Assembly (NCBI GenBank): GCA_012735535.1 | Contig: JAAYHC010000074.1 | Span: 1-42,769, forward strand | DNA length: 42,769 bases | Direction of reading: 5' to 3' | From: Bacillota bacterium | Lineage (GTDB): Bacteria > Bacillota > UBA5301 | In this document: piece by piece, positions 1 through 42,769 of the stretch | How positions within the stretch are numbered: the first letter of the stretch is position 1 | Layout of the letters: every line of letters begins with the position of its first letter | Notes under the pieces: model-generated | Told to the model about the DNA's origin: nothing | Databases searched by the model: none | Seen by the model: the letters and a program-made list of their open reading frames with translations, nothing else | Position numbers and translations under genes: made by a program

Positions 1-125
1 ATCTTGCATCAATACTACGAAACGACTTGACTGAGGTTTACCAGGAGCCGTGTACGAGGCCCGTACGCACGGTTCTGTGAGAGGGACAGCGCTAGAAATG
101 ATCAGCTAGCGCTGCCCTACTCGAT
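1..125 (+). mobile_element. 3' end of a group II intron (domains V and VI)
   Basis: Positions 45-75 fold as a group II intron domain V: GAGCCGTGT pairs with GCACGGTTC, a two-base AC bulge follows, then ACG pairs with CGT around a short loop. Positions 79-122 fold as domain VI: GAG/CTC, then a single unpaired A at 119 on the 3' side, then AGGG/CCCT, an unpaired A86, and a 9-bp CAGCGCTAG/CTAGCGCTG stem. The bulged A119 lies seven bases from a GAT end at 125, the expected place for the lariat branch point, and the end fits the AY rule for intron 3' ends. The maturase/reverse transcriptase, if any, lies upstream of the window. Positions 126-174 would be 3' exon; an imperfect palindrome at about 128-141 could be the remnant of the insertion target. 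Confidence 0.82.
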
Positions 126-174
126 CGGACCAATTGGGCCAATCGCCGATATACTATAGAGAGGTGGTTAGGTG

Positions 175-867
175 ATGAGCACCTGCTCGGTAGTTGTAGC
201 TGTTGGCTCCGGACTGGCGGAAAACCGGTTCTTTTTTAACCGCTTGTTTCGCAATACTCCTAGCCCTTTTGAGCTGATCGTAGTTGATAACGGGACCTGT
301 GACGGTACAGCGGCTTATCTCAATGAACTCCCCGATCGGAAATTGATTCGCTTCCCGGTTGATATGGGACTGGCCAGAGCGTGGAACTGTGCATTGCGGA
401 TTGCCACCGGTAAACAGATTGTCTTTGTGCGCACTAGTGCTGTTCTACCGCCGGGGTGGCTGGAGACCTTACGGGCGGAGGCTGCCGCGGCACGTCGCCC
501 GGCGGTTGTGCAACCAATTAACCGCTCAACCCTTGTTAAACACCCTAATCTCTTTCGGCGGGTGCTTGGCCAGCTCACGGAAGTAGGTGAGTCGCGGTTT
601 GCCAGCGAAGAGGAGCTGGCGACGGTCTATCGCGGTGGGTATGATCAATTTGCGCGGACGCTGGCAAGAAGATTTGGCCATGTGAAAGTCGGGTCCTCTA
701 CAGCCGGCTGTCTGTTGGTGGCGCGCGAAATTTGCCAGGCCGGCTATCTTTTTCCCGAGGGTTTTCTCTCGACCGTGAGCGATGTTATCGGTCAATTTAT
801 TGCAACCGTAGCCGCCGTGGGGCGGTACAAGGTGATTGTTACGCCCAAGCTATATGTCCACAGCTAA
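175..867 (+). CDS. Glycosyltransferase family 2-like protein with degenerate metal motif
   Basis: 230-residue GT-A fold protein. The nucleotide-binding core is visible (IVVDNGTCDGTAAYL, then MGLARAWNCALRIATG), matching NDP-sugar transferases of family GT2. The position that carries the DxD/NPD metal motif in the GT2 at 7430-8227 (LLNPDVEVTKGWLEPL) reads FVRTSAVLPPGWLETL here, so the acidic metal ligand is absent. The first strand is also unusual (VVVAVGSG instead of IVIVSYN). It may be an inactive or non-catalytic homologue. ATG 175 is preferred over GTG 172 because the AGGTGG at 162-167 sits 7 bases before it. It lies just after the intron end and starts the putative spore-surface glycosylation cluster. 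Acceptor and donor are unknown. Confidence 0.75.
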   Translation: MSTCSVVVAVGSGLAENRFFFNRLFRNTPSPFELIVVDNGTCDGTAAYLNELPDRKLIRFPVDMGLARAWNCALRIATGKQIVFVRTSAVLPPGWLETLRAEAAAARRPAVVQPINRSTLVKHPNLFRRVLGQLTEVGESRFASEEELATVYRGGYDQFARTLARRFGHVKVGSSTAGCLLVAREICQAGYLFPEGFLSTVSDVIGQFIATVAAVGRYKVIVTPKLYVHS

Positions 868-934
868 GAACACCCCTCGCTAACTCCGACATAGTATGTT
901 GACAGGACAAGTTCAAATGGAGGTAGCGAGATTA

Positions 935-1894
935 ATGAAAGCACTCATTACTGGAATTACCGGCTTTGTTGGTAGCCACATGGCCGAATATTTGCTCAAC
1001 CATACCGACTGTGAAGTCTACGGAACCGTGCGCTGGCGCAGCAAACGTCAGAACATCGAAGACCTCCAGGACAAGGTCGAGTTAATCGAGTGTGAGCTCA
1101 GGGATGCCAATTCGGTCGAAAAGATGATCGCCCAGGTCAAACCGGACTATGTCTTCCACCTGGCGGCGCAGAGCTTTGTACCGACCTCGTGGCACTCCCC
1201 CACCGATACATTCATCAACAATATAACCGGCCAGTTGAACCTGTTGGAATCGATCCGTAAACATGCTCCGCATGCGGTTATTCAGATCGCCTGTTCGAGC
1301 GAGGAATATGGGCTGGTTTATCCGGACGAAGTGCCAATTACCGAAGAAAATCCGTTGCGCCCTTTAAGCCCCTATGCGGTCAGCAAGATCGCCCAGGATT
1401 ACTTGGCTTATCAGTATTTTCGCAGCTATGGGCTGAAAACTATTCGCACCAGAGCCTTTAACCATACCGGTCCGCGCCGCGGAGAAGTCTTTGTCACCTC
1501 AAACTTCGCCAAACAGATCGCCGAAATCGAGGCTGGCTTGCGAGAGCCGGTTATTTATGTCGGAAACCTCGAGGCCCAGCGCGATTTCACCGATGTCCGC
1601 GATATTGTCCGCGGTTATTGGTTAGCCGTGACCAAGGGTGAGCCGGGAGAGCTGTATCAGCTCTGCTCCGGACGGGCCTGGTCGATCCGCAAGGTGCTCA
1701 ACTTCCTGATCAAACTCTCCGGCGTTGAAGTGAAGATTGAACAAGACCCGGCCCGGCTCAGGCCATCGGATGTTCCGTTGCTGTTGGGCAGTTACGAGAA
1801 ATTCCATCGTCAGACAGGCTGGGAACCAGAAATCCCACTTGAGCAGACCCTCGCCGACTTACTTGTCTACTGGAGACGTCAACTAGCCAACTAG
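935..1894 (+). CDS. NAD(P)-dependent sugar-nucleotide SDR (GDP-mannose 4,6-dehydratase / RMD-like)
   Basis: 319-residue extended short-chain dehydrogenase. It begins with the Rossmann motif GITGFVGSH, has the active-site SSEEYG segment and the YAVSK catalytic Tyr-Lys pair, followed by RAFNHTGPRRGE, typical of the GDP-mannose 4,6-dehydratase and GDP-4-keto-6-deoxymannose reductase families. It probably makes or reduces a GDP-deoxysugar, supplying the neighbouring glycosyltransferases. GTG and ATG codons farther upstream are in frame, but ATG 935 has GGAGGT at 919-924 and starts exactly at the conserved MKALITG strand. Whether it is dehydratase or reductase cannot be settled here; FNHTGPR is closer to the reductase side, RRGEVFV to the dehydratase side. 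Confidence 0.85.
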   Translation: MKALITGITGFVGSHMAEYLLNHTDCEVYGTVRWRSKRQNIEDLQDKVELIECELRDANSVEKMIAQVKPDYVFHLAAQSFVPTSWHSPTDTFINNITGQLNLLESIRKHAPHAVIQIACSSEEYGLVYPDEVPITEENPLRPLSPYAVSKIAQDYLAYQYFRSYGLKTIRTRAFNHTGPRRGEVFVTSNFAKQIAEIEAGLREPVIYVGNLEAQRDFTDVRDIVRGYWLAVTKGEPGELYQLCSGRAWSIRKVLNFLIKLSGVEVKIEQDPARLRPSDVPLLLGSYEKFHRQTGWEPEIPLEQTLADLLVYWRRQLAN

Positions 1895-1914
1895 AAAAGA
1901 AACAGGCTATAAGC

Positions 1915-1939
1915 ACATCAACCCCCTTTTGCATAGTAT
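1915..1939 (+). promoter_or_regulatory. Possible mother-cell sigma factor promoter inside hairpin loop
   Basis: CATAGTAT at 1932-1939 fits the CATAnnnT -10 element of sigma-K type sporulation promoters, with AC at 1915-1916 about 15 bases upstream as a candidate -35. It lies in the loop of the hairpin at 1920-1966, so a transcript starting near 1946 would lack the left arm. Motif evidence only. Confidence 0.3.
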
Positions 1940-1970
1940 GGTACTGAACGTGGACAAAAGGGGGTTTTTT
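1920..1970 (+). terminator. Rho-independent terminator that also contains the downstream SD
   Basis: AACCCCCTTTTG (1920-1931) pairs perfectly over 12 bp with CAAAAGGGGGTT (1955-1966), followed by a T run to 1970. This is a good intrinsic terminator for the SDR gene upstream. The right arm AAAAGGGGG is also the only SD-like sequence for ATG 1972, seven bases further on, so in a read-through transcript that SD would be base-paired. Confidence 0.75.
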
Positions 1971-1971
1971 C

Positions 1972-4215
1972 ATGGCGACGAACAGACCGGGGACAAGAGG
2001 CCCGGTAGGTGATACAGGTAAAACTGGTAGGAGCAGCGTCCAAGTGCAAAGTTCCCGGAGCAAAACGATCAAAGCCCATATTGCTGAAAGCAAAGATGCC
2101 TTGACCAAGGCCTTGGCCAAGTTCCAAGGGCAGCAGACCATCTCCCGGGGGAAAGAGGATCTGAATGCCCGTGCGGTAGCGGTGTCGCAGGCAGCGGAGG
2201 AGGCCGCAACTTCGCCCGTCATAGTTGCACCGACGCAGGATGTTGTTGTGGCACCCATGCAAGACTTTGGGGTGGCACCGGTGACCCTGCAACCAGGTCA
2301 GGTCTTGTTGGACTTTACGGCGCGGAAAGTTCGGGAAATCCGGGGCGAAGTGCGTGATGTAGTAGCGACCGTAATCGAAAACAAAGTGATCGTTCAGGGT
2401 GTGATCCACAAGCAGATTTTCTATGTTGACCTCGAGGGGATCATCAGGCATCAGGCTGAAGACCTGCGGTTTAGCACCTTCTTGGATGTACCCGGAGCGA
2501 TGCCGGGGATGAATGTGCTGGTCAACCCGGTAATTGAAGACATTATTTTCCGCTTAATCAACCCGCCTAGCAGGATTCTGCTGGAGAAGGTCGTGCTGCA
2601 AATCTTTGTCAAGGTCACCGAGACGGTCCAGGTGCAACTGGCGGTCGGCGAAGGCCCGCTCTTTAAGACGGAATCGGTGATCGGTGAGGGTAGTACCCAG
2701 GTCCTTTCCGAAACGGTGGTTACTCTAGATAATCCGGCGGAGAAGGTCGCTGAGATCGTCGCGCGGATTCAGGATGTGACCTCGGAGATTATTGATGACA
2801 AAGTAATCGTCCAAGGCATCATCCATAAACAGATCTTCTATGTGGATACCTCAGGTATCAGCAGGCATCAGGCCGAGGATGTACCCTTTAGCACCTTCCT
2901 CGATATCCCAGGGGCAGGGCCGGGGCAGAACATCCAGGTCCATCCGAATGTTGAGTTCGTCGGGTTTATCCTCGAAGACCCAACTACGCTGAGACAAAAA
3001 GTCGTCCTTGAGATCTTTGTGAAGGTGACCGAGACGATTCAGGTGCCGTTGGCACCCGGATCCGGTCCGCTGATTGCCATTGGTCAAGTGGTCGGTGAAG
3101 GAACGACGCAACTCTTGAGCGATACCGTAGTGACCCTCAACCAACCGGCGATTAAGGTCCGCGAGATCGTTGCCGAAATCCGGGATATTACGACCCATGT
3201 CTTGGCGGATAAAGTCGTGATCCAAGGAACCTTGCACAAACAGATCTTCTTCATCAACGAGAATAATATCGAAATTCATCAGCCGGAGGACATTCCCTTT
3301 GCGACCTTTGTCGATATCCCTGGAGCATTGCCGGGTCTAGATGTACAGGTGCACGCTTTCATCGAATTTGTCGGCTTTAACTTCACCGAACCGGATCAAT
3401 TGAACCAGAAAGTGGTCATGCAGTTCTTTGTCAAAGTGACTGAACCGGTGCAAATTCAGGTGGCTTTAGGTGACGGCCCGCTGGTCAAAGTGGAAGAAGT
3501 GGTCGGTGAAAACAGCAAGCAGATTCTGGTTGAATCGCGACCGGAGGTCGTGGTGAGTCCGATCAACATTGAACGCATCCTCCTGCTCGTCGGTCAGGCG
3601 GTCGGAGAAGTCGTTGAGCGGCAGATTATCGTGGAAAACACGGTCGAGCTTCCGATTCAGGCGATCAAAGTGGCCGGGATAACCGCCACAATTGAGGATT
3701 TGACCGCTCAGATCGTGCCGAACGGGATTATCGTCCAGGGCAATGTCATCAAACAACTCCGCTTCGTCGGCAATGACGGTATTGTCAGGGACATCAGCGA
3801 GACCGTGCCGTTTAGCCTCCTGCTCAATGTGCCTGGTATCGACCCGGGTGCAGAAATCGAGGTCGAAGTAACGATCGAGAATATCTCGGTCACCTTAGCC
3901 GAAGACGGCCTGAGCGTTGATCAGCTGATCGTGCTGGAAGCGGTCGCCTCAATAACCAGTCCGAATGGTGAGCGGGTGGTTTCGGTGGTCACCAACGTCA
4001 CCGGCCCGGGAATCTCGGTGACCCGGATTGCGGTCAATGCCTTGGTTGTGGTCAACGGTACGGTCCAGCAGCAAGTTGTTGAGGTTGTGACCGATGTCAG
4101 CGGTCCGGGCATTACCGAGGTCATCCGGGAGACCCTGCTGCTTGATGTAGTCAACGATGGCAATCCGAATCCGGTACCGGTCAGTGTAGTCACCGATGTG
4201 CGGTTCAGCGCTTAG
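1972..4215 (+). CDS. Large spore-coat-type protein with four SPOCS (DUF3794) domains
   Basis: 747 residues. An N-terminal low-complexity stretch (about 1-110) rich in Ser, Ala, Gln and Val is followed by SPOCS-domain units at about 118-222, 257-360 and 395-497, and a more divergent one at 566-665. Each unit carries the pattern VxDK/NKVIVQGxxHKQIFYV, then FSTFLDVPGAxPG, then KVVLxIFVKVTE. The C-terminal 80 residues (GPGIxVxR, GPGITEVIRE) form another short repeat. SPOCS domains are found in SipL and related proteins that join the spore coat or cortex layers. No signal peptide is visible, as expected for mother-cell coat proteins. It is probably a structural coat or exosporium protein and possibly a substrate of the nearby glycosyltransferases. 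Function beyond domain content is inferred. Confidence 0.85.
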   Translation: MATNRPGTRGPVGDTGKTGRSSVQVQSSRSKTIKAHIAESKDALTKALAKFQGQQTISRGKEDLNARAVAVSQAAEEAATSPVIVAPTQDVVVAPMQDFGVAPVTLQPGQVLLDFTARKVREIRGEVRDVVATVIENKVIVQGVIHKQIFYVDLEGIIRHQAEDLRFSTFLDVPGAMPGMNVLVNPVIEDIIFRLINPPSRILLEKVVLQIFVKVTETVQVQLAVGEGPLFKTESVIGEGSTQVLSETVVTLDNPAEKVAEIVARIQDVTSEIIDDKVIVQGIIHKQIFYVDTSGISRHQAEDVPFSTFLDIPGAGPGQNIQVHPNVEFVGFILEDPTTLRQKVVLEIFVKVTETIQVPLAPGSGPLIAIGQVVGEGTTQLLSDTVVTLNQPAIKVREIVAEIRDITTHVLADKVVIQGTLHKQIFFINENNIEIHQPEDIPFATFVDIPGALPGLDVQVHAFIEFVGFNFTEPDQLNQKVVMQFFVKVTEPVQIQVALGDGPLVKVEEVVGENSKQILVESRPEVVVSPINIERILLLVGQAVGEVVERQIIVENTVELPIQAIKVAGITATIEDLTAQIVPNGIIVQGNVIKQLRFVGNDGIVRDISETVPFSLLLNVPGIDPGAEIEVEVTIENISVTLAEDGLSVDQLIVLEAVASITSPNGERVVSVVTNVTGPGISVTRIAVNALVVVNGTVQQQVVEVVTDVSGPGITEVIRETLLLDVVNDGNPNPVPVSVVTDVRFSA
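2323..3966 (+). repeat. Tandem SPOCS-domain coding repeats (first gene)
   Basis: Units at 2323-2637, 2740-3051, 3154-3462 and a diverged one at 3667-3966. The first three are spaced about 415-417 bases apart and keep near-identical DNA around the HKQIFYV codons, indicating internal duplication. Confidence 0.75.
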
Positions 4216-4226
4216 CCGACAACCTG

Positions 4227-4252
4227 CCGGGGGAGGGGCAGCCCTTCCCCGG
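4227..4252 (+). other. GC-rich hairpin after SPOCS gene
   Basis: CCGGGGGAGGG (4227-4237) pairs with CCCTTCCCCGG (4242-4252) around a GCAG loop, with one G-T pair. It starts 12 bases after the stop codon at 4215. No T run follows, so it may be a weak or Rho-assisted terminator or an RNA-stabilising stem. Confidence 0.5.
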
Positions 4253-4288
4253 TCGCCGAAAAGCTTTTAACACCTTGGGCCGACAGCA

Positions 4289-4297
4289 CATATCATA
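4289..4297 (+). promoter_or_regulatory. Possible sigma-E/K -10 element upstream of second SPOCS gene
   Basis: CATATCATA at 4289-4297 fits CATAnnnTA. Candidate AC -35 bases lie at 4270-4273. It is the only promoter-like signal seen in the 220-base gap 4216-4435, and would give a leader of about 130 bases before the SD AAGGAGGA that precedes ATG 4436. Confidence 0.3.
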
Positions 4298-4435
4298 TAA
4301 CAGATTAGTCCAACCCCAGCTATATGCGGGTCGGCTTTCGGGGGAATATCAGCTGACTGAGGTGATCTTAGGTCGATAAGTTAATCTGTGTTGGGGGAGA
4401 AGCGATTAAGTTAGGACCTTGAAGGAGGAACAAAT

Positions 4436-5737
4436 ATGAGTGTCGTGACGAATCCATTGGTCAAAATCGACGTGGTCATTGGGGAAAACACTAGACAGAT
4501 CCTGTCGGAGACAACCTTGACCTTACCGGTGCCCGCGATTAAAATCAGGGACATCGTGGTGAGGGTACGGGATTTGGACACCCAGGTTATCGAGAATAAG
4601 GTTATCGTCCAGGGGGTACTGCACAAACAGATCTTCTTTGTCGGAACCGATAATGTGGTCAGACACATCGCCGAGGATGTGCCGTTTAGCACCTTCCTCG
4701 ATATCCCGGGGGCGCTGCCGGGCATGGATGTGCAAGTCCATCCGACCATTGAAGCGGTGATTCCGATTCTACTCAATCCGACAACCTTACTGCAAAAGAT
4801 CGTGCTCGAAATCTTCATTAAGGTGACCGAAAAACGCCAGATCAATATCGCTCTTGGTGATGGGCCGCTGGTCAGGGTAAATGAAGTTGTTGGCGAAGGC
4901 ACCGTTCAGACTTTAGAGGAGACGGTAGTTACTCTCGATTGTCCGGCGATCAAAGTCGATGCTATTGATGCTACCGTCAAGGACATCACCTTCGAACTAA
5001 TTGATGACAAGGTCATCATCCAGGGGATTATCCACAAGCAGATCTTCTACATCTGTGAGGATAATATCGAGCACCATCAGGCAGAAGATGTGCCGTTCAG
5101 CGTCTTTGTGGATATCCCCGGGGCCACCGCAGGCATGGATGTCCAGGTACATCCGACGGTCGAGTTTGTCGCCTTCACTCTGGAAACCCCGACTACCCTC
5201 AGACAAAAAGTGGTCTTGGAGATCTTTGTGAAGGTGACCGAGCGCGTCCAATTACAGGTGGCTCTTGGCACCGGACCGTTGGTCAAGGTTGAGGCTGTCC
5301 GGGGCGAGAATACACAACAGTTCTTAAGTGAAACCATTGTCACCCTGCCGGTGCCGGCGATCAAGGTACGCGAGATCGATGCCAAAGTTGAGAATATCAC
5401 TACCGAGATCTTGGAGGATAAGGTCATCATCCAGGGCACCATCCACAAACAGATATACTTCATTGATACCAACAACGTCGAACGCGAGTTTACCGAACTG
5501 GTGCCGTTTAGTACCTTCATCGATGTCCCAGGCGCTGAGGAGGGCTTTAATGTTGAGGTAGTTGCCCGGATTGAGTTTGTCGGCTTTAACCTGCTCAATG
5601 AGGTTGAATTGGAGCAGAAGGTGGTCGTGGAACTCTTTGTGAAAGTAACCGAGACAGTGCAGATTCTGGTTGAAGAGGTCCAAGTCGGCCCCTATGTACC
5701 GCCGTATATCCCGAGCAACAATTCCGTCACTCCCTAA
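4436..5737 (+). CDS. Spore-coat-type protein with three SPOCS (DUF3794) domains
   Basis: 433 residues made almost entirely of three SPOCS units at about 34-137, 171-275 and 308-411, period 137 residues. Each unit has the NKVIVQGVLHKQIFFV strand pair, the FSTFLDIPGA turn and the KxVLEIFxKVTE strand. Short linkers (GDGPLVRVNEVVGE) join them. The tail is Pro/Tyr/Val rich (VGPYVPPYIP). No signal peptide or membrane segment. It is clearly a paralogue of the protein at 1972-4215, to which its units are more similar than chance at DNA level too. It has a perfect SD (AAGGAGG) before ATG 4436 and its own terminator at 5768, so it is probably a separate transcription unit. Role: structural spore-surface protein, inferred from the domain. 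Confidence 0.87.
   Translation: MSVVTNPLVKIDVVIGENTRQILSETTLTLPVPAIKIRDIVVRVRDLDTQVIENKVIVQGVLHKQIFFVGTDNVVRHIAEDVPFSTFLDIPGALPGMDVQVHPTIEAVIPILLNPTTLLQKIVLEIFIKVTEKRQINIALGDGPLVRVNEVVGEGTVQTLEETVVTLDCPAIKVDAIDATVKDITFELIDDKVIIQGIIHKQIFYICEDNIEHHQAEDVPFSVFVDIPGATAGMDVQVHPTVEFVAFTLETPTTLRQKVVLEIFVKVTERVQLQVALGTGPLVKVEAVRGENTQQFLSETIVTLPVPAIKVREIDAKVENITTEILEDKVIIQGTIHKQIYFIDTNNVEREFTELVPFSTFIDVPGAEEGFNVEVVARIEFVGFNLLNEVELEQKVVVELFVKVTETVQILVEEVQVGPYVPPYIPSNNSVTP
4535..5668 (+). repeat. Tandem SPOCS-domain coding repeats (second gene)
   Basis: Three units at 4535-4846, 4946-5260 and 5357-5668, about 411 bases apart, sharing DNA-level similarity with one another and with the units at 2323-3462. 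Confidence 0.75.
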
Positions 5738-5767
5738 AGGCAGGCCAAAACAAAATAGGCTTATTCG

Positions 5768-5800
5768 ACAGGCATTCTCAGGAATGCCTGTATTTTTTTT
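5768..5800 (+). terminator. Rho-independent terminator
   Basis: ACAGGCATTC (5768-5777), loop TCAG, GAATGCCTGT (5782-5791): a perfect 10-bp stem, followed by eight T residues at 5793-5800. It ends the second SPOCS gene. Confidence 0.92.
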
Positions 5801-5828
5801 ATATCAATTTTTCCGGCGCATATACATT
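5799..5828 (+). promoter_or_regulatory. Candidate sigma-E promoter for divergent SPOCS-like gene
   Basis: TATACATT at 5821-5828 matches seven of eight positions of the sigma-E -10 consensus CATACAnT. TTATATC at 5799-5805, 15 bases upstream, resembles the sigma-E -35 element. It lies about 40 bases before the start codon at 5868 and directly after the terminator, where a promoter is needed. Confidence 0.45.
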
Positions 5829-5867
5829 CTGTGAGGAAGTATAGGACGAGGGGAGGGGTTGTCTCCG

Positions 5868-7508
5868 TTGTCAGCAGTGCGGATATTGCTTGAACGGCTG
5901 GTTGCGGAGCACCACTCCGCCGAAATATTGACTACTCACCTGCCCCTCCCTGCGCAGGGTTGTGCAATTGTCAAGACGCTGGCCGAGTTGGTTGAGTCTC
6001 AGGCGCATGCCGTCGAAGATGGGGTGATCGTCCAGGTAACGGCCGGGGTGAAGCAGATTATCGCCACGCGTGACAGCTGTTACCGCTGTGAGGAGACTGT
6101 GGCCGCGGCCGGTTTTTATTACCCACTTGCTGTTCCCAAGGGCGGGCATTATGAACTGGAATGTGACTTGGGCGATCCGGAGGTTTTCATACAGGAAGAG
6201 AAAACGGTGGTCGTCATCCCTTGCCGGATCAACCTCTGGTATCTCGTACCTGAGTTATACCCGTTGGCTGAGACTGGTGAGGCCGGCTCGGACGAGCCGG
6301 TCTTAGTGGATCTCGTTTTTGCCTCGGGTCAAGAGCGGGGGCTCCAACACTTCCCCTTATCGCTGGCGGCTGCGTCCGGGTTTCTCCGGGCCGATTTAGA
6401 GGTGCGTACTACGGATAGCGAGGTGTTGGAGGGGCAGGCACTGGTCAGCGGGGTGCTTCAGGGTGGCCTTTATTATGCGGCCCCCAACGCCACAGAGCGA
6501 TGGGTCCCCTTGGCCAAGGATTTTACCTTTTTGATCGTCAGTCCCGGCATCCTCCCTTCTATGCAGGTGCTCGCTTCCTACCGCTTGGAATCCCGGCTGA
6601 GCGGCGAGATGTTAAAGGTTTTTATCACGCTGGACTGGCTTATTGTGCGCAAAGAAACCATATGCTTACCTCAGAAGGGGCTGTGCGGGCCGCCGATCCG
6701 GGTTGACCGCGTTGTCGCCGAGAAACAGGTACCCGTGCAGTTTAAGGAATGTTTTTCTTTGGGCGAAGAGATCCGTAAAATCCGTGATTATCACCTGGTC
6801 TGGCGCCAAGTCAAGGCCGAACGTCAAAACGAGTTTGTACTCATGCAAGCCAGCTTTGCCCTTCAGGTGGCGGGGGTGACCCCGGTACAGGAACTCAAGG
6901 AGTTCTCCTTTGCCACGGCGCTGGAGGAGATTGTCCCCTTCGGTTCGCTGCCCCCGTCGGTCAAATTTACTGCGCTGCCCGAGACCCAATACGTGCGGGT
7001 GGAACTGCTGCCGCGCAATAACATCGGCTTGCTCGGCCAAGCCACTTTGCGGCTCACCGCGACCCGACGGGAAACCGTGATACTGCCCCCGTGTCAGTGG
7101 GAGTGCGACAGCAGTGAGTCCGAAGCGGCGACCGAGGTCTTTTATGACTTTAAGTTACCGCTGCCAAAGGGCTCTTTGGAAGTTGAGCAGGTCACCGTCG
7201 AGCCGGCCGGCATCACCGCCGGCTTGCCCGGCCAAGCTGCGGAAATCCATGGTGTGTTGGAACTGACAGCGGTTGTACGCACCGCCAATGGACGTAGGGA
7301 GAGAATAACAGCCTCGCTGCCCTTCTGGCATTTTAGCGGGGAGCAGGGAATGCTCAGCCGGCCGCCCGAGGTCAGCGTCGCTGCCCAGCGACTGATCAGA
7401 GAATCCGGATGGAAGGGGTTGGTCAACAAATGGTTTCTGTTAGTAACGGTCAGAATGGTTTTTCGCACCAACACAGTTCGGCGGCAAACCCCGGGACAGA
7501 CATTGTAA
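5868..7508 (+). CDS. Highly divergent SPOCS-like repeat protein
   Basis: 546 residues (TTG start at 5868 chosen because GGGGAGGGG ends ten bases earlier; GTG 5877 is an alternative). There is no close family match to the eye, but the periodic layout follows the two SPOCS genes upstream. The N-terminal part (VAEHHSAEILTTHLPLP, then AHAVEDGVIVQVTAGVKQII, then NLWYLV) lines up position by position with a SPOCS linker plus unit, and similar units seem to follow near residues 170-265, 300-405 and 440-537. The HKQIFYV core is degraded to VKQIIAT, GGLYYAA and similar. Several Cys residues (CYRCEE, CQWEC) are absent from the other two. It overlaps the next gene by 79 bases. Probably a fast-evolving spore-surface protein; the homology is my inference. 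Confidence 0.6.
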   Translation: MSAVRILLERLVAEHHSAEILTTHLPLPAQGCAIVKTLAELVESQAHAVEDGVIVQVTAGVKQIIATRDSCYRCEETVAAAGFYYPLAVPKGGHYELECDLGDPEVFIQEEKTVVVIPCRINLWYLVPELYPLAETGEAGSDEPVLVDLVFASGQERGLQHFPLSLAAASGFLRADLEVRTTDSEVLEGQALVSGVLQGGLYYAAPNATERWVPLAKDFTFLIVSPGILPSMQVLASYRLESRLSGEMLKVFITLDWLIVRKETICLPQKGLCGPPIRVDRVVAEKQVPVQFKECFSLGEEIRKIRDYHLVWRQVKAERQNEFVLMQASFALQVAGVTPVQELKEFSFATALEEIVPFGSLPPSVKFTALPETQYVRVELLPRNNIGLLGQATLRLTATRRETVILPPCQWECDSSESEAATEVFYDFKLPLPKGSLEVEQVTVEPAGITAGLPGQAAEIHGVLELTAVVRTANGRRERITASLPFWHFSGEQGMLSRPPEVSVAAQRLIRESGWKGLVNKWFLLVTVRMVFRTNTVRRQTPGQTL

Positions 7509-8227
7509 TTGTAAGCTATAACTCTTTGCGCCATTTACAACGCTGTTTGCAGGCCCTCTATCGTTACACCCCCCGGCCGTTCAAGATTTATATCGTTGAT
7601 AATGCCAGCACGGACGGGACGGTGAGTTTTTTGCAAGGCCGGGCGGACGTCGAATGTATTTTCAATACCGTCAACAAGGGCTTTGCTGCTGCCTGCAACC
7701 AGGGTATCCGGCGTGGTCATCACGACTATATTGTCTTGCTCAACCCGGATGTCGAGGTGACCAAGGGGTGGTTGGAGCCATTGATCAGAGTAGCCAGGAA
7801 CCCTAAAGTAGCGGTGGTCGGGCCGAAGATGGTGAATCCGGCCGGATTGATCGTCGGAGCGGGTGTGCAGAGTTGGGAGGAGATTACGCGGCCGCGCGGT
7901 TGGCTGCAACCGGACCGGCCTGGCCTATATGACCGGCTGGAAGAGTGTATTTCGGTGGGTGGAGCTTGTTATCTGCTCAAACGGGCATTGCTTGCGGAAT
8001 TAGGCTTGCTCGACGAGCGGTATTTCTTGTATTTTGAGGAGACGGATTACTCAATTTCCGCTCTGAAGGCCGGCTACAAGGTGATTTATAACCCGGAAAG
8101 CAAAGTGATCCATCATGTCGCCGGGAGTGGAGCAGGTGAAGATTTCAACCGGCGGATGATGCATTTTCAGGAGAGTCAACGGCAGTTTGTGCGCAAATGG
8201 CGGGGTAAGATCCCATGTCTGCCCTAA
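7430..8227 (+). CDS. Family 2 glycosyltransferase (rhamnosyltransferase-like)
   Basis: 265 residues with a complete GT2 core: DIVIVSYNS first strand, YIVDNASTDGT, NKGFAAACNQGI, the metal-binding LLNPDVEV, GGACYLLKRALL and FLYFEETDYSISALKAG, the usual WbbL/rhamnosyltransferase-like end. It transfers a sugar from an NDP donor to an unknown acceptor at the cytoplasmic side. The conserved core begins only at 7496, and the only in-frame starts are ATG 7409 and ATG 7430; 7430 has GGAAGGGG upstream. Either choice overlaps the previous gene in another frame, which suggests translational coupling. The C-terminus also overlaps the next gene by 13 bases. It belongs to the putative spore-surface glycan cluster. 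Confidence 0.88.
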   Translation: MVSVSNGQNGFSHQHSSAANPGTDIVIVSYNSLRHLQRCLQALYRYTPRPFKIYIVDNASTDGTVSFLQGRADVECIFNTVNKGFAAACNQGIRRGHHDYIVLLNPDVEVTKGWLEPLIRVARNPKVAVVGPKMVNPAGLIVGAGVQSWEEITRPRGWLQPDRPGLYDRLEECISVGGACYLLKRALLAELGLLDERYFLYFEETDYSISALKAGYKVIYNPESKVIHHVAGSGAGEDFNRRMMHFQESQRQFVRKWRGKIPCLP

Positions 8228-9237
8228 AGGTCCTCTTTGTGAGCAGATCAAACCTGACCACCGTTCCGGCCGGTGATACGGTCCAGGTTTTGAACACCAA
8301 GCGGGCTCTCGAGGCGTTGGGGATCCAAGTAGATCTGGTTGTGCGGACGGAGCCGAAAGTACAAGGACATACCCTCATCCATTTGTTTAATACCATCCCG
8401 ATCCACGAGATCATGCCGGTTTACAATTGGGCAAAACAGACCGGACTGCCGCTGGTGCTCTCGCCGATTTACTGGGATGCCGCCGGTTGGGTGGCCGAAT
8501 CCGCCGATGCACAGGGTCAAGAGTGGCGGCTAAATTGGTGGCGAGAAACGCAAGAGCTCCGGAAACAGGTTATTGCCGGTGCGGACTTATTGCTGCCTAA
8601 TGCTCAGGCTGAGGCGGAGAAAATCAGGGCCGACTTCGGATTGTCCTCTCTGTCATACAAGGTAGTACCGAATGCGGCCGATAAACTTTACGCCTGTGGC
8701 AACCCACAGGCCTTTCGCCGACGGTTTAAGATTAGAGGCGATTTTGTTTTCTGTTCGGCCAGGATTGATCCCCGCAAAAATCAACTGGCGTTAATCGAAG
8801 CCTTGGCCGATACCGATTTTCAGCTGGTCTTTGCCGGCAATGGCAGCGATGCCGGTTATTTTCGCCGCTTTCAGGCCAAGTTAGGCCCGAAAATACACCA
8901 CCTCGGCCTGCTCCAACCACGAGACCTAGCCAATGCCTATGCGGCGGCGAAGGTGCACGCTTTGGTTAGTTGGTACGATACTCCAGGCTTGGCGAGCTTG
9001 GAGGCCGCTCTGGCCGGTTGTCAGATTGTCACCACCGAGCGCGGGTCGGCTCGCGAGTACTTTGGTTCACAGGCTTTTTATTGCCAACCGAATGACCTGG
9101 GGAGCATCCGTCGGGCGGTAGTCTCAGCTTATCAGGCACCGAGAAGCCCCGGTTTGCGCCGGTTGATTGCCGAAAAATACACCTGGGAGCAGGTTGGGCG
9201 GGTCACCAAACAAGCTTATCTTGAACTCTTAAGCTAG
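8215..9237 (+). CDS. Family 4 glycosyltransferase (GT-B fold)
   Basis: 340 residues. The N-terminal Rossmann half starts KVLFVSRSN and has the donor-proximal GDTVQVLNTKRALEALG. The C-terminal half has FCSARIDPRKNQLALIEAL and LVSWYDTPGLASLEAALAGC, which includes the ExxxxxxxE-type nucleotide-sugar binding region of GT4 retaining transferases (here the first Glu appears replaced, the second is in ASLEAAL). A soluble or peripheral cytoplasmic enzyme. ATG 8215 overlaps the preceding GT2 stop by 13 bases, so the two transferases are almost certainly cotranslated and act in one glycan pathway. Donor and acceptor are unknown. Confidence 0.85.
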   Translation: MSALKVLFVSRSNLTTVPAGDTVQVLNTKRALEALGIQVDLVVRTEPKVQGHTLIHLFNTIPIHEIMPVYNWAKQTGLPLVLSPIYWDAAGWVAESADAQGQEWRLNWWRETQELRKQVIAGADLLLPNAQAEAEKIRADFGLSSLSYKVVPNAADKLYACGNPQAFRRRFKIRGDFVFCSARIDPRKNQLALIEALADTDFQLVFAGNGSDAGYFRRFQAKLGPKIHHLGLLQPRDLANAYAAAKVHALVSWYDTPGLASLEAALAGCQIVTTERGSAREYFGSQAFYCQPNDLGSIRRAVVSAYQAPRSPGLRRLIAEKYTWEQVGRVTKQAYLELLS

Positions 9238-9243
9238 TTCAAA

Positions 9244-9267
9244 GAGGCAGGCCGCTCGGCCTGCCTC
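9244..9267 (-). terminator. Strong hairpin, possible terminator
   Basis: GAGGCAGGCC and GGCCTGCCTC form a perfect 10-bp stem with a 4-base loop. On the minus strand it is followed by TTTGAACT, a weak T tract; on the plus strand by GAGATT, no T tract. It lies seven bases after the GT4 stop and may serve both strands. Confidence 0.5.
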
Positions 9268-9436
9268 GAGATTGGGAGGAGCATTAGGATTAACCAAATA
9301 TAAGTGCGTTTGTCTCCTGGTGTTGCCTTTAAACGTGCGCTCTTTGGGTACCTGTCGGGGGATGGTGGCGACACGGGTACAGGCTATTATTGGGGGTTGG
9401 GAATAATCTCTTAGCTTTGGCCGGCCCCCTTTCATC
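9244..9436 (-). ncRNA. Possible structured small RNA (about 190 nt), family unknown
   Basis: The gap 9238-9484 holds no convincing protein gene. On the minus strand a -10-like TATACT (9448-9443) would start a transcript near 9436 that ends in the strong hairpin at 9267-9244. Inside, GTACC-CG-TGTCG pairs with CGACAGGTAC around a short loop, ATTATT pairs with AATAAT, and GAGATT near the 5' end pairs with AATCTC just before the terminal hairpin, closing the molecule. Size and closed ends recall 6S-type RNAs, but I do not recognise the conserved elements of any family. It could also be the 3' UTR of the minus-strand gene at 9485. Confidence 0.3.
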
Positions 9437-9442
9437 TTGTCT

Positions 9443-9471
9443 AGTATAGTTTATGATTGTCCCGGCGAAAA
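9443..9471 (-). promoter_or_regulatory. Weak sigma-A-like promoter for the putative RNA
   Basis: TATACT (minus strand, 9448-9443) with TTTTCG 17 bases upstream (9471-9466). The -35 is poor (3 of 6), so only the -10 is persuasive. Confidence 0.3.
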
Positions 9472-9484
9472 GTGCTTGCGGTTG

Positions 9485-9901
9485 TTACTTTTTTAAGTCC
9501 AGCTTAGCCCAGGCTAGTTTCTTCCCCTTGAGGTTGTAGGCTTCAAAAATAATCGTCGGTTTGTAGAAGAAATCCTTGGTGATCGTATAGATCCCCAAAT
9601 GATCAGGGATTTCTTCAGCGGCTATCGTCGTGGTGTTGCCCCGGTACATGATTTCCAAGACCTTGAGATTGAGGGTAATGATCCCAATTTCGCCGGGACC
9701 AAGTGGGGTGAGCCGGTTCTTAGCCTGTTTGGGAACCCCATCAGTCAGCTCAGCCCAGCCGCGCTCAGACTCGCGGATAATCAGATCGGATTTCCCGTAG
9801 TTCAGATTCGGCCAGGCCTGGCCGTCAAAAAGGATGCGCGGGGTCAAGGGAATATATTCTACAGCTGGGTGGCGATGGACGTGAGGTATTTTGTAGCGCA
9901 T
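9485..9901 (-). CDS. Hypothetical protein, beta-rich, 138 aa
   Basis: 138 residues starting MRYKIPHVHRHPAV. I do not recognise the family. The start at 9901 is supported by GGAGGGA six bases upstream; the in-frame extension beyond it has no SD. The sequence has no signal peptide, no membrane segment and no cysteine. It alternates short hydrophobic strands (GEIGIITLNLKVLEIMY, KPTIIFEAYNL) and ends in the basic tail WAKLDLKK. One segment (YGKSDLIIRESERGWAELTDG) looks like a small beta sandwich edge. It is divergently oriented from the YlbF-family gene, sharing the 137-base gap 9902-10038. No role can be assigned. Confidence 0.65.
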   Translation of the reverse strand: MRYKIPHVHRHPAVEYIPLTPRILFDGQAWPNLNYGKSDLIIRESERGWAELTDGVPKQAKNRLTPLGPGEIGIITLNLKVLEIMYRGNTTTIAAEEIPDHLGIYTITKDFFYKPTIIFEAYNLKGKKLAWAKLDLKK

Positions 9902-9971
9902 GCGATTCCCTCCTATCTCTGACACCATATTATATGGGCGAATATCCCAAGATGTGCGCGAGCCCCGCCGC

Positions 9972-10000
9972 TTGAAATTTACCCGGCGAGCATATAGTAT
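9972..10000 (+). promoter_or_regulatory. Sigma-A-like promoter for YlbF gene cluster
   Basis: TTGAAA at 9972-9977, 17-base spacer, TAGTAT at 9995-10000 (an overlapping TATAGT at 9993-9998 gives a 15-base spacer). The SD AGGTGAGGGGGA follows at 10020-10032 and the TTG start at 10039. Confidence 0.5.
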
Positions 10001-10038
10001 TGAAGAAAAAGGGTTCAATTAGGTGAGGGGGAACAGTC

Positions 10039-10401
10039 TTGTCTAGGATCATGGAACTGGCAGAACAGCTAGCTCAAGCAATCCAAGAAGGGCCGGAGTT
10101 TGCCAGGTTGAAGAAAGCCCAAGCCAAATTAGCTGAAAATACAGCCGCGCAAATCATGTATGCAAACTTTCAAAAACTGGCTTTGGAGCTGGATAAGATG
10201 CGCCTCGCCGGGGAGGAGATTCCTCCGGAGAAACTGGAAGAAGTACGGAAGAAATACGAGTTGTTGATGTTTAATGAAGATATCAAAGATGTAATGATGG
10301 CCGAGGCAGAGATTAGCCAGATGCTCTTGGAGGTGTATCATGTATTGGTCCGTGCTTTAGGAGTATTGGCTCCGCAAACCCCGGGTACGGACAAGAACTA
10401 A
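10039..10401 (+). CDS. YlbF/YmcA family regulator-like protein
   Basis: 120 residues, almost wholly helical: an N-terminal amphipathic helix (MELAEQLAQAIQEGPEFARLKKAQAKL), a central charged helix (ALELDKMRLAGEEIPPEKLEEVRKKYELL) and a C-terminal ISQMLLEVYHVLVRAL helix. This is the layout of the Com_YlbF family (YlbF, YmcA, YheA). In Bacillus subtilis YlbF and YmcA with YaaT act on RNase Y and on Spo0A phosphorylation. Whether this copy does the same is not visible. The TTG start at 10039 is supported by a strong purine-rich SD at 10020-10032 and the family's usual N-terminus. It heads a closely packed run (gaps 4-20 bases) through fumarase. Confidence 0.8.
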   Translation: MSRIMELAEQLAQAIQEGPEFARLKKAQAKLAENTAAQIMYANFQKLALELDKMRLAGEEIPPEKLEEVRKKYELLMFNEDIKDVMMAEAEISQMLLEVYHVLVRALGVLAPQTPGTDKN

Positions 10402-10420
10402 CTGCAAGGAGGTGCCGGCT

Positions 10421-11356
10421 GTGGGTGGTCTGCACAGAAAAAAACTGAGCACGGTAGGTTGTCTGGTGGTGGTACTCTTGGTCGTAGGCGTGGCGGTTAG
10501 CGTCACTGCCGAGCAGTGGCCGGCGCCCTCCGGATGGGTTAACGACTATGTCGGGTTGTTCTCCGCCGCCGAAAAAGCTGAGTTGGAGAGAAGGCTTACG
10601 GCGATCGAGGCGCAAAGCGGTGTGGAAATTAGTGTGGTGGCTCTGGCCGACACCGGCGCTTATTCTCCGAAAGAGTATGCCGTTCGACTTTTTGAGCGGT
10701 GGGGGATCGGTAAAAAGGGGGCCGACAATGGCCTGCTGATACTAATTGCTGTCGATGATCGGCGCATCGAGGTCGAAGTCGGTTATGGTCTTGAAGGCCT
10801 CCTGCCCGACGGCAAAGTGGGCGAGCTGCTTGACCGCTTTTTTATTCCGGCGGCTAGAGCCGGGCGGCTGGGGGCTGGAGTAGTCGCTCTAGTTAACGAG
10901 CTGCAGTCGGTTCTAACCACCGGTGAGGCCACGGGGCGGTCCCAGATGTCGACGGCTTCCCCGGATGCGCTGATTTTCGGCGTAATCCTCCTGGCCCTGG
11001 TGATCTTGCTTGTTTCGCTTATCGGAATCGCCAGGTTGTCACGGGGCGGCGGAGCTAAATGCCCGCAGTGTGGGCAGCGTCTGCGGGTTCAACGTTCGGT
11101 TTTGCGCCAGCCGACCGAGACTGCCGACGGTTTGCAAAGAGTGACCTATACTTGTCCGTCCTGCTCCTACCACCGGGCGACCGAGGTGGTATTACCGGCA
11201 ATCGTTGCGACAACGACCGCGCCTGGACTACCCCCGATCATTTTTGGCCCCGGGAGGGGACCGCGGCGCGGAGGCGGTAGCGGCGGCGGATTTGGTGGAT
11301 TTGGCGGTTTTGGCGGCGGCCGCTCCGGTGGCGGTGGGGCTGGTCGTAGTTGGTAA
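10421..11356 (+). CDS. TPM-domain (DUF477/YgcG-type) membrane protein
   Basis: 311 residues. A signal peptide or anchor (CLVVVLLVVGVAVSVTA, to about residue 30) is followed by a TPM domain (WVNDYVGLFSAAEKAELERRL, VEISVVALADTG, NGLLILIAVDDRRIEVEVGYGLEGLLPDG, residues about 38-165), a transmembrane helix (LIFGVILLALVILLVSLIG), a zinc ribbon with CPQC and CPSC, and a Gly-rich GGGFGGFGG tail. TPM proteins of this type often sit beside LemA, as here. In plants the family is linked to photosystem II repair; in bacteria the role is unclear. The start is GTG 10421: AAGGAGG ends eight bases before it, whereas the upstream GTG 10412 lies inside the SD. Confidence 0.85.
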   Translation: MGGLHRKKLSTVGCLVVVLLVVGVAVSVTAEQWPAPSGWVNDYVGLFSAAEKAELERRLTAIEAQSGVEISVVALADTGAYSPKEYAVRLFERWGIGKKGADNGLLILIAVDDRRIEVEVGYGLEGLLPDGKVGELLDRFFIPAARAGRLGAGVVALVNELQSVLTTGEATGRSQMSTASPDALIFGVILLALVILLVSLIGIARLSRGGGAKCPQCGQRLRVQRSVLRQPTETADGLQRVTYTCPSCSYHRATEVVLPAIVATTTAPGLPPIIFGPGRGPRRGGGSGGGFGGFGGFGGGRSGGGGAGRSW

Positions 11357-11370
11357 TTATGGGGGTGGAA

Positions 11371-11931
11371 ATGATGAATTATGTAAAGAAGTATTGGTGG
11401 GCTCTGGTCTTAGTTGTCGTGGTCTTGCTCGGATTTAACGGTTATAACACCCTGGTAACGATGGATGAACAGGTGAACGGGGCCTGGGCGCAGGTGGAAA
11501 ACCAGCTCCAGCGGAGGTTTGATCTGATTCCCAACCTAGTGGAAACGGTCAAGGGTTATGCTGCCCATGAAAGCGAGGTCTTAGGCGCTTTGGCCGAGGC
11601 CCGGGCTAGGTATAGCGGGGCCGGTACGGTGCAAGAAAAAGCTGAGGCCAGCGCGCAGTTGGAAAGCGCGCTCTCACGTTTGCTGGTCATTGTCGAAAAC
11701 TATCCGCAGCTCAAAGCGGATACCCAGTTCACCCGGCTCCAAGATGAGCTCGCCGGCACGGAAAACCGGATTGCCGTGGCCAGAATGCGGTATAACGAAC
11801 AGGTTCAGGCGTTCAATGCCCGCATCCGGCGCTTGCCACATGCCTTGTATGCTTCGCTCTTCGGCTTTTCAGCGCGTGAATATTTCCAGCCGAGTGAAGG
11901 AGCTTTCAACGCGCCCAGAGTCGAGTTTTAG
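11371..11931 (+). CDS. lemA: LemA family protein
   Basis: 186 residues. One N-terminal transmembrane helix (WWALVLVVVVLLGFNGYNTLV) is followed by the conserved LemA segment (MDEQVNGAWAQVENQLQRRFDLIPNLVETVKGY), then a helical core with IVENYPQLKADTQFTRLQDELAGTENRIAVARMRYNEQVQAFN, and the family's short C-terminus ending in EYFQPSEGAFNAPRVEF. It is a membrane-anchored coiled-coil protein with a cytoplasmic or extracellular helical bundle; molecular function is not established, though LemA/TPM pairs are common. The GGGGGTGG at 11360-11367 supports ATG 11371 or ATG 11374. It is followed after 12 bases by the fumarase alpha gene. Confidence 0.92.
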   Translation: MMNYVKKYWWALVLVVVVLLGFNGYNTLVTMDEQVNGAWAQVENQLQRRFDLIPNLVETVKGYAAHESEVLGALAEARARYSGAGTVQEKAEASAQLESALSRLLVIVENYPQLKADTQFTRLQDELAGTENRIAVARMRYNEQVQAFNARIRRLPHALYASLFGFSAREYFQPSEGAFNAPRVEF

Positions 11932-11943
11932 GAGGGGTCCCCG

Positions 11944-12786
11944 ATTCGTACCATTAGCGCCGACAAAGTCACTGCGGTTGTCCGTGAGCTCTGTATGGAG
12001 GCCAATTACGAGTTGGCAACCGGCATGGGGGAGGCCATCAAAAAAAGCATCGAGGCCGAGGAATCTCCGGTCGGCCGGGAAGTCTTGGCCGAACTGGTTG
12101 CCAATAGCGAACTGGCGCTGACCGAGTCCGTCCCGATCTGTCAAGATACCGGGTTGGCCGTAGTCTATCTCGAGTTAGGCCAGGATGTTCACGTTGTCGA
12201 TGGTGACCTCTATTTGGCGATTGATGAAGGGGTACGTCAGGGCTATCAAGAGGGGTACCTGCGTAAGTCGGTGGTTTCCGATCCTTTGCTCCGCCAGAAT
12301 ACCGGCGATAATACCCCGGCCTTTATCCGGGTACAGATCGTGCCGGGGGACAAATTGAGAATTCATCTCCTGCCGAAGGGCGGGGGGAGCGAAAATGTCA
12401 GTCGTTTGGCGATGCTCAAGCCGGCGCAAGGGGTGGCCGGGGTCAAAGACTTCGTTCTCTCCACGGTGGACAAGGCCGGAGGGAATGCTTGCCCGCCCTA
12501 TGTAGTGGGAGTGGGCATCGGCGGCACTTTCGACGAATGTGCTTTTCTAGCCAAACGGGCGTTGATGCGTCCGGTGGGCAGTCCCAGTCCCCGGCCTCAT
12601 CTGGCCGAACTTGAACAAGAGCTTTTGGCGTCCATCAATGATCTGGGGATTGGGCCACAGGGCTATGGCGGACGAGTTACCGCTCTAGCGGTGCATATCG
12701 AAGCGAGCCCGACCCATATTGCTTGCCTGCCGGTGGCGGTGAACCTGAGCTGCCACGCCTTACGCCATAAGATGAGGGAGATTTAA
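11944..12786 (+). CDS. fumA: Class I fumarate hydratase, alpha subunit (apparent ATT start)
   Basis: 280 residues. Alpha chain of the oxygen-sensitive [4Fe-4S] fumarase (or tartrate dehydratase) family; with the beta chain it interconverts fumarate and malate. Motifs: SVPICQDTGLAVV, KGGGSENVS, GGNACPPYVVGVGIGGTFDECAFLAKRALMRP. Likely cluster ligands are Cys66, Cys183 and Cys270 (in VAVNLSC). The conserved N-terminus RTISADKVTAVVRELCMEANYEL starts right at ATT 11944, six bases after the perfect SD AGGAGGGG. The frame has a stop at 11929-11931 and no ATG, GTG or TTG before ATG 11995, which would cut 17 conserved residues. I therefore place the start at ATT. Confidence 0.9.
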   Translation: MRTISADKVTAVVRELCMEANYELATGMGEAIKKSIEAEESPVGREVLAELVANSELALTESVPICQDTGLAVVYLELGQDVHVVDGDLYLAIDEGVRQGYQEGYLRKSVVSDPLLRQNTGDNTPAFIRVQIVPGDKLRIHLLPKGGGSENVSRLAMLKPAQGVAGVKDFVLSTVDKAGGNACPPYVVGVGIGGTFDECAFLAKRALMRPVGSPSPRPHLAELEQELLASINDLGIGPQGYGGRVTALAVHIEASPTHIACLPVAVNLSCHALRHKMREI

Positions 12787-12790
12787 ACCG

Positions 12791-13342
12791 ATGTTCGAGA
12801 TAACTACGCCATTCTCAGATGACTTGGTGGAGCTGCTGCGCGCAGGTGATCGTGTCGTCTTGAGCGGAGTGATTTATACCGCCCGGGATGCGGCCCATGC
12901 CCGGATGGCTGAAGCGCTCCGGGCCGGGGAGGAGCTGCCGTTTCCGCTCGCCGGCAATGTTATCTATTACGTGGGCCCGGCACCGGCCAAACCTGGTTGG
13001 GCCGTCGGTTCCGCCGGACCGACTACGAGCGGGCGGATGGACAGCTATACACCGGAGCTATTGAGACTCGGGCTTAAAGGTATGATCGGCAAGGGCGCGC
13101 GGTCAGAGGAGGTCAAAGCTGCTCTCCGGGAGTATAAGGCGGTTTATTTTGCGGCGACCGGCGGTGCGGGGGCGCTCTTGGCCAAGCGAGTGGTTCGGGC
13201 GCGGGTGATAGCCTATCCCGATTTGGGACCGGAGGCCGTTCATGAGTTTGTGGTTGATAAGTTACCACTTACCGTGGTGAACGATATGTATGGTGGTGAT
13301 CTTTATCTTGACGGACGCCGCCGGTATGCTAGGCAGCGGTAG
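12791..13342 (+). CDS. fumB: Class I fumarate hydratase, beta subunit
   Basis: 183 residues, the C-terminal swivelling domain partner of the preceding alpha chain. Visible motifs are SGVIYTARDAAHARM, the substrate-binding SAGPTTSGRMDSYTP, MIGKGARS, and FAATGGAGALLAKRV. Two-gene fumarases of this kind are common in anaerobic Clostridia and archaea, where they serve an incomplete or reductive TCA cycle. The four-base gap to the alpha gene indicates one operon. It could be a tartrate dehydratase beta chain instead, which has nearly the same sequence pattern. Its TAG ends one base before the TAA of the convergent minus-strand gene. Confidence 0.9.
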   Translation: MFEITTPFSDDLVELLRAGDRVVLSGVIYTARDAAHARMAEALRAGEELPFPLAGNVIYYVGPAPAKPGWAVGSAGPTTSGRMDSYTPELLRLGLKGMIGKGARSEEVKAALREYKAVYFAATGGAGALLAKRVVRARVIAYPDLGPEAVHEFVVDKLPLTVVNDMYGGDLYLDGRRRYARQR

Positions 13343-14134
13343 TTAGAACTGTAGTAACAGGCGGAGGTTTGTACCGGCAACGGGGCGGGCCTCCCGCGTG
13401 CTGAACTCTTTGTGCAGATGGAAAGTATCGATAAGATAGCCTGAGCGCGAACCAAGGGTGCTAGTTCCCTGCCCGACCAGCTCGGGAGCCTGCGCCCAGT
13501 CGGATTGGACCCAGAGCGACCAATCGGTATTAGCGGCGATCAAGTAACGGATCTCTTCGGTTTCAATAAGTATGCGGCCTGGTTCGACCAGGCTTTTTTG
13601 ATAGGCTTGGATTTGTTGGGGCCAGGCGCGACAAACCGCCCAGGCGGGCACGGTCAAAGAAAGGCGGAGCGGTAAACTTTCAATCAGTTCTCCAGCGGTT
13701 GTGAGCATGACTTGGACCGTAGCGGTGTAGGTACCGGGCGGTGCCAGCACCGGAATGCTGGCGGTAAACTGGAGGCCTGGCGCCGGGCCGTGTTCTTCGC
13801 GCCCCTCCCAGACCCAGCTGGCGACCGACCAACCGAGCGAGGCCCCGACCAGTTCCTTCCCGGTCTGATCGTGCCAATTAGCGATGATGAGTACGCTGAG
13901 TTCAGGCTGCCCGGCCAGGCCGAGCGGGCGTAGGATGACCGGAGCGGTTGTATATCCTATTACTTGAGTGGGCAGTGAAAAGAGATTGTCCACGGCCAAG
14001 CGGGCAAAGCGGTCCGCTCCGATGTTTTCAAAACGAATCGTGAGATGCTCTTGGGCATAGGTGGCCGGTTGCGGATGGCAGGCTAAGAGCAGGCCAAGCC
14101 AGATCATGGTCAGCAGCTTGCGCAGCACGGACAT
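13343..14134 (-). CDS. Putative lipoprotein, beta-sandwich, unknown function
   Basis: 263 residues. The N-terminus MSVLRKLLTMIWLGLLLAC is a type II signal peptide with a lipobox ending at Cys19, so the protein should be lipid-anchored outside the cytoplasmic membrane. The rest looks beta-rich, with a first domain (LTIRFENIGADRFARLAVDNL to SLPLRLSLTVPAW) containing APPGTYTATVQVML, typical of immunoglobulin-like or NEAT/COG1470-type beta sandwiches, and a second part (IRYLIAANTDWSLWVQSDW) of about 70 residues. I cannot name the family. GGGAGGG seven bases upstream supports the start at 14134; the longer frame has no SD. It is transcribed away from the ABC transporter genes and converges on fumB with no spacer. 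Confidence 0.72.
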   Translation of the reverse strand: MSVLRKLLTMIWLGLLLACHPQPATYAQEHLTIRFENIGADRFARLAVDNLFSLPTQVIGYTTAPVILRPLGLAGQPELSVLIIANWHDQTGKELVGASLGWSVASWVWEGREEHGPAPGLQFTASIPVLAPPGTYTATVQVMLTTAGELIESLPLRLSLTVPAWAVCRAWPQQIQAYQKSLVEPGRILIETEEIRYLIAANTDWSLWVQSDWAQAPELVGQGTSTLGSRSGYLIDTFHLHKEFSTREARPVAGTNLRLLLQF

Positions 14135-14264
14135 GGGCAGACCCTCCCATACGCTAATTGGTAGTAGCATATGCCTGGCTTGTCCCTAGTATGCACAGGG
14201 ATGAGGGGAGCGGGTGTGGAAATATACTGGACTAAGGGAGAAAGACTTTGAAGGAGGGTCGCCG

Positions 14265-15098
14265 ATGCAGACAGTACCTTTTCCCCTGGTCATCGTCGAT
14301 GGGGCCAAAAACGTACTGGAGATAAAAGAGCAGCCACAGCGAATAATCTCGCTCTCCCCTGGGGTAACGGAGTTGCTTTTTGCTATTGGTGCGGGCGACC
14401 GAGTAGTAGCCGTCACTACCTGGTGTAATTATCCGCCTGAAGCTGCTAAACTGGCGAAGGTTGGCGATATGAACATTAACTATGAGGTGGTTGCCGAACT
14501 CTCACCGGACTTGGTGGTTGCTGATAATAGCTTGCAGCAGACTACCGCGGAGCGCCTGGTTAATTTGGGCCTAACAGTATTGCAGGTTAAACCGGTCAAT
14601 ATTGTGGGGATTTTGGATTCGCTGGAACTCTTGGGACGTGTGACCGGCTGTTTAGATCAGGCTCAAGACTTGATCGGCGAGCTGACGAGGCTGCTCGCCG
14701 CGAATCGGCGCCGAGTTGAAAACAGCCCGTTGGCGAAGGAGCCGGTTTCCGTCCTCGTCCTACTCGACCCGGAGGAGCTTTATAGCGCCGGCAGCGGAAC
14801 CTATATTGACGAAGTAATCACCCGGGCCGGTGGGACCAATCTGGCCGGCGGGGTGCCGGGGGCTTGGCCAAAGCTGAGTCTTGAGTATGTGCTGGCCAAG
14901 GATCCGGAGGTTATTCTTTTGACCTACGGCGAGCCGACCGACCTCGTTAAAAATCCATATTTGCGCCGGTTATCGGCGGTTAAAGCGGGCAGGGTGTATT
15001 TGCTCGACCCTGATATCTACAACCGCCCGACCGACCGCTTAATCAAAGGCATACCACTGCTCACCGAACTCTTTTTACCGGTAAGGGAGGCAAGGTAA
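14265..15098 (+). CDS. BtuF/FecB-type ABC substrate-binding protein lacking a signal peptide
   Basis: 277 residues of the helical-backbone class III substrate-binding fold. RIISLSPGVTELLFAIGAGDRVVAVTTWCNYPPEA is close to the cobalamin-binding BtuF pattern, followed by VAELSPDLVVADNS, AGGTNLAGG and KAGRVYLLDPD. Cobalamin, cobamide or an iron chelate are the likely ligands. Unusually, the mature sequence begins right after ATG 14265 (SD AAGGAGGG, six bases away). The longer in-frame option from GTG 14214 adds only hydrophilic residues, so there is neither a signal peptide nor a lipobox. Permease and ATPase genes follow without gaps. Either export uses another route, the protein stays cytoplasmic, or the signal was lost. 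Confidence 0.88.
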   Translation: MQTVPFPLVIVDGAKNVLEIKEQPQRIISLSPGVTELLFAIGAGDRVVAVTTWCNYPPEAAKLAKVGDMNINYEVVAELSPDLVVADNSLQQTTAERLVNLGLTVLQVKPVNIVGILDSLELLGRVTGCLDQAQDLIGELTRLLAANRRRVENSPLAKEPVSVLVLLDPEELYSAGSGTYIDEVITRAGGTNLAGGVPGAWPKLSLEYVLAKDPEVILLTYGEPTDLVKNPYLRRLSAVKAGRVYLLDPDIYNRPTDRLIKGIPLLTELFLPVREAR

Positions 15099-16124
15099 GT
15101 GCGGCCTCCCCACAAATACGTGGTCTTGGTACTGGGACTCATCCTTTTGGCACTAGTGATACTGGTGGCGGTCGGAGTGGGCTCGGTTAACGTCGCCCCG
15201 GCGGAGATGCTTTCTATTCTGCGTGCCGTCTTAAAAGGAGCTGATCCCGCCCAATTGGGCGGCCAGGCTGTGGTCATTGTGGGACTCCGATTACCCCGGG
15301 TTATCTTGGCCGGACTCGTCGGAGCAGCTTTGGCCGGTGCCGGGGTGGCCTTTCAGGCTTTGTTTCAAAATCCCTTGGCCGATCCGTATATTGTCGGGGT
15401 GAGTGCGGGTGCCGGCTTGGGAGCGACGGTGGTGATCGGTTTTGGTTTGACCATTGTGGGCTCCCAGGTTTTGGCGGTGAATTTATCGGCTTTTATTGGG
15501 GCATTGGGCATCAGTTATCTGGTCTACCGGATCGCCTATAGTCGGCAAGGAGTATCCAACCTGCTGTTGCTCTTGGCGGGGATGGCGGTAAGCGCCTTTC
15601 TCTCGGCGGTCATCTCCTTGGTGATGGTCTTCGGCAGTCGCAACCTCGCCGAAACCGTATATTGGCTAATGGGTGGGTTTACCGGCCGGGGCTGGTCGGA
15701 GCTCTGGCTAGCCGTGCCATGTATATCGGTCGGTTTAGCAGGTTTATGGTTTTTACGCCGGGAACTCAATATGTTGTTGCTGCCGGAAGACGACGCACGG
15801 AGTTTGGGCGTGGATGTCGGCCGGGTTAAGGTGCTGGTATTGGGGGCGGCTAGCCTGATGGCTGCGGCTGGGGTATCGGTCGGCGGGTTGATCGGGTTCG
15901 TCGGCCTGGTCGTACCCCATGGGGCGCGGTTGGTTGTTGGCCCTGATCACCGGTACTTGTTTCCGACCTCGGTTATTTACGGGGCTGTGGTAATGATCTT
16001 GGCCGACTTAGTGGCCCGGACGGCTCTGGCTCCGCTAGAATTACCGGTAGGGGCGATCACCGCCCTCTTTGGCGCCCCGTTTTTTCTGTATTTGTTAAGC
16101 CAAGCCAAGGCGGGGAGAAGGTAA
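15099..16124 (+). CDS. BtuC/FecCD-type ABC transporter permease
   Basis: 341 residues with about ten hydrophobic segments. The family signatures are present: LRLPRVILAGLVGAALAGAGVAFQALFQNPLADPYIVGVSAGAGLGA near residues 65-115, and GLIGFVGLVVPHGARLVVGPDHRYLFP (coupling region, normally PHxxR) near 265-295. This is the membrane subunit of a cobalamin or siderophore importer. The GTG start directly follows the TAA of the binding-protein gene, and the ATPase gene starts three bases after its stop, so the three form one operon. Substrate specificity cannot be read from the permease. Confidence 0.93.
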   Translation: MRPPHKYVVLVLGLILLALVILVAVGVGSVNVAPAEMLSILRAVLKGADPAQLGGQAVVIVGLRLPRVILAGLVGAALAGAGVAFQALFQNPLADPYIVGVSAGAGLGATVVIGFGLTIVGSQVLAVNLSAFIGALGISYLVYRIAYSRQGVSNLLLLLAGMAVSAFLSAVISLVMVFGSRNLAETVYWLMGGFTGRGWSELWLAVPCISVGLAGLWFLRRELNMLLLPEDDARSLGVDVGRVKVLVLGAASLMAAAGVSVGGLIGFVGLVVPHGARLVVGPDHRYLFPTSVIYGAVVMILADLVARTALAPLELPVGAITALFGAPFFLYLLSQAKAGRR

Positions 16125-16127
16125 GCG

Positions 16128-17372
16128 ATGCAGATCCAATCGACCGGGTTATCGGTTAAATTTGCTTCCGCTCCGATCTTGTCCGATCTCACCTTCCAGA
16201 TTGCGGAGGGTGATTTTATCGGGATCATCGGCCCAAACGGGTCCGGTAAAACTACGTTGCTCAAAGCTATCGCCGGTTTATTGGCCCCGAGCGGCGGGGT
16301 GATCCGGATTGACGGCAAACCCCTGGCGAGCTATAAACCGCATGAGTTGGCCGCTTTAATCGGGGTGGTGCCGCAAAAGAGCGGAGTCGATTTTGCCTTT
16401 ACCGTGACCGAAGTGGTGGCGATGGGTTGCTATGCCGCTTATAAGGCCGATCCGCTCCGGATGAAGGACCAGGCCGTCACCGAGCGGGTGGAGTGGGCGA
16501 TGGCGGAAATGGACCTGTTGGGGTTGGCGGAGCGGGCGGTTACCTCTTTGAGCGGCGGGGAATGGCAGCGAGTCTTGATCGCCAGAGCCCTCGCCCAAAA
16601 GCCGCGGGCGCTGCTTTTAGACGAAGTAACCACCCACCTGGATATCCGGTATAAGCTGGAGATTCTCGATAAAATGCGGTCTTTGAACGAGCAGCAGGGC
16701 CTGACTATCGTTGCTGTGCTCCACGAGTTGGAGTTGGCGGCCGAGTACTGCCGGCGACTGCTCTTATTGAACAAAGGCGTGATCGTCGCTTCCGGGAGCC
16801 CGGCTGAGGTCTTGACCCAACAAAACCTGGCAGAGGTCTTTGGGATTACAACTCTCGGGCGGGCCGGCATAGGGGTCAATAAGTATCAATTGGCCACCGG
16901 GGTGACGGAATCCCGTCGGGCGCGGATTCATGTCGTGGGCGGCGGGGGCAGTGCGGCCGGGCTGATCCAGAGTCTGGCCTTGGCAGGTTACTCATTGTCC
17001 CTGGGCGCCGTCAATCAGGAAGATGCCGATTGGGAAATCGGTGTCTGGTTGGGTATACCGCTTGCGCAAGAGATTCCCTTTGCGCCCCTATCTGCTGAGG
17101 TGCGACGGCAAAACCGGGAGTTGATGCGCGCAGCGGATCTAATTGTTGTGGCCGATCTGCCTTTTGGCCCGGGCAACCTGGGCAATCTCGAGGATGTTTT
17201 GGCATTGGCGGAGCAAGGCAAACCGGTTTGGCTGATTGATGATCCGCCGATTGCCGAACGGGATTTTACCGCAGGACAGGCTATCCGGCTGTGGCAAGCG
17301 CTCAAAGATGTGGGTGCGGTTGTAGTCGGCTCCGAAAGTGAGCTGCTGGACCGGATCGCAGAAGGAGAATAA
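16128..17372 (+). CDS. BtuD/FecE-type ABC ATPase with extra C-terminal domain
   Basis: 414 residues, about 150 longer than the family norm. Residues 1-250 are a standard importer ATPase: Walker A GPNGSGKTT (35-43), signature LSGGEWQR (141-148), Walker B ALLLDE (161-166), H-loop His199. The residue after the Walker B Glu is Val instead of the usual Pro (DEVTTHLD). Residues 265-414 are an added domain: RIHVVGGGGSAAGLI, then GYSLSLGAVNQEDADWEIG, ADLIVVADLPFGPGNLGNL and GKPVWLIDD, looking like a Rossmann-type nucleotide or ligand-binding fold. Long BtuD-like proteins occur in archaea and some Clostridia; I believe the tail is related but cannot test it. It may sense or handle the imported cobamide. 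Confidence 0.88.
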   Translation: MQIQSTGLSVKFASAPILSDLTFQIAEGDFIGIIGPNGSGKTTLLKAIAGLLAPSGGVIRIDGKPLASYKPHELAALIGVVPQKSGVDFAFTVTEVVAMGCYAAYKADPLRMKDQAVTERVEWAMAEMDLLGLAERAVTSLSGGEWQRVLIARALAQKPRALLLDEVTTHLDIRYKLEILDKMRSLNEQQGLTIVAVLHELELAAEYCRRLLLLNKGVIVASGSPAEVLTQQNLAEVFGITTLGRAGIGVNKYQLATGVTESRRARIHVVGGGGSAAGLIQSLALAGYSLSLGAVNQEDADWEIGVWLGIPLAQEIPFAPLSAEVRRQNRELMRAADLIVVADLPFGPGNLGNLEDVLALAEQGKPVWLIDDPPIAERDFTAGQAIRLWQALKDVGAVVVGSESELLDRIAEGE

Positions 17373-17375
17373 GTT

Positions 17376-18179
17376 TTGGAGTATTCGGCAATAGCTAGCG
17401 GGAGTTCAGGAAACTGTATTTTTGTCCGGAGTAATGGTACAGGTGTGCTTATTGATGCCGGTATCACCGGCAAACGGATTTATGCTAACCTCAGCGAGCT
17501 GGGGTGTGATCCGCAGCGGGATGTACATGGACTCTTGGTGACCCATGAACACCAGGACCATGTCTGTGCGGTCGGCGTAGTGGCCCGCAAATTGCGGATA
17601 CCGGTGTATGCGAATGCAGCTACTTGGCAAGGGATGAGTTCTTTCGTGGGCAAGATCCCGGATGAGCAGCGGCAGGTTTTTCGTTCCGGGGAAACTTTCA
17701 GCGTCGGTGATTTGCAGATTACAAGCTTTTGCACCTCCCATGATGCTCTGGAGTCAGTCGGGTATATCATCGATGATGGCCGGTGGAAACTGGGCATCGT
17801 TACCGATACGGGGCTACTCACCCCGCAGATGCTTCAGATATTGAAAAATGTTGATGAGCTGATTTTGGAAGCTAACCATGATCTTGATCTGCTCCAAAAA
17901 GGGCGCTATCCCTGGCCGCTGAAGAAGCGGATCATGGGCGAGTTCGGCCATCTGTCCAATCGGGCGGCGGCCGCAGCGGTGGAGTTCCTCGTCAAAAATG
18001 GGCGGATCAGCGAAGGCCGCGTTGTGCTCGGACATCTGAGCGAAGAGAACAACCGTCCGGAGCTGGTGTTGAAAGAAGTGCTGGCCAGGTTGGCTGAGGC
18101 CAAGATTGTTCCGGGGCGGGACATTCTGATCGAGTTAGCCTATCGCGACCGGCGTACACCGCTGTATAAAGTGGGCTAG
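17376..18179 (+). CDS. walJ: WalJ/YycJ family MBL-fold hydrolase
   Basis: 267 residues of the metallo-beta-lactamase fold. It starts with the family hallmark YSAIASGSSGNCIFV, has the metal motif THEHQDH (His57, His59, Asp61, His62), then FCTSHDALESVGYII, GIVTDTG, EANHD and LGHLSEENN. WalJ (YycJ) is a nuclease-like protein near the WalRK locus in Bacillota, linked to cell-wall and division control and DNA repair. The TTG start at 17376 is supported by AAGGAGAA and by the family N-terminus. It is followed by htrA and rlmH, the order seen at the end of many walRK operons; walR and walK themselves are not in this window. Confidence 0.92.
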   Translation: MEYSAIASGSSGNCIFVRSNGTGVLIDAGITGKRIYANLSELGCDPQRDVHGLLVTHEHQDHVCAVGVVARKLRIPVYANAATWQGMSSFVGKIPDEQRQVFRSGETFSVGDLQITSFCTSHDALESVGYIIDDGRWKLGIVTDTGLLTPQMLQILKNVDELILEANHDLDLLQKGRYPWPLKKRIMGEFGHLSNRAAAAAVEFLVKNGRISEGRVVLGHLSEENNRPELVLKEVLARLAEAKIVPGRDILIELAYRDRRTPLYKVG

Positions 18180-18228
18180 AAAAGGTAACCGTGGGTAGTG
18201 GGGAGAGATTGCGTTGGAGGGGATGTTC

Positions 18229-19344
18229 ATGCCATCCAAGATTACCCGGACGAGAACTTGGGGTTATGTCATTATTTCCCTGGCAATACTGCTCTTTGGC
18301 CTCTTCTGTTACCGCTTGGGCCGACAAATACCAGGGCCGCAGCGGGCTTCCGATCTTAGTTTTAACACGGCGCAAATCGGGCTGGAAACCGAACCGGTGA
18401 CCTTAGGCGGAGTCTTTGATGCGACCAAAGTCGTCGAAAAGGTCGGGCCGTCGGTGGCGCAGATTAACACCCTGACTGAACGGGTGATCTATGATTATTT
18501 CCGCCGTCCATACCTTTCGGAGAGTCAGGGACTAGGCTCCGGAGTGGTCATCGCCGCCAACGGCTATATCTTGACGAACAACCATGTGATCGCTAATGCC
18601 AGTACAATCGAGGTGGTTCTGCCTGGTCGTCAGCCGGCCCGCGCGAGATTGGTGGGGGCGGATCCCCAGACGGATCTGGCGGTCATTCAGATCGATGCTT
18701 CCGACTTACCGGTGGCGGAGATCGGCGATTCGCGGCGGCTCAAGGTCGGGCAGCCGGTTGTCGCGATCGGTAACCCCTACGGCTTTGACAATACCGTGAC
18801 TACCGGGGTAATCAGCGCGCTAAACCGCAGTTTGGCGCTAAACCAGAATACCTGGCTCGAAGGCCTGTTGCAAACCGACGCTTCGATCAACCCGGGCAAC
18901 AGCGGGGGGCCGTTGCTCGATGCAGAAGGTCGCGTTATCGGCATCAATACGGCGATCATCGAACAGGCGCAAGGGATCGGTTTTGCCATCCCGATTCATT
19001 TGGCCATTCAAGTGGCCGATCACCTGATCAAGTACGGCAAAGTCTTGCGCTTAGGGGTCTTTGTCGAAACGCTGACCCCCGAACTAGCCAAGCAGTTGCG
19101 CGAGGTTACCAGACAGAATATCCCGGAAGTGGCCGGTGCGCTGATTATCGGAGTGCAACCGAATACACCGGCAGCGACTGCCGGACTGCGACCGGGTGAT
19201 GTAATTGTCGAGTTGAATGGACGTAAAGTTGCCAGCCGCGATGATCTGATCACTTTGACCGGTGAAATTCAATATCGAGACCGGATTACGTTGAAGGTAT
19301 ATCGCGGCAGCAGACAAATTCAGCTACAAACAATTATGCAGTAA
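18229..19344 (+). CDS. htrA: HtrA/DegP-type serine protease
   Basis: 371 residues. A short basic N-terminus and one transmembrane helix (WGYVIISLAILLFGLFCYRLG, 11-31) anchor a trypsin-like domain outside the membrane. The catalytic triad is visible: His119 in TNNHVIAN, Asp149 in DPQTDLAVI, Ser225 in NPGNSGGPLL. A single PDZ domain follows (about 285-365, GALIIGVQPNTPAATAGLRPGDVIVELNG). It degrades or refolds misfolded envelope proteins. Start: ATG 18229 has GGAGGGG six bases upstream; TTG 18214, five residues earlier, is possible with GGGAGAG. It sits between walJ and rlmH, the usual Bacillota arrangement. Confidence 0.95.
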   Translation: MPSKITRTRTWGYVIISLAILLFGLFCYRLGRQIPGPQRASDLSFNTAQIGLETEPVTLGGVFDATKVVEKVGPSVAQINTLTERVIYDYFRRPYLSESQGLGSGVVIAANGYILTNNHVIANASTIEVVLPGRQPARARLVGADPQTDLAVIQIDASDLPVAEIGDSRRLKVGQPVVAIGNPYGFDNTVTTGVISALNRSLALNQNTWLEGLLQTDASINPGNSGGPLLDAEGRVIGINTAIIEQAQGIGFAIPIHLAIQVADHLIKYGKVLRLGVFVETLTPELAKQLREVTRQNIPEVAGALIIGVQPNTPAATAGLRPGDVIVELNGRKVASRDDLITLTGEIQYRDRITLKVYRGSRQIQLQTIMQ

Positions 19345-19372
19345 GCAGCAGACGAATGGAGTTTGTGGGAGA

Positions 19373-19849
19373 GTGAATATTACCATCATTGCGGTCGGCC
19401 GTCTGAAAGAAAAGTACCTGGTCGCAGGCTGCCAGGAGTATTTAAAACGGCTGCAACCGCTGGCCAAGGTGAAGATCGTTGAGTTGCGCGACGAACCTCT
19501 ACCCACGCCGGGCACCGCAGCGGAGGAACAGGCGAAAGAAGTGGAGGCAGCGCGCATCTTGGCGGCGATCCCAGCCAATGCGGTAACCTTTGCTCTTGAC
19601 CCCCGCGGCCAAGAGCTCTCTTCAGCGGAATTAGCGGACAAGCTGGCCCGCTACTCCGTTCAGGGCCGGAGCAACTTTTGCTTTATCATCGGGGGCGGGG
19701 CCGGTTTGGCGCAAACAGTGCTGGATAGCAGCACCGAAATTCTCTCCTTTTCCCGGTTAACCTTTCCCCACCAACTCTTTCGGCTCATGCTGCTCGAACA
19801 GATCTACCGGGCCCTGAAAATCAATCGGAATGAGCCCTACCACCGATAA
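19373..19849 (+). CDS. rlmH: 23S rRNA (pseudouridine1915-N3)-methyltransferase RlmH
   Basis: 158 residues, exactly the family length, of the SPOUT methyltransferase superfamily. MNITIIAVGRLKEKYL starts the protein, FCFIIGGGAGL is part of the knotted S-adenosylmethionine site, and the C-terminus (FSRLTFPHQLFRLMLLEQIYRALKINRNEPYHR) carries the conserved HQ, EQIYRA and YHR residues. It methylates pseudouridine 1915 in helix 69 of 23S rRNA. The GTG start at 19373 follows a GGGAGA. The gene overlaps no neighbour, but the next gene's SD begins a few bases after the stop, so cotranscription is likely. Confidence 0.96.
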   Translation: MNITIIAVGRLKEKYLVAGCQEYLKRLQPLAKVKIVELRDEPLPTPGTAAEEQAKEVEAARILAAIPANAVTFALDPRGQELSSAELADKLARYSVQGRSNFCFIIGGGAGLAQTVLDSSTEILSFSRLTFPHQLFRLMLLEQIYRALKINRNEPYHR

Positions 19850-19868
19850 ACTAGGCGGAGGAGAAGTC

Positions 19869-21149
19869 ATGGATCAGGCAGATGTCCGTTACCAAGCGTT
19901 TCTGCGGATTTTGCGCGAAGAGCTGGTGCCGGCGATGGGATGCACCGAACCGATCGCTCTGGCTTATGCGGCGGCTAAAGCCAGGGAAGTATTGGGGGCG
20001 ATCCCCGCTAAAGTGGTCGTTGAGGTTAGCTCGAACATCATCAAAAATGTCAAGAGCGTCATTGTCCCCAATACCGGAGGGTTGAAAGGAATTGAACCCG
20101 CGATCGCGTTTGGTATTATCGCCGGTCGCGCGGAGAATGAATTGGAAGTGATCTCTCAGGTCGATGAGGCCCTGCGCCGGCGGGCGTTGGAGTATTTGGC
20201 GAGCGCTGATATTCGCGTCAGACTGGCTGATACGCCCCATAATTTCGACATCATCGTCACCGTTTATAATGCACAGGAGTATGTGAAACTCCGCATCACC
20301 GACTATCATACCAACATTACTTTGCTCGAAAAGAACGGCGAGATCATCTTGGATTCGGCGCCCAAGAATCAGGCCGCCGACGGGGCAGATGAGCGCCACT
20401 TGTTGACGATCGAAGAGATCATCGAGTTTGCCGATAGCGTAGCTATCAATGATGTGCGGGCGATACTTGCCCGGCAGATCCGCTACAACTCAGCCATCGC
20501 CTGGGAAGGGATCAAACATAGTTATGGGGCTAACGTCGGAACAGTTTTACTCAAAACCTACCCGAATGATGTCTCCACCCGGGCGAAAGCGCTGGCGGCG
20601 GCTGCTTCGGATGCACGCATGAGCGGCTGCGAACTACCGGTGATTATCAATTCCGGCAGCGGCAACCAGGGTATTGCCGCTTCGATACCGGTAATCGTCT
20701 ATGCCCAAGAATTGGCCGTGGATGAGGAAAAGCTCTATCGGGCTCTGGTAGTTTCGAACTTGGCGACGATTCACCAAAAAAGCCGGATCGGCAGCCTGTC
20801 GGCCTTTTGTGGCGCGGTCTGTGCCGGATGTGGTAGTGGGGCCGGGATCGCCTATTTACATGGCTACGGTTATCCGGAGATAGCCCAAACTTTAATCAAT
20901 GCCATCGCCATGGTCTCCGGCATTATCTGTGATGGCGCCAAACCTTCTTGCGCCGCTAAGATTGCCGCTTCGGTGGAGGCAGGCATCTTAGGTTTTCGGA
21001 TGGCCCAAGAAGGTCAACGCTTCCAGCCGGGAGATGGTATTGTCGCGGATGGAGTAGAAAAGACGATCGCCAACATGGGGCAGGTCGGTCGGATTGGCAT
21101 GCGGGAGACCGATAAAGAGATCATTAATATCATGTTAAATCAGTGCTAG
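19869..21149 (+). CDS. UPF0597 / L-cysteine desulfidase (CdsB-like) family protein
   Basis: 426 residues. The family relates to L-serine dehydratase alpha chains and to the [4Fe-4S] L-cysteine desulfidase that breaks cysteine into pyruvate, ammonia and sulfide. Conserved segments are EELVPAMGCTEPIALAYA (Cys25), SSNIIKNVKSVIVPNTGG, INSGSGNQGI, the GAVCAGCGSGAG cluster region, and ICDGAKPSCAAK near the C-terminus. These Cys are the probable cluster ligands. ATG 19869 has GGCGGAGGAG upstream; the longer frame starting inside rlmH is unlikely. The frame stays open for 35 codons after its TAG stop (see 21150-21257). Whether it acts on cysteine or serine is unknown. Confidence 0.88.
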   Translation: MDQADVRYQAFLRILREELVPAMGCTEPIALAYAAAKAREVLGAIPAKVVVEVSSNIIKNVKSVIVPNTGGLKGIEPAIAFGIIAGRAENELEVISQVDEALRRRALEYLASADIRVRLADTPHNFDIIVTVYNAQEYVKLRITDYHTNITLLEKNGEIILDSAPKNQAADGADERHLLTIEEIIEFADSVAINDVRAILARQIRYNSAIAWEGIKHSYGANVGTVLLKTYPNDVSTRAKALAAAASDARMSGCELPVIINSGSGNQGIAASIPVIVYAQELAVDEEKLYRALVVSNLATIHQKSRIGSLSAFCGAVCAGCGSGAGIAYLHGYGYPEIAQTLINAIAMVSGIICDGAKPSCAAKIAASVEAGILGFRMAQEGQRFQPGDGIVADGVEKTIANMGQVGRIGMRETDKEIINIMLNQC

Positions 21150-21257
21150 CTGCCGAACCTGGGCAATCAAGTCACCTTCCAAGCAACCGGCTGGGTGATT
21201 ACCAGCACAGCCAAAAGATACTATGAGACCGATCGTAGCTGGGGTGTTACACTGTAA
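21150..21257 (+). pseudogene. Open in-frame 35-codon stretch after stop, possible gene remnant
   Basis: Directly after the TAG of the desulfidase-family gene the same frame continues for 35 codons to TAA 21255-21257. The translation (for example NQVTFQATGWVITSTAK, YYETDRSWGVTL) has a coherent beta-strand pattern and normal codon use. It lacks a start codon and SD. It could be the tail of a lost gene or, less likely, a read-through extension. I cannot assign a family. Confidence 0.3.
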
Positions 21258-21281
21258 GGGCTGAGCTTGGAGGGGGATAGA

Positions 21282-21983
21282 ATGATCAAGCAGATTTGGC
21301 GGCAGCGTTGGGTGTTTTTCTTGGTTACGGTCGCTTTAGCGGTAGCAGTGAACGGGCTGGTATCAGTCCGACCGGCGGTGGCGGAGAGTGAGTCCGCCCC
21401 GTTACCGGAAGTTGAATCTGAACCCGAACCGATCTTGGTAAATAAAGCACAGCCTTTGCCGGCGGATTATGTTCCCCTGGACTTGCGGCCGGTGGATATT
21501 CAGTTTGCTTTTGCCGGGGATTCGCCGAAACGCTTGCTGAGCGCGGAGGCTGCCGCGGCCTTGGAGGAGTTGTTTCAGGCGGCCCAAGCCGATGGAGTTG
21601 AGCTGGTCGGTGTTTCGGGATATCGCTCTTATGAGCGACAGGCCGAGATTTTTGCTGCCAACGTCAGGTGCTACGGGTCGGAGGAGGCGGCCAATCGGGT
21701 GAGTGCTCGCCCCGGTGAAAGCGAACACCAGACCGGGTTGGCGATGGATGTTTCCAGTCCGAGTGTGCAAAACCAACTCGTCGAGCAATTGGCAGAGACT
21801 GCTGCGGGACGGTGGTTGGCGGCCAATGCGGCGGATTTTGGTTTCATCATCCGCTATCCGGAGGGAAAAGAAAGAATAACCGGTTACCAATATGAACCAT
21901 GGCACCTGCGTTTTGTCGGACGAACGCATGCTTTGCAAATAGTTGGTCAAAATCTTACTTTAGAAGAGTACCTAGCAGGCTAA
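21282..21983 (+). CDS. VanY-type D-alanyl-D-alanine carboxypeptidase (M15B)
   Basis: 233 residues. An N-terminal signal or anchor helix (VFFLVTVALAVAVNGLVSV) is followed by an acidic linker (about 35-60, rich in Glu, Pro and Ser) and an M15B peptidase domain. Zinc site: SEHQTGLAMDV gives His149 and Asp156, and YEPWHLRFVG gives Glu205 and His208; SGYRSYERQ is the conserved substrate loop. It trims the terminal D-Ala of peptidoglycan stem peptides outside the membrane; in this setting wall maturation or spore-cortex work is more likely than vancomycin resistance, since no VanH/A/X or VanRS genes are near. ATG 21282 has GGAGGGGG seven bases upstream. Confidence 0.92.
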   Translation: MIKQIWRQRWVFFLVTVALAVAVNGLVSVRPAVAESESAPLPEVESEPEPILVNKAQPLPADYVPLDLRPVDIQFAFAGDSPKRLLSAEAAAALEELFQAAQADGVELVGVSGYRSYERQAEIFAANVRCYGSEEAANRVSARPGESEHQTGLAMDVSSPSVQNQLVEQLAETAAGRWLAANAADFGFIIRYPEGKERITGYQYEPWHLRFVGRTHALQIVGQNLTLEEYLAG

Positions 21984-22057
21984 GTAGGATTTCCCGGTTG
22001 GTCGTCAAATAAAAATAGTAACTACTACCGGCTTTTAAGGGGAAAGGAGAGTAGCCA

Positions 22058-22168
22058 ATGGCAACATGGAAGTGCAAGTACTGTGGTAAAGAGGTTGATG
22101 GACGTTGTCGGCCAAAAGCCTGTCCGGAGTGTGGAGCCGGAAAAGAGGCTTTTGAAAAGAAGGAGTAA
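22058..22168 (+). CDS. Rubredoxin-like zinc-ribbon microprotein, 36 aa
   Basis: 36 residues, MATWKCKYCGKEVDGRCRPKACPECGAG then a Lys/Glu tail. Two CxxC motifs 13 residues apart (Cys6/Cys9 and Cys22/Cys25) match the rubredoxin-type knuckles of rubrerythrin C-termini and stand-alone zinc ribbons in Clostridia. It probably binds one Fe or Zn. A good SD (GGAAAGGAGAG, ending about six bases before ATG 22058) and a terminator 5 bases after the stop show it is a real gene. It follows the VanY gene by 74 bases. It may be an electron carrier or simply a structural zinc protein. Confidence 0.85.
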   Translation: MATWKCKYCGKEVDGRCRPKACPECGAGKEAFEKKE

Positions 22169-22173
22169 ACGAT

Positions 22174-22204
22174 AAAAGAGGCGGTGCGCACACCGCCTCT
22201 TTTT
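22174..22204. terminator. Bidirectional Rho-independent terminator
   Basis: AAAAGAGGCGGTG (22174-22186) pairs with CACCGCCTCTTTT (22191-22203) around CGCA. T runs follow on both strands, so it ends the zinc-ribbon gene on + and the MCP gene on -. Confidence 0.92.
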
Positions 22205-22214
22205 AGTAACCGGA

Positions 22215-23912
22215 CTATTCGGTTTTGAACCGGCTAACCAGTTCTTTGAGTCCCACTGCCATATCCAACAGGGCCTTATTGGATTCGGCGATTTCCTGGA
22301 TGATCTGGGACTGCTCTTGGATGGAGTTGTTGATCTCTTCGGTGCTGGCCGAGGTTTCTTCGGCGACCGCTGAGACTTCTTCCAGAGCTGCGAGCGCTTT
22401 TTTCGAACCAAGCACGGTCGAATTTGACGCTTCAGCGATGAAATTAAGCTTTTCTTGCAGCTGGCTGATAAAGTCGGATAATGCACCGAAGGCGTCGGTG
22501 GCTTGGTGCACCAAGGCAACCCCGTCATTAATTTCAGAAGCTTGCGCCGCTGCTCGCTCGACAATGGCCGAGGCATCCTGCTGGATTTGTTTGATCAACG
22601 CTTCAATCTCGCTGGCGGCAGAACGAGACTGCTCGGCTAATTTCCGGACCTCCTCGGCGACTACGGCAAAGCCGCGCCCTTGCTCGCCGGCCCGGGCTGC
22701 TTCAATCGCTGCATTTAACGCCAACAGGTTCGTTTGCTCGGCGATTCCGGTAATCAAATCAACAATCTGACTAATCTCCTGGGACCGGGTGCCAAGATCG
22801 GAAACGGCTGCGGAAAATTCGTTCATCGTAGCGCCGATGCGATTCATTTGATTAATGGCGTTCAAGTTAACCTCATTACCTTTAGCAGAGGTCTGGGCTG
22901 CTTCAAGGCCGATGGCGGCAGCTTCTTGCACCTGTTGGTAAACGGCTTGGGTTTGGCGGGACATCTGTTCCGCATTGCCGGCAGCTTCAGTGATAGACCT
23001 GGCTTGATCATCGATGCCGACGGCCACGGTATGGATACTGGCGGCGATTTCTTGGTTAGCAGCGGAAATACTGCTTGAGCGGCGGGCCAGTTGGTCTGCC
23101 GCAGTGGTTAACTCTCCGGCTGCCCGGCTGACCTGGGCGACAATTTGCGAGATTGTGCGCAGCATTTGATTGAAGGCCCTTCCAACGTCGGCGACCTCAT
23201 CGTTGCCCTTTGTAGCTGCAGTGACAGACAAATTGCCGTTATTAGCTTCTTGCATCGCCTCTTTGAGGATCAACAGCGGCCGGATCAGGCGTTGGGAGAA
23301 GAGTCCGGCAATAATGGAGGAAATGATGATGCCAATAATGGTAAGCAGGCTAATTTGGATGAGAAAATCTCGCGTAGCCGAGTCGAGTAGTCTTTTGGAC
23401 ACACCCACGTACCACATACCGATGATTTCACCGCGGGCATTGCGAATCGGCTTATACGCTGTTTGATACTTCTCACCAACAACTACCGCTTCCCCGATGA
23501 ATTCTTCTCCGCGCCTCAAGACAGTTTCGATAACATTGTCTGCGGCTTGAGTACCAACTGCGCGCTGTCCATCACGGATGACGTTGGTAGCAACACGGGT
23601 ATCGCCTTGGAAAATTGTTGCGGTACCGCCGGTCATCGCTGCGATCTTGTCAATGATAGCGTAATTGCCGTTGATCAGGGTCTGCCCTTTGTAGAGTTGG
23701 CCGTTTAAGATTTGCCAAGCTCCAGGAATTTCCGCCTCGATTAAGGCTTCCCCCAGGGCGAGATCCGACTTGGCTTTTTCCAGCACCGCGTGCTCGAAAA
23801 TGTGAATTGCAATCCGGTAGGCACCGAGGGCACAAATGATATTACTGATAATAAGAAGCATGAGTACCAGTAGATTAAGTTTCAGATACAGACGACTTAC
23901 CTTACGCAGCAT
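22215..23912 (-). CDS. Methyl-accepting chemotaxis protein with Cache sensor
   Basis: 565 residues. First membrane helix ([25 protein letters not shown], about 10-35), an extracellular single-Cache domain (about 36-180, with [13 protein letters not shown] and [17 protein letters not shown]), second helix ([17 protein letters not shown]), HAMP ([23 protein letters not shown]) and a long signalling coiled coil with the tip [38 protein letters not shown] that binds CheA/CheW. It senses a small molecule and feeds the chemotaxis or a related kinase system. ATG 23912 is preferred (GGTGAT six bases upstream) over ATG 23930. A TATAAT lies upstream at 23954-23949 on the minus strand but has no good -35. 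No che genes are in the window. Confidence 0.95.
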
Positions 23913-24018
23913 AGCGATCACCAGCTCCATCAGAGAGTAAAATGTATAATTATACCATTAATTATAGGTTAGTTCTTTTACGCCTTCTGTGCGAAAAGGA
24001 ACTATTATCATTTCTTTG

Positions 24019-24900
24019 CTATTTTCTGGAAATCATCCTCCCTGTGGAGGGGGTGGGGTGTGAGAGAAAGATGAAAAGACCGACAATTACTAAGATCCCA
24101 CCGGCCAATTCACCGAGCGTCGGTATTTCGGAGAACAGCAACCAGGCCCAGAGGGTGGCCCCGACCGGTTCGCCTAAAATCGCCGTGGAAACCAGGGAGG
24201 GCGAAACATAGCCCAACGCCCAGTTAAGCGAAGTGTGACCGCCAATATGGCAGATGATGCCAAGAGCGGCAAAAGCGAACCAGTCTATTGGCGCCTCCGG
24301 TCGGAAAGGGAAGGGGCCGAGGCCGACGAGGAGTCCCAGCACCAGAGTGCAAACTAAGTAAGTCCAAAAAGTATAGGTGTTGACTTCCATCGTTCTTCTG
24401 GCCCGCGAGCCAACGAGGAAATACGCTGCTGCGAAGATGGCGGCTAAGACCGCCAGCAAGTTGCCGGCAAATTGCCCGAGACCGGTCCGGCCGGACATGG
24501 CGATCAGCAGCGTGCCTACTAAAGCGATAATAAGACCGCGGATTGCGCCGGCCGACAAACGCTCGCCCCAAATAAGCCGAGTCGTGAGGATGACAAAAAG
24601 CGGTTGGGTGGCTACCAGCACGGTGGAACTGGCCACCGTTGTCAGCTTCAGCGACTCGAACCAGGTCCAAAAGTGCAGGGCTAAAAAAAGACCGGCCAAT
24701 CCGGTTTGCAGGAGTTCGTTCCCCTGGGGCCGGCGGAAATCGTGCCGGCTCTTAATTGCTAGAGCGGCGGTGAAAACGGTCGCAATCAGCAAGCGCCAAA
24801 AAGCGATGGTCGGCGCCGGCGCCGTACTGAGACGGACAAAAACGGCCGAGAACGAGACCGCGATCACACCTATAATTACGACGGTTTTTGGCTTAATCAT
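24019..24900 (-). CDS. EamA/DMT family transporter
   Basis: 293 residues with about ten transmembrane helices arranged as two EamA halves: first half AVSFSAVFVRLSTAPAPTIAFWRLL and LHFWTWFESLKLTTVASSTVLVATQPLFV; second half ALGIICHIGGHTSLNWALGYVSPSLVSTAILGEPVGATLWAWLLFSEIPT. Members of the drug/metabolite transporter superfamily export amino acids, nucleotides or other metabolites; the substrate here is unknown. The start at 24900 fits the family N-terminus (MIKPKTVVIIG) but has no clear SD; the frame reaches back to 24990 with hydrophilic residues that look non-coding. It is divergent from the TSUP gene at 24989. Confidence 0.9.
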   Translation of the reverse strand: MIKPKTVVIIGVIAVSFSAVFVRLSTAPAPTIAFWRLLIATVFTAALAIKSRHDFRRPQGNELLQTGLAGLFLALHFWTWFESLKLTTVASSTVLVATQPLFVILTTRLIWGERLSAGAIRGLIIALVGTLLIAMSGRTGLGQFAGNLLAVLAAIFAAAYFLVGSRARRTMEVNTYTFWTYLVCTLVLGLLVGLGPFPFRPEAPIDWFAFAALGIICHIGGHTSLNWALGYVSPSLVSTAILGEPVGATLWAWLLFSEIPTLGELAGGILVIVGLFIFLSHPTPSTGRMISRK

Positions 24901-24988
24901 GGGATTAAGATTTGGGTAACAAGCGACAAAATCCTTTTCTCCGCATAAAATATTAGGCTGATTCCGCTTGGCGAAGGGATCGAAAAAC

Positions 24989-25726
24989 ATGGAAACCGTC
25001 TGGCAAACCTATGGCATGACACTGATTGCCTTCGCGATCGGTTTTGCTAAGGCCGGATTCGGCGGTGGGACCGGCTTGTTGGCCGGCACGCTCACCTGCT
25101 TATTCTTACCGCCACGTATCGGCATCCCCTGCACTGCGCCGTTAATGCTGTTTTCCGACCTCACCACCCTCTGGCTGTATCGGGGATCGGCGCGGCTTAA
25201 CTTGGTCCGCAAGCTGCTCCTGCCGGCTATGGTCGGAACCGTGGTTGGCGCACAGTTGTTGCTTAGACTCAGCGAAACGCTGCTGCGTCAGTTAATCGGC
25301 TTTACAGCTTTCATTTTTGTCTTCTATCAATTATATAGTCCCTCCATTACAGAAACCCCGTCCTTTATTGATAAGAGTCTGACAGAACTGATTTTCGGTT
25401 TTTTGGCCGGTTTAGTGAGCGGTTTCGCCCACGCCGGCGGCCTGGTCATCGCGCTTTATCTTGTTTTTCTCAACTTGCCTCCGGAGGAGCTCATTGCAAC
25501 GATTGCCCAGCTGTTGCTGGTCATCAATATCCTTAAATTAGCTATTTTTCTACCACTTGAACTGTTACCCGCGCCAACCTTGATTAGCGGGCTTTTGCTC
25601 ATCCCTTTTCTCTTCTGCGGCGGGGTGCTCGCCCGCAGGCTGCACCGGTGGCTCTCAACTCACCACTTGGCCAATCTATTCTTACCGGTCATTTGGCTTT
25701 CCGGTCTGGCTCTCTTAATCCGATGA
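24989..25726 (+). CDS. TSUP family (TauE/SafE) membrane permease
   Basis: 245 residues with seven to eight hydrophobic helices. The N-terminal IAFAIGFAKAGFGGGTGLLAGTL and the second-half GFLAGLVSGFAHAGGLVIALYLVFLNLP are the two halves of the TSUP fold, seen in sulfite/sulfonate exporters and many transporters of unknown substrate. ATG 24989 has GAAGGGA ten bases upstream; TTG 24968 is a weaker alternative. Divergent to the EamA gene with 88 bases between the two starts. Proximity to a cysteine-desulfidase-family gene 4 kb away hints at sulfur metabolism, but that is only context. Confidence 0.87.
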   Translation: METVWQTYGMTLIAFAIGFAKAGFGGGTGLLAGTLTCLFLPPRIGIPCTAPLMLFSDLTTLWLYRGSARLNLVRKLLLPAMVGTVVGAQLLLRLSETLLRQLIGFTAFIFVFYQLYSPSITETPSFIDKSLTELIFGFLAGLVSGFAHAGGLVIALYLVFLNLPPEELIATIAQLLLVINILKLAIFLPLELLPAPTLISGLLLIPFLFCGGVLARRLHRWLSTHHLANLFLPVIWLSGLALLIR

Positions 25727-25935
25727 TCTGCCGAAGGTGCGGTAAATAGGCGGTAAATAGTAGGAAGATCGGTCTTGATCGCGAAGGAATTAGCGGTTAA
25801 GCTTGTAGTCATCGGTGATGCAGCAGGATTAGTCGGGTTGATCCTGGAAACATCACCTTGCGCGAGCTTGGGGTTCAAGACGTAGATAGGCGGTACAGAT
25901 TGTCCGTTAGACTTCGGGTGGAAAGGGTGAGCGAA

Positions 25936-26316
25936 ATGGCACGGGTGCTGGTTGTTGATGATCGGCCAAGCATAGTCGAGGTGCTGAAAATGCTCCTTGA
26001 GATTAAGGGGTTCGTCGTGACCACCTGTTGTGATGGAGCAGAGGTGCTTGATCACGTTCGGAATCACAGGCCTGATGTGATTGTCTTGGACTTAATCTTG
26101 CCGGGAAAGAATGGATTGGCTATAATGAAGGAGCTCAAAGCAGACCCGGTTTTGGCAGATATTCCGGTGATCGCGATGACAGCTCGTAACGAGAAAGCGG
26201 CCGAAGCCGAATTATATGCATATTCTTGCGTAATGAAGCCTTTTGACATTCACGAACTTGCCCAATTAGTGCAGTCGGCGGTAGCTGATAAGAAGACGAT
26301 CGGGACGGCGCGTTAA
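25936..26316 (+). CDS. Stand-alone response-regulator receiver protein
   Basis: 126 residues, a single CheY-like receiver. RVLVVDDRPSIVEVLKMLL provides the acidic pocket, DVIVLDLILPGKNG the phospho-acceptor Asp, IPVIAMTAR the Thr switch and CVMKPFDIHELAQLV the conserved Lys-Pro. There is no output domain, so it acts like CheY or Spo0F by protein contact. Its kinase is not in the window. ATG 25936 is preceded by GAAAGGGTGAG; the upstream in-frame GTG 25927 is possible. The 209-base gap before it (25727-25935) holds a short direct repeat CGGTAAATAG (25740-25749, 25751-25760) and a doubtful 36-codon frame, but no clear promoter. Confidence 0.92.
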   Translation: MARVLVVDDRPSIVEVLKMLLEIKGFVVTTCCDGAEVLDHVRNHRPDVIVLDLILPGKNGLAIMKELKADPVLADIPVIAMTARNEKAAEAELYAYSCVMKPFDIHELAQLVQSAVADKKTIGTAR

Positions 26317-26352
26317 TTCGCAAAATCTTATGTTTATTTTCTGTACCGTTTC

Positions 26353-26361
26353 TGATATACT
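26353..26361 (+). promoter_or_regulatory. Extended -10 promoter of the polyamine operon
   Basis: TGATATACT (26353-26361) is an extended -10 (TGnTATACT) in an AT-rich stretch; a weak TTTATT lies 17 bases upstream. The SD AAGGAGGAAG follows about 30 bases later. Confidence 0.55.
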
Positions 26362-26405
26362 ATCGCTGTTATCACGAGAACTAACTGTTTAAGGAGGAAG
26401 TTTTG

Positions 26406-26864
26406 ATGTTGCCGATCCCCAGGAAATTTACGATGGTTGCTGCTGCGTGTGAGGGAGCAACCCGATTAAATGCCTTTGATAATGCCTTGTTAGCTTCAGG
26501 CATTGGCAATCTCAATTTGCTCAGAGTGAGCAGCATCTTACCGCCCGATTGTGTCGAGGTAGAAAAGTTGGATATCCCACCGGGATCCCTCACCCCGACG
26601 GCTTACGGGAGCATCATTAGCGAGACTCCGGGCAAGCGCATTGCCGCGGCGGTAGCGATTGGCTTTGGCGAAAATGACTTCGGCGTGATTATGGAGTATT
26701 CCGGTGAGTGCTCTAAAGAGGAGGCTGAAGCCGAGGTAGCCCGGATGGCTGAGGAGGCTTTTCGGGTTCGCGGCCGTAAGTTGGTTCGTGTTGTGACTAA
26801 GGGTTCTGAGATTGTTGTGGACAAGTGTGCCTGTGCCTTTGCGGCGGTGGCCCTCTGGTATTAA
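26406..26864 (+). CDS. Pyruvoyl-dependent arginine decarboxylase
   Basis: 152 residues, the size of the archaeal-type PvlArgDC family. It makes agmatine and CO2 from arginine. The self-cleavage site is the Ser42-Ser43 pair in LRVSSILPP; Ser43 becomes the pyruvoyl group. Other family features are MVAAACEGATRLNAFDNALLASGIGNLNL, the acidic GFGENDFGVIMEYSG stretch and the C-terminal KCACAFAAVALWY. ATG 26406 is chosen over TTG 26403; AAGGAGGAAG lies seven bases upstream. Spermidine synthase and agmatinase genes follow within 30 bases, so the enzyme feeds polyamine synthesis rather than acid resistance. A pyruvoyl enzyme replaces the PLP-dependent SpeA usual in Bacilli. Confidence 0.94.
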   Translation: MLPIPRKFTMVAAACEGATRLNAFDNALLASGIGNLNLLRVSSILPPDCVEVEKLDIPPGSLTPTAYGSIISETPGKRIAAAVAIGFGENDFGVIMEYSGECSKEEAEAEVARMAEEAFRVRGRKLVRVVTKGSEIVVDKCACAFAAVALWY

Positions 26865-26891
26865 TCACAGACTATTGGTGGAGGTGGAGCA

Positions 26892-27716
26892 TTGGAAACT
26901 TGGGTAACTGAAAACCAAACGAAGAATATGCGTCTGTCGCTGAGGATCAAAAAGATCCTGCACCATGAGCAGACCGAATTTCAAGAGTTGTTTGTGGTCG
27001 ACACGTATGAGTACGGTCACATGTTGGTGTTGGACGGCGCTATTCAGACGACCGAGCAGGATGAGTTTGTCTACCATGAGCTGATTAGTCACGTGCCTCT
27101 CTTTGCCCATCCCCATCCGGAGCGGGTTTGCGTTATCGGTGGCGGGGATGGTGGGACGGTCCGGGAGGTGCTCAAGCATCCATCGGTCAAGGAAATTGTC
27201 CATGTGGAGATTGACGGGGCTGTGATTGAGGCCAGTAAGAAATGGTTGCCGACTATTAGTTGTGCATTGGACGACCCGCGGGTGACGACCCTAGTTAAAG
27301 ATGGTCTGGTTCACATCCGTGAAGCCGAAAACGAATATGACGTGATTATCATTGACTCTTCGGATCCGGTCGGACCGGGCGTACAGCTTTTTGAGGTCCC
27401 CTTTTACCGAGATTGCTATAAAGCGCTGCGCGAAAACGGCTTGATGGTCGCCCAGACCGAATCCCCTTGGTCCAACAAAGATTTGGTGGCTAGAACATTC
27501 CGGAACATGGGGTCCGTCTTTCCCGTGACCAAGATCTATTTGGGTAATGTTCCGACCTATCCATCCGGATTGTGGAGCTTTACCTGCGGTTCGAAGGGGC
27601 CGGATCCGGCTGCGGCTCCGGAGAGTGTTTCTTTCGAAACGAAATATTATACACCACAAGTTCACCAGGCAGCCTTCGCTTTGCCGCGGTTTGTCCAAGA
27701 TTTGTTGGAGGATTAA
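26892..27716 (+). CDS. speE: Spermidine synthase
   Basis: 274 residues. Polyamine aminopropyltransferase that moves the aminopropyl group of decarboxylated S-adenosylmethionine to putrescine. The N-terminal beta hairpin domain ends in MLVLDGAIQTTEQDEFVYHE; the Rossmann part has VCVIGGGDGGTVREVLKH (GGGDGG 83-88) and the catalytic IIDSSDPVGP (Asp155, Asp158 region); C-terminal YTPQVHQAAFALPRFV is typical. The TTG start at 26892 fits the family N-terminus and follows GAGGTGGAGC. SpeD is not in the window. The gene sits between the decarboxylase and agmatinase, although its enzyme acts last. Confidence 0.96.
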   Translation: METWVTENQTKNMRLSLRIKKILHHEQTEFQELFVVDTYEYGHMLVLDGAIQTTEQDEFVYHELISHVPLFAHPHPERVCVIGGGDGGTVREVLKHPSVKEIVHVEIDGAVIEASKKWLPTISCALDDPRVTTLVKDGLVHIREAENEYDVIIIDSSDPVGPGVQLFEVPFYRDCYKALRENGLMVAQTESPWSNKDLVARTFRNMGSVFPVTKIYLGNVPTYPSGLWSFTCGSKGPDPAAAPESVSFETKYYTPQVHQAAFALPRFVQDLLED

Positions 27717-27718
27717 CT

Positions 27719-28594
27719 GTGAACAGCGCTTTTGAGTCGTTTTTCCAGGAACATATGAGTGTGGGGGCTCCCTTTTTGGGGGCCTCTGATGATTATGCGC
27801 AGGCCAAAAAGGTTATCTTTGGAGCCCCTATGGACTGGACGGTTAGTTTCAGGCCCGGTTCCCGCTTTGGCCCCGGCTCGGTCAGAGATGTTTCCGAAGG
27901 ACTGGAAGAGTATAGTCCGTACCAGGACAAAGAGTTGGCAGCGGTGCCTTTTTTTGATGCCGGCAATTTGCTGTTGCCCTTCGGCAACGTGAACCGTTCG
28001 CTGGAGTTGATCAAGGAGTGCACCGCTTTGATCGTCCGCGATGGGAAGATACCGCTCATGCTCGGCGGCGAACACCTGGTTTCTTGGCCGGCGATTGAGG
28101 CTGTATTAGCTGTCCATCCCGATCTGGTGCTGCTACATTTTGATGCTCACCTGGACTTGCGGACTGACTATTTCGGGCAGGCATTTTCCCATGCCAGTGT
28201 GATTCGGCGCCTTTTTGACCGCGACTCCAAGATCCGGGTCTACCAGTTCGGCATCAGATCCGGTGAGCGTGCGGAGTGGGCTTTTGCCCGTGAGCGGACC
28301 AAACTCTTTCCATTTGAGGTCTTCGCGCCGCTTAAGCACGTTCTGCCGGAAATACAGGGCGCTCCGGTATATCTGACGCTGGACATTGACGTGGTTGATC
28401 CCGCTTTTGCGCCGGGGACGGGAACTCCGGAGCCGGGTGGGATTACGAGTACCGAGCTGCTCGAATCAATCCTGCTGCTCAAAGAGGTTAATCTGGTGGG
28501 GGCTGACATTGTTGAGGTGGCTCCCGAGTATGACCTAAGTCGACGTACTCCTTTTCTGGCGGCCAAAATCTTGCGCGAGTTACTGCTCTTCTAA
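27719..28594 (+). CDS. speB: Agmatinase
   Basis: 291 residues of the ureohydrolase family. It hydrolyses agmatine to putrescine and urea. The binuclear Mn site residues are all visible: His119 in LGGEHLVSWP, Asp142/His144/Asp146 in FDAHLDLR, Asp222/Asp224 in LDIDVVDPAFAPGTGTPEPGG. The last motif marks agmatinase/arginase. The start is GTG 27719, two bases after the speE stop, with GGAGG seven bases upstream inside speE; the longer frame inside speE is an artefact. Together with the two genes before it this completes arginine to spermidine without ornithine decarboxylase. Confidence 0.95.
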   Translation: MNSAFESFFQEHMSVGAPFLGASDDYAQAKKVIFGAPMDWTVSFRPGSRFGPGSVRDVSEGLEEYSPYQDKELAAVPFFDAGNLLLPFGNVNRSLELIKECTALIVRDGKIPLMLGGEHLVSWPAIEAVLAVHPDLVLLHFDAHLDLRTDYFGQAFSHASVIRRLFDRDSKIRVYQFGIRSGERAEWAFARERTKLFPFEVFAPLKHVLPEIQGAPVYLTLDIDVVDPAFAPGTGTPEPGGITSTELLESILLLKEVNLVGADIVEVAPEYDLSRRTPFLAAKILRELLLF

Positions 28595-28688
28595 AGCTGC
28601 CGTAATTTGCTAGGATTAATGAAAGGGATTTTCCTCATGGGTGGAAAACTCTTTCATGGATGCCAGATTTGTCGGGAGGATGGAAATT

Positions 28689-29336
28689 GTGATTAACAAA
28701 GCAAGATTGACGGTGTTCTTTCTGGTCATCGGATTGTTGGTCTCGGTGCCCGTTGTCTGGGCTACACCGAGCTTTCACGGCCCAACCGGCCTGATTACCA
28801 TCCCAACAGCGGATGTGGTCCAATCCGGCCAGTTTAACCTGGGTGTTTTCTACTATCAGGATGAGTTATCCACTGTAATTAATGGAGCACCACTACCGAA
28901 CTTGGAGCTTGGTATTGGCGTTTGGAATCGCGGACGTTCGCTTGGCTATCTTAACGCTAAATATCAGTTGGTTCCGGAGACCAGGGACTATCCCGGTATT
29001 GCCGTGGGCGGTATGGACCTGAGCGATTCTTTCGGGCGCCGTTTGTATGCGGTGGCCAGCAAAAATCTCCCCGAGTTCGGGGTGCGGGGTCACATCGGGA
29101 TCCAGACCCCGGGTGATCCGCTCTTTGCCGGAATCAGCAAGGTATTTAACACCGTTACCATCAGCCAACCGGGGCAAAATAGCTTGGCGCTGCAAACTTC
29201 GTTGGTGGCGGAACTCAATGGAGATGATTTGAACGTCGGCTTGCAGCTGCGGATTAGTCCCAACTTCGTCTTGCATGCCTCATATGTCGGCTTGGAGTCC
29301 GGATTACTCGGAATAACCTATAACGGCTGGTTTTAA
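28689..29336 (+). CDS. Secreted beta-rich protein, YjbH-like / possible outer-membrane beta barrel
   Basis: 215 residues. A clear signal peptide (LTVFFLVIGLLVSVPVVWA) is followed by TPSFHGPTGLITIPTADVVQSGQFNLGVFYYQDE, which resembles the start of YjbH-type exopolysaccharide beta-barrel proteins. The rest alternates short amphipathic strands (LNAKYQLVPETRD, RLYAVASKNL, LNVGLQLRISPNFVLHASYVGL) and ends in NGWF, an aromatic C-terminus as in outer-membrane proteins. GTG 28689 is preferred since GGGAGG ends nine bases earlier; ATG 28680 abuts that SD. It is an extracytoplasmic protein for certain; an outer-membrane location is inference. A 19-codon frame with SD overlaps its start (28637-28696). 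Confidence 0.7.
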   Translation: MINKARLTVFFLVIGLLVSVPVVWATPSFHGPTGLITIPTADVVQSGQFNLGVFYYQDELSTVINGAPLPNLELGIGVWNRGRSLGYLNAKYQLVPETRDYPGIAVGGMDLSDSFGRRLYAVASKNLPEFGVRGHIGIQTPGDPLFAGISKVFNTVTISQPGQNSLALQTSLVAELNGDDLNVGLQLRISPNFVLHASYVGLESGLLGITYNGWF

Positions 29337-29360
29337 AGGCGCTAATAACCGGATAAACCG

Positions 29361-29394
29361 ATGCCCTCGAGCAAGCCTGAGGGCATTTTGTTTT
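29361..29394 (+). terminator. Rho-independent terminator
   Basis: ATGCCCTC (29361-29368) pairs with GAGGGCAT (29379-29386), 10-base loop, followed by TTTGTTTT to 29394. It ends the beta-rich secreted protein gene. Confidence 0.85.
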
Positions 29395-29480
29395 AAGCCC
29401 GCAGCCGCTGGAGAAAATGAGAGGAAGATGTTTGTTAGTGTAGAAGCATAGATAGGTTAACCCGGTAAGGAGGCAGACCG

Positions 29481-29888
29481 GTGGATATTCGCGATTACCA
29501 GGAGTGGGTACGGCAGTTTGACCAGGCCCGGGGTTGGGATTTATGCCCGGGGACGGATACGTTAGCGCATGTGCTTGAGGAATTAGGCGAGTTGAGCCGC
29601 TGCGTCTTGGCTTTGGAAGGCTATCGGACGGTTTCGCCCGGTGAACGGGAGCGGATCCGGGAAAACCTAGGCGAAGAATTGGCTGATGTCGTGACCTTTT
29701 TGGTTAAGCTCGCCTATACATATAACCTGGACTTGGCGCAGTACTTAGCGGCCAACCAGGCCAAGTGTCGGCAGCGTTTCGGTGAGGGTAGCGGTTCTTA
29801 TTCCTGTGAAGAGTATTTACGTTACAAGAAGGAATCGGCCGATGCATTATTGGCCCAGTACCAGCAAAGGTTTGGAAAAAAGGAGTAA
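29481..29888 (+). CDS. MazG-like nucleotide pyrophosphohydrolase
   Basis: 135 residues, all alpha. The metal-binding motifs LAHVLEELGELSRCVLAL (ExxE) and LGEELADVVTFLVKLAY (ExxxD) are the two parts of the MazG/dUTPase-like site. These enzymes cleave non-canonical or alarmone nucleotides to the monophosphate and pyrophosphate. The C-terminal extension (about 95-135: CRQRFGEGSGSYSCEEYLRYKKES) is not part of the basic fold. GTG 29481 is supported by the perfect TAAGGAGG at 29466-29473. It precedes argS by 5 bases; whether its activity is tied to tRNA charging is unknown. Confidence 0.85.
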   Translation: MDIRDYQEWVRQFDQARGWDLCPGTDTLAHVLEELGELSRCVLALEGYRTVSPGERERIRENLGEELADVVTFLVKLAYTYNLDLAQYLAANQAKCRQRFGEGSGSYSCEEYLRYKKESADALLAQYQQRFGKKE

Positions 29889-29893
29889 GCCTG

Positions 29894-31594
29894 ATGTATA
29901 TCTTGGATGAGGTAAAAAACCAGATTCGCCTGGGTGTTCGTGCGGCTATTGATAAGGCCGTCAAAGCCGGCGAGCTGCCTGAGGCTATGCTTCCTGATGC
30001 CCAGATCCCTCTCGAGGTCCCGCGTGAAGAGGCATTCGGCGATTGGTCGACCAACATTGCCCTGACTTCCGCCAAAGTGGCGCGGATGGCCCCCCGGCAG
30101 ATCGCCGAGATAATTGTGAAGTACCTCGAGACGGAGGGGACATATATCGCCAAAGTGGAGATTGCCGGTCCGGGGTTTATTAATTTCCATCTTGACCCAC
30201 GGTGGTTAACGCGGGTGGTAGTTGATATTGAGCGGTGCGGCGCCAACTATGGCCGGGTTGATCTCGGCAAAGGGCAGAAGCTCCAAGTCGAATTTGTCAG
30301 CGCCAACCCGACCGGTCCGTTGCACATCGGTCATGGCCGGGGCGCCGTTGTCGGCAGCGTCTTGGCTAATCTTTTAGCGGCTGCCGGTTATGATGTGCAG
30401 AAAGAGTATTATATCAATGATGCCGGCAATCAGATTAAAAACTTCGGGCTTTCGTTGGATGCCCGGTATCGCCAGGCATTGGGTCAAGATGTGCCGGTTC
30501 CCGAGGATGGTTATCATGGCGAGGATCTGCGCGAGCTGATGGCTGAGGTCGCCGCCGAGCATGGCGATTACTACCTGAGCCTTTCCGACCAAGAGCGGCA
30601 AGAACTATTTATCAAGATGGCCCTGGAGCGTAAGCTCAATGATATTAAGAACGACCTGGCCGAATTCGGAGTGACTTTTGACCACTGGTTCAGCGAATCC
30701 TCGTTACATGAGAGCGGCGCGATCGCCGAAACTATCAAGCAACTCCAGGCCAATGGCAATATCTATGAAGCCGATGGGGCCTTGTGGCTCAAATCGACCG
30801 CCTACGGCGATGACAAGGATCGTGTGGTTATCAGAGAAAACGGGGTTCCTACTTACCTCGCTGCCGATTTGGCTTATCACAAAAACAAATTTGACCGCGG
30901 TTTCGACAAAGTCATCAACATCTGGGGCGCCGATCATCACGGGTATATTCCGCGGATGAAAGCCGGTGTTGCTGCTTTGGGACGTAATCCCGACGACCTC
31001 GAGGTGCTCATCGTCCAGCTGGTCAACCTGATCCGCGACGGCCAGCCGGTGATGATGTCCAAACGCACCGGCAAACTGGTGACCCTGGCGGAAGTAATCG
31101 AAGAGGTCGGCAAAGATGCGGCCCGCTATTTCTTTATCATGCGTTCAGCCGACAGTCATCTGGATTTCGATCTGAATCTGGCGGCAGCGCAAACCGATGA
31201 GAACCCGGTCTTCTACATCCAGTACGCCCATGCGCGGATCGCTTCTATTCTGCGGCAGGCTGCGGAGCTCGGCATAATTCCGGCCGGCAGCCACCCCCAG
31301 GCGGCTGGGGTCAATGTGCAGCTCTTGGAGACCCCGAGTGAGCGGGCGTTGTTGAAAAAACTAGCTTTTTGGCCTGAAGAGGTTCGGATTGCTGCGGCCA
31401 ATCTTGAGCCGCACCGCATTGCTCGGTATGCTCATGAGTTGGCAGGCTTGTTCCATTCATTTTATAATGCGGTCCGGGTGCTCACCGATGACCCGCAACT
31501 TACCGCCGCCAGGCTGGTCTTGGTGGAGGTAACTGGGGTTGTTTTGCGCGTGGTTTTGGAGATGTTAGGTATTAGCGCACCTGAGCGGATGTAG
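29894..31594 (+). CDS. argS: Arginyl-tRNA synthetase
   Basis: 566 residues, a class I aminoacyl-tRNA synthetase of normal length. The N-terminal Arg-specific add-on domain is followed by ANPTGPLHIGHGRGAVVGS (HIGH, 144-147), the DAGNQIKNFGLS segment, HKNKFDRGFDKVINIWGADHHGYIPRMKA, the KMSKS equivalent MMSKRTGKLVTL near residue 377, and the DALR anticodon-binding domain (YAHARIASILRQAAE to the end). It attaches arginine to tRNA-Arg. It has a clear AAAGGAG and an ATG start at 29894, five bases after the MazG-like gene. Confidence 0.98.
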   Translation: MYILDEVKNQIRLGVRAAIDKAVKAGELPEAMLPDAQIPLEVPREEAFGDWSTNIALTSAKVARMAPRQIAEIIVKYLETEGTYIAKVEIAGPGFINFHLDPRWLTRVVVDIERCGANYGRVDLGKGQKLQVEFVSANPTGPLHIGHGRGAVVGSVLANLLAAAGYDVQKEYYINDAGNQIKNFGLSLDARYRQALGQDVPVPEDGYHGEDLRELMAEVAAEHGDYYLSLSDQERQELFIKMALERKLNDIKNDLAEFGVTFDHWFSESSLHESGAIAETIKQLQANGNIYEADGALWLKSTAYGDDKDRVVIRENGVPTYLAADLAYHKNKFDRGFDKVINIWGADHHGYIPRMKAGVAALGRNPDDLEVLIVQLVNLIRDGQPVMMSKRTGKLVTLAEVIEEVGKDAARYFFIMRSADSHLDFDLNLAAAQTDENPVFYIQYAHARIASILRQAAELGIIPAGSHPQAAGVNVQLLETPSERALLKKLAFWPEEVRIAAANLEPHRIARYAHELAGLFHSFYNAVRVLTDDPQLTAARLVLVEVTGVVLRVVLEMLGISAPERM

Positions 31595-31608
31595 GGAGGT
31601 GATTGGAG

Positions 31609-33896
<2,288 letters not shown>

Positions 33897-33965
33897 ATAG
33901 TCAGGTATATCCCCGCAAAACCCTGTCGAGACTGTGTATAAGAAACACAGAAAGTGGGTATGGGG

Positions 33966-34511
33966 ATGTACGGAAGGCTCTGTTTGGTAGTTTTGTGCTT
34001 AACCGGTATTATCTTGTTGGCACCGCTCAGCTCAGCGGCTTTTGATTGGGGAACCCAGCCTCCCCGGTTGCCTGCGGGCGGCAATCTAACCGGGGAGGTT
34101 ATCGCCGTCGGAGACAGCGAGTTAGTACTTAAGCTCTCCTCCGGTGAAGTGCGACAGCTGCGTCTGAGTGCAGATTGTCAAATAACTTTGAACGGTTTGG
34201 CGGTTGGGGTTTTTGCGCTCAGCCCGGTTATGGATGGTCACTATGTAGAGGCATCGGTGGAGTGCGCAGCAGATCTGGCTGTTAGAGTCGAAGGCTTTTA
34301 TTACTGTGTCGAGGCCGAGATTGGCGCAGTTGCAGACAATCGCATCTTGCTCAGGCCCCTTAATTCCGCCGGCCCAGGTTTTTGGGTGCAAAACCCGGCC
34401 GCCGGGCTCGAGCCGGAGCTTGGAACAGTATATTTAGTCAGTTTGGACAGCACCGGGGCGGTAAAACACTGCCGGCCCTTGGTTAAGCGGCAGGAAAATA
34501 GGGCATCCTAG
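33966..34511 (+). CDS. Secreted hypothetical protein, 181 aa
   Basis: 181 residues. The N-terminus MYGRLCLVVLCLTGIILLAPLSSA is a signal peptide with predicted cleavage after LSSA. The mature part (about 157 residues) is beta-rich with repeated short strands: LTGEVIAVGDSELVLKLSSGEVRQLRL, VEASVECAADLAVRVEGFYYC, VEAEIGAVADNRILLRPL. Two such halves look like a duplicated OB/SH3-like beta barrel. Family not recognised. Three in-frame starts lie close together (GTG 33954, ATG 33960, ATG 33966); the last is chosen since AGTGGG lies seven bases before it. It follows pyrG by 69 bases. Confidence 0.7.
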   Translation: MYGRLCLVVLCLTGIILLAPLSSAAFDWGTQPPRLPAGGNLTGEVIAVGDSELVLKLSSGEVRQLRLSADCQITLNGLAVGVFALSPVMDGHYVEASVECAADLAVRVEGFYYCVEAEIGAVADNRILLRPLNSAGPGFWVQNPAAGLEPELGTVYLVSLDSTGAVKHCRPLVKRQENRAS

Positions 34512-34559
34512 CGAATAACATTACCAGACTTGTTAATTAATGGGGAGTCCTTCACACCG

Positions 34560-35213
34560 ATGATAATCGAAACCGAACGGGCATTAGCGATGCGCTGCCC
34601 GGCATGTGGTAAGTTAAACCACCAGGTTTTCTCGCTGTTCTCACTTTCTGGAGCACGGACACTCAAGTTGCAGTGCACTTGTGGTTTTTCCTTATTTCAG
34701 CTGAGTACCCGTAACTATTCACGATATGCCGCTCAACTATTCTGTGTGGTCTGCGAGCATTTACATATGTATGATCTAACGGCCAAAGAGTTTGCCACTG
34801 ATGGGTATGTTACCTTTGCTTGTCCGGATACCGAGATCGAGCTTGGTTCGCTCGGCGGTAGACCGGCGATTCAAGAGATCATCCGCAAAGAACAGACGCC
34901 GTTGGAGGATCTGCTCGTATCCTATGATCATGCCGACTACTTTGAAAACCGCGAGGTTATGATCGGGATTCTCGAGTCCTTGCAAGGTCTGGCCAATCAT
35001 GGAAGGCTATTTTGCCAGTGCGGTAGTGTGGACATTGATATTGATATTTTCCCTGACCGAGTTGAATTACATTGCCCGGAGTGCGATGGTGGCCTAACTA
35101 TTTATGGCCGCACTGAGCAAGATCTGGCTCTTGTCTTGGAATTAAACCAGATTGAGCTGGTCGCCAAAACGATCTCACAGTTTAATCGCAATATTTTTAA
35201 AACCCAAAAATAG
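34560..35213 (+). CDS. Zinc-ribbon hypothetical protein (pyrG-fba interval family)
   Basis: 217 residues with three Cys-pair regions: MRCPACGKLNH and LQCTCGFS in the N-terminal 50 residues, LFCVVCEHLH near 75, and RLFCQCGSVDIDIDIFPDRVELHCPECDGG near 175. These should form two or three zinc ribbons. The middle part is helical (AIQEIIRKEQTPLEDLLVSYDHADYFENREVMIGILESL). No signal peptide. I recall similar proteins between pyrG and fba in other Clostridia, but no function is known to me. ATG 34560 follows GGGGAG by 12 bases, a rather long spacing; TTG 34530 is less likely. Confidence 0.75.
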   Translation: MIIETERALAMRCPACGKLNHQVFSLFSLSGARTLKLQCTCGFSLFQLSTRNYSRYAAQLFCVVCEHLHMYDLTAKEFATDGYVTFACPDTEIELGSLGGRPAIQEIIRKEQTPLEDLLVSYDHADYFENREVMIGILESLQGLANHGRLFCQCGSVDIDIDIFPDRVELHCPECDGGLTIYGRTEQDLALVLELNQIELVAKTISQFNRNIFKTQK

Positions 35214-35242
35214 TTGGGATCTCTTCAAAGGATGAATATATT

Positions 35243-36097
35243 ATGCTTGTATCATTGCGGGAGTTGCTGCAAGAGGCCAAGAGGGGGCGTTATGCTATTG
35301 GAGCTTTCAATTTTAGCAATCTGGAAACGCTCCGGGCTATTATCTTAGCAGCTCAGCGCAGATCTGCTCCGGTCATTATTCAAACTAGCCAGACTGCCAT
35401 AAAATATGCCGGACTCGAATACATTGTAGCGATGGCCCGGGTCGCCGGTGAGCAAGCCGGAGTTCCGGTGGTCTTGCACTTGGATCATGGGACCGACCTT
35501 GCCACGATCGAGGCGTGTATTAAGGCCGGGTATTCATCGGTCATGATTGATGCCTCGCACCACTCTTTCACAGAAAACATCCGCCTGACAAAAGAAGTCG
35601 TGGCCATGGCCCACGCGCATGGAGTCTCGGTCGAGGCCGAGCTGGGCCGTTTAGCCGGGCAAGAAGATGAGATTTCCGTTGGTGAGCGAGAAGCGGCTTT
35701 CACCGACCCGGCTGAGGCGCGAGCTTTTGTCGAGGAAACCGGGGTTGATGCTTTGGCGGTAGCCGTCGGGACAGCGCATGGACTTTATCGCGGTGAGCCA
35801 CACTTAGATTTCCTGCGCTTACAACAGATCGCCGAGTTAGTGTCGATTCCGCTGGTTTTACACGGTGCTTCCGGTGTACCGGACGCAAGTATTCGCCAAG
35901 CTATCGCCTGCGGAATCAGTAAGATCAATATTGATACGGAGCTACGGATAGCCTTCTACCGAGCGGTGAAAAACTTTTTGGATCATCACGATACGTACGA
36001 TCCCCGCAAGTTCTTAAGCCCGGCAATTGATGCCATGGCCGAGCTGGTTGAGGCCAAAATCGATCTTTTCGGTTCAGCCAATAAGGCTGTCAGATAA
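35243..36097 (+). CDS. fba: Class II fructose-bisphosphate aldolase
   Basis: 284 residues, normal for the class IIA/B aldolase. It splits fructose 1,6-bisphosphate into dihydroxyacetone phosphate and glyceraldehyde 3-phosphate with Zn. Catalytic Asp81 and Zn ligand His82 in VVLHLDHGTD, VEAELGRLAG (Glu133 region), Zn His179 in GTAHG, Zn His207 in LVLHGASGV, and INIDTELRIAF for phosphate binding. It could act on tagatose bisphosphate (GatY/KbaY), which is close in sequence, but the pyrG-fba-rho surroundings favour the glycolytic enzyme. SD AAAGGATG before ATG 35243. Confidence 0.95.
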   Translation: MLVSLRELLQEAKRGRYAIGAFNFSNLETLRAIILAAQRRSAPVIIQTSQTAIKYAGLEYIVAMARVAGEQAGVPVVLHLDHGTDLATIEACIKAGYSSVMIDASHHSFTENIRLTKEVVAMAHAHGVSVEAELGRLAGQEDEISVGEREAAFTDPAEARAFVEETGVDALAVAVGTAHGLYRGEPHLDFLRLQQIAELVSIPLVLHGASGVPDASIRQAIACGISKINIDTELRIAFYRAVKNFLDHHDTYDPRKFLSPAIDAMAELVEAKIDLFGSANKAVR

Positions 36098-36137
36098 CAA
36101 TTAGATGCGGTTGATTCCGATAATAGAGGTGAAATAA

Positions 36138-37619
36138 TTGAATAAGTCTGACCTAGAAAAGCGGACAGTAGCTGAACTGCGCCTGATAGCTCAGCGGATT
36201 GGACTCAAAAATTATCAGCGACTGCGCAAGTCGGAGCTAGTTGATCTGGTAATGGAAAAACTTATTGAAATGGCCAAGGCCAAACAGGCCGAGCTACAGC
36301 AGGCTCAGGATGATGCCGAGGAGCGGATTCCTGAGGTCGAGCCCGCGCCGGAGGCAGAAGCGCCGGCCGAGATGGCTTATGCTGAGCCGTCGATCTCCCA
36401 ATTCGAGGAGATGGCCGAGGACTCTCAGGCTCGAGAGAAAGCCAGATCCGGTAAGGCTGATGACAACGAGACCCCAACTGGTTCGGGAATCCTCGAAATC
36501 CTACCTGACGGGTACGGTTTCCTCCGGTGTTCAGGTTACCTCCCTGGTCCGAACGACATATATGTATCCCCATCGCAAATTAGACGCTTCTCTTTGCGTG
36601 ACGGCGATAAAGTCACCGGTTTAATCAGGACTCCGAAAGATACCGAACGTTACGCTGCGTTATTAAGAGTTCAACAGGTCAATGACGCCGACCTGGAGGT
36701 TCTCGCCAACCGCAAGCATTTCGATGATATGACGCCGATCTATCCTGATGAACGGCTTCGTTTAGAAACCGGGCAGCGCGATATTGCGATGCGGTTAATC
36801 GACTTTATCGCGCCGATCGGTAAAGGCCAGCGCGGTCTGATCGTCTCGCCGCCGAAAGCCGGTAAAACGACCTTGCTCAAGAAAATTGCCAACGCTATCA
36901 CGATCAACCACCCGGAAGTGCTCTTGTTTGTGCTTTTGATTGACGAGCGTCCTGAGGAAGTCACCGATATGCAGCGTTCGGTGAAGGGTGAAGTCATCAG
37001 CTCAACTTTTGATAATTTACCCGAGAACCATGTTAAAGTGGCCGATTTTGTCTTGGAGCGCGCGAAGCGCCTAGTCGAAATGGGGCGCGATGTGGTTATT
37101 CTCCTGGATAGCATCACCCGCCTGGCCCGGGCACACAACTTGGTAGTCCCGCCGAGTGGTCGCACCCTCTCCGGCGGTGTTGATCCGGCCGCTTTGCACC
37201 GCCCAAAAAGATTCTTTGGTGCCGCGCGTAACTTCGAAGGTGGCGGCAGTCTGACTATTATCGCCACCGCGCTGGTTGAGACGGGTAGCCGGATGGATGA
37301 CGTGATTTACGAGGAATTTAAGGGTACCGGCAATATGGAGATCCATTTAGACCGTAAACTCTCCGAACGGCGGATCTTCCCGGCGATCGATATTTATAAG
37401 AGCGGCACGCGCAAAGAAGAGCTTCTGCTTGATCCGGACGAGATGGAGATGGTATACGTCTTGCGGAAAGCTCTGGCTTCGTTGGGGGTCGCCGAAACGA
37501 CCGAATTGCTTTTGGATCGTCTCAAGCATTCCCGGACCAATAAGGACTTGATCAACATGATTGTTAAATCATCTTTTGCCGATAATTTGCGGGCTGCAAA
37601 TGAAAAAAACTGGGAATAG
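36138..37619 (+). CDS. rho: Transcription termination factor Rho
   Basis: 493 residues, about 70 longer than the Escherichia coli protein. Rho N-domain helices ([37 protein letters not shown]) are followed by an acidic Glu/Ala/Pro-rich linker (about 50-115). Then comes the RNA-binding cold-shock-like fold with [29 protein letters not shown], the primary RNA site, and the ATPase with Walker [14 protein letters not shown] (237-249) and Walker [17 protein letters not shown]. It is the hexameric helicase that ends transcription. TTG 36138 follows AGAGGTGA and fits the family N-terminus. Linker length differs between phyla and is not an anomaly by itself. Confidence 0.97.
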
Positions 37620-37723
37620 CGGGTATTTAGTCATTATTTGCAGGATTTTTTCTTACTAGCCTTGAAAACTAAATCGTTGGAATTTGATTTCCATTCCGAT
37701 GAGTGATCATAGCGGAGGAAACC

Positions 37724-38755
37724 ATGGCCTTTATCTCGCGCTATTTTGGACATCCATTAGTAATACTCGCCATTTCCCTGGCCGGGGCTACCGGTTTACT
37801 GGGGTATTCGGGGACGGGCCCCATTGACCAGGTTGTTCCTGAAGAAAACCCGATTAGTTTAGCGATGCGGGGAGAACTTGTGGCTCTGACCGATTCTCCT
37901 CTGTCGGCTACGGTTTCTGGTGTAGATCTTTTTAAAGTGAATAATCGGGTTGATCTTTTCGGCGAGCAGCTGCGGGCAGCCGAGGAAATACTCAGGGGTG
38001 GGCCGGTCCCGGAACCAGAGCCTGAGCGGCCCAAACCGACTAAACCGACTATTACCGTTCACCGCGTAGCTAAAGGTGAAAATCTCTCGACTATCGCTAA
38101 GGAATACGGGATCGATGTCAATACTATCCTGGGGGCGAATAATCTGGATGATATCAATACCATCCGGATTGGTCAGGAACTACGGATCCTCAGTGAAATT
38201 GGGGTTTTGCACACCATTAAGTCGGGCGAGAACCTCTGGGAGATTGCCCGGAAATATAAAGTTTCGATTGATGACATTATTGCGGCCAACGGGATCGAAG
38301 AGCCCGGACGTTTAATTGTCGGACAAGAGATCTTTATTCCCCGTGGGGTCCCGGAGAAGGATCTCAATTATTACCGTGCTCAACAAGGGCCGCAGTTTAT
38401 TTGGCCCGTCAAGGGTAGGATTAGTTCCCGCTACGGTCAGCGTTGGGGCAGTATGCACCACGGGATTGATATCGCAGTACCAACCGGTACGCGGGTCGCG
38501 GCTGCAGCTGCTGGGAAGGTTACGACCGCCGGATATTCGTCGAGTTATGGTTATCTAGTTGTGATTGACCATGGCAACGGTTACGAGACCAGGTATGCGC
38601 ATAACTCCAAGTTGTTGGTTAAAGCAGGGCAGCGAGTGACCCAAGGCCAGATCATTGCCTTATCCGGTAATACCGGACGCTCGACCGGGCCGCATTTGCA
38701 CTTCGAGATTCGCTACAAAAATGCTTCTCGCGACCCGTTGCAGTATCTGAAGTAA
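37724..38755 (+). CDS. LysM-M23 peptidoglycan endopeptidase
   Basis: 343 residues. An N-terminal membrane segment ([20 protein letters not shown]) is followed by an unstructured Pro/Glu linker, two LysM domains (about 111-156, [17 protein letters not shown]; and 163-206, [17 protein letters not shown]) and an M23 domain (227-343). The zinc site is visible: His245 and Asp249 in MHHGID, and HLHFE (His324, His326) near the C-terminus. It cuts peptide bridges of peptidoglycan outside the membrane; LysM targets it to glycan strands. ATG 37724 has GCGGAGGAAACC upstream. In many Clostridia such an enzyme follows rho. Its cell role (division, spore wall) is unknown. Confidence 0.94.
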
Positions 38756-38761
38756 TTTAAG

Positions 38762-38791
38762 TTGTCATGCAGCGGCCAAATATGCTATACT
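38762..38791 (+). promoter_or_regulatory. Sigma-A promoter of rpmE
   Basis: TTGTCA at 38762-38767, 18-base spacer, TATACT at 38786-38791 with an extended TGC just before it. Start of rpmE is 26 bases downstream. Confidence 0.7.
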
Positions 38792-38816
38792 AATCGCCGT
38801 AAGTGAGGTGAAAGTT

Positions 38817-39023
38817 GTGAAAGAAGGCATTCATCCGAAAATGCATAAGGTTACCATTACCTGCGCTTGCGGTGCGAGCTTTGAGACCGCTTCAACCAAA
38901 GAGGATCTCAAAGTAGAGATCTGCTCTCAGTGTCACCCTCTTTATACCGGCGGTAAAGTGAAGGTTGTCGATACGGCGGGTGGCCGCGTTGAGAAGTTTA
39001 AGAAAAAATACAACCTTCAGTAA
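38817..39023 (+). CDS. rpmE: 50S ribosomal protein L31 (zinc-binding form)
   Basis: 68 residues starting [24 protein letters not shown]. The four zinc-ligand cysteines are Cys16, Cys18, Cys36 and Cys39 ([12 protein letters not shown]), so this is the zinc-containing C+ type, not the zinc-free paralogue. The C-terminus [13 protein letters not shown] is typical. GTG 38817 is chosen because GAGGTGA ends five bases upstream and the family starts MK(E/A)GIHP. A promoter at 38762-38791 and a terminator at 39058 make it a single-gene unit. Confidence 0.96.
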
Positions 39024-39057
39024 GTTGATATTTGTGAGTAGTAGGGGGTTAACTGGC

Positions 39058-39085
39058 GAAGGCTAAGTTAGCTCCTTCTTTTTTT
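39058..39085 (+). terminator. Rho-independent terminator of rpmE
   Basis: GAAGG (39058-39062) pairs with CCTTC (39074-39078), loop CTAAGTTAGCT, followed by seven T residues at 39079-39085. The stem is short. It lies 15 bases before the apparent start of dusB. Confidence 0.75.
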
Positions 39086-39100
39086 GGAGTGTGATGCGGC

Positions 39101-40081
39101 ATTGTAGCCAACTTACGCATTGGCGGGATCGAAATTAATAACCCGGTGATTTTGGCTCCGATGGCCGGAGTGACCGATCGGGTCTTCCGGGAAATCGTCT
39201 ATGAGCTGGCGCCGGGTCTGGCCTATACCGAGATGATTAGCGCTATGGCGCTGCTCTACGCGAATCCTCGCACCTTCAAAATGATTGATTTCGAACCCCA
39301 TCGGCCTTTGGCGGTACAACTTTTCGGTTCCAAGCCCGAGGTGATGGCCGAAGCGGCCAAGGTGGTCGAGGCCCGCTGTGCACCGACTTTCATCGATATT
39401 AACATGGGTTGCCCAACCCCGAAGATTGTTTCCAACGGAGATGGGGCTGCCTTAATGAAACGGCCGCAGCTGGCCGCCGAGATCGTTGAGGCGGTGGCTA
39501 GTAGCGTCCAGGTGCCGGTCACGGTGAAAATCAGGGCCGGCTGGGATGAGAGTAGTATCAATGCGCCGGAGTTTGCCAAATTGATGGTTAAGGCGGGGGC
39601 CCAGGCAGTGGCGGTGCACGGTCGGACCCGCTCTCAGTTCTACACCGGCACCGCTGATTGGGAGATTGTTCGGGCGGTGGCCGAAGCCGTCGATGTGCCG
39701 GTGATCGGCAACGGCGACATCATGGATGTGGAGACCGCCGCGGAGCGCTTGGCCACCAGCGGCTGCGCCGGAATCATGATTGGGCGGGGAGCTTTGGGTA
39801 ATCCCTGGCTGATCAGTCGGGCGCGAAAGCTGATTGCCGAGGGCGAGGCCCCGCAGCCGCCTTCGGCCCAAGAGCGCCTGGAGATGGCTATCAATCACCT
39901 TCAGCGGGCCGTAGCTTACGAGGGCGAAGAGATTGCTGTTCCGGCGATGCGTAAACATATTGCCTGGTATTTAAAGGGGCTCAGAGGCGCGAGTGAAGTG
40001 AAAACCTACATCCAGACCCTTAAATCTGCCGACGAGGTCGTCGCCGCTCTAAAAGAATATCAAGCCAAGCTAGCGAACTGA
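39101..40081 (+). CDS. dusB: tRNA-dihydrouridine synthase B (apparent ATT start)
   Basis: 326 residues. Flavin-dependent reductase that makes dihydrouridine in tRNA. Motifs: LRIGGIEINNPVILAPMAGVTDRVFR, the active-site Cys104 in NMGCPTPKIVSNGDGAALM, HGRTRSQFYTG, IGNGDI and MIGRGALGNPWL, then the C-terminal helical tRNA-binding part. The normal family N-terminus (M-x-IGxxELKNPVVLAPMAG) corresponds to codons from 39101. No ATG, GTG or TTG is in frame before GTG 39146, which would remove the conserved first strand; the frame has a TGA at 39092. GGAG at 39086-39089 precedes ATT 39101 by 11 bases. I place the start there with moderate certainty. Confidence 0.9.
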   Translation: MVANLRIGGIEINNPVILAPMAGVTDRVFREIVYELAPGLAYTEMISAMALLYANPRTFKMIDFEPHRPLAVQLFGSKPEVMAEAAKVVEARCAPTFIDINMGCPTPKIVSNGDGAALMKRPQLAAEIVEAVASSVQVPVTVKIRAGWDESSINAPEFAKLMVKAGAQAVAVHGRTRSQFYTGTADWEIVRAVAEAVDVPVIGNGDIMDVETAAERLATSGCAGIMIGRGALGNPWLISRARKLIAEGEAPQPPSAQERLEMAINHLQRAVAYEGEEIAVPAMRKHIAWYLKGLRGASEVKTYIQTLKSADEVVAALKEYQAKLAN

Positions 40082-40100
40082 TCAGGGAAAAGCCGACTCT

Positions 40101-40127
40101 GCCTGCACTTATGTGCAGGCTTTTTTT
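40101..40127 (+). terminator. Rho-independent terminator
   Basis: GCCTGCAC (40101-40108), loop TTAT, GTGCAGGC (40113-40120), then seven T residues. It ends dusB. Confidence 0.93.
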
Positions 40128-40128
40128 A

Positions 40129-40157
40129 TTGAATAAAACAGGCATTTTCAGTATAAT
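40129..40157 (+). promoter_or_regulatory. Sigma-A promoter of the AAR-like operon
   Basis: TTGAAT at 40129-40134, 17-base spacer, TATAAT at 40152-40157: near consensus. The start point would fall near 40164, a few bases before the inverted repeat at 40170-40187. Confidence 0.85.
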
Positions 40158-40169
40158 ATGGAAAAGAAA

Positions 40170-40187
40170 GTGCACAGTTTTGTGCAC
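40170..40187 (+). promoter_or_regulatory. Perfect inverted repeat, likely operator
   Basis: GTGCACA-GTTT-TGTGCAC at 40170-40187 is a perfect 7-bp inverted repeat just downstream of the predicted transcription start and 17 bases before the TTG of a helix-turn-helix gene. The position suits a repressor site, most simply autoregulation by the downstream protein. It has no T run, so it is not a terminator. Confidence 0.6.
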
Positions 40188-40204
40188 ATGACTGGGGTGA
40201 GGAC

Positions 40205-40753
40205 TTGAACTTTGTTCGTATCGGGAGCAAACTCTTAAGCCGTAATAAGATCATGCTTGCGCTCGATAAGATTTTGGAGCTCCGCGTGCAGGGCTACTCA
40301 CAATTGGAAGTTGCCAAAATGTGCGGAATTGACCGTAGTTTCATCTCTCGGTTGGAGACGCTTGGCGAGGTCAAACGCGGCAATCGGGTGGCGGTGGCCG
40401 GATTCCCGATCCAGAACACCAAAGAGCTTCGCCAAATGCTAACCGAGTTGGGGGTTGAGTATGTTCTGCTGTTGACCGAGGCCGAACGGTGGCGCTTCTT
40501 TGCCGATAAGGACGGCGCTGAAGTATTCAATGAGTTAATGCGGATCTTGGCGGATTTGCGGGACTATGATGTGGTCATTTTCTTCGGCTCGGATATGCGC
40601 AACAGCGTGATCGAATCGGTATTGGGCGATAAAGCCGTCACGGTTTCCATCGGCGAGTCCCCCATTACCGAGGATGTCTACCTCAATCCGGAATATGTGC
40701 GCCAGTTGGTAGAAACGGTGCGGAATAAGGAAGTTGGCAGGGAAGGGAGATAA
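40205..40753 (+). CDS. Small helix-turn-helix regulator (with unknown C-terminal domain)
   Basis: 182 residues. Residues about 29-52 (GYSQLEVAKMCGIDRSFISRLETL) form a clear Xre-like helix-turn-helix preceded by a basic arm (LLSRNKIMLALDKILELR). The rest (60-182) has a Rossmann-like alternation: NRVAVAGFPIQNTKELRQML, VEYVLLLTEAERWRFF, YDVVIFFGSDMRNSVIESVLG, AVTVSIGESPI. This could bind a ligand or nucleotide. TTG 40205 is the only sensible start; GGGGTGAGG lies just upstream, with a short spacing. A strong promoter and perfect inverted repeat precede it, and the stop is three bases before the next gene. It is probably the operon's repressor. Confidence 0.8.
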   Translation: MNFVRIGSKLLSRNKIMLALDKILELRVQGYSQLEVAKMCGIDRSFISRLETLGEVKRGNRVAVAGFPIQNTKELRQMLTELGVEYVLLLTEAERWRFFADKDGAEVFNELMRILADLRDYDVVIFFGSDMRNSVIESVLGDKAVTVSIGESPITEDVYLNPEYVRQLVETVRNKEVGREGR

Positions 40754-40756
40754 AGC

Positions 40757-41662
40757 ATGAAACGCGTCGTCTCAGTCAGTATCGGATCATCGGAGCGCAA
40801 CCACGCTGTGGAGATCAATGTCCTCGGAGAACAGGTCCGCATTGAACGAATCGGCACTGATGGGGACATGGAGAAGGCCATCTTACTGATCAAAGAATTG
40901 GACGGTAAGGTGGATGCCCTCGGCATGGGCGGTATCGATCTGCATATCTGGGCCGGGTCCAAGCGCTACACTTTGCGCGATGGCAAACGGATTTTCCGGG
41001 CCGCAACCAGTACGCCGATTGTCGATGGTACCGGCCTCAAGAACACTTTGGAACGTCGGGTCGTCTATCAACTGCAGGAAGATGGCCTTGTTGACTTTCG
41101 CCGGCAAAAAGTCCTTTTAACTTGTGGCCTGGATCGTTTTGGGATGGCGGAAGCCTTAACCGACTTAGGGGCCGATCTGGTACTCGGTGATCTGATGTTT
41201 GCTTTAGGCCTGGGTATTCCGATTAGAACCCTCAAAACCTTGCATCGGGTAGCGGCCGTCCTTGCACCTCTAATCGTACAATTACCTTTTGAGCTGCTCT
41301 ATCCGACCGGGGAAAAACAGGTTAAGGAACATAAACCGAAATTTGTCAAGTGGTATGAGTGGGCCGACATTATCGCCGGTGATTATCTGTTTATAAAACG
41401 GTATATGCCTGACGACCTGGGTGGAAAAACTATTTTGACGAATACGGTCACGCCCAAGGATGTTGAGGACTTGAGAAAGCGCGGCGTGTCCAGGCTGATT
41501 ACGACTACACCGGAGTTATCAGGTCGCTCGTTCGGTACCAACGTGATGGAAGGCTTGTTGGTCGCTTTGGCGGGTAAACCCTACGCAGAGTTAACCCCGG
41601 CCGACTACCAAGAGCTACTGGATAAAATCGGCTTCAAACCACGTCTAGAGCAGTTTGTGTAG
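40757..41662 (+). CDS. Protein of the family usually named quinate 5-dehydrogenase
   Basis: 301 residues. The family name is borrowed from database habit; I see no shikimate/quinate dehydrogenase motif. What is visible: an N-terminal ferredoxin-like or actin-like start (VVSVSIGSSERNHAVEINVLGEQVRIERIG), a central DALGMGGIDLHIWAGSKRYTLRDGKRIFRAA segment, VLLTCGLDRFGMAEALTDLGADLVLGDLMFALG resembling a nucleotide-binding fold, a hydrophobic AAVLAPLIVQLPFELLYP stretch, and SRLITTTPELSGRSFGTNVMEGLLVALAG near the end. SD AGGGAGA before ATG 40757. It lies between the regulator and the acyl-reductase-like gene with tight spacing, so it should act in the same pathway. Function unknown. Confidence 0.75.
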   Translation: MKRVVSVSIGSSERNHAVEINVLGEQVRIERIGTDGDMEKAILLIKELDGKVDALGMGGIDLHIWAGSKRYTLRDGKRIFRAATSTPIVDGTGLKNTLERRVVYQLQEDGLVDFRRQKVLLTCGLDRFGMAEALTDLGADLVLGDLMFALGLGIPIRTLKTLHRVAAVLAPLIVQLPFELLYPTGEKQVKEHKPKFVKWYEWADIIAGDYLFIKRYMPDDLGGKTILTNTVTPKDVEDLRKRGVSRLITTTPELSGRSFGTNVMEGLLVALAGKPYAELTPADYQELLDKIGFKPRLEQFV

Positions 41663-41685
41663 TTAGAAAGGAGATGCTCCCGTCG

Positions 41686-42769
41686 TTGGAAAAGTTTGCT
41701 TTTATCATTCACCCGTTAGATGCTACGGACATTTTTCGGAAGTTTCCGCGGGCCAGCAAGTTGCCCGAGTCGTTCCTGGAAAATTGTTTTCGCCACTTGC
41801 CATCATTTACCGTTTCGCGGATTAGCGGGGTCAAGTCGGCTACCGGGGCGGAGGCGGCGGGTTGGTTTATCGCCTGTCCGATTACCAGCAGATTGATGTT
41901 CGATCTGCCTGAGGAGTATGTTCTCCGCAAGATCATCGGCGCTGCCAAGATAGCCGAACGCCTTGGCGCGGGAATTGTCGGTTTGGGCGCCTTGACTTCG
42001 GTGGTCGCTGATGCCGGGGTCACCATCGCCAAGAATGTGCGGATTCCGGTTACGACCGGTAATAGTTTTACGGTTGCCACGGCGTTAAGGGGTATTAGAC
42101 ATGCCTGCCGGCTGATGGAGGTAGAGTTGGCGGAGGCCAACCTCGCCGTGATCGGGGCGACCGGTTCGATCGGCAAAGCCTGTGCCCGGATCATGGCCAA
42201 ACAGGTTAAGGAACTGACTTTGGTCGGCCGCAACAGCGAGAGCCTAGCACAACTGGCGCAAGAGATCGGCCGAGACGAAGCGGTAAAGGTGCGGGTCAGC
42301 ACCGATATCAGCTCAGCTTTGAGCCAAGCGGACGTGGTGATTACGGTCACCAGCGCGGTTGATACGGTGATTAAGCCGCACTACCTCAAATCAGGAGCGA
42401 TCATCTGTGATGTTGCCAGGCCGCGCGATGTATCCCGCTTAGTAGCGGAGGCGCGGAAAGATGTGCTGGTTTTTGAAGGAGGCGTGGTCCAGGTGCCTGG
42501 GCCGGTGAATTTCGGTCTAAACTTTGGTTTCCCGCCAGGCACAGCGTATGCCTGCATGGCCGAGACGATGATTCTAGCCTTGGAGCAGCGGTATGAGTCC
42601 TTCAGTCTCGGTCGCGACTTATCGGTAGAGACAATTATGGAGATCGACCGGTTAGCCGACAAGCATGGTTTTAAGTTAGCCGGTCTACGTAGTTTCGAAC
42701 GCGCTTTGGGAGAAGAAGAAATCTTGGCCATCAAGCAACGGGTCAAGGGAACCAGGGCTATGGCCGCAG
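41686..42769 (+). CDS. Acyl-ACP-reductase-like / COG5322-type dehydrogenase (partial, runs off window)
   Basis: 361 codons read to the window edge without a stop. From memory of the cyanobacterial long-chain acyl-ACP reductase (AAR), similarity runs along most of the chain: VKSATG, GLGALTSVVAD, TTGNSFTVATALRGI, then AEANLAVIGATGSIGKACAR (Rossmann, NADPH site), VFEGGVVQVPG, and AYACMAETMILALEQRYESFSLGR. Cys290 in YACMAE sits where AAR has its acyl-thioester Cys294. AAR reduces fatty acyl-ACP or CoA to aldehyde. Firmicute relatives are often called shikimate or predicted amino-acid dehydrogenase. Start: TTG 41686 is 12 bases after AAAGGAG; ATG 41674 abuts that SD. The substrate is not known. 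Confidence 0.8.
   Translation, partial: MEKFAFIIHPLDATDIFRKFPRASKLPESFLENCFRHLPSFTVSRISGVKSATGAEAAGWFIACPITSRLMFDLPEEYVLRKIIGAAKIAERLGAGIVGLGALTSVVADAGVTIAKNVRIPVTTGNSFTVATALRGIRHACRLMEVELAEANLAVIGATGSIGKACARIMAKQVKELTLVGRNSESLAQLAQEIGRDEAVKVRVSTDISSALSQADVVITVTSAVDTVIKPHYLKSGAIICDVARPRDVSRLVAEARKDVLVFEGGVVQVPGPVNFGLNFGFPPGTAYACMAETMILALEQRYESFSLGRDLSVETIMEIDRLADKHGFKLAGLRSFERALGEEEILAIKQRVKGTRAMAA

Follow-up and report, generated by a model that had tools for sequence, protein, structure and literature searches.

A predicted acyl-thioester reductase in an HTH-DUF301-AAR operon of Bacillota: putative reductase half of a split PigE/TamH-type route from acyl-ACP to amine

The window analysed here is a contig of 42,769 nucleotides from a Bacillota genome, taken at its whole length. 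Its 3′ end carries a three-gene operon, HTH-DUF301-AAR, whose last gene encodes a protein resembling acyl-ACP reductase (AAR). The features of the locus are collected in Table 1. The gaps within the operon are 3 nt between the HTH and DUF301 genes and 23 nt between the DUF301 and AAR genes. The gene order dusB-HTH-DUF301-AAR-greA-lysS is recurrent among relatives, and Desulfotomaculum-type loci keep AAR in the absence of DUF301. The original prediction had assigned the gene to an operon of a spore-forming Firmicute; operon membership is borne out, and the genome encodes SpoIIE. An Rfam search gave no match.

Table 1. Features of the operon at the 3′ end of the window.
Feature	Position	Strand	Remarks
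Intrinsic terminator	40101..40127	+	Behind dusB; sets dusB apart from the operon
Operon promoter	40129..40157	+	Sigma-A-type, TTGAAT-17-TATAAT
Predicted operator, 18-bp palindrome	40170-40187	.	GTGCACAGTTTTGTGCAC; 5′ of HTH gene
HTH regulator gene	40205..40753	+	First in operon; HTH_3 N-terminus, unassigned C-terminus
DUF301 gene	40757..41662	+	301 aa; conserved operon partner without Pfam or NCBIfam family
AAR-like acyl-thioester reductase gene (predicted)	41686..42769	+	Clipped by contig end; finishes 3 codons on, contig C39
Dinucleotide loop GATGSIG	42154..42174	+	= SeAAR 162-GATGDIG-168; alignment
Cys290 codon, predicted thioester nucleophile	42553..42555	+	= SeAAR Cys294, PigE Cys296; alignment

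The reading frame of the AAR-like protein is open as originally described. The missing end, GLS-stop (...MAAGLS-stop), is supplied by contig C39 from this genome, which has a 127-bp overlap with the window's contig, so that the product comprises 364 residues. Residues are numbered here from TTG 41686. In the list of open reading frames it begins at ATG 41674, which coincides with the sequence AAAGGAG; as relatives share the start at TTG 41686 and AAAGGAG lies about 12 nt upstream of it, TTG 41686 is the likely start. Contig C39 continues with greA and then lysS. A promoter for greA, TTGACA-17-TATAAT, is located at the end of C39 (L003, reverse strand, joining the window at 42769), with its first hexamer overlapping the AAR stop codon. 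Co-transcription with AAR is therefore unlikely to be the main mode of greA expression. Among relatives, a conserved protein of about 327 residues without a Pfam family is encoded at L024 (5424-6389) and 17 other loci, of Sporomusa type and others, mostly in the dusB-HTH interval. In another locus (L080, 2220-6472) this interval holds two large proteins of 417 and 1001 residues with no NCBIfam match.

The model of DUF301 has a pLDDT of 90.7, and its best fold matches, with TM scores of 0.43-0.51, include AAR and the carmabin TAD domain. Two pairs of motifs in DUF301 and AAR echo each other (PIVDGSGL with VTTGNSYT, and FGTNVMEAVLVAL with YACMAETMILAL); if these echoes are real, Asn262 of DUF301 would occupy the position of the AAR cysteine. 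DUF301 might at most be a distant paralog of AAR: the fold and the motif echoes speak for it, but neither hhalign nor hmmsearch supports the homology. DUF301 may be related to a deinococcal family annotated as quinate 5-dehydrogenase (PMC9425974).

In Pfam, the AAR-like protein matches only Shikimate_DH and other Rossmann families. The NCBIfam matches are led by PigE (NF053554; E=1e-67, 229 bits, cut-off 850), followed by TIGR04058 acyl-ACP reductase (8e-36, 124 bits, equivalog cut-off 449.7) and, in third place, HemA. Comparison with PDB sequences gives the order PigE (4ppm), cyanobacterial AAR (SeAAR, 2e-25), the TAD domain of the carmabin pathway and glutamyl-tRNA reductase, the last of which matches the middle section only. 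An AlphaFold model (pLDDT 92.5, pTM 0.91) has the SeAAR structures as its best fold matches, with TM scores of 0.74-0.77 over the whole protein length, and 9e4u thereafter; ordinary characterised dehydrogenases reach only about 0.25-0.4. The AAR-like frame is thus real, and similar proteins are found in 239 of the 399 genomes of the phylum. The likeness to cyanobacterial AAR that had been claimed stands for the fold and the thioester-cysteine site; the closest characterised relative, however, is the reductase domain of PigE/TamH. Because the protein misses the TIGR04058 threshold, and because it falls below the PigE cut-off and consists of the reductase alone, with the aminotransferase in a separate gene, it is left out of both families. 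By sequence, it is a relative of the cysteine-dependent acyl-thioester reductases, AAR-like as a working term yet outside the AAR family.

A profile of 68 relatives places Cys290 in one column with SeAAR Cys294 and PigE Cys296, as had been proposed for Cys294, and 62 of the 68 aligned rows have a cysteine there. The earlier claim would have fallen with a displaced Cys290 or with best matches to a characterised amino-acid dehydrogenase; neither was seen. In SeAAR, the acyl group is bound as a thioester to Cys294, the dinucleotide sits at GATGDIG, and its phosphate is held by R189, R193 and R314 (PMC7089970). The GATGSIG loop is intact in the present protein, in agreement with the earlier claim, and the three arginines correspond to R182, S186 and R310, so that two of the three NADPH-phosphate arginines are kept. 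S186 is unusual, its column being K or R in 57 of the 68 rows. Tyr247, which is required for acyl binding in SeAAR, is replaced by Arg245, and hence the acyl pocket may differ from that of SeAAR. The SeAAR residue Arg73, which contacts the aldehyde-deformylating oxygenase (ADO), is Pro75 here.

The palindrome upstream of the HTH gene is strongly conserved. With up to two mismatches, it occurs upstream of 72 of the 80 HTH orthologs that have sufficient upstream sequence, compared with none of 80 equal-length controls from within genes, and it is found in none of the shuffled upstream regions. Sixteen of the 17 loci without DUF301 retain it. Within one mismatch, the operon's copy has no counterpart in its own genome, where the four further sites, each with two mismatches, all lie within coding sequence. 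We propose that the HTH protein binds this palindrome, which would make it the operator of the operon.

A scan of 160 genomes of the phylum found 64 sites in 56 genomes, with four for a reversed-pattern control. Twenty of the 64 sites, chosen outside known cassette positions, were inspected. Four of them turned out to be cassettes, and all of the other 16 precede a gene for an aminotransferase, AAR, an aminotransferase-AAR fusion, an alpha-oxoamine synthase or fabH. The operator stands before a class-III aminotransferase alone in four genomes (G001, G142, G086, G117), before AAR alone in one (G161) and before a fusion in three (G139, G067, G150), while in G081 one operator is followed by adjacent class-III aminotransferase and AAR genes. 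In five others (G002, G151, G082, G118, G041; loci L295, L305, L309, L311, L312) it precedes an alpha-oxoamine synthase of the BioF/Kbl/serine-palmitoyltransferase type, and none of these five has an AAR match in the search of the phylum genomes. These synthases may offer another way of making a long-chain amino compound.

The remaining two sites, both before fabH, connect the operator with fatty-acid synthesis (FAS-II). In G024, the order is operator-fabH-fabK-fabD-fabG-acpP-fabF, then a second operator, HTH-DUF301-AAR and greA, each gene from fabH to fabF scoring above one NCBIfam cut-off or more. G106 has operators before fabZ and before the series fabH-fabK-fabD-fabG-acpP-fabF. The two FAS-II operons lie at 2454-10299 of L314 and 672-6384 of L315, and one of them leads into HTH-DUF301-AAR; this linkage concerns two of the inspected genomes only. 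We found no description of the operator, the regulator or the clade of solo AARs in a literature search conducted mostly without subscription papers, which makes the novelty of the regulon provisional.

AAR-like genes are common in Bacillota, including Moorella, Sporomusa, Carboxydothermus, Desulfotomaculum, Thermoanaerobacter and others, and also occur in Armatimonadota MAGs; DUF301 is found in 290 of the 399 genomes of the phylum. As the contig search used the motif ACMAETM and is biased toward cysteine-bearing copies, 60 DUF301 loci were drawn at random from the 125 listed. In this census, 48 loci have the cysteine and four another residue (Ala, Trp, Trp, Glu), that is, Cys in 48 of the 52 loci having a residue at the Cys290 column; three loci are cut or too degenerate, and five have no AAR match. 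Some lineages keep the operon with an AAR that has lost the cysteine (to Ala, Trp, Ser or Glu) or the glycine loop; loss of the cysteine would call for a different function or for decay. Such degenerate, Cys-less copies lie between DUF301 and greA in eight loci (L008, L121, L124, L125, L126, L129, L131, L137). The glycine loop is frequently missing from degenerate copies in this slot, and several of the genomes concerned carry a fusion elsewhere. Taken over the inspected genomes with a lost or degenerate slot AAR, most have such a fusion.

The aminotransferase-AAR architecture is known from PP_2782, TmFusion, TsFusion and TfFusion, for which the activity shown is that of the transaminase, the Thermaerobacter and Thermincola fusions transaminating aliphatic aldehydes; the AAR domain of these fusions is assigned to COG5322 (PMC10829540). 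PtTamH, a characterised protein of the same architecture, combines thioester reduction with transamination (PMC9594044), as does PigE, with its domains in reverse order; purified PigE failed to carry out the reduction in vitro, and activity was seen in lysate (PMC8341465). In five of the loci studied here (L122, L123, L127, L128, L196), the slot 3′ of DUF301 is occupied by a class-III aminotransferase-AAR fusion. Among 19 genomes picked mostly for weak or multiple AAR matches, 18 have a long frame (866-1080 residues) with an AAR match, in the slot or elsewhere. All 21 aligned fusions retain the cysteine, the glycine loop and the T[TS]GNS motif. In the tree, the AAR domains of the fusions form a clade of their own (100/93) and the degenerate slot copies group with the solo AARs; SeAAR and PigE sit on very long branches, and their placement is unsure. 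Of 16 unlinked fusion genes, 12 carry the palindrome close to their start. At L236 and L237, the longest open reading frame begins several hundred bases 3′ of the palindrome, and this distance weakens the link between operator and fusion in these two loci. No general conserved neighbours of the unlinked fusions were found. Most of the Proteobacterial plasmid matches bear the annotation aminotransferase class III.

A genome seldom has both a fusion and an intact solo AAR. A further AAR-like match is present in three of the 170 genomes whose solo AAR is intact, compared with 52 of 228 others, as raw counts that ignore shared ancestry. The genome of the window was not scored as two-copy, given the overlap of its contigs.

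This genome encodes five class-III aminotransferases. The one on contig C30 shares 54-58% identity with the solo aminotransferases under operator control, a value that the other four clearly fall short of, and its top match in NCBIfam is the aminotransferase domain of PigE (2.4e-152). Both halves of a reductive-amination pair, the AAR of the window and the C30 aminotransferase, are thus encoded in the genome. No operator was found upstream of the C30 gene, so co-regulation of the two halves is not seen in this genome, and the neighbouring NAD synthase and S8 peptidase genes do not indicate a pathway. Beyond the S8 peptidase (subtilase), the same region (L252, 8420-13444) has an aldehyde ferredoxin oxidoreductase gene, and SpoIIE is nearby. 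A DUF2229 search, used as a test for PlsA, returned short proteins only. In G310, a similar aminotransferase (L123b, 51%) lies beside a fusion, and a C30-type aminotransferase may therefore have another job. The C30 enzyme is probably the partner of AAR here.

We consider it probable that the AAR-like protein supplies the reductase of a split PigE/TamH-type route, in which acyl-ACP is turned into an aldehyde and the aldehyde into an amine, within a small FAS-II-linked regulon. An acyl group, most likely from FAS-II acyl-ACP, would be transferred to Cys290, and hydride from NAD(P)H bound at GATGSIG would release the aldehyde. A separate class-III aminotransferase would then probably turn the aldehyde into a primary amine, and the two proteins together would amount to a split PigE/TamH. 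The operon's own HTH regulator would bind the palindrome, the same element that in relatives precedes aminotransferase, fusion, alpha-oxoamine synthase and fab genes. Homology, active-site residues and fold argue for the reductase chemistry, and FAS-II linkage and the family suggest the acyl-ACP substrate. For the amine product, the pointers come from relatives, with their fusions, adjacent genes and common operators. Of the original prediction, the thioester-reductase core is retained; the kinship to PigE/TamH and the regulon of fatty-acid synthesis had escaped it.

The fate proposed earlier for the aldehydes, namely alcohols, wax esters or ether lipids, appears unlikely. The evidence for the reductase would fit it equally well, the aminotransferase of this genome has no operator of its own, and the aldehyde ferredoxin oxidoreductase near that gene indicates that other enzymes also handle aldehydes. 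However, neither the operon nor the operator sites inspected yielded a gene for such a fate; what those sites precede are aminotransferase, fusion, alpha-oxoamine synthase and fab genes. In relatives, the fused enzymes, common operators and gene adjacency all indicate transamination to an amine. It is also quite improbable that the AAR-like protein mainly serves DUF301 and HTH as a structural or sensing partner, reporting acyl-thioester levels with catalysis secondary. The lineages that keep the operon despite an AAR without cysteine or glycine loop would be accounted for in this way, as would the operators before fab genes in two genomes. Yet the full site is kept in most copies, Desulfotomaculum-type loci have AAR without DUF301, and where a copy lacks the cysteine, its genome often has a catalytic fusion at another locus, which suggests decay after replacement. 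An amino-acid, shikimate or GluTR-type dehydrogenase, to which the Pfam matches would point, is very improbable: the fold and the whole-length matches to PigE and AAR argue against an amino-acid dehydrogenase, and GluTR aligns with the middle section alone. Least credible is a genuine alkane-pathway AAR with an unrecognised deformylase, since, for all the SeAAR-like fold and active site, a search of the genome for ADO was negative with a positive Synechococcus control, as the original prediction had supposed, the TIGR04058 score is far below the cut-off, and Arg73 has become Pro75.

Beyond the split route itself, the recurrence of the operator points to a route, apparently uncharacterised, by which fatty acids would become amines. 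A wider and tentative proposal is that HTH-DUF301 might be an undescribed Bacillota module tying fatty-acid synthesis to a long-chain amine or amino-ketone lipid or signal. It would sense acyl-ACP or the product, which some lineages would make with AAR plus aminotransferase, others with a fusion, and those lacking AAR with an alpha-oxoamine synthase. If the split route is correct, a function would be given to a gene family that over half of the phylum genomes sampled contain and that libraries call a generic dehydrogenase; split and fused reductive-amination enzymes would be shown to replace each other; and a new operator and regulator would be tied to fatty-acid synthesis in anaerobic Bacillota. 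The question of the operon's product becomes directly testable, involving as it does a single regulator, palindrome, enzyme pair and metabolite class.

Among known systems, PigE of the prodigiosin pathway, through its N-terminal thioester reductase domain, gives the best family match and a near whole-length alignment, and the genome of the window likewise has a PigE-type aminotransferase gene. PigE, however, has a fused aminotransferase and belongs to a pigment cluster, whereas the AAR-like protein is unfused and belongs to an HTH-DUF301 operon. Glutamyl-tRNA reductase (HemA) follows the same thioester-to-aldehyde logic with a class-III aminotransferase as partner. TamH and the Thermaerobacter and Thermincola fusions have the AAR domain with its cysteine in common with the present protein (PMC9594044, PMC10829540), but their halves are joined in one chain and here they are two separate genes. 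SeAAR (TIGR04058, PDB 6JZQ-6JZZ) shares the fold and the equivalents of Cys294, GATGDIG, R189 and R314; it differs in that identity to it is about 27%, the score is far below the equivalog cut-off, Y247 is R245 and the genome of the window has no ADO.
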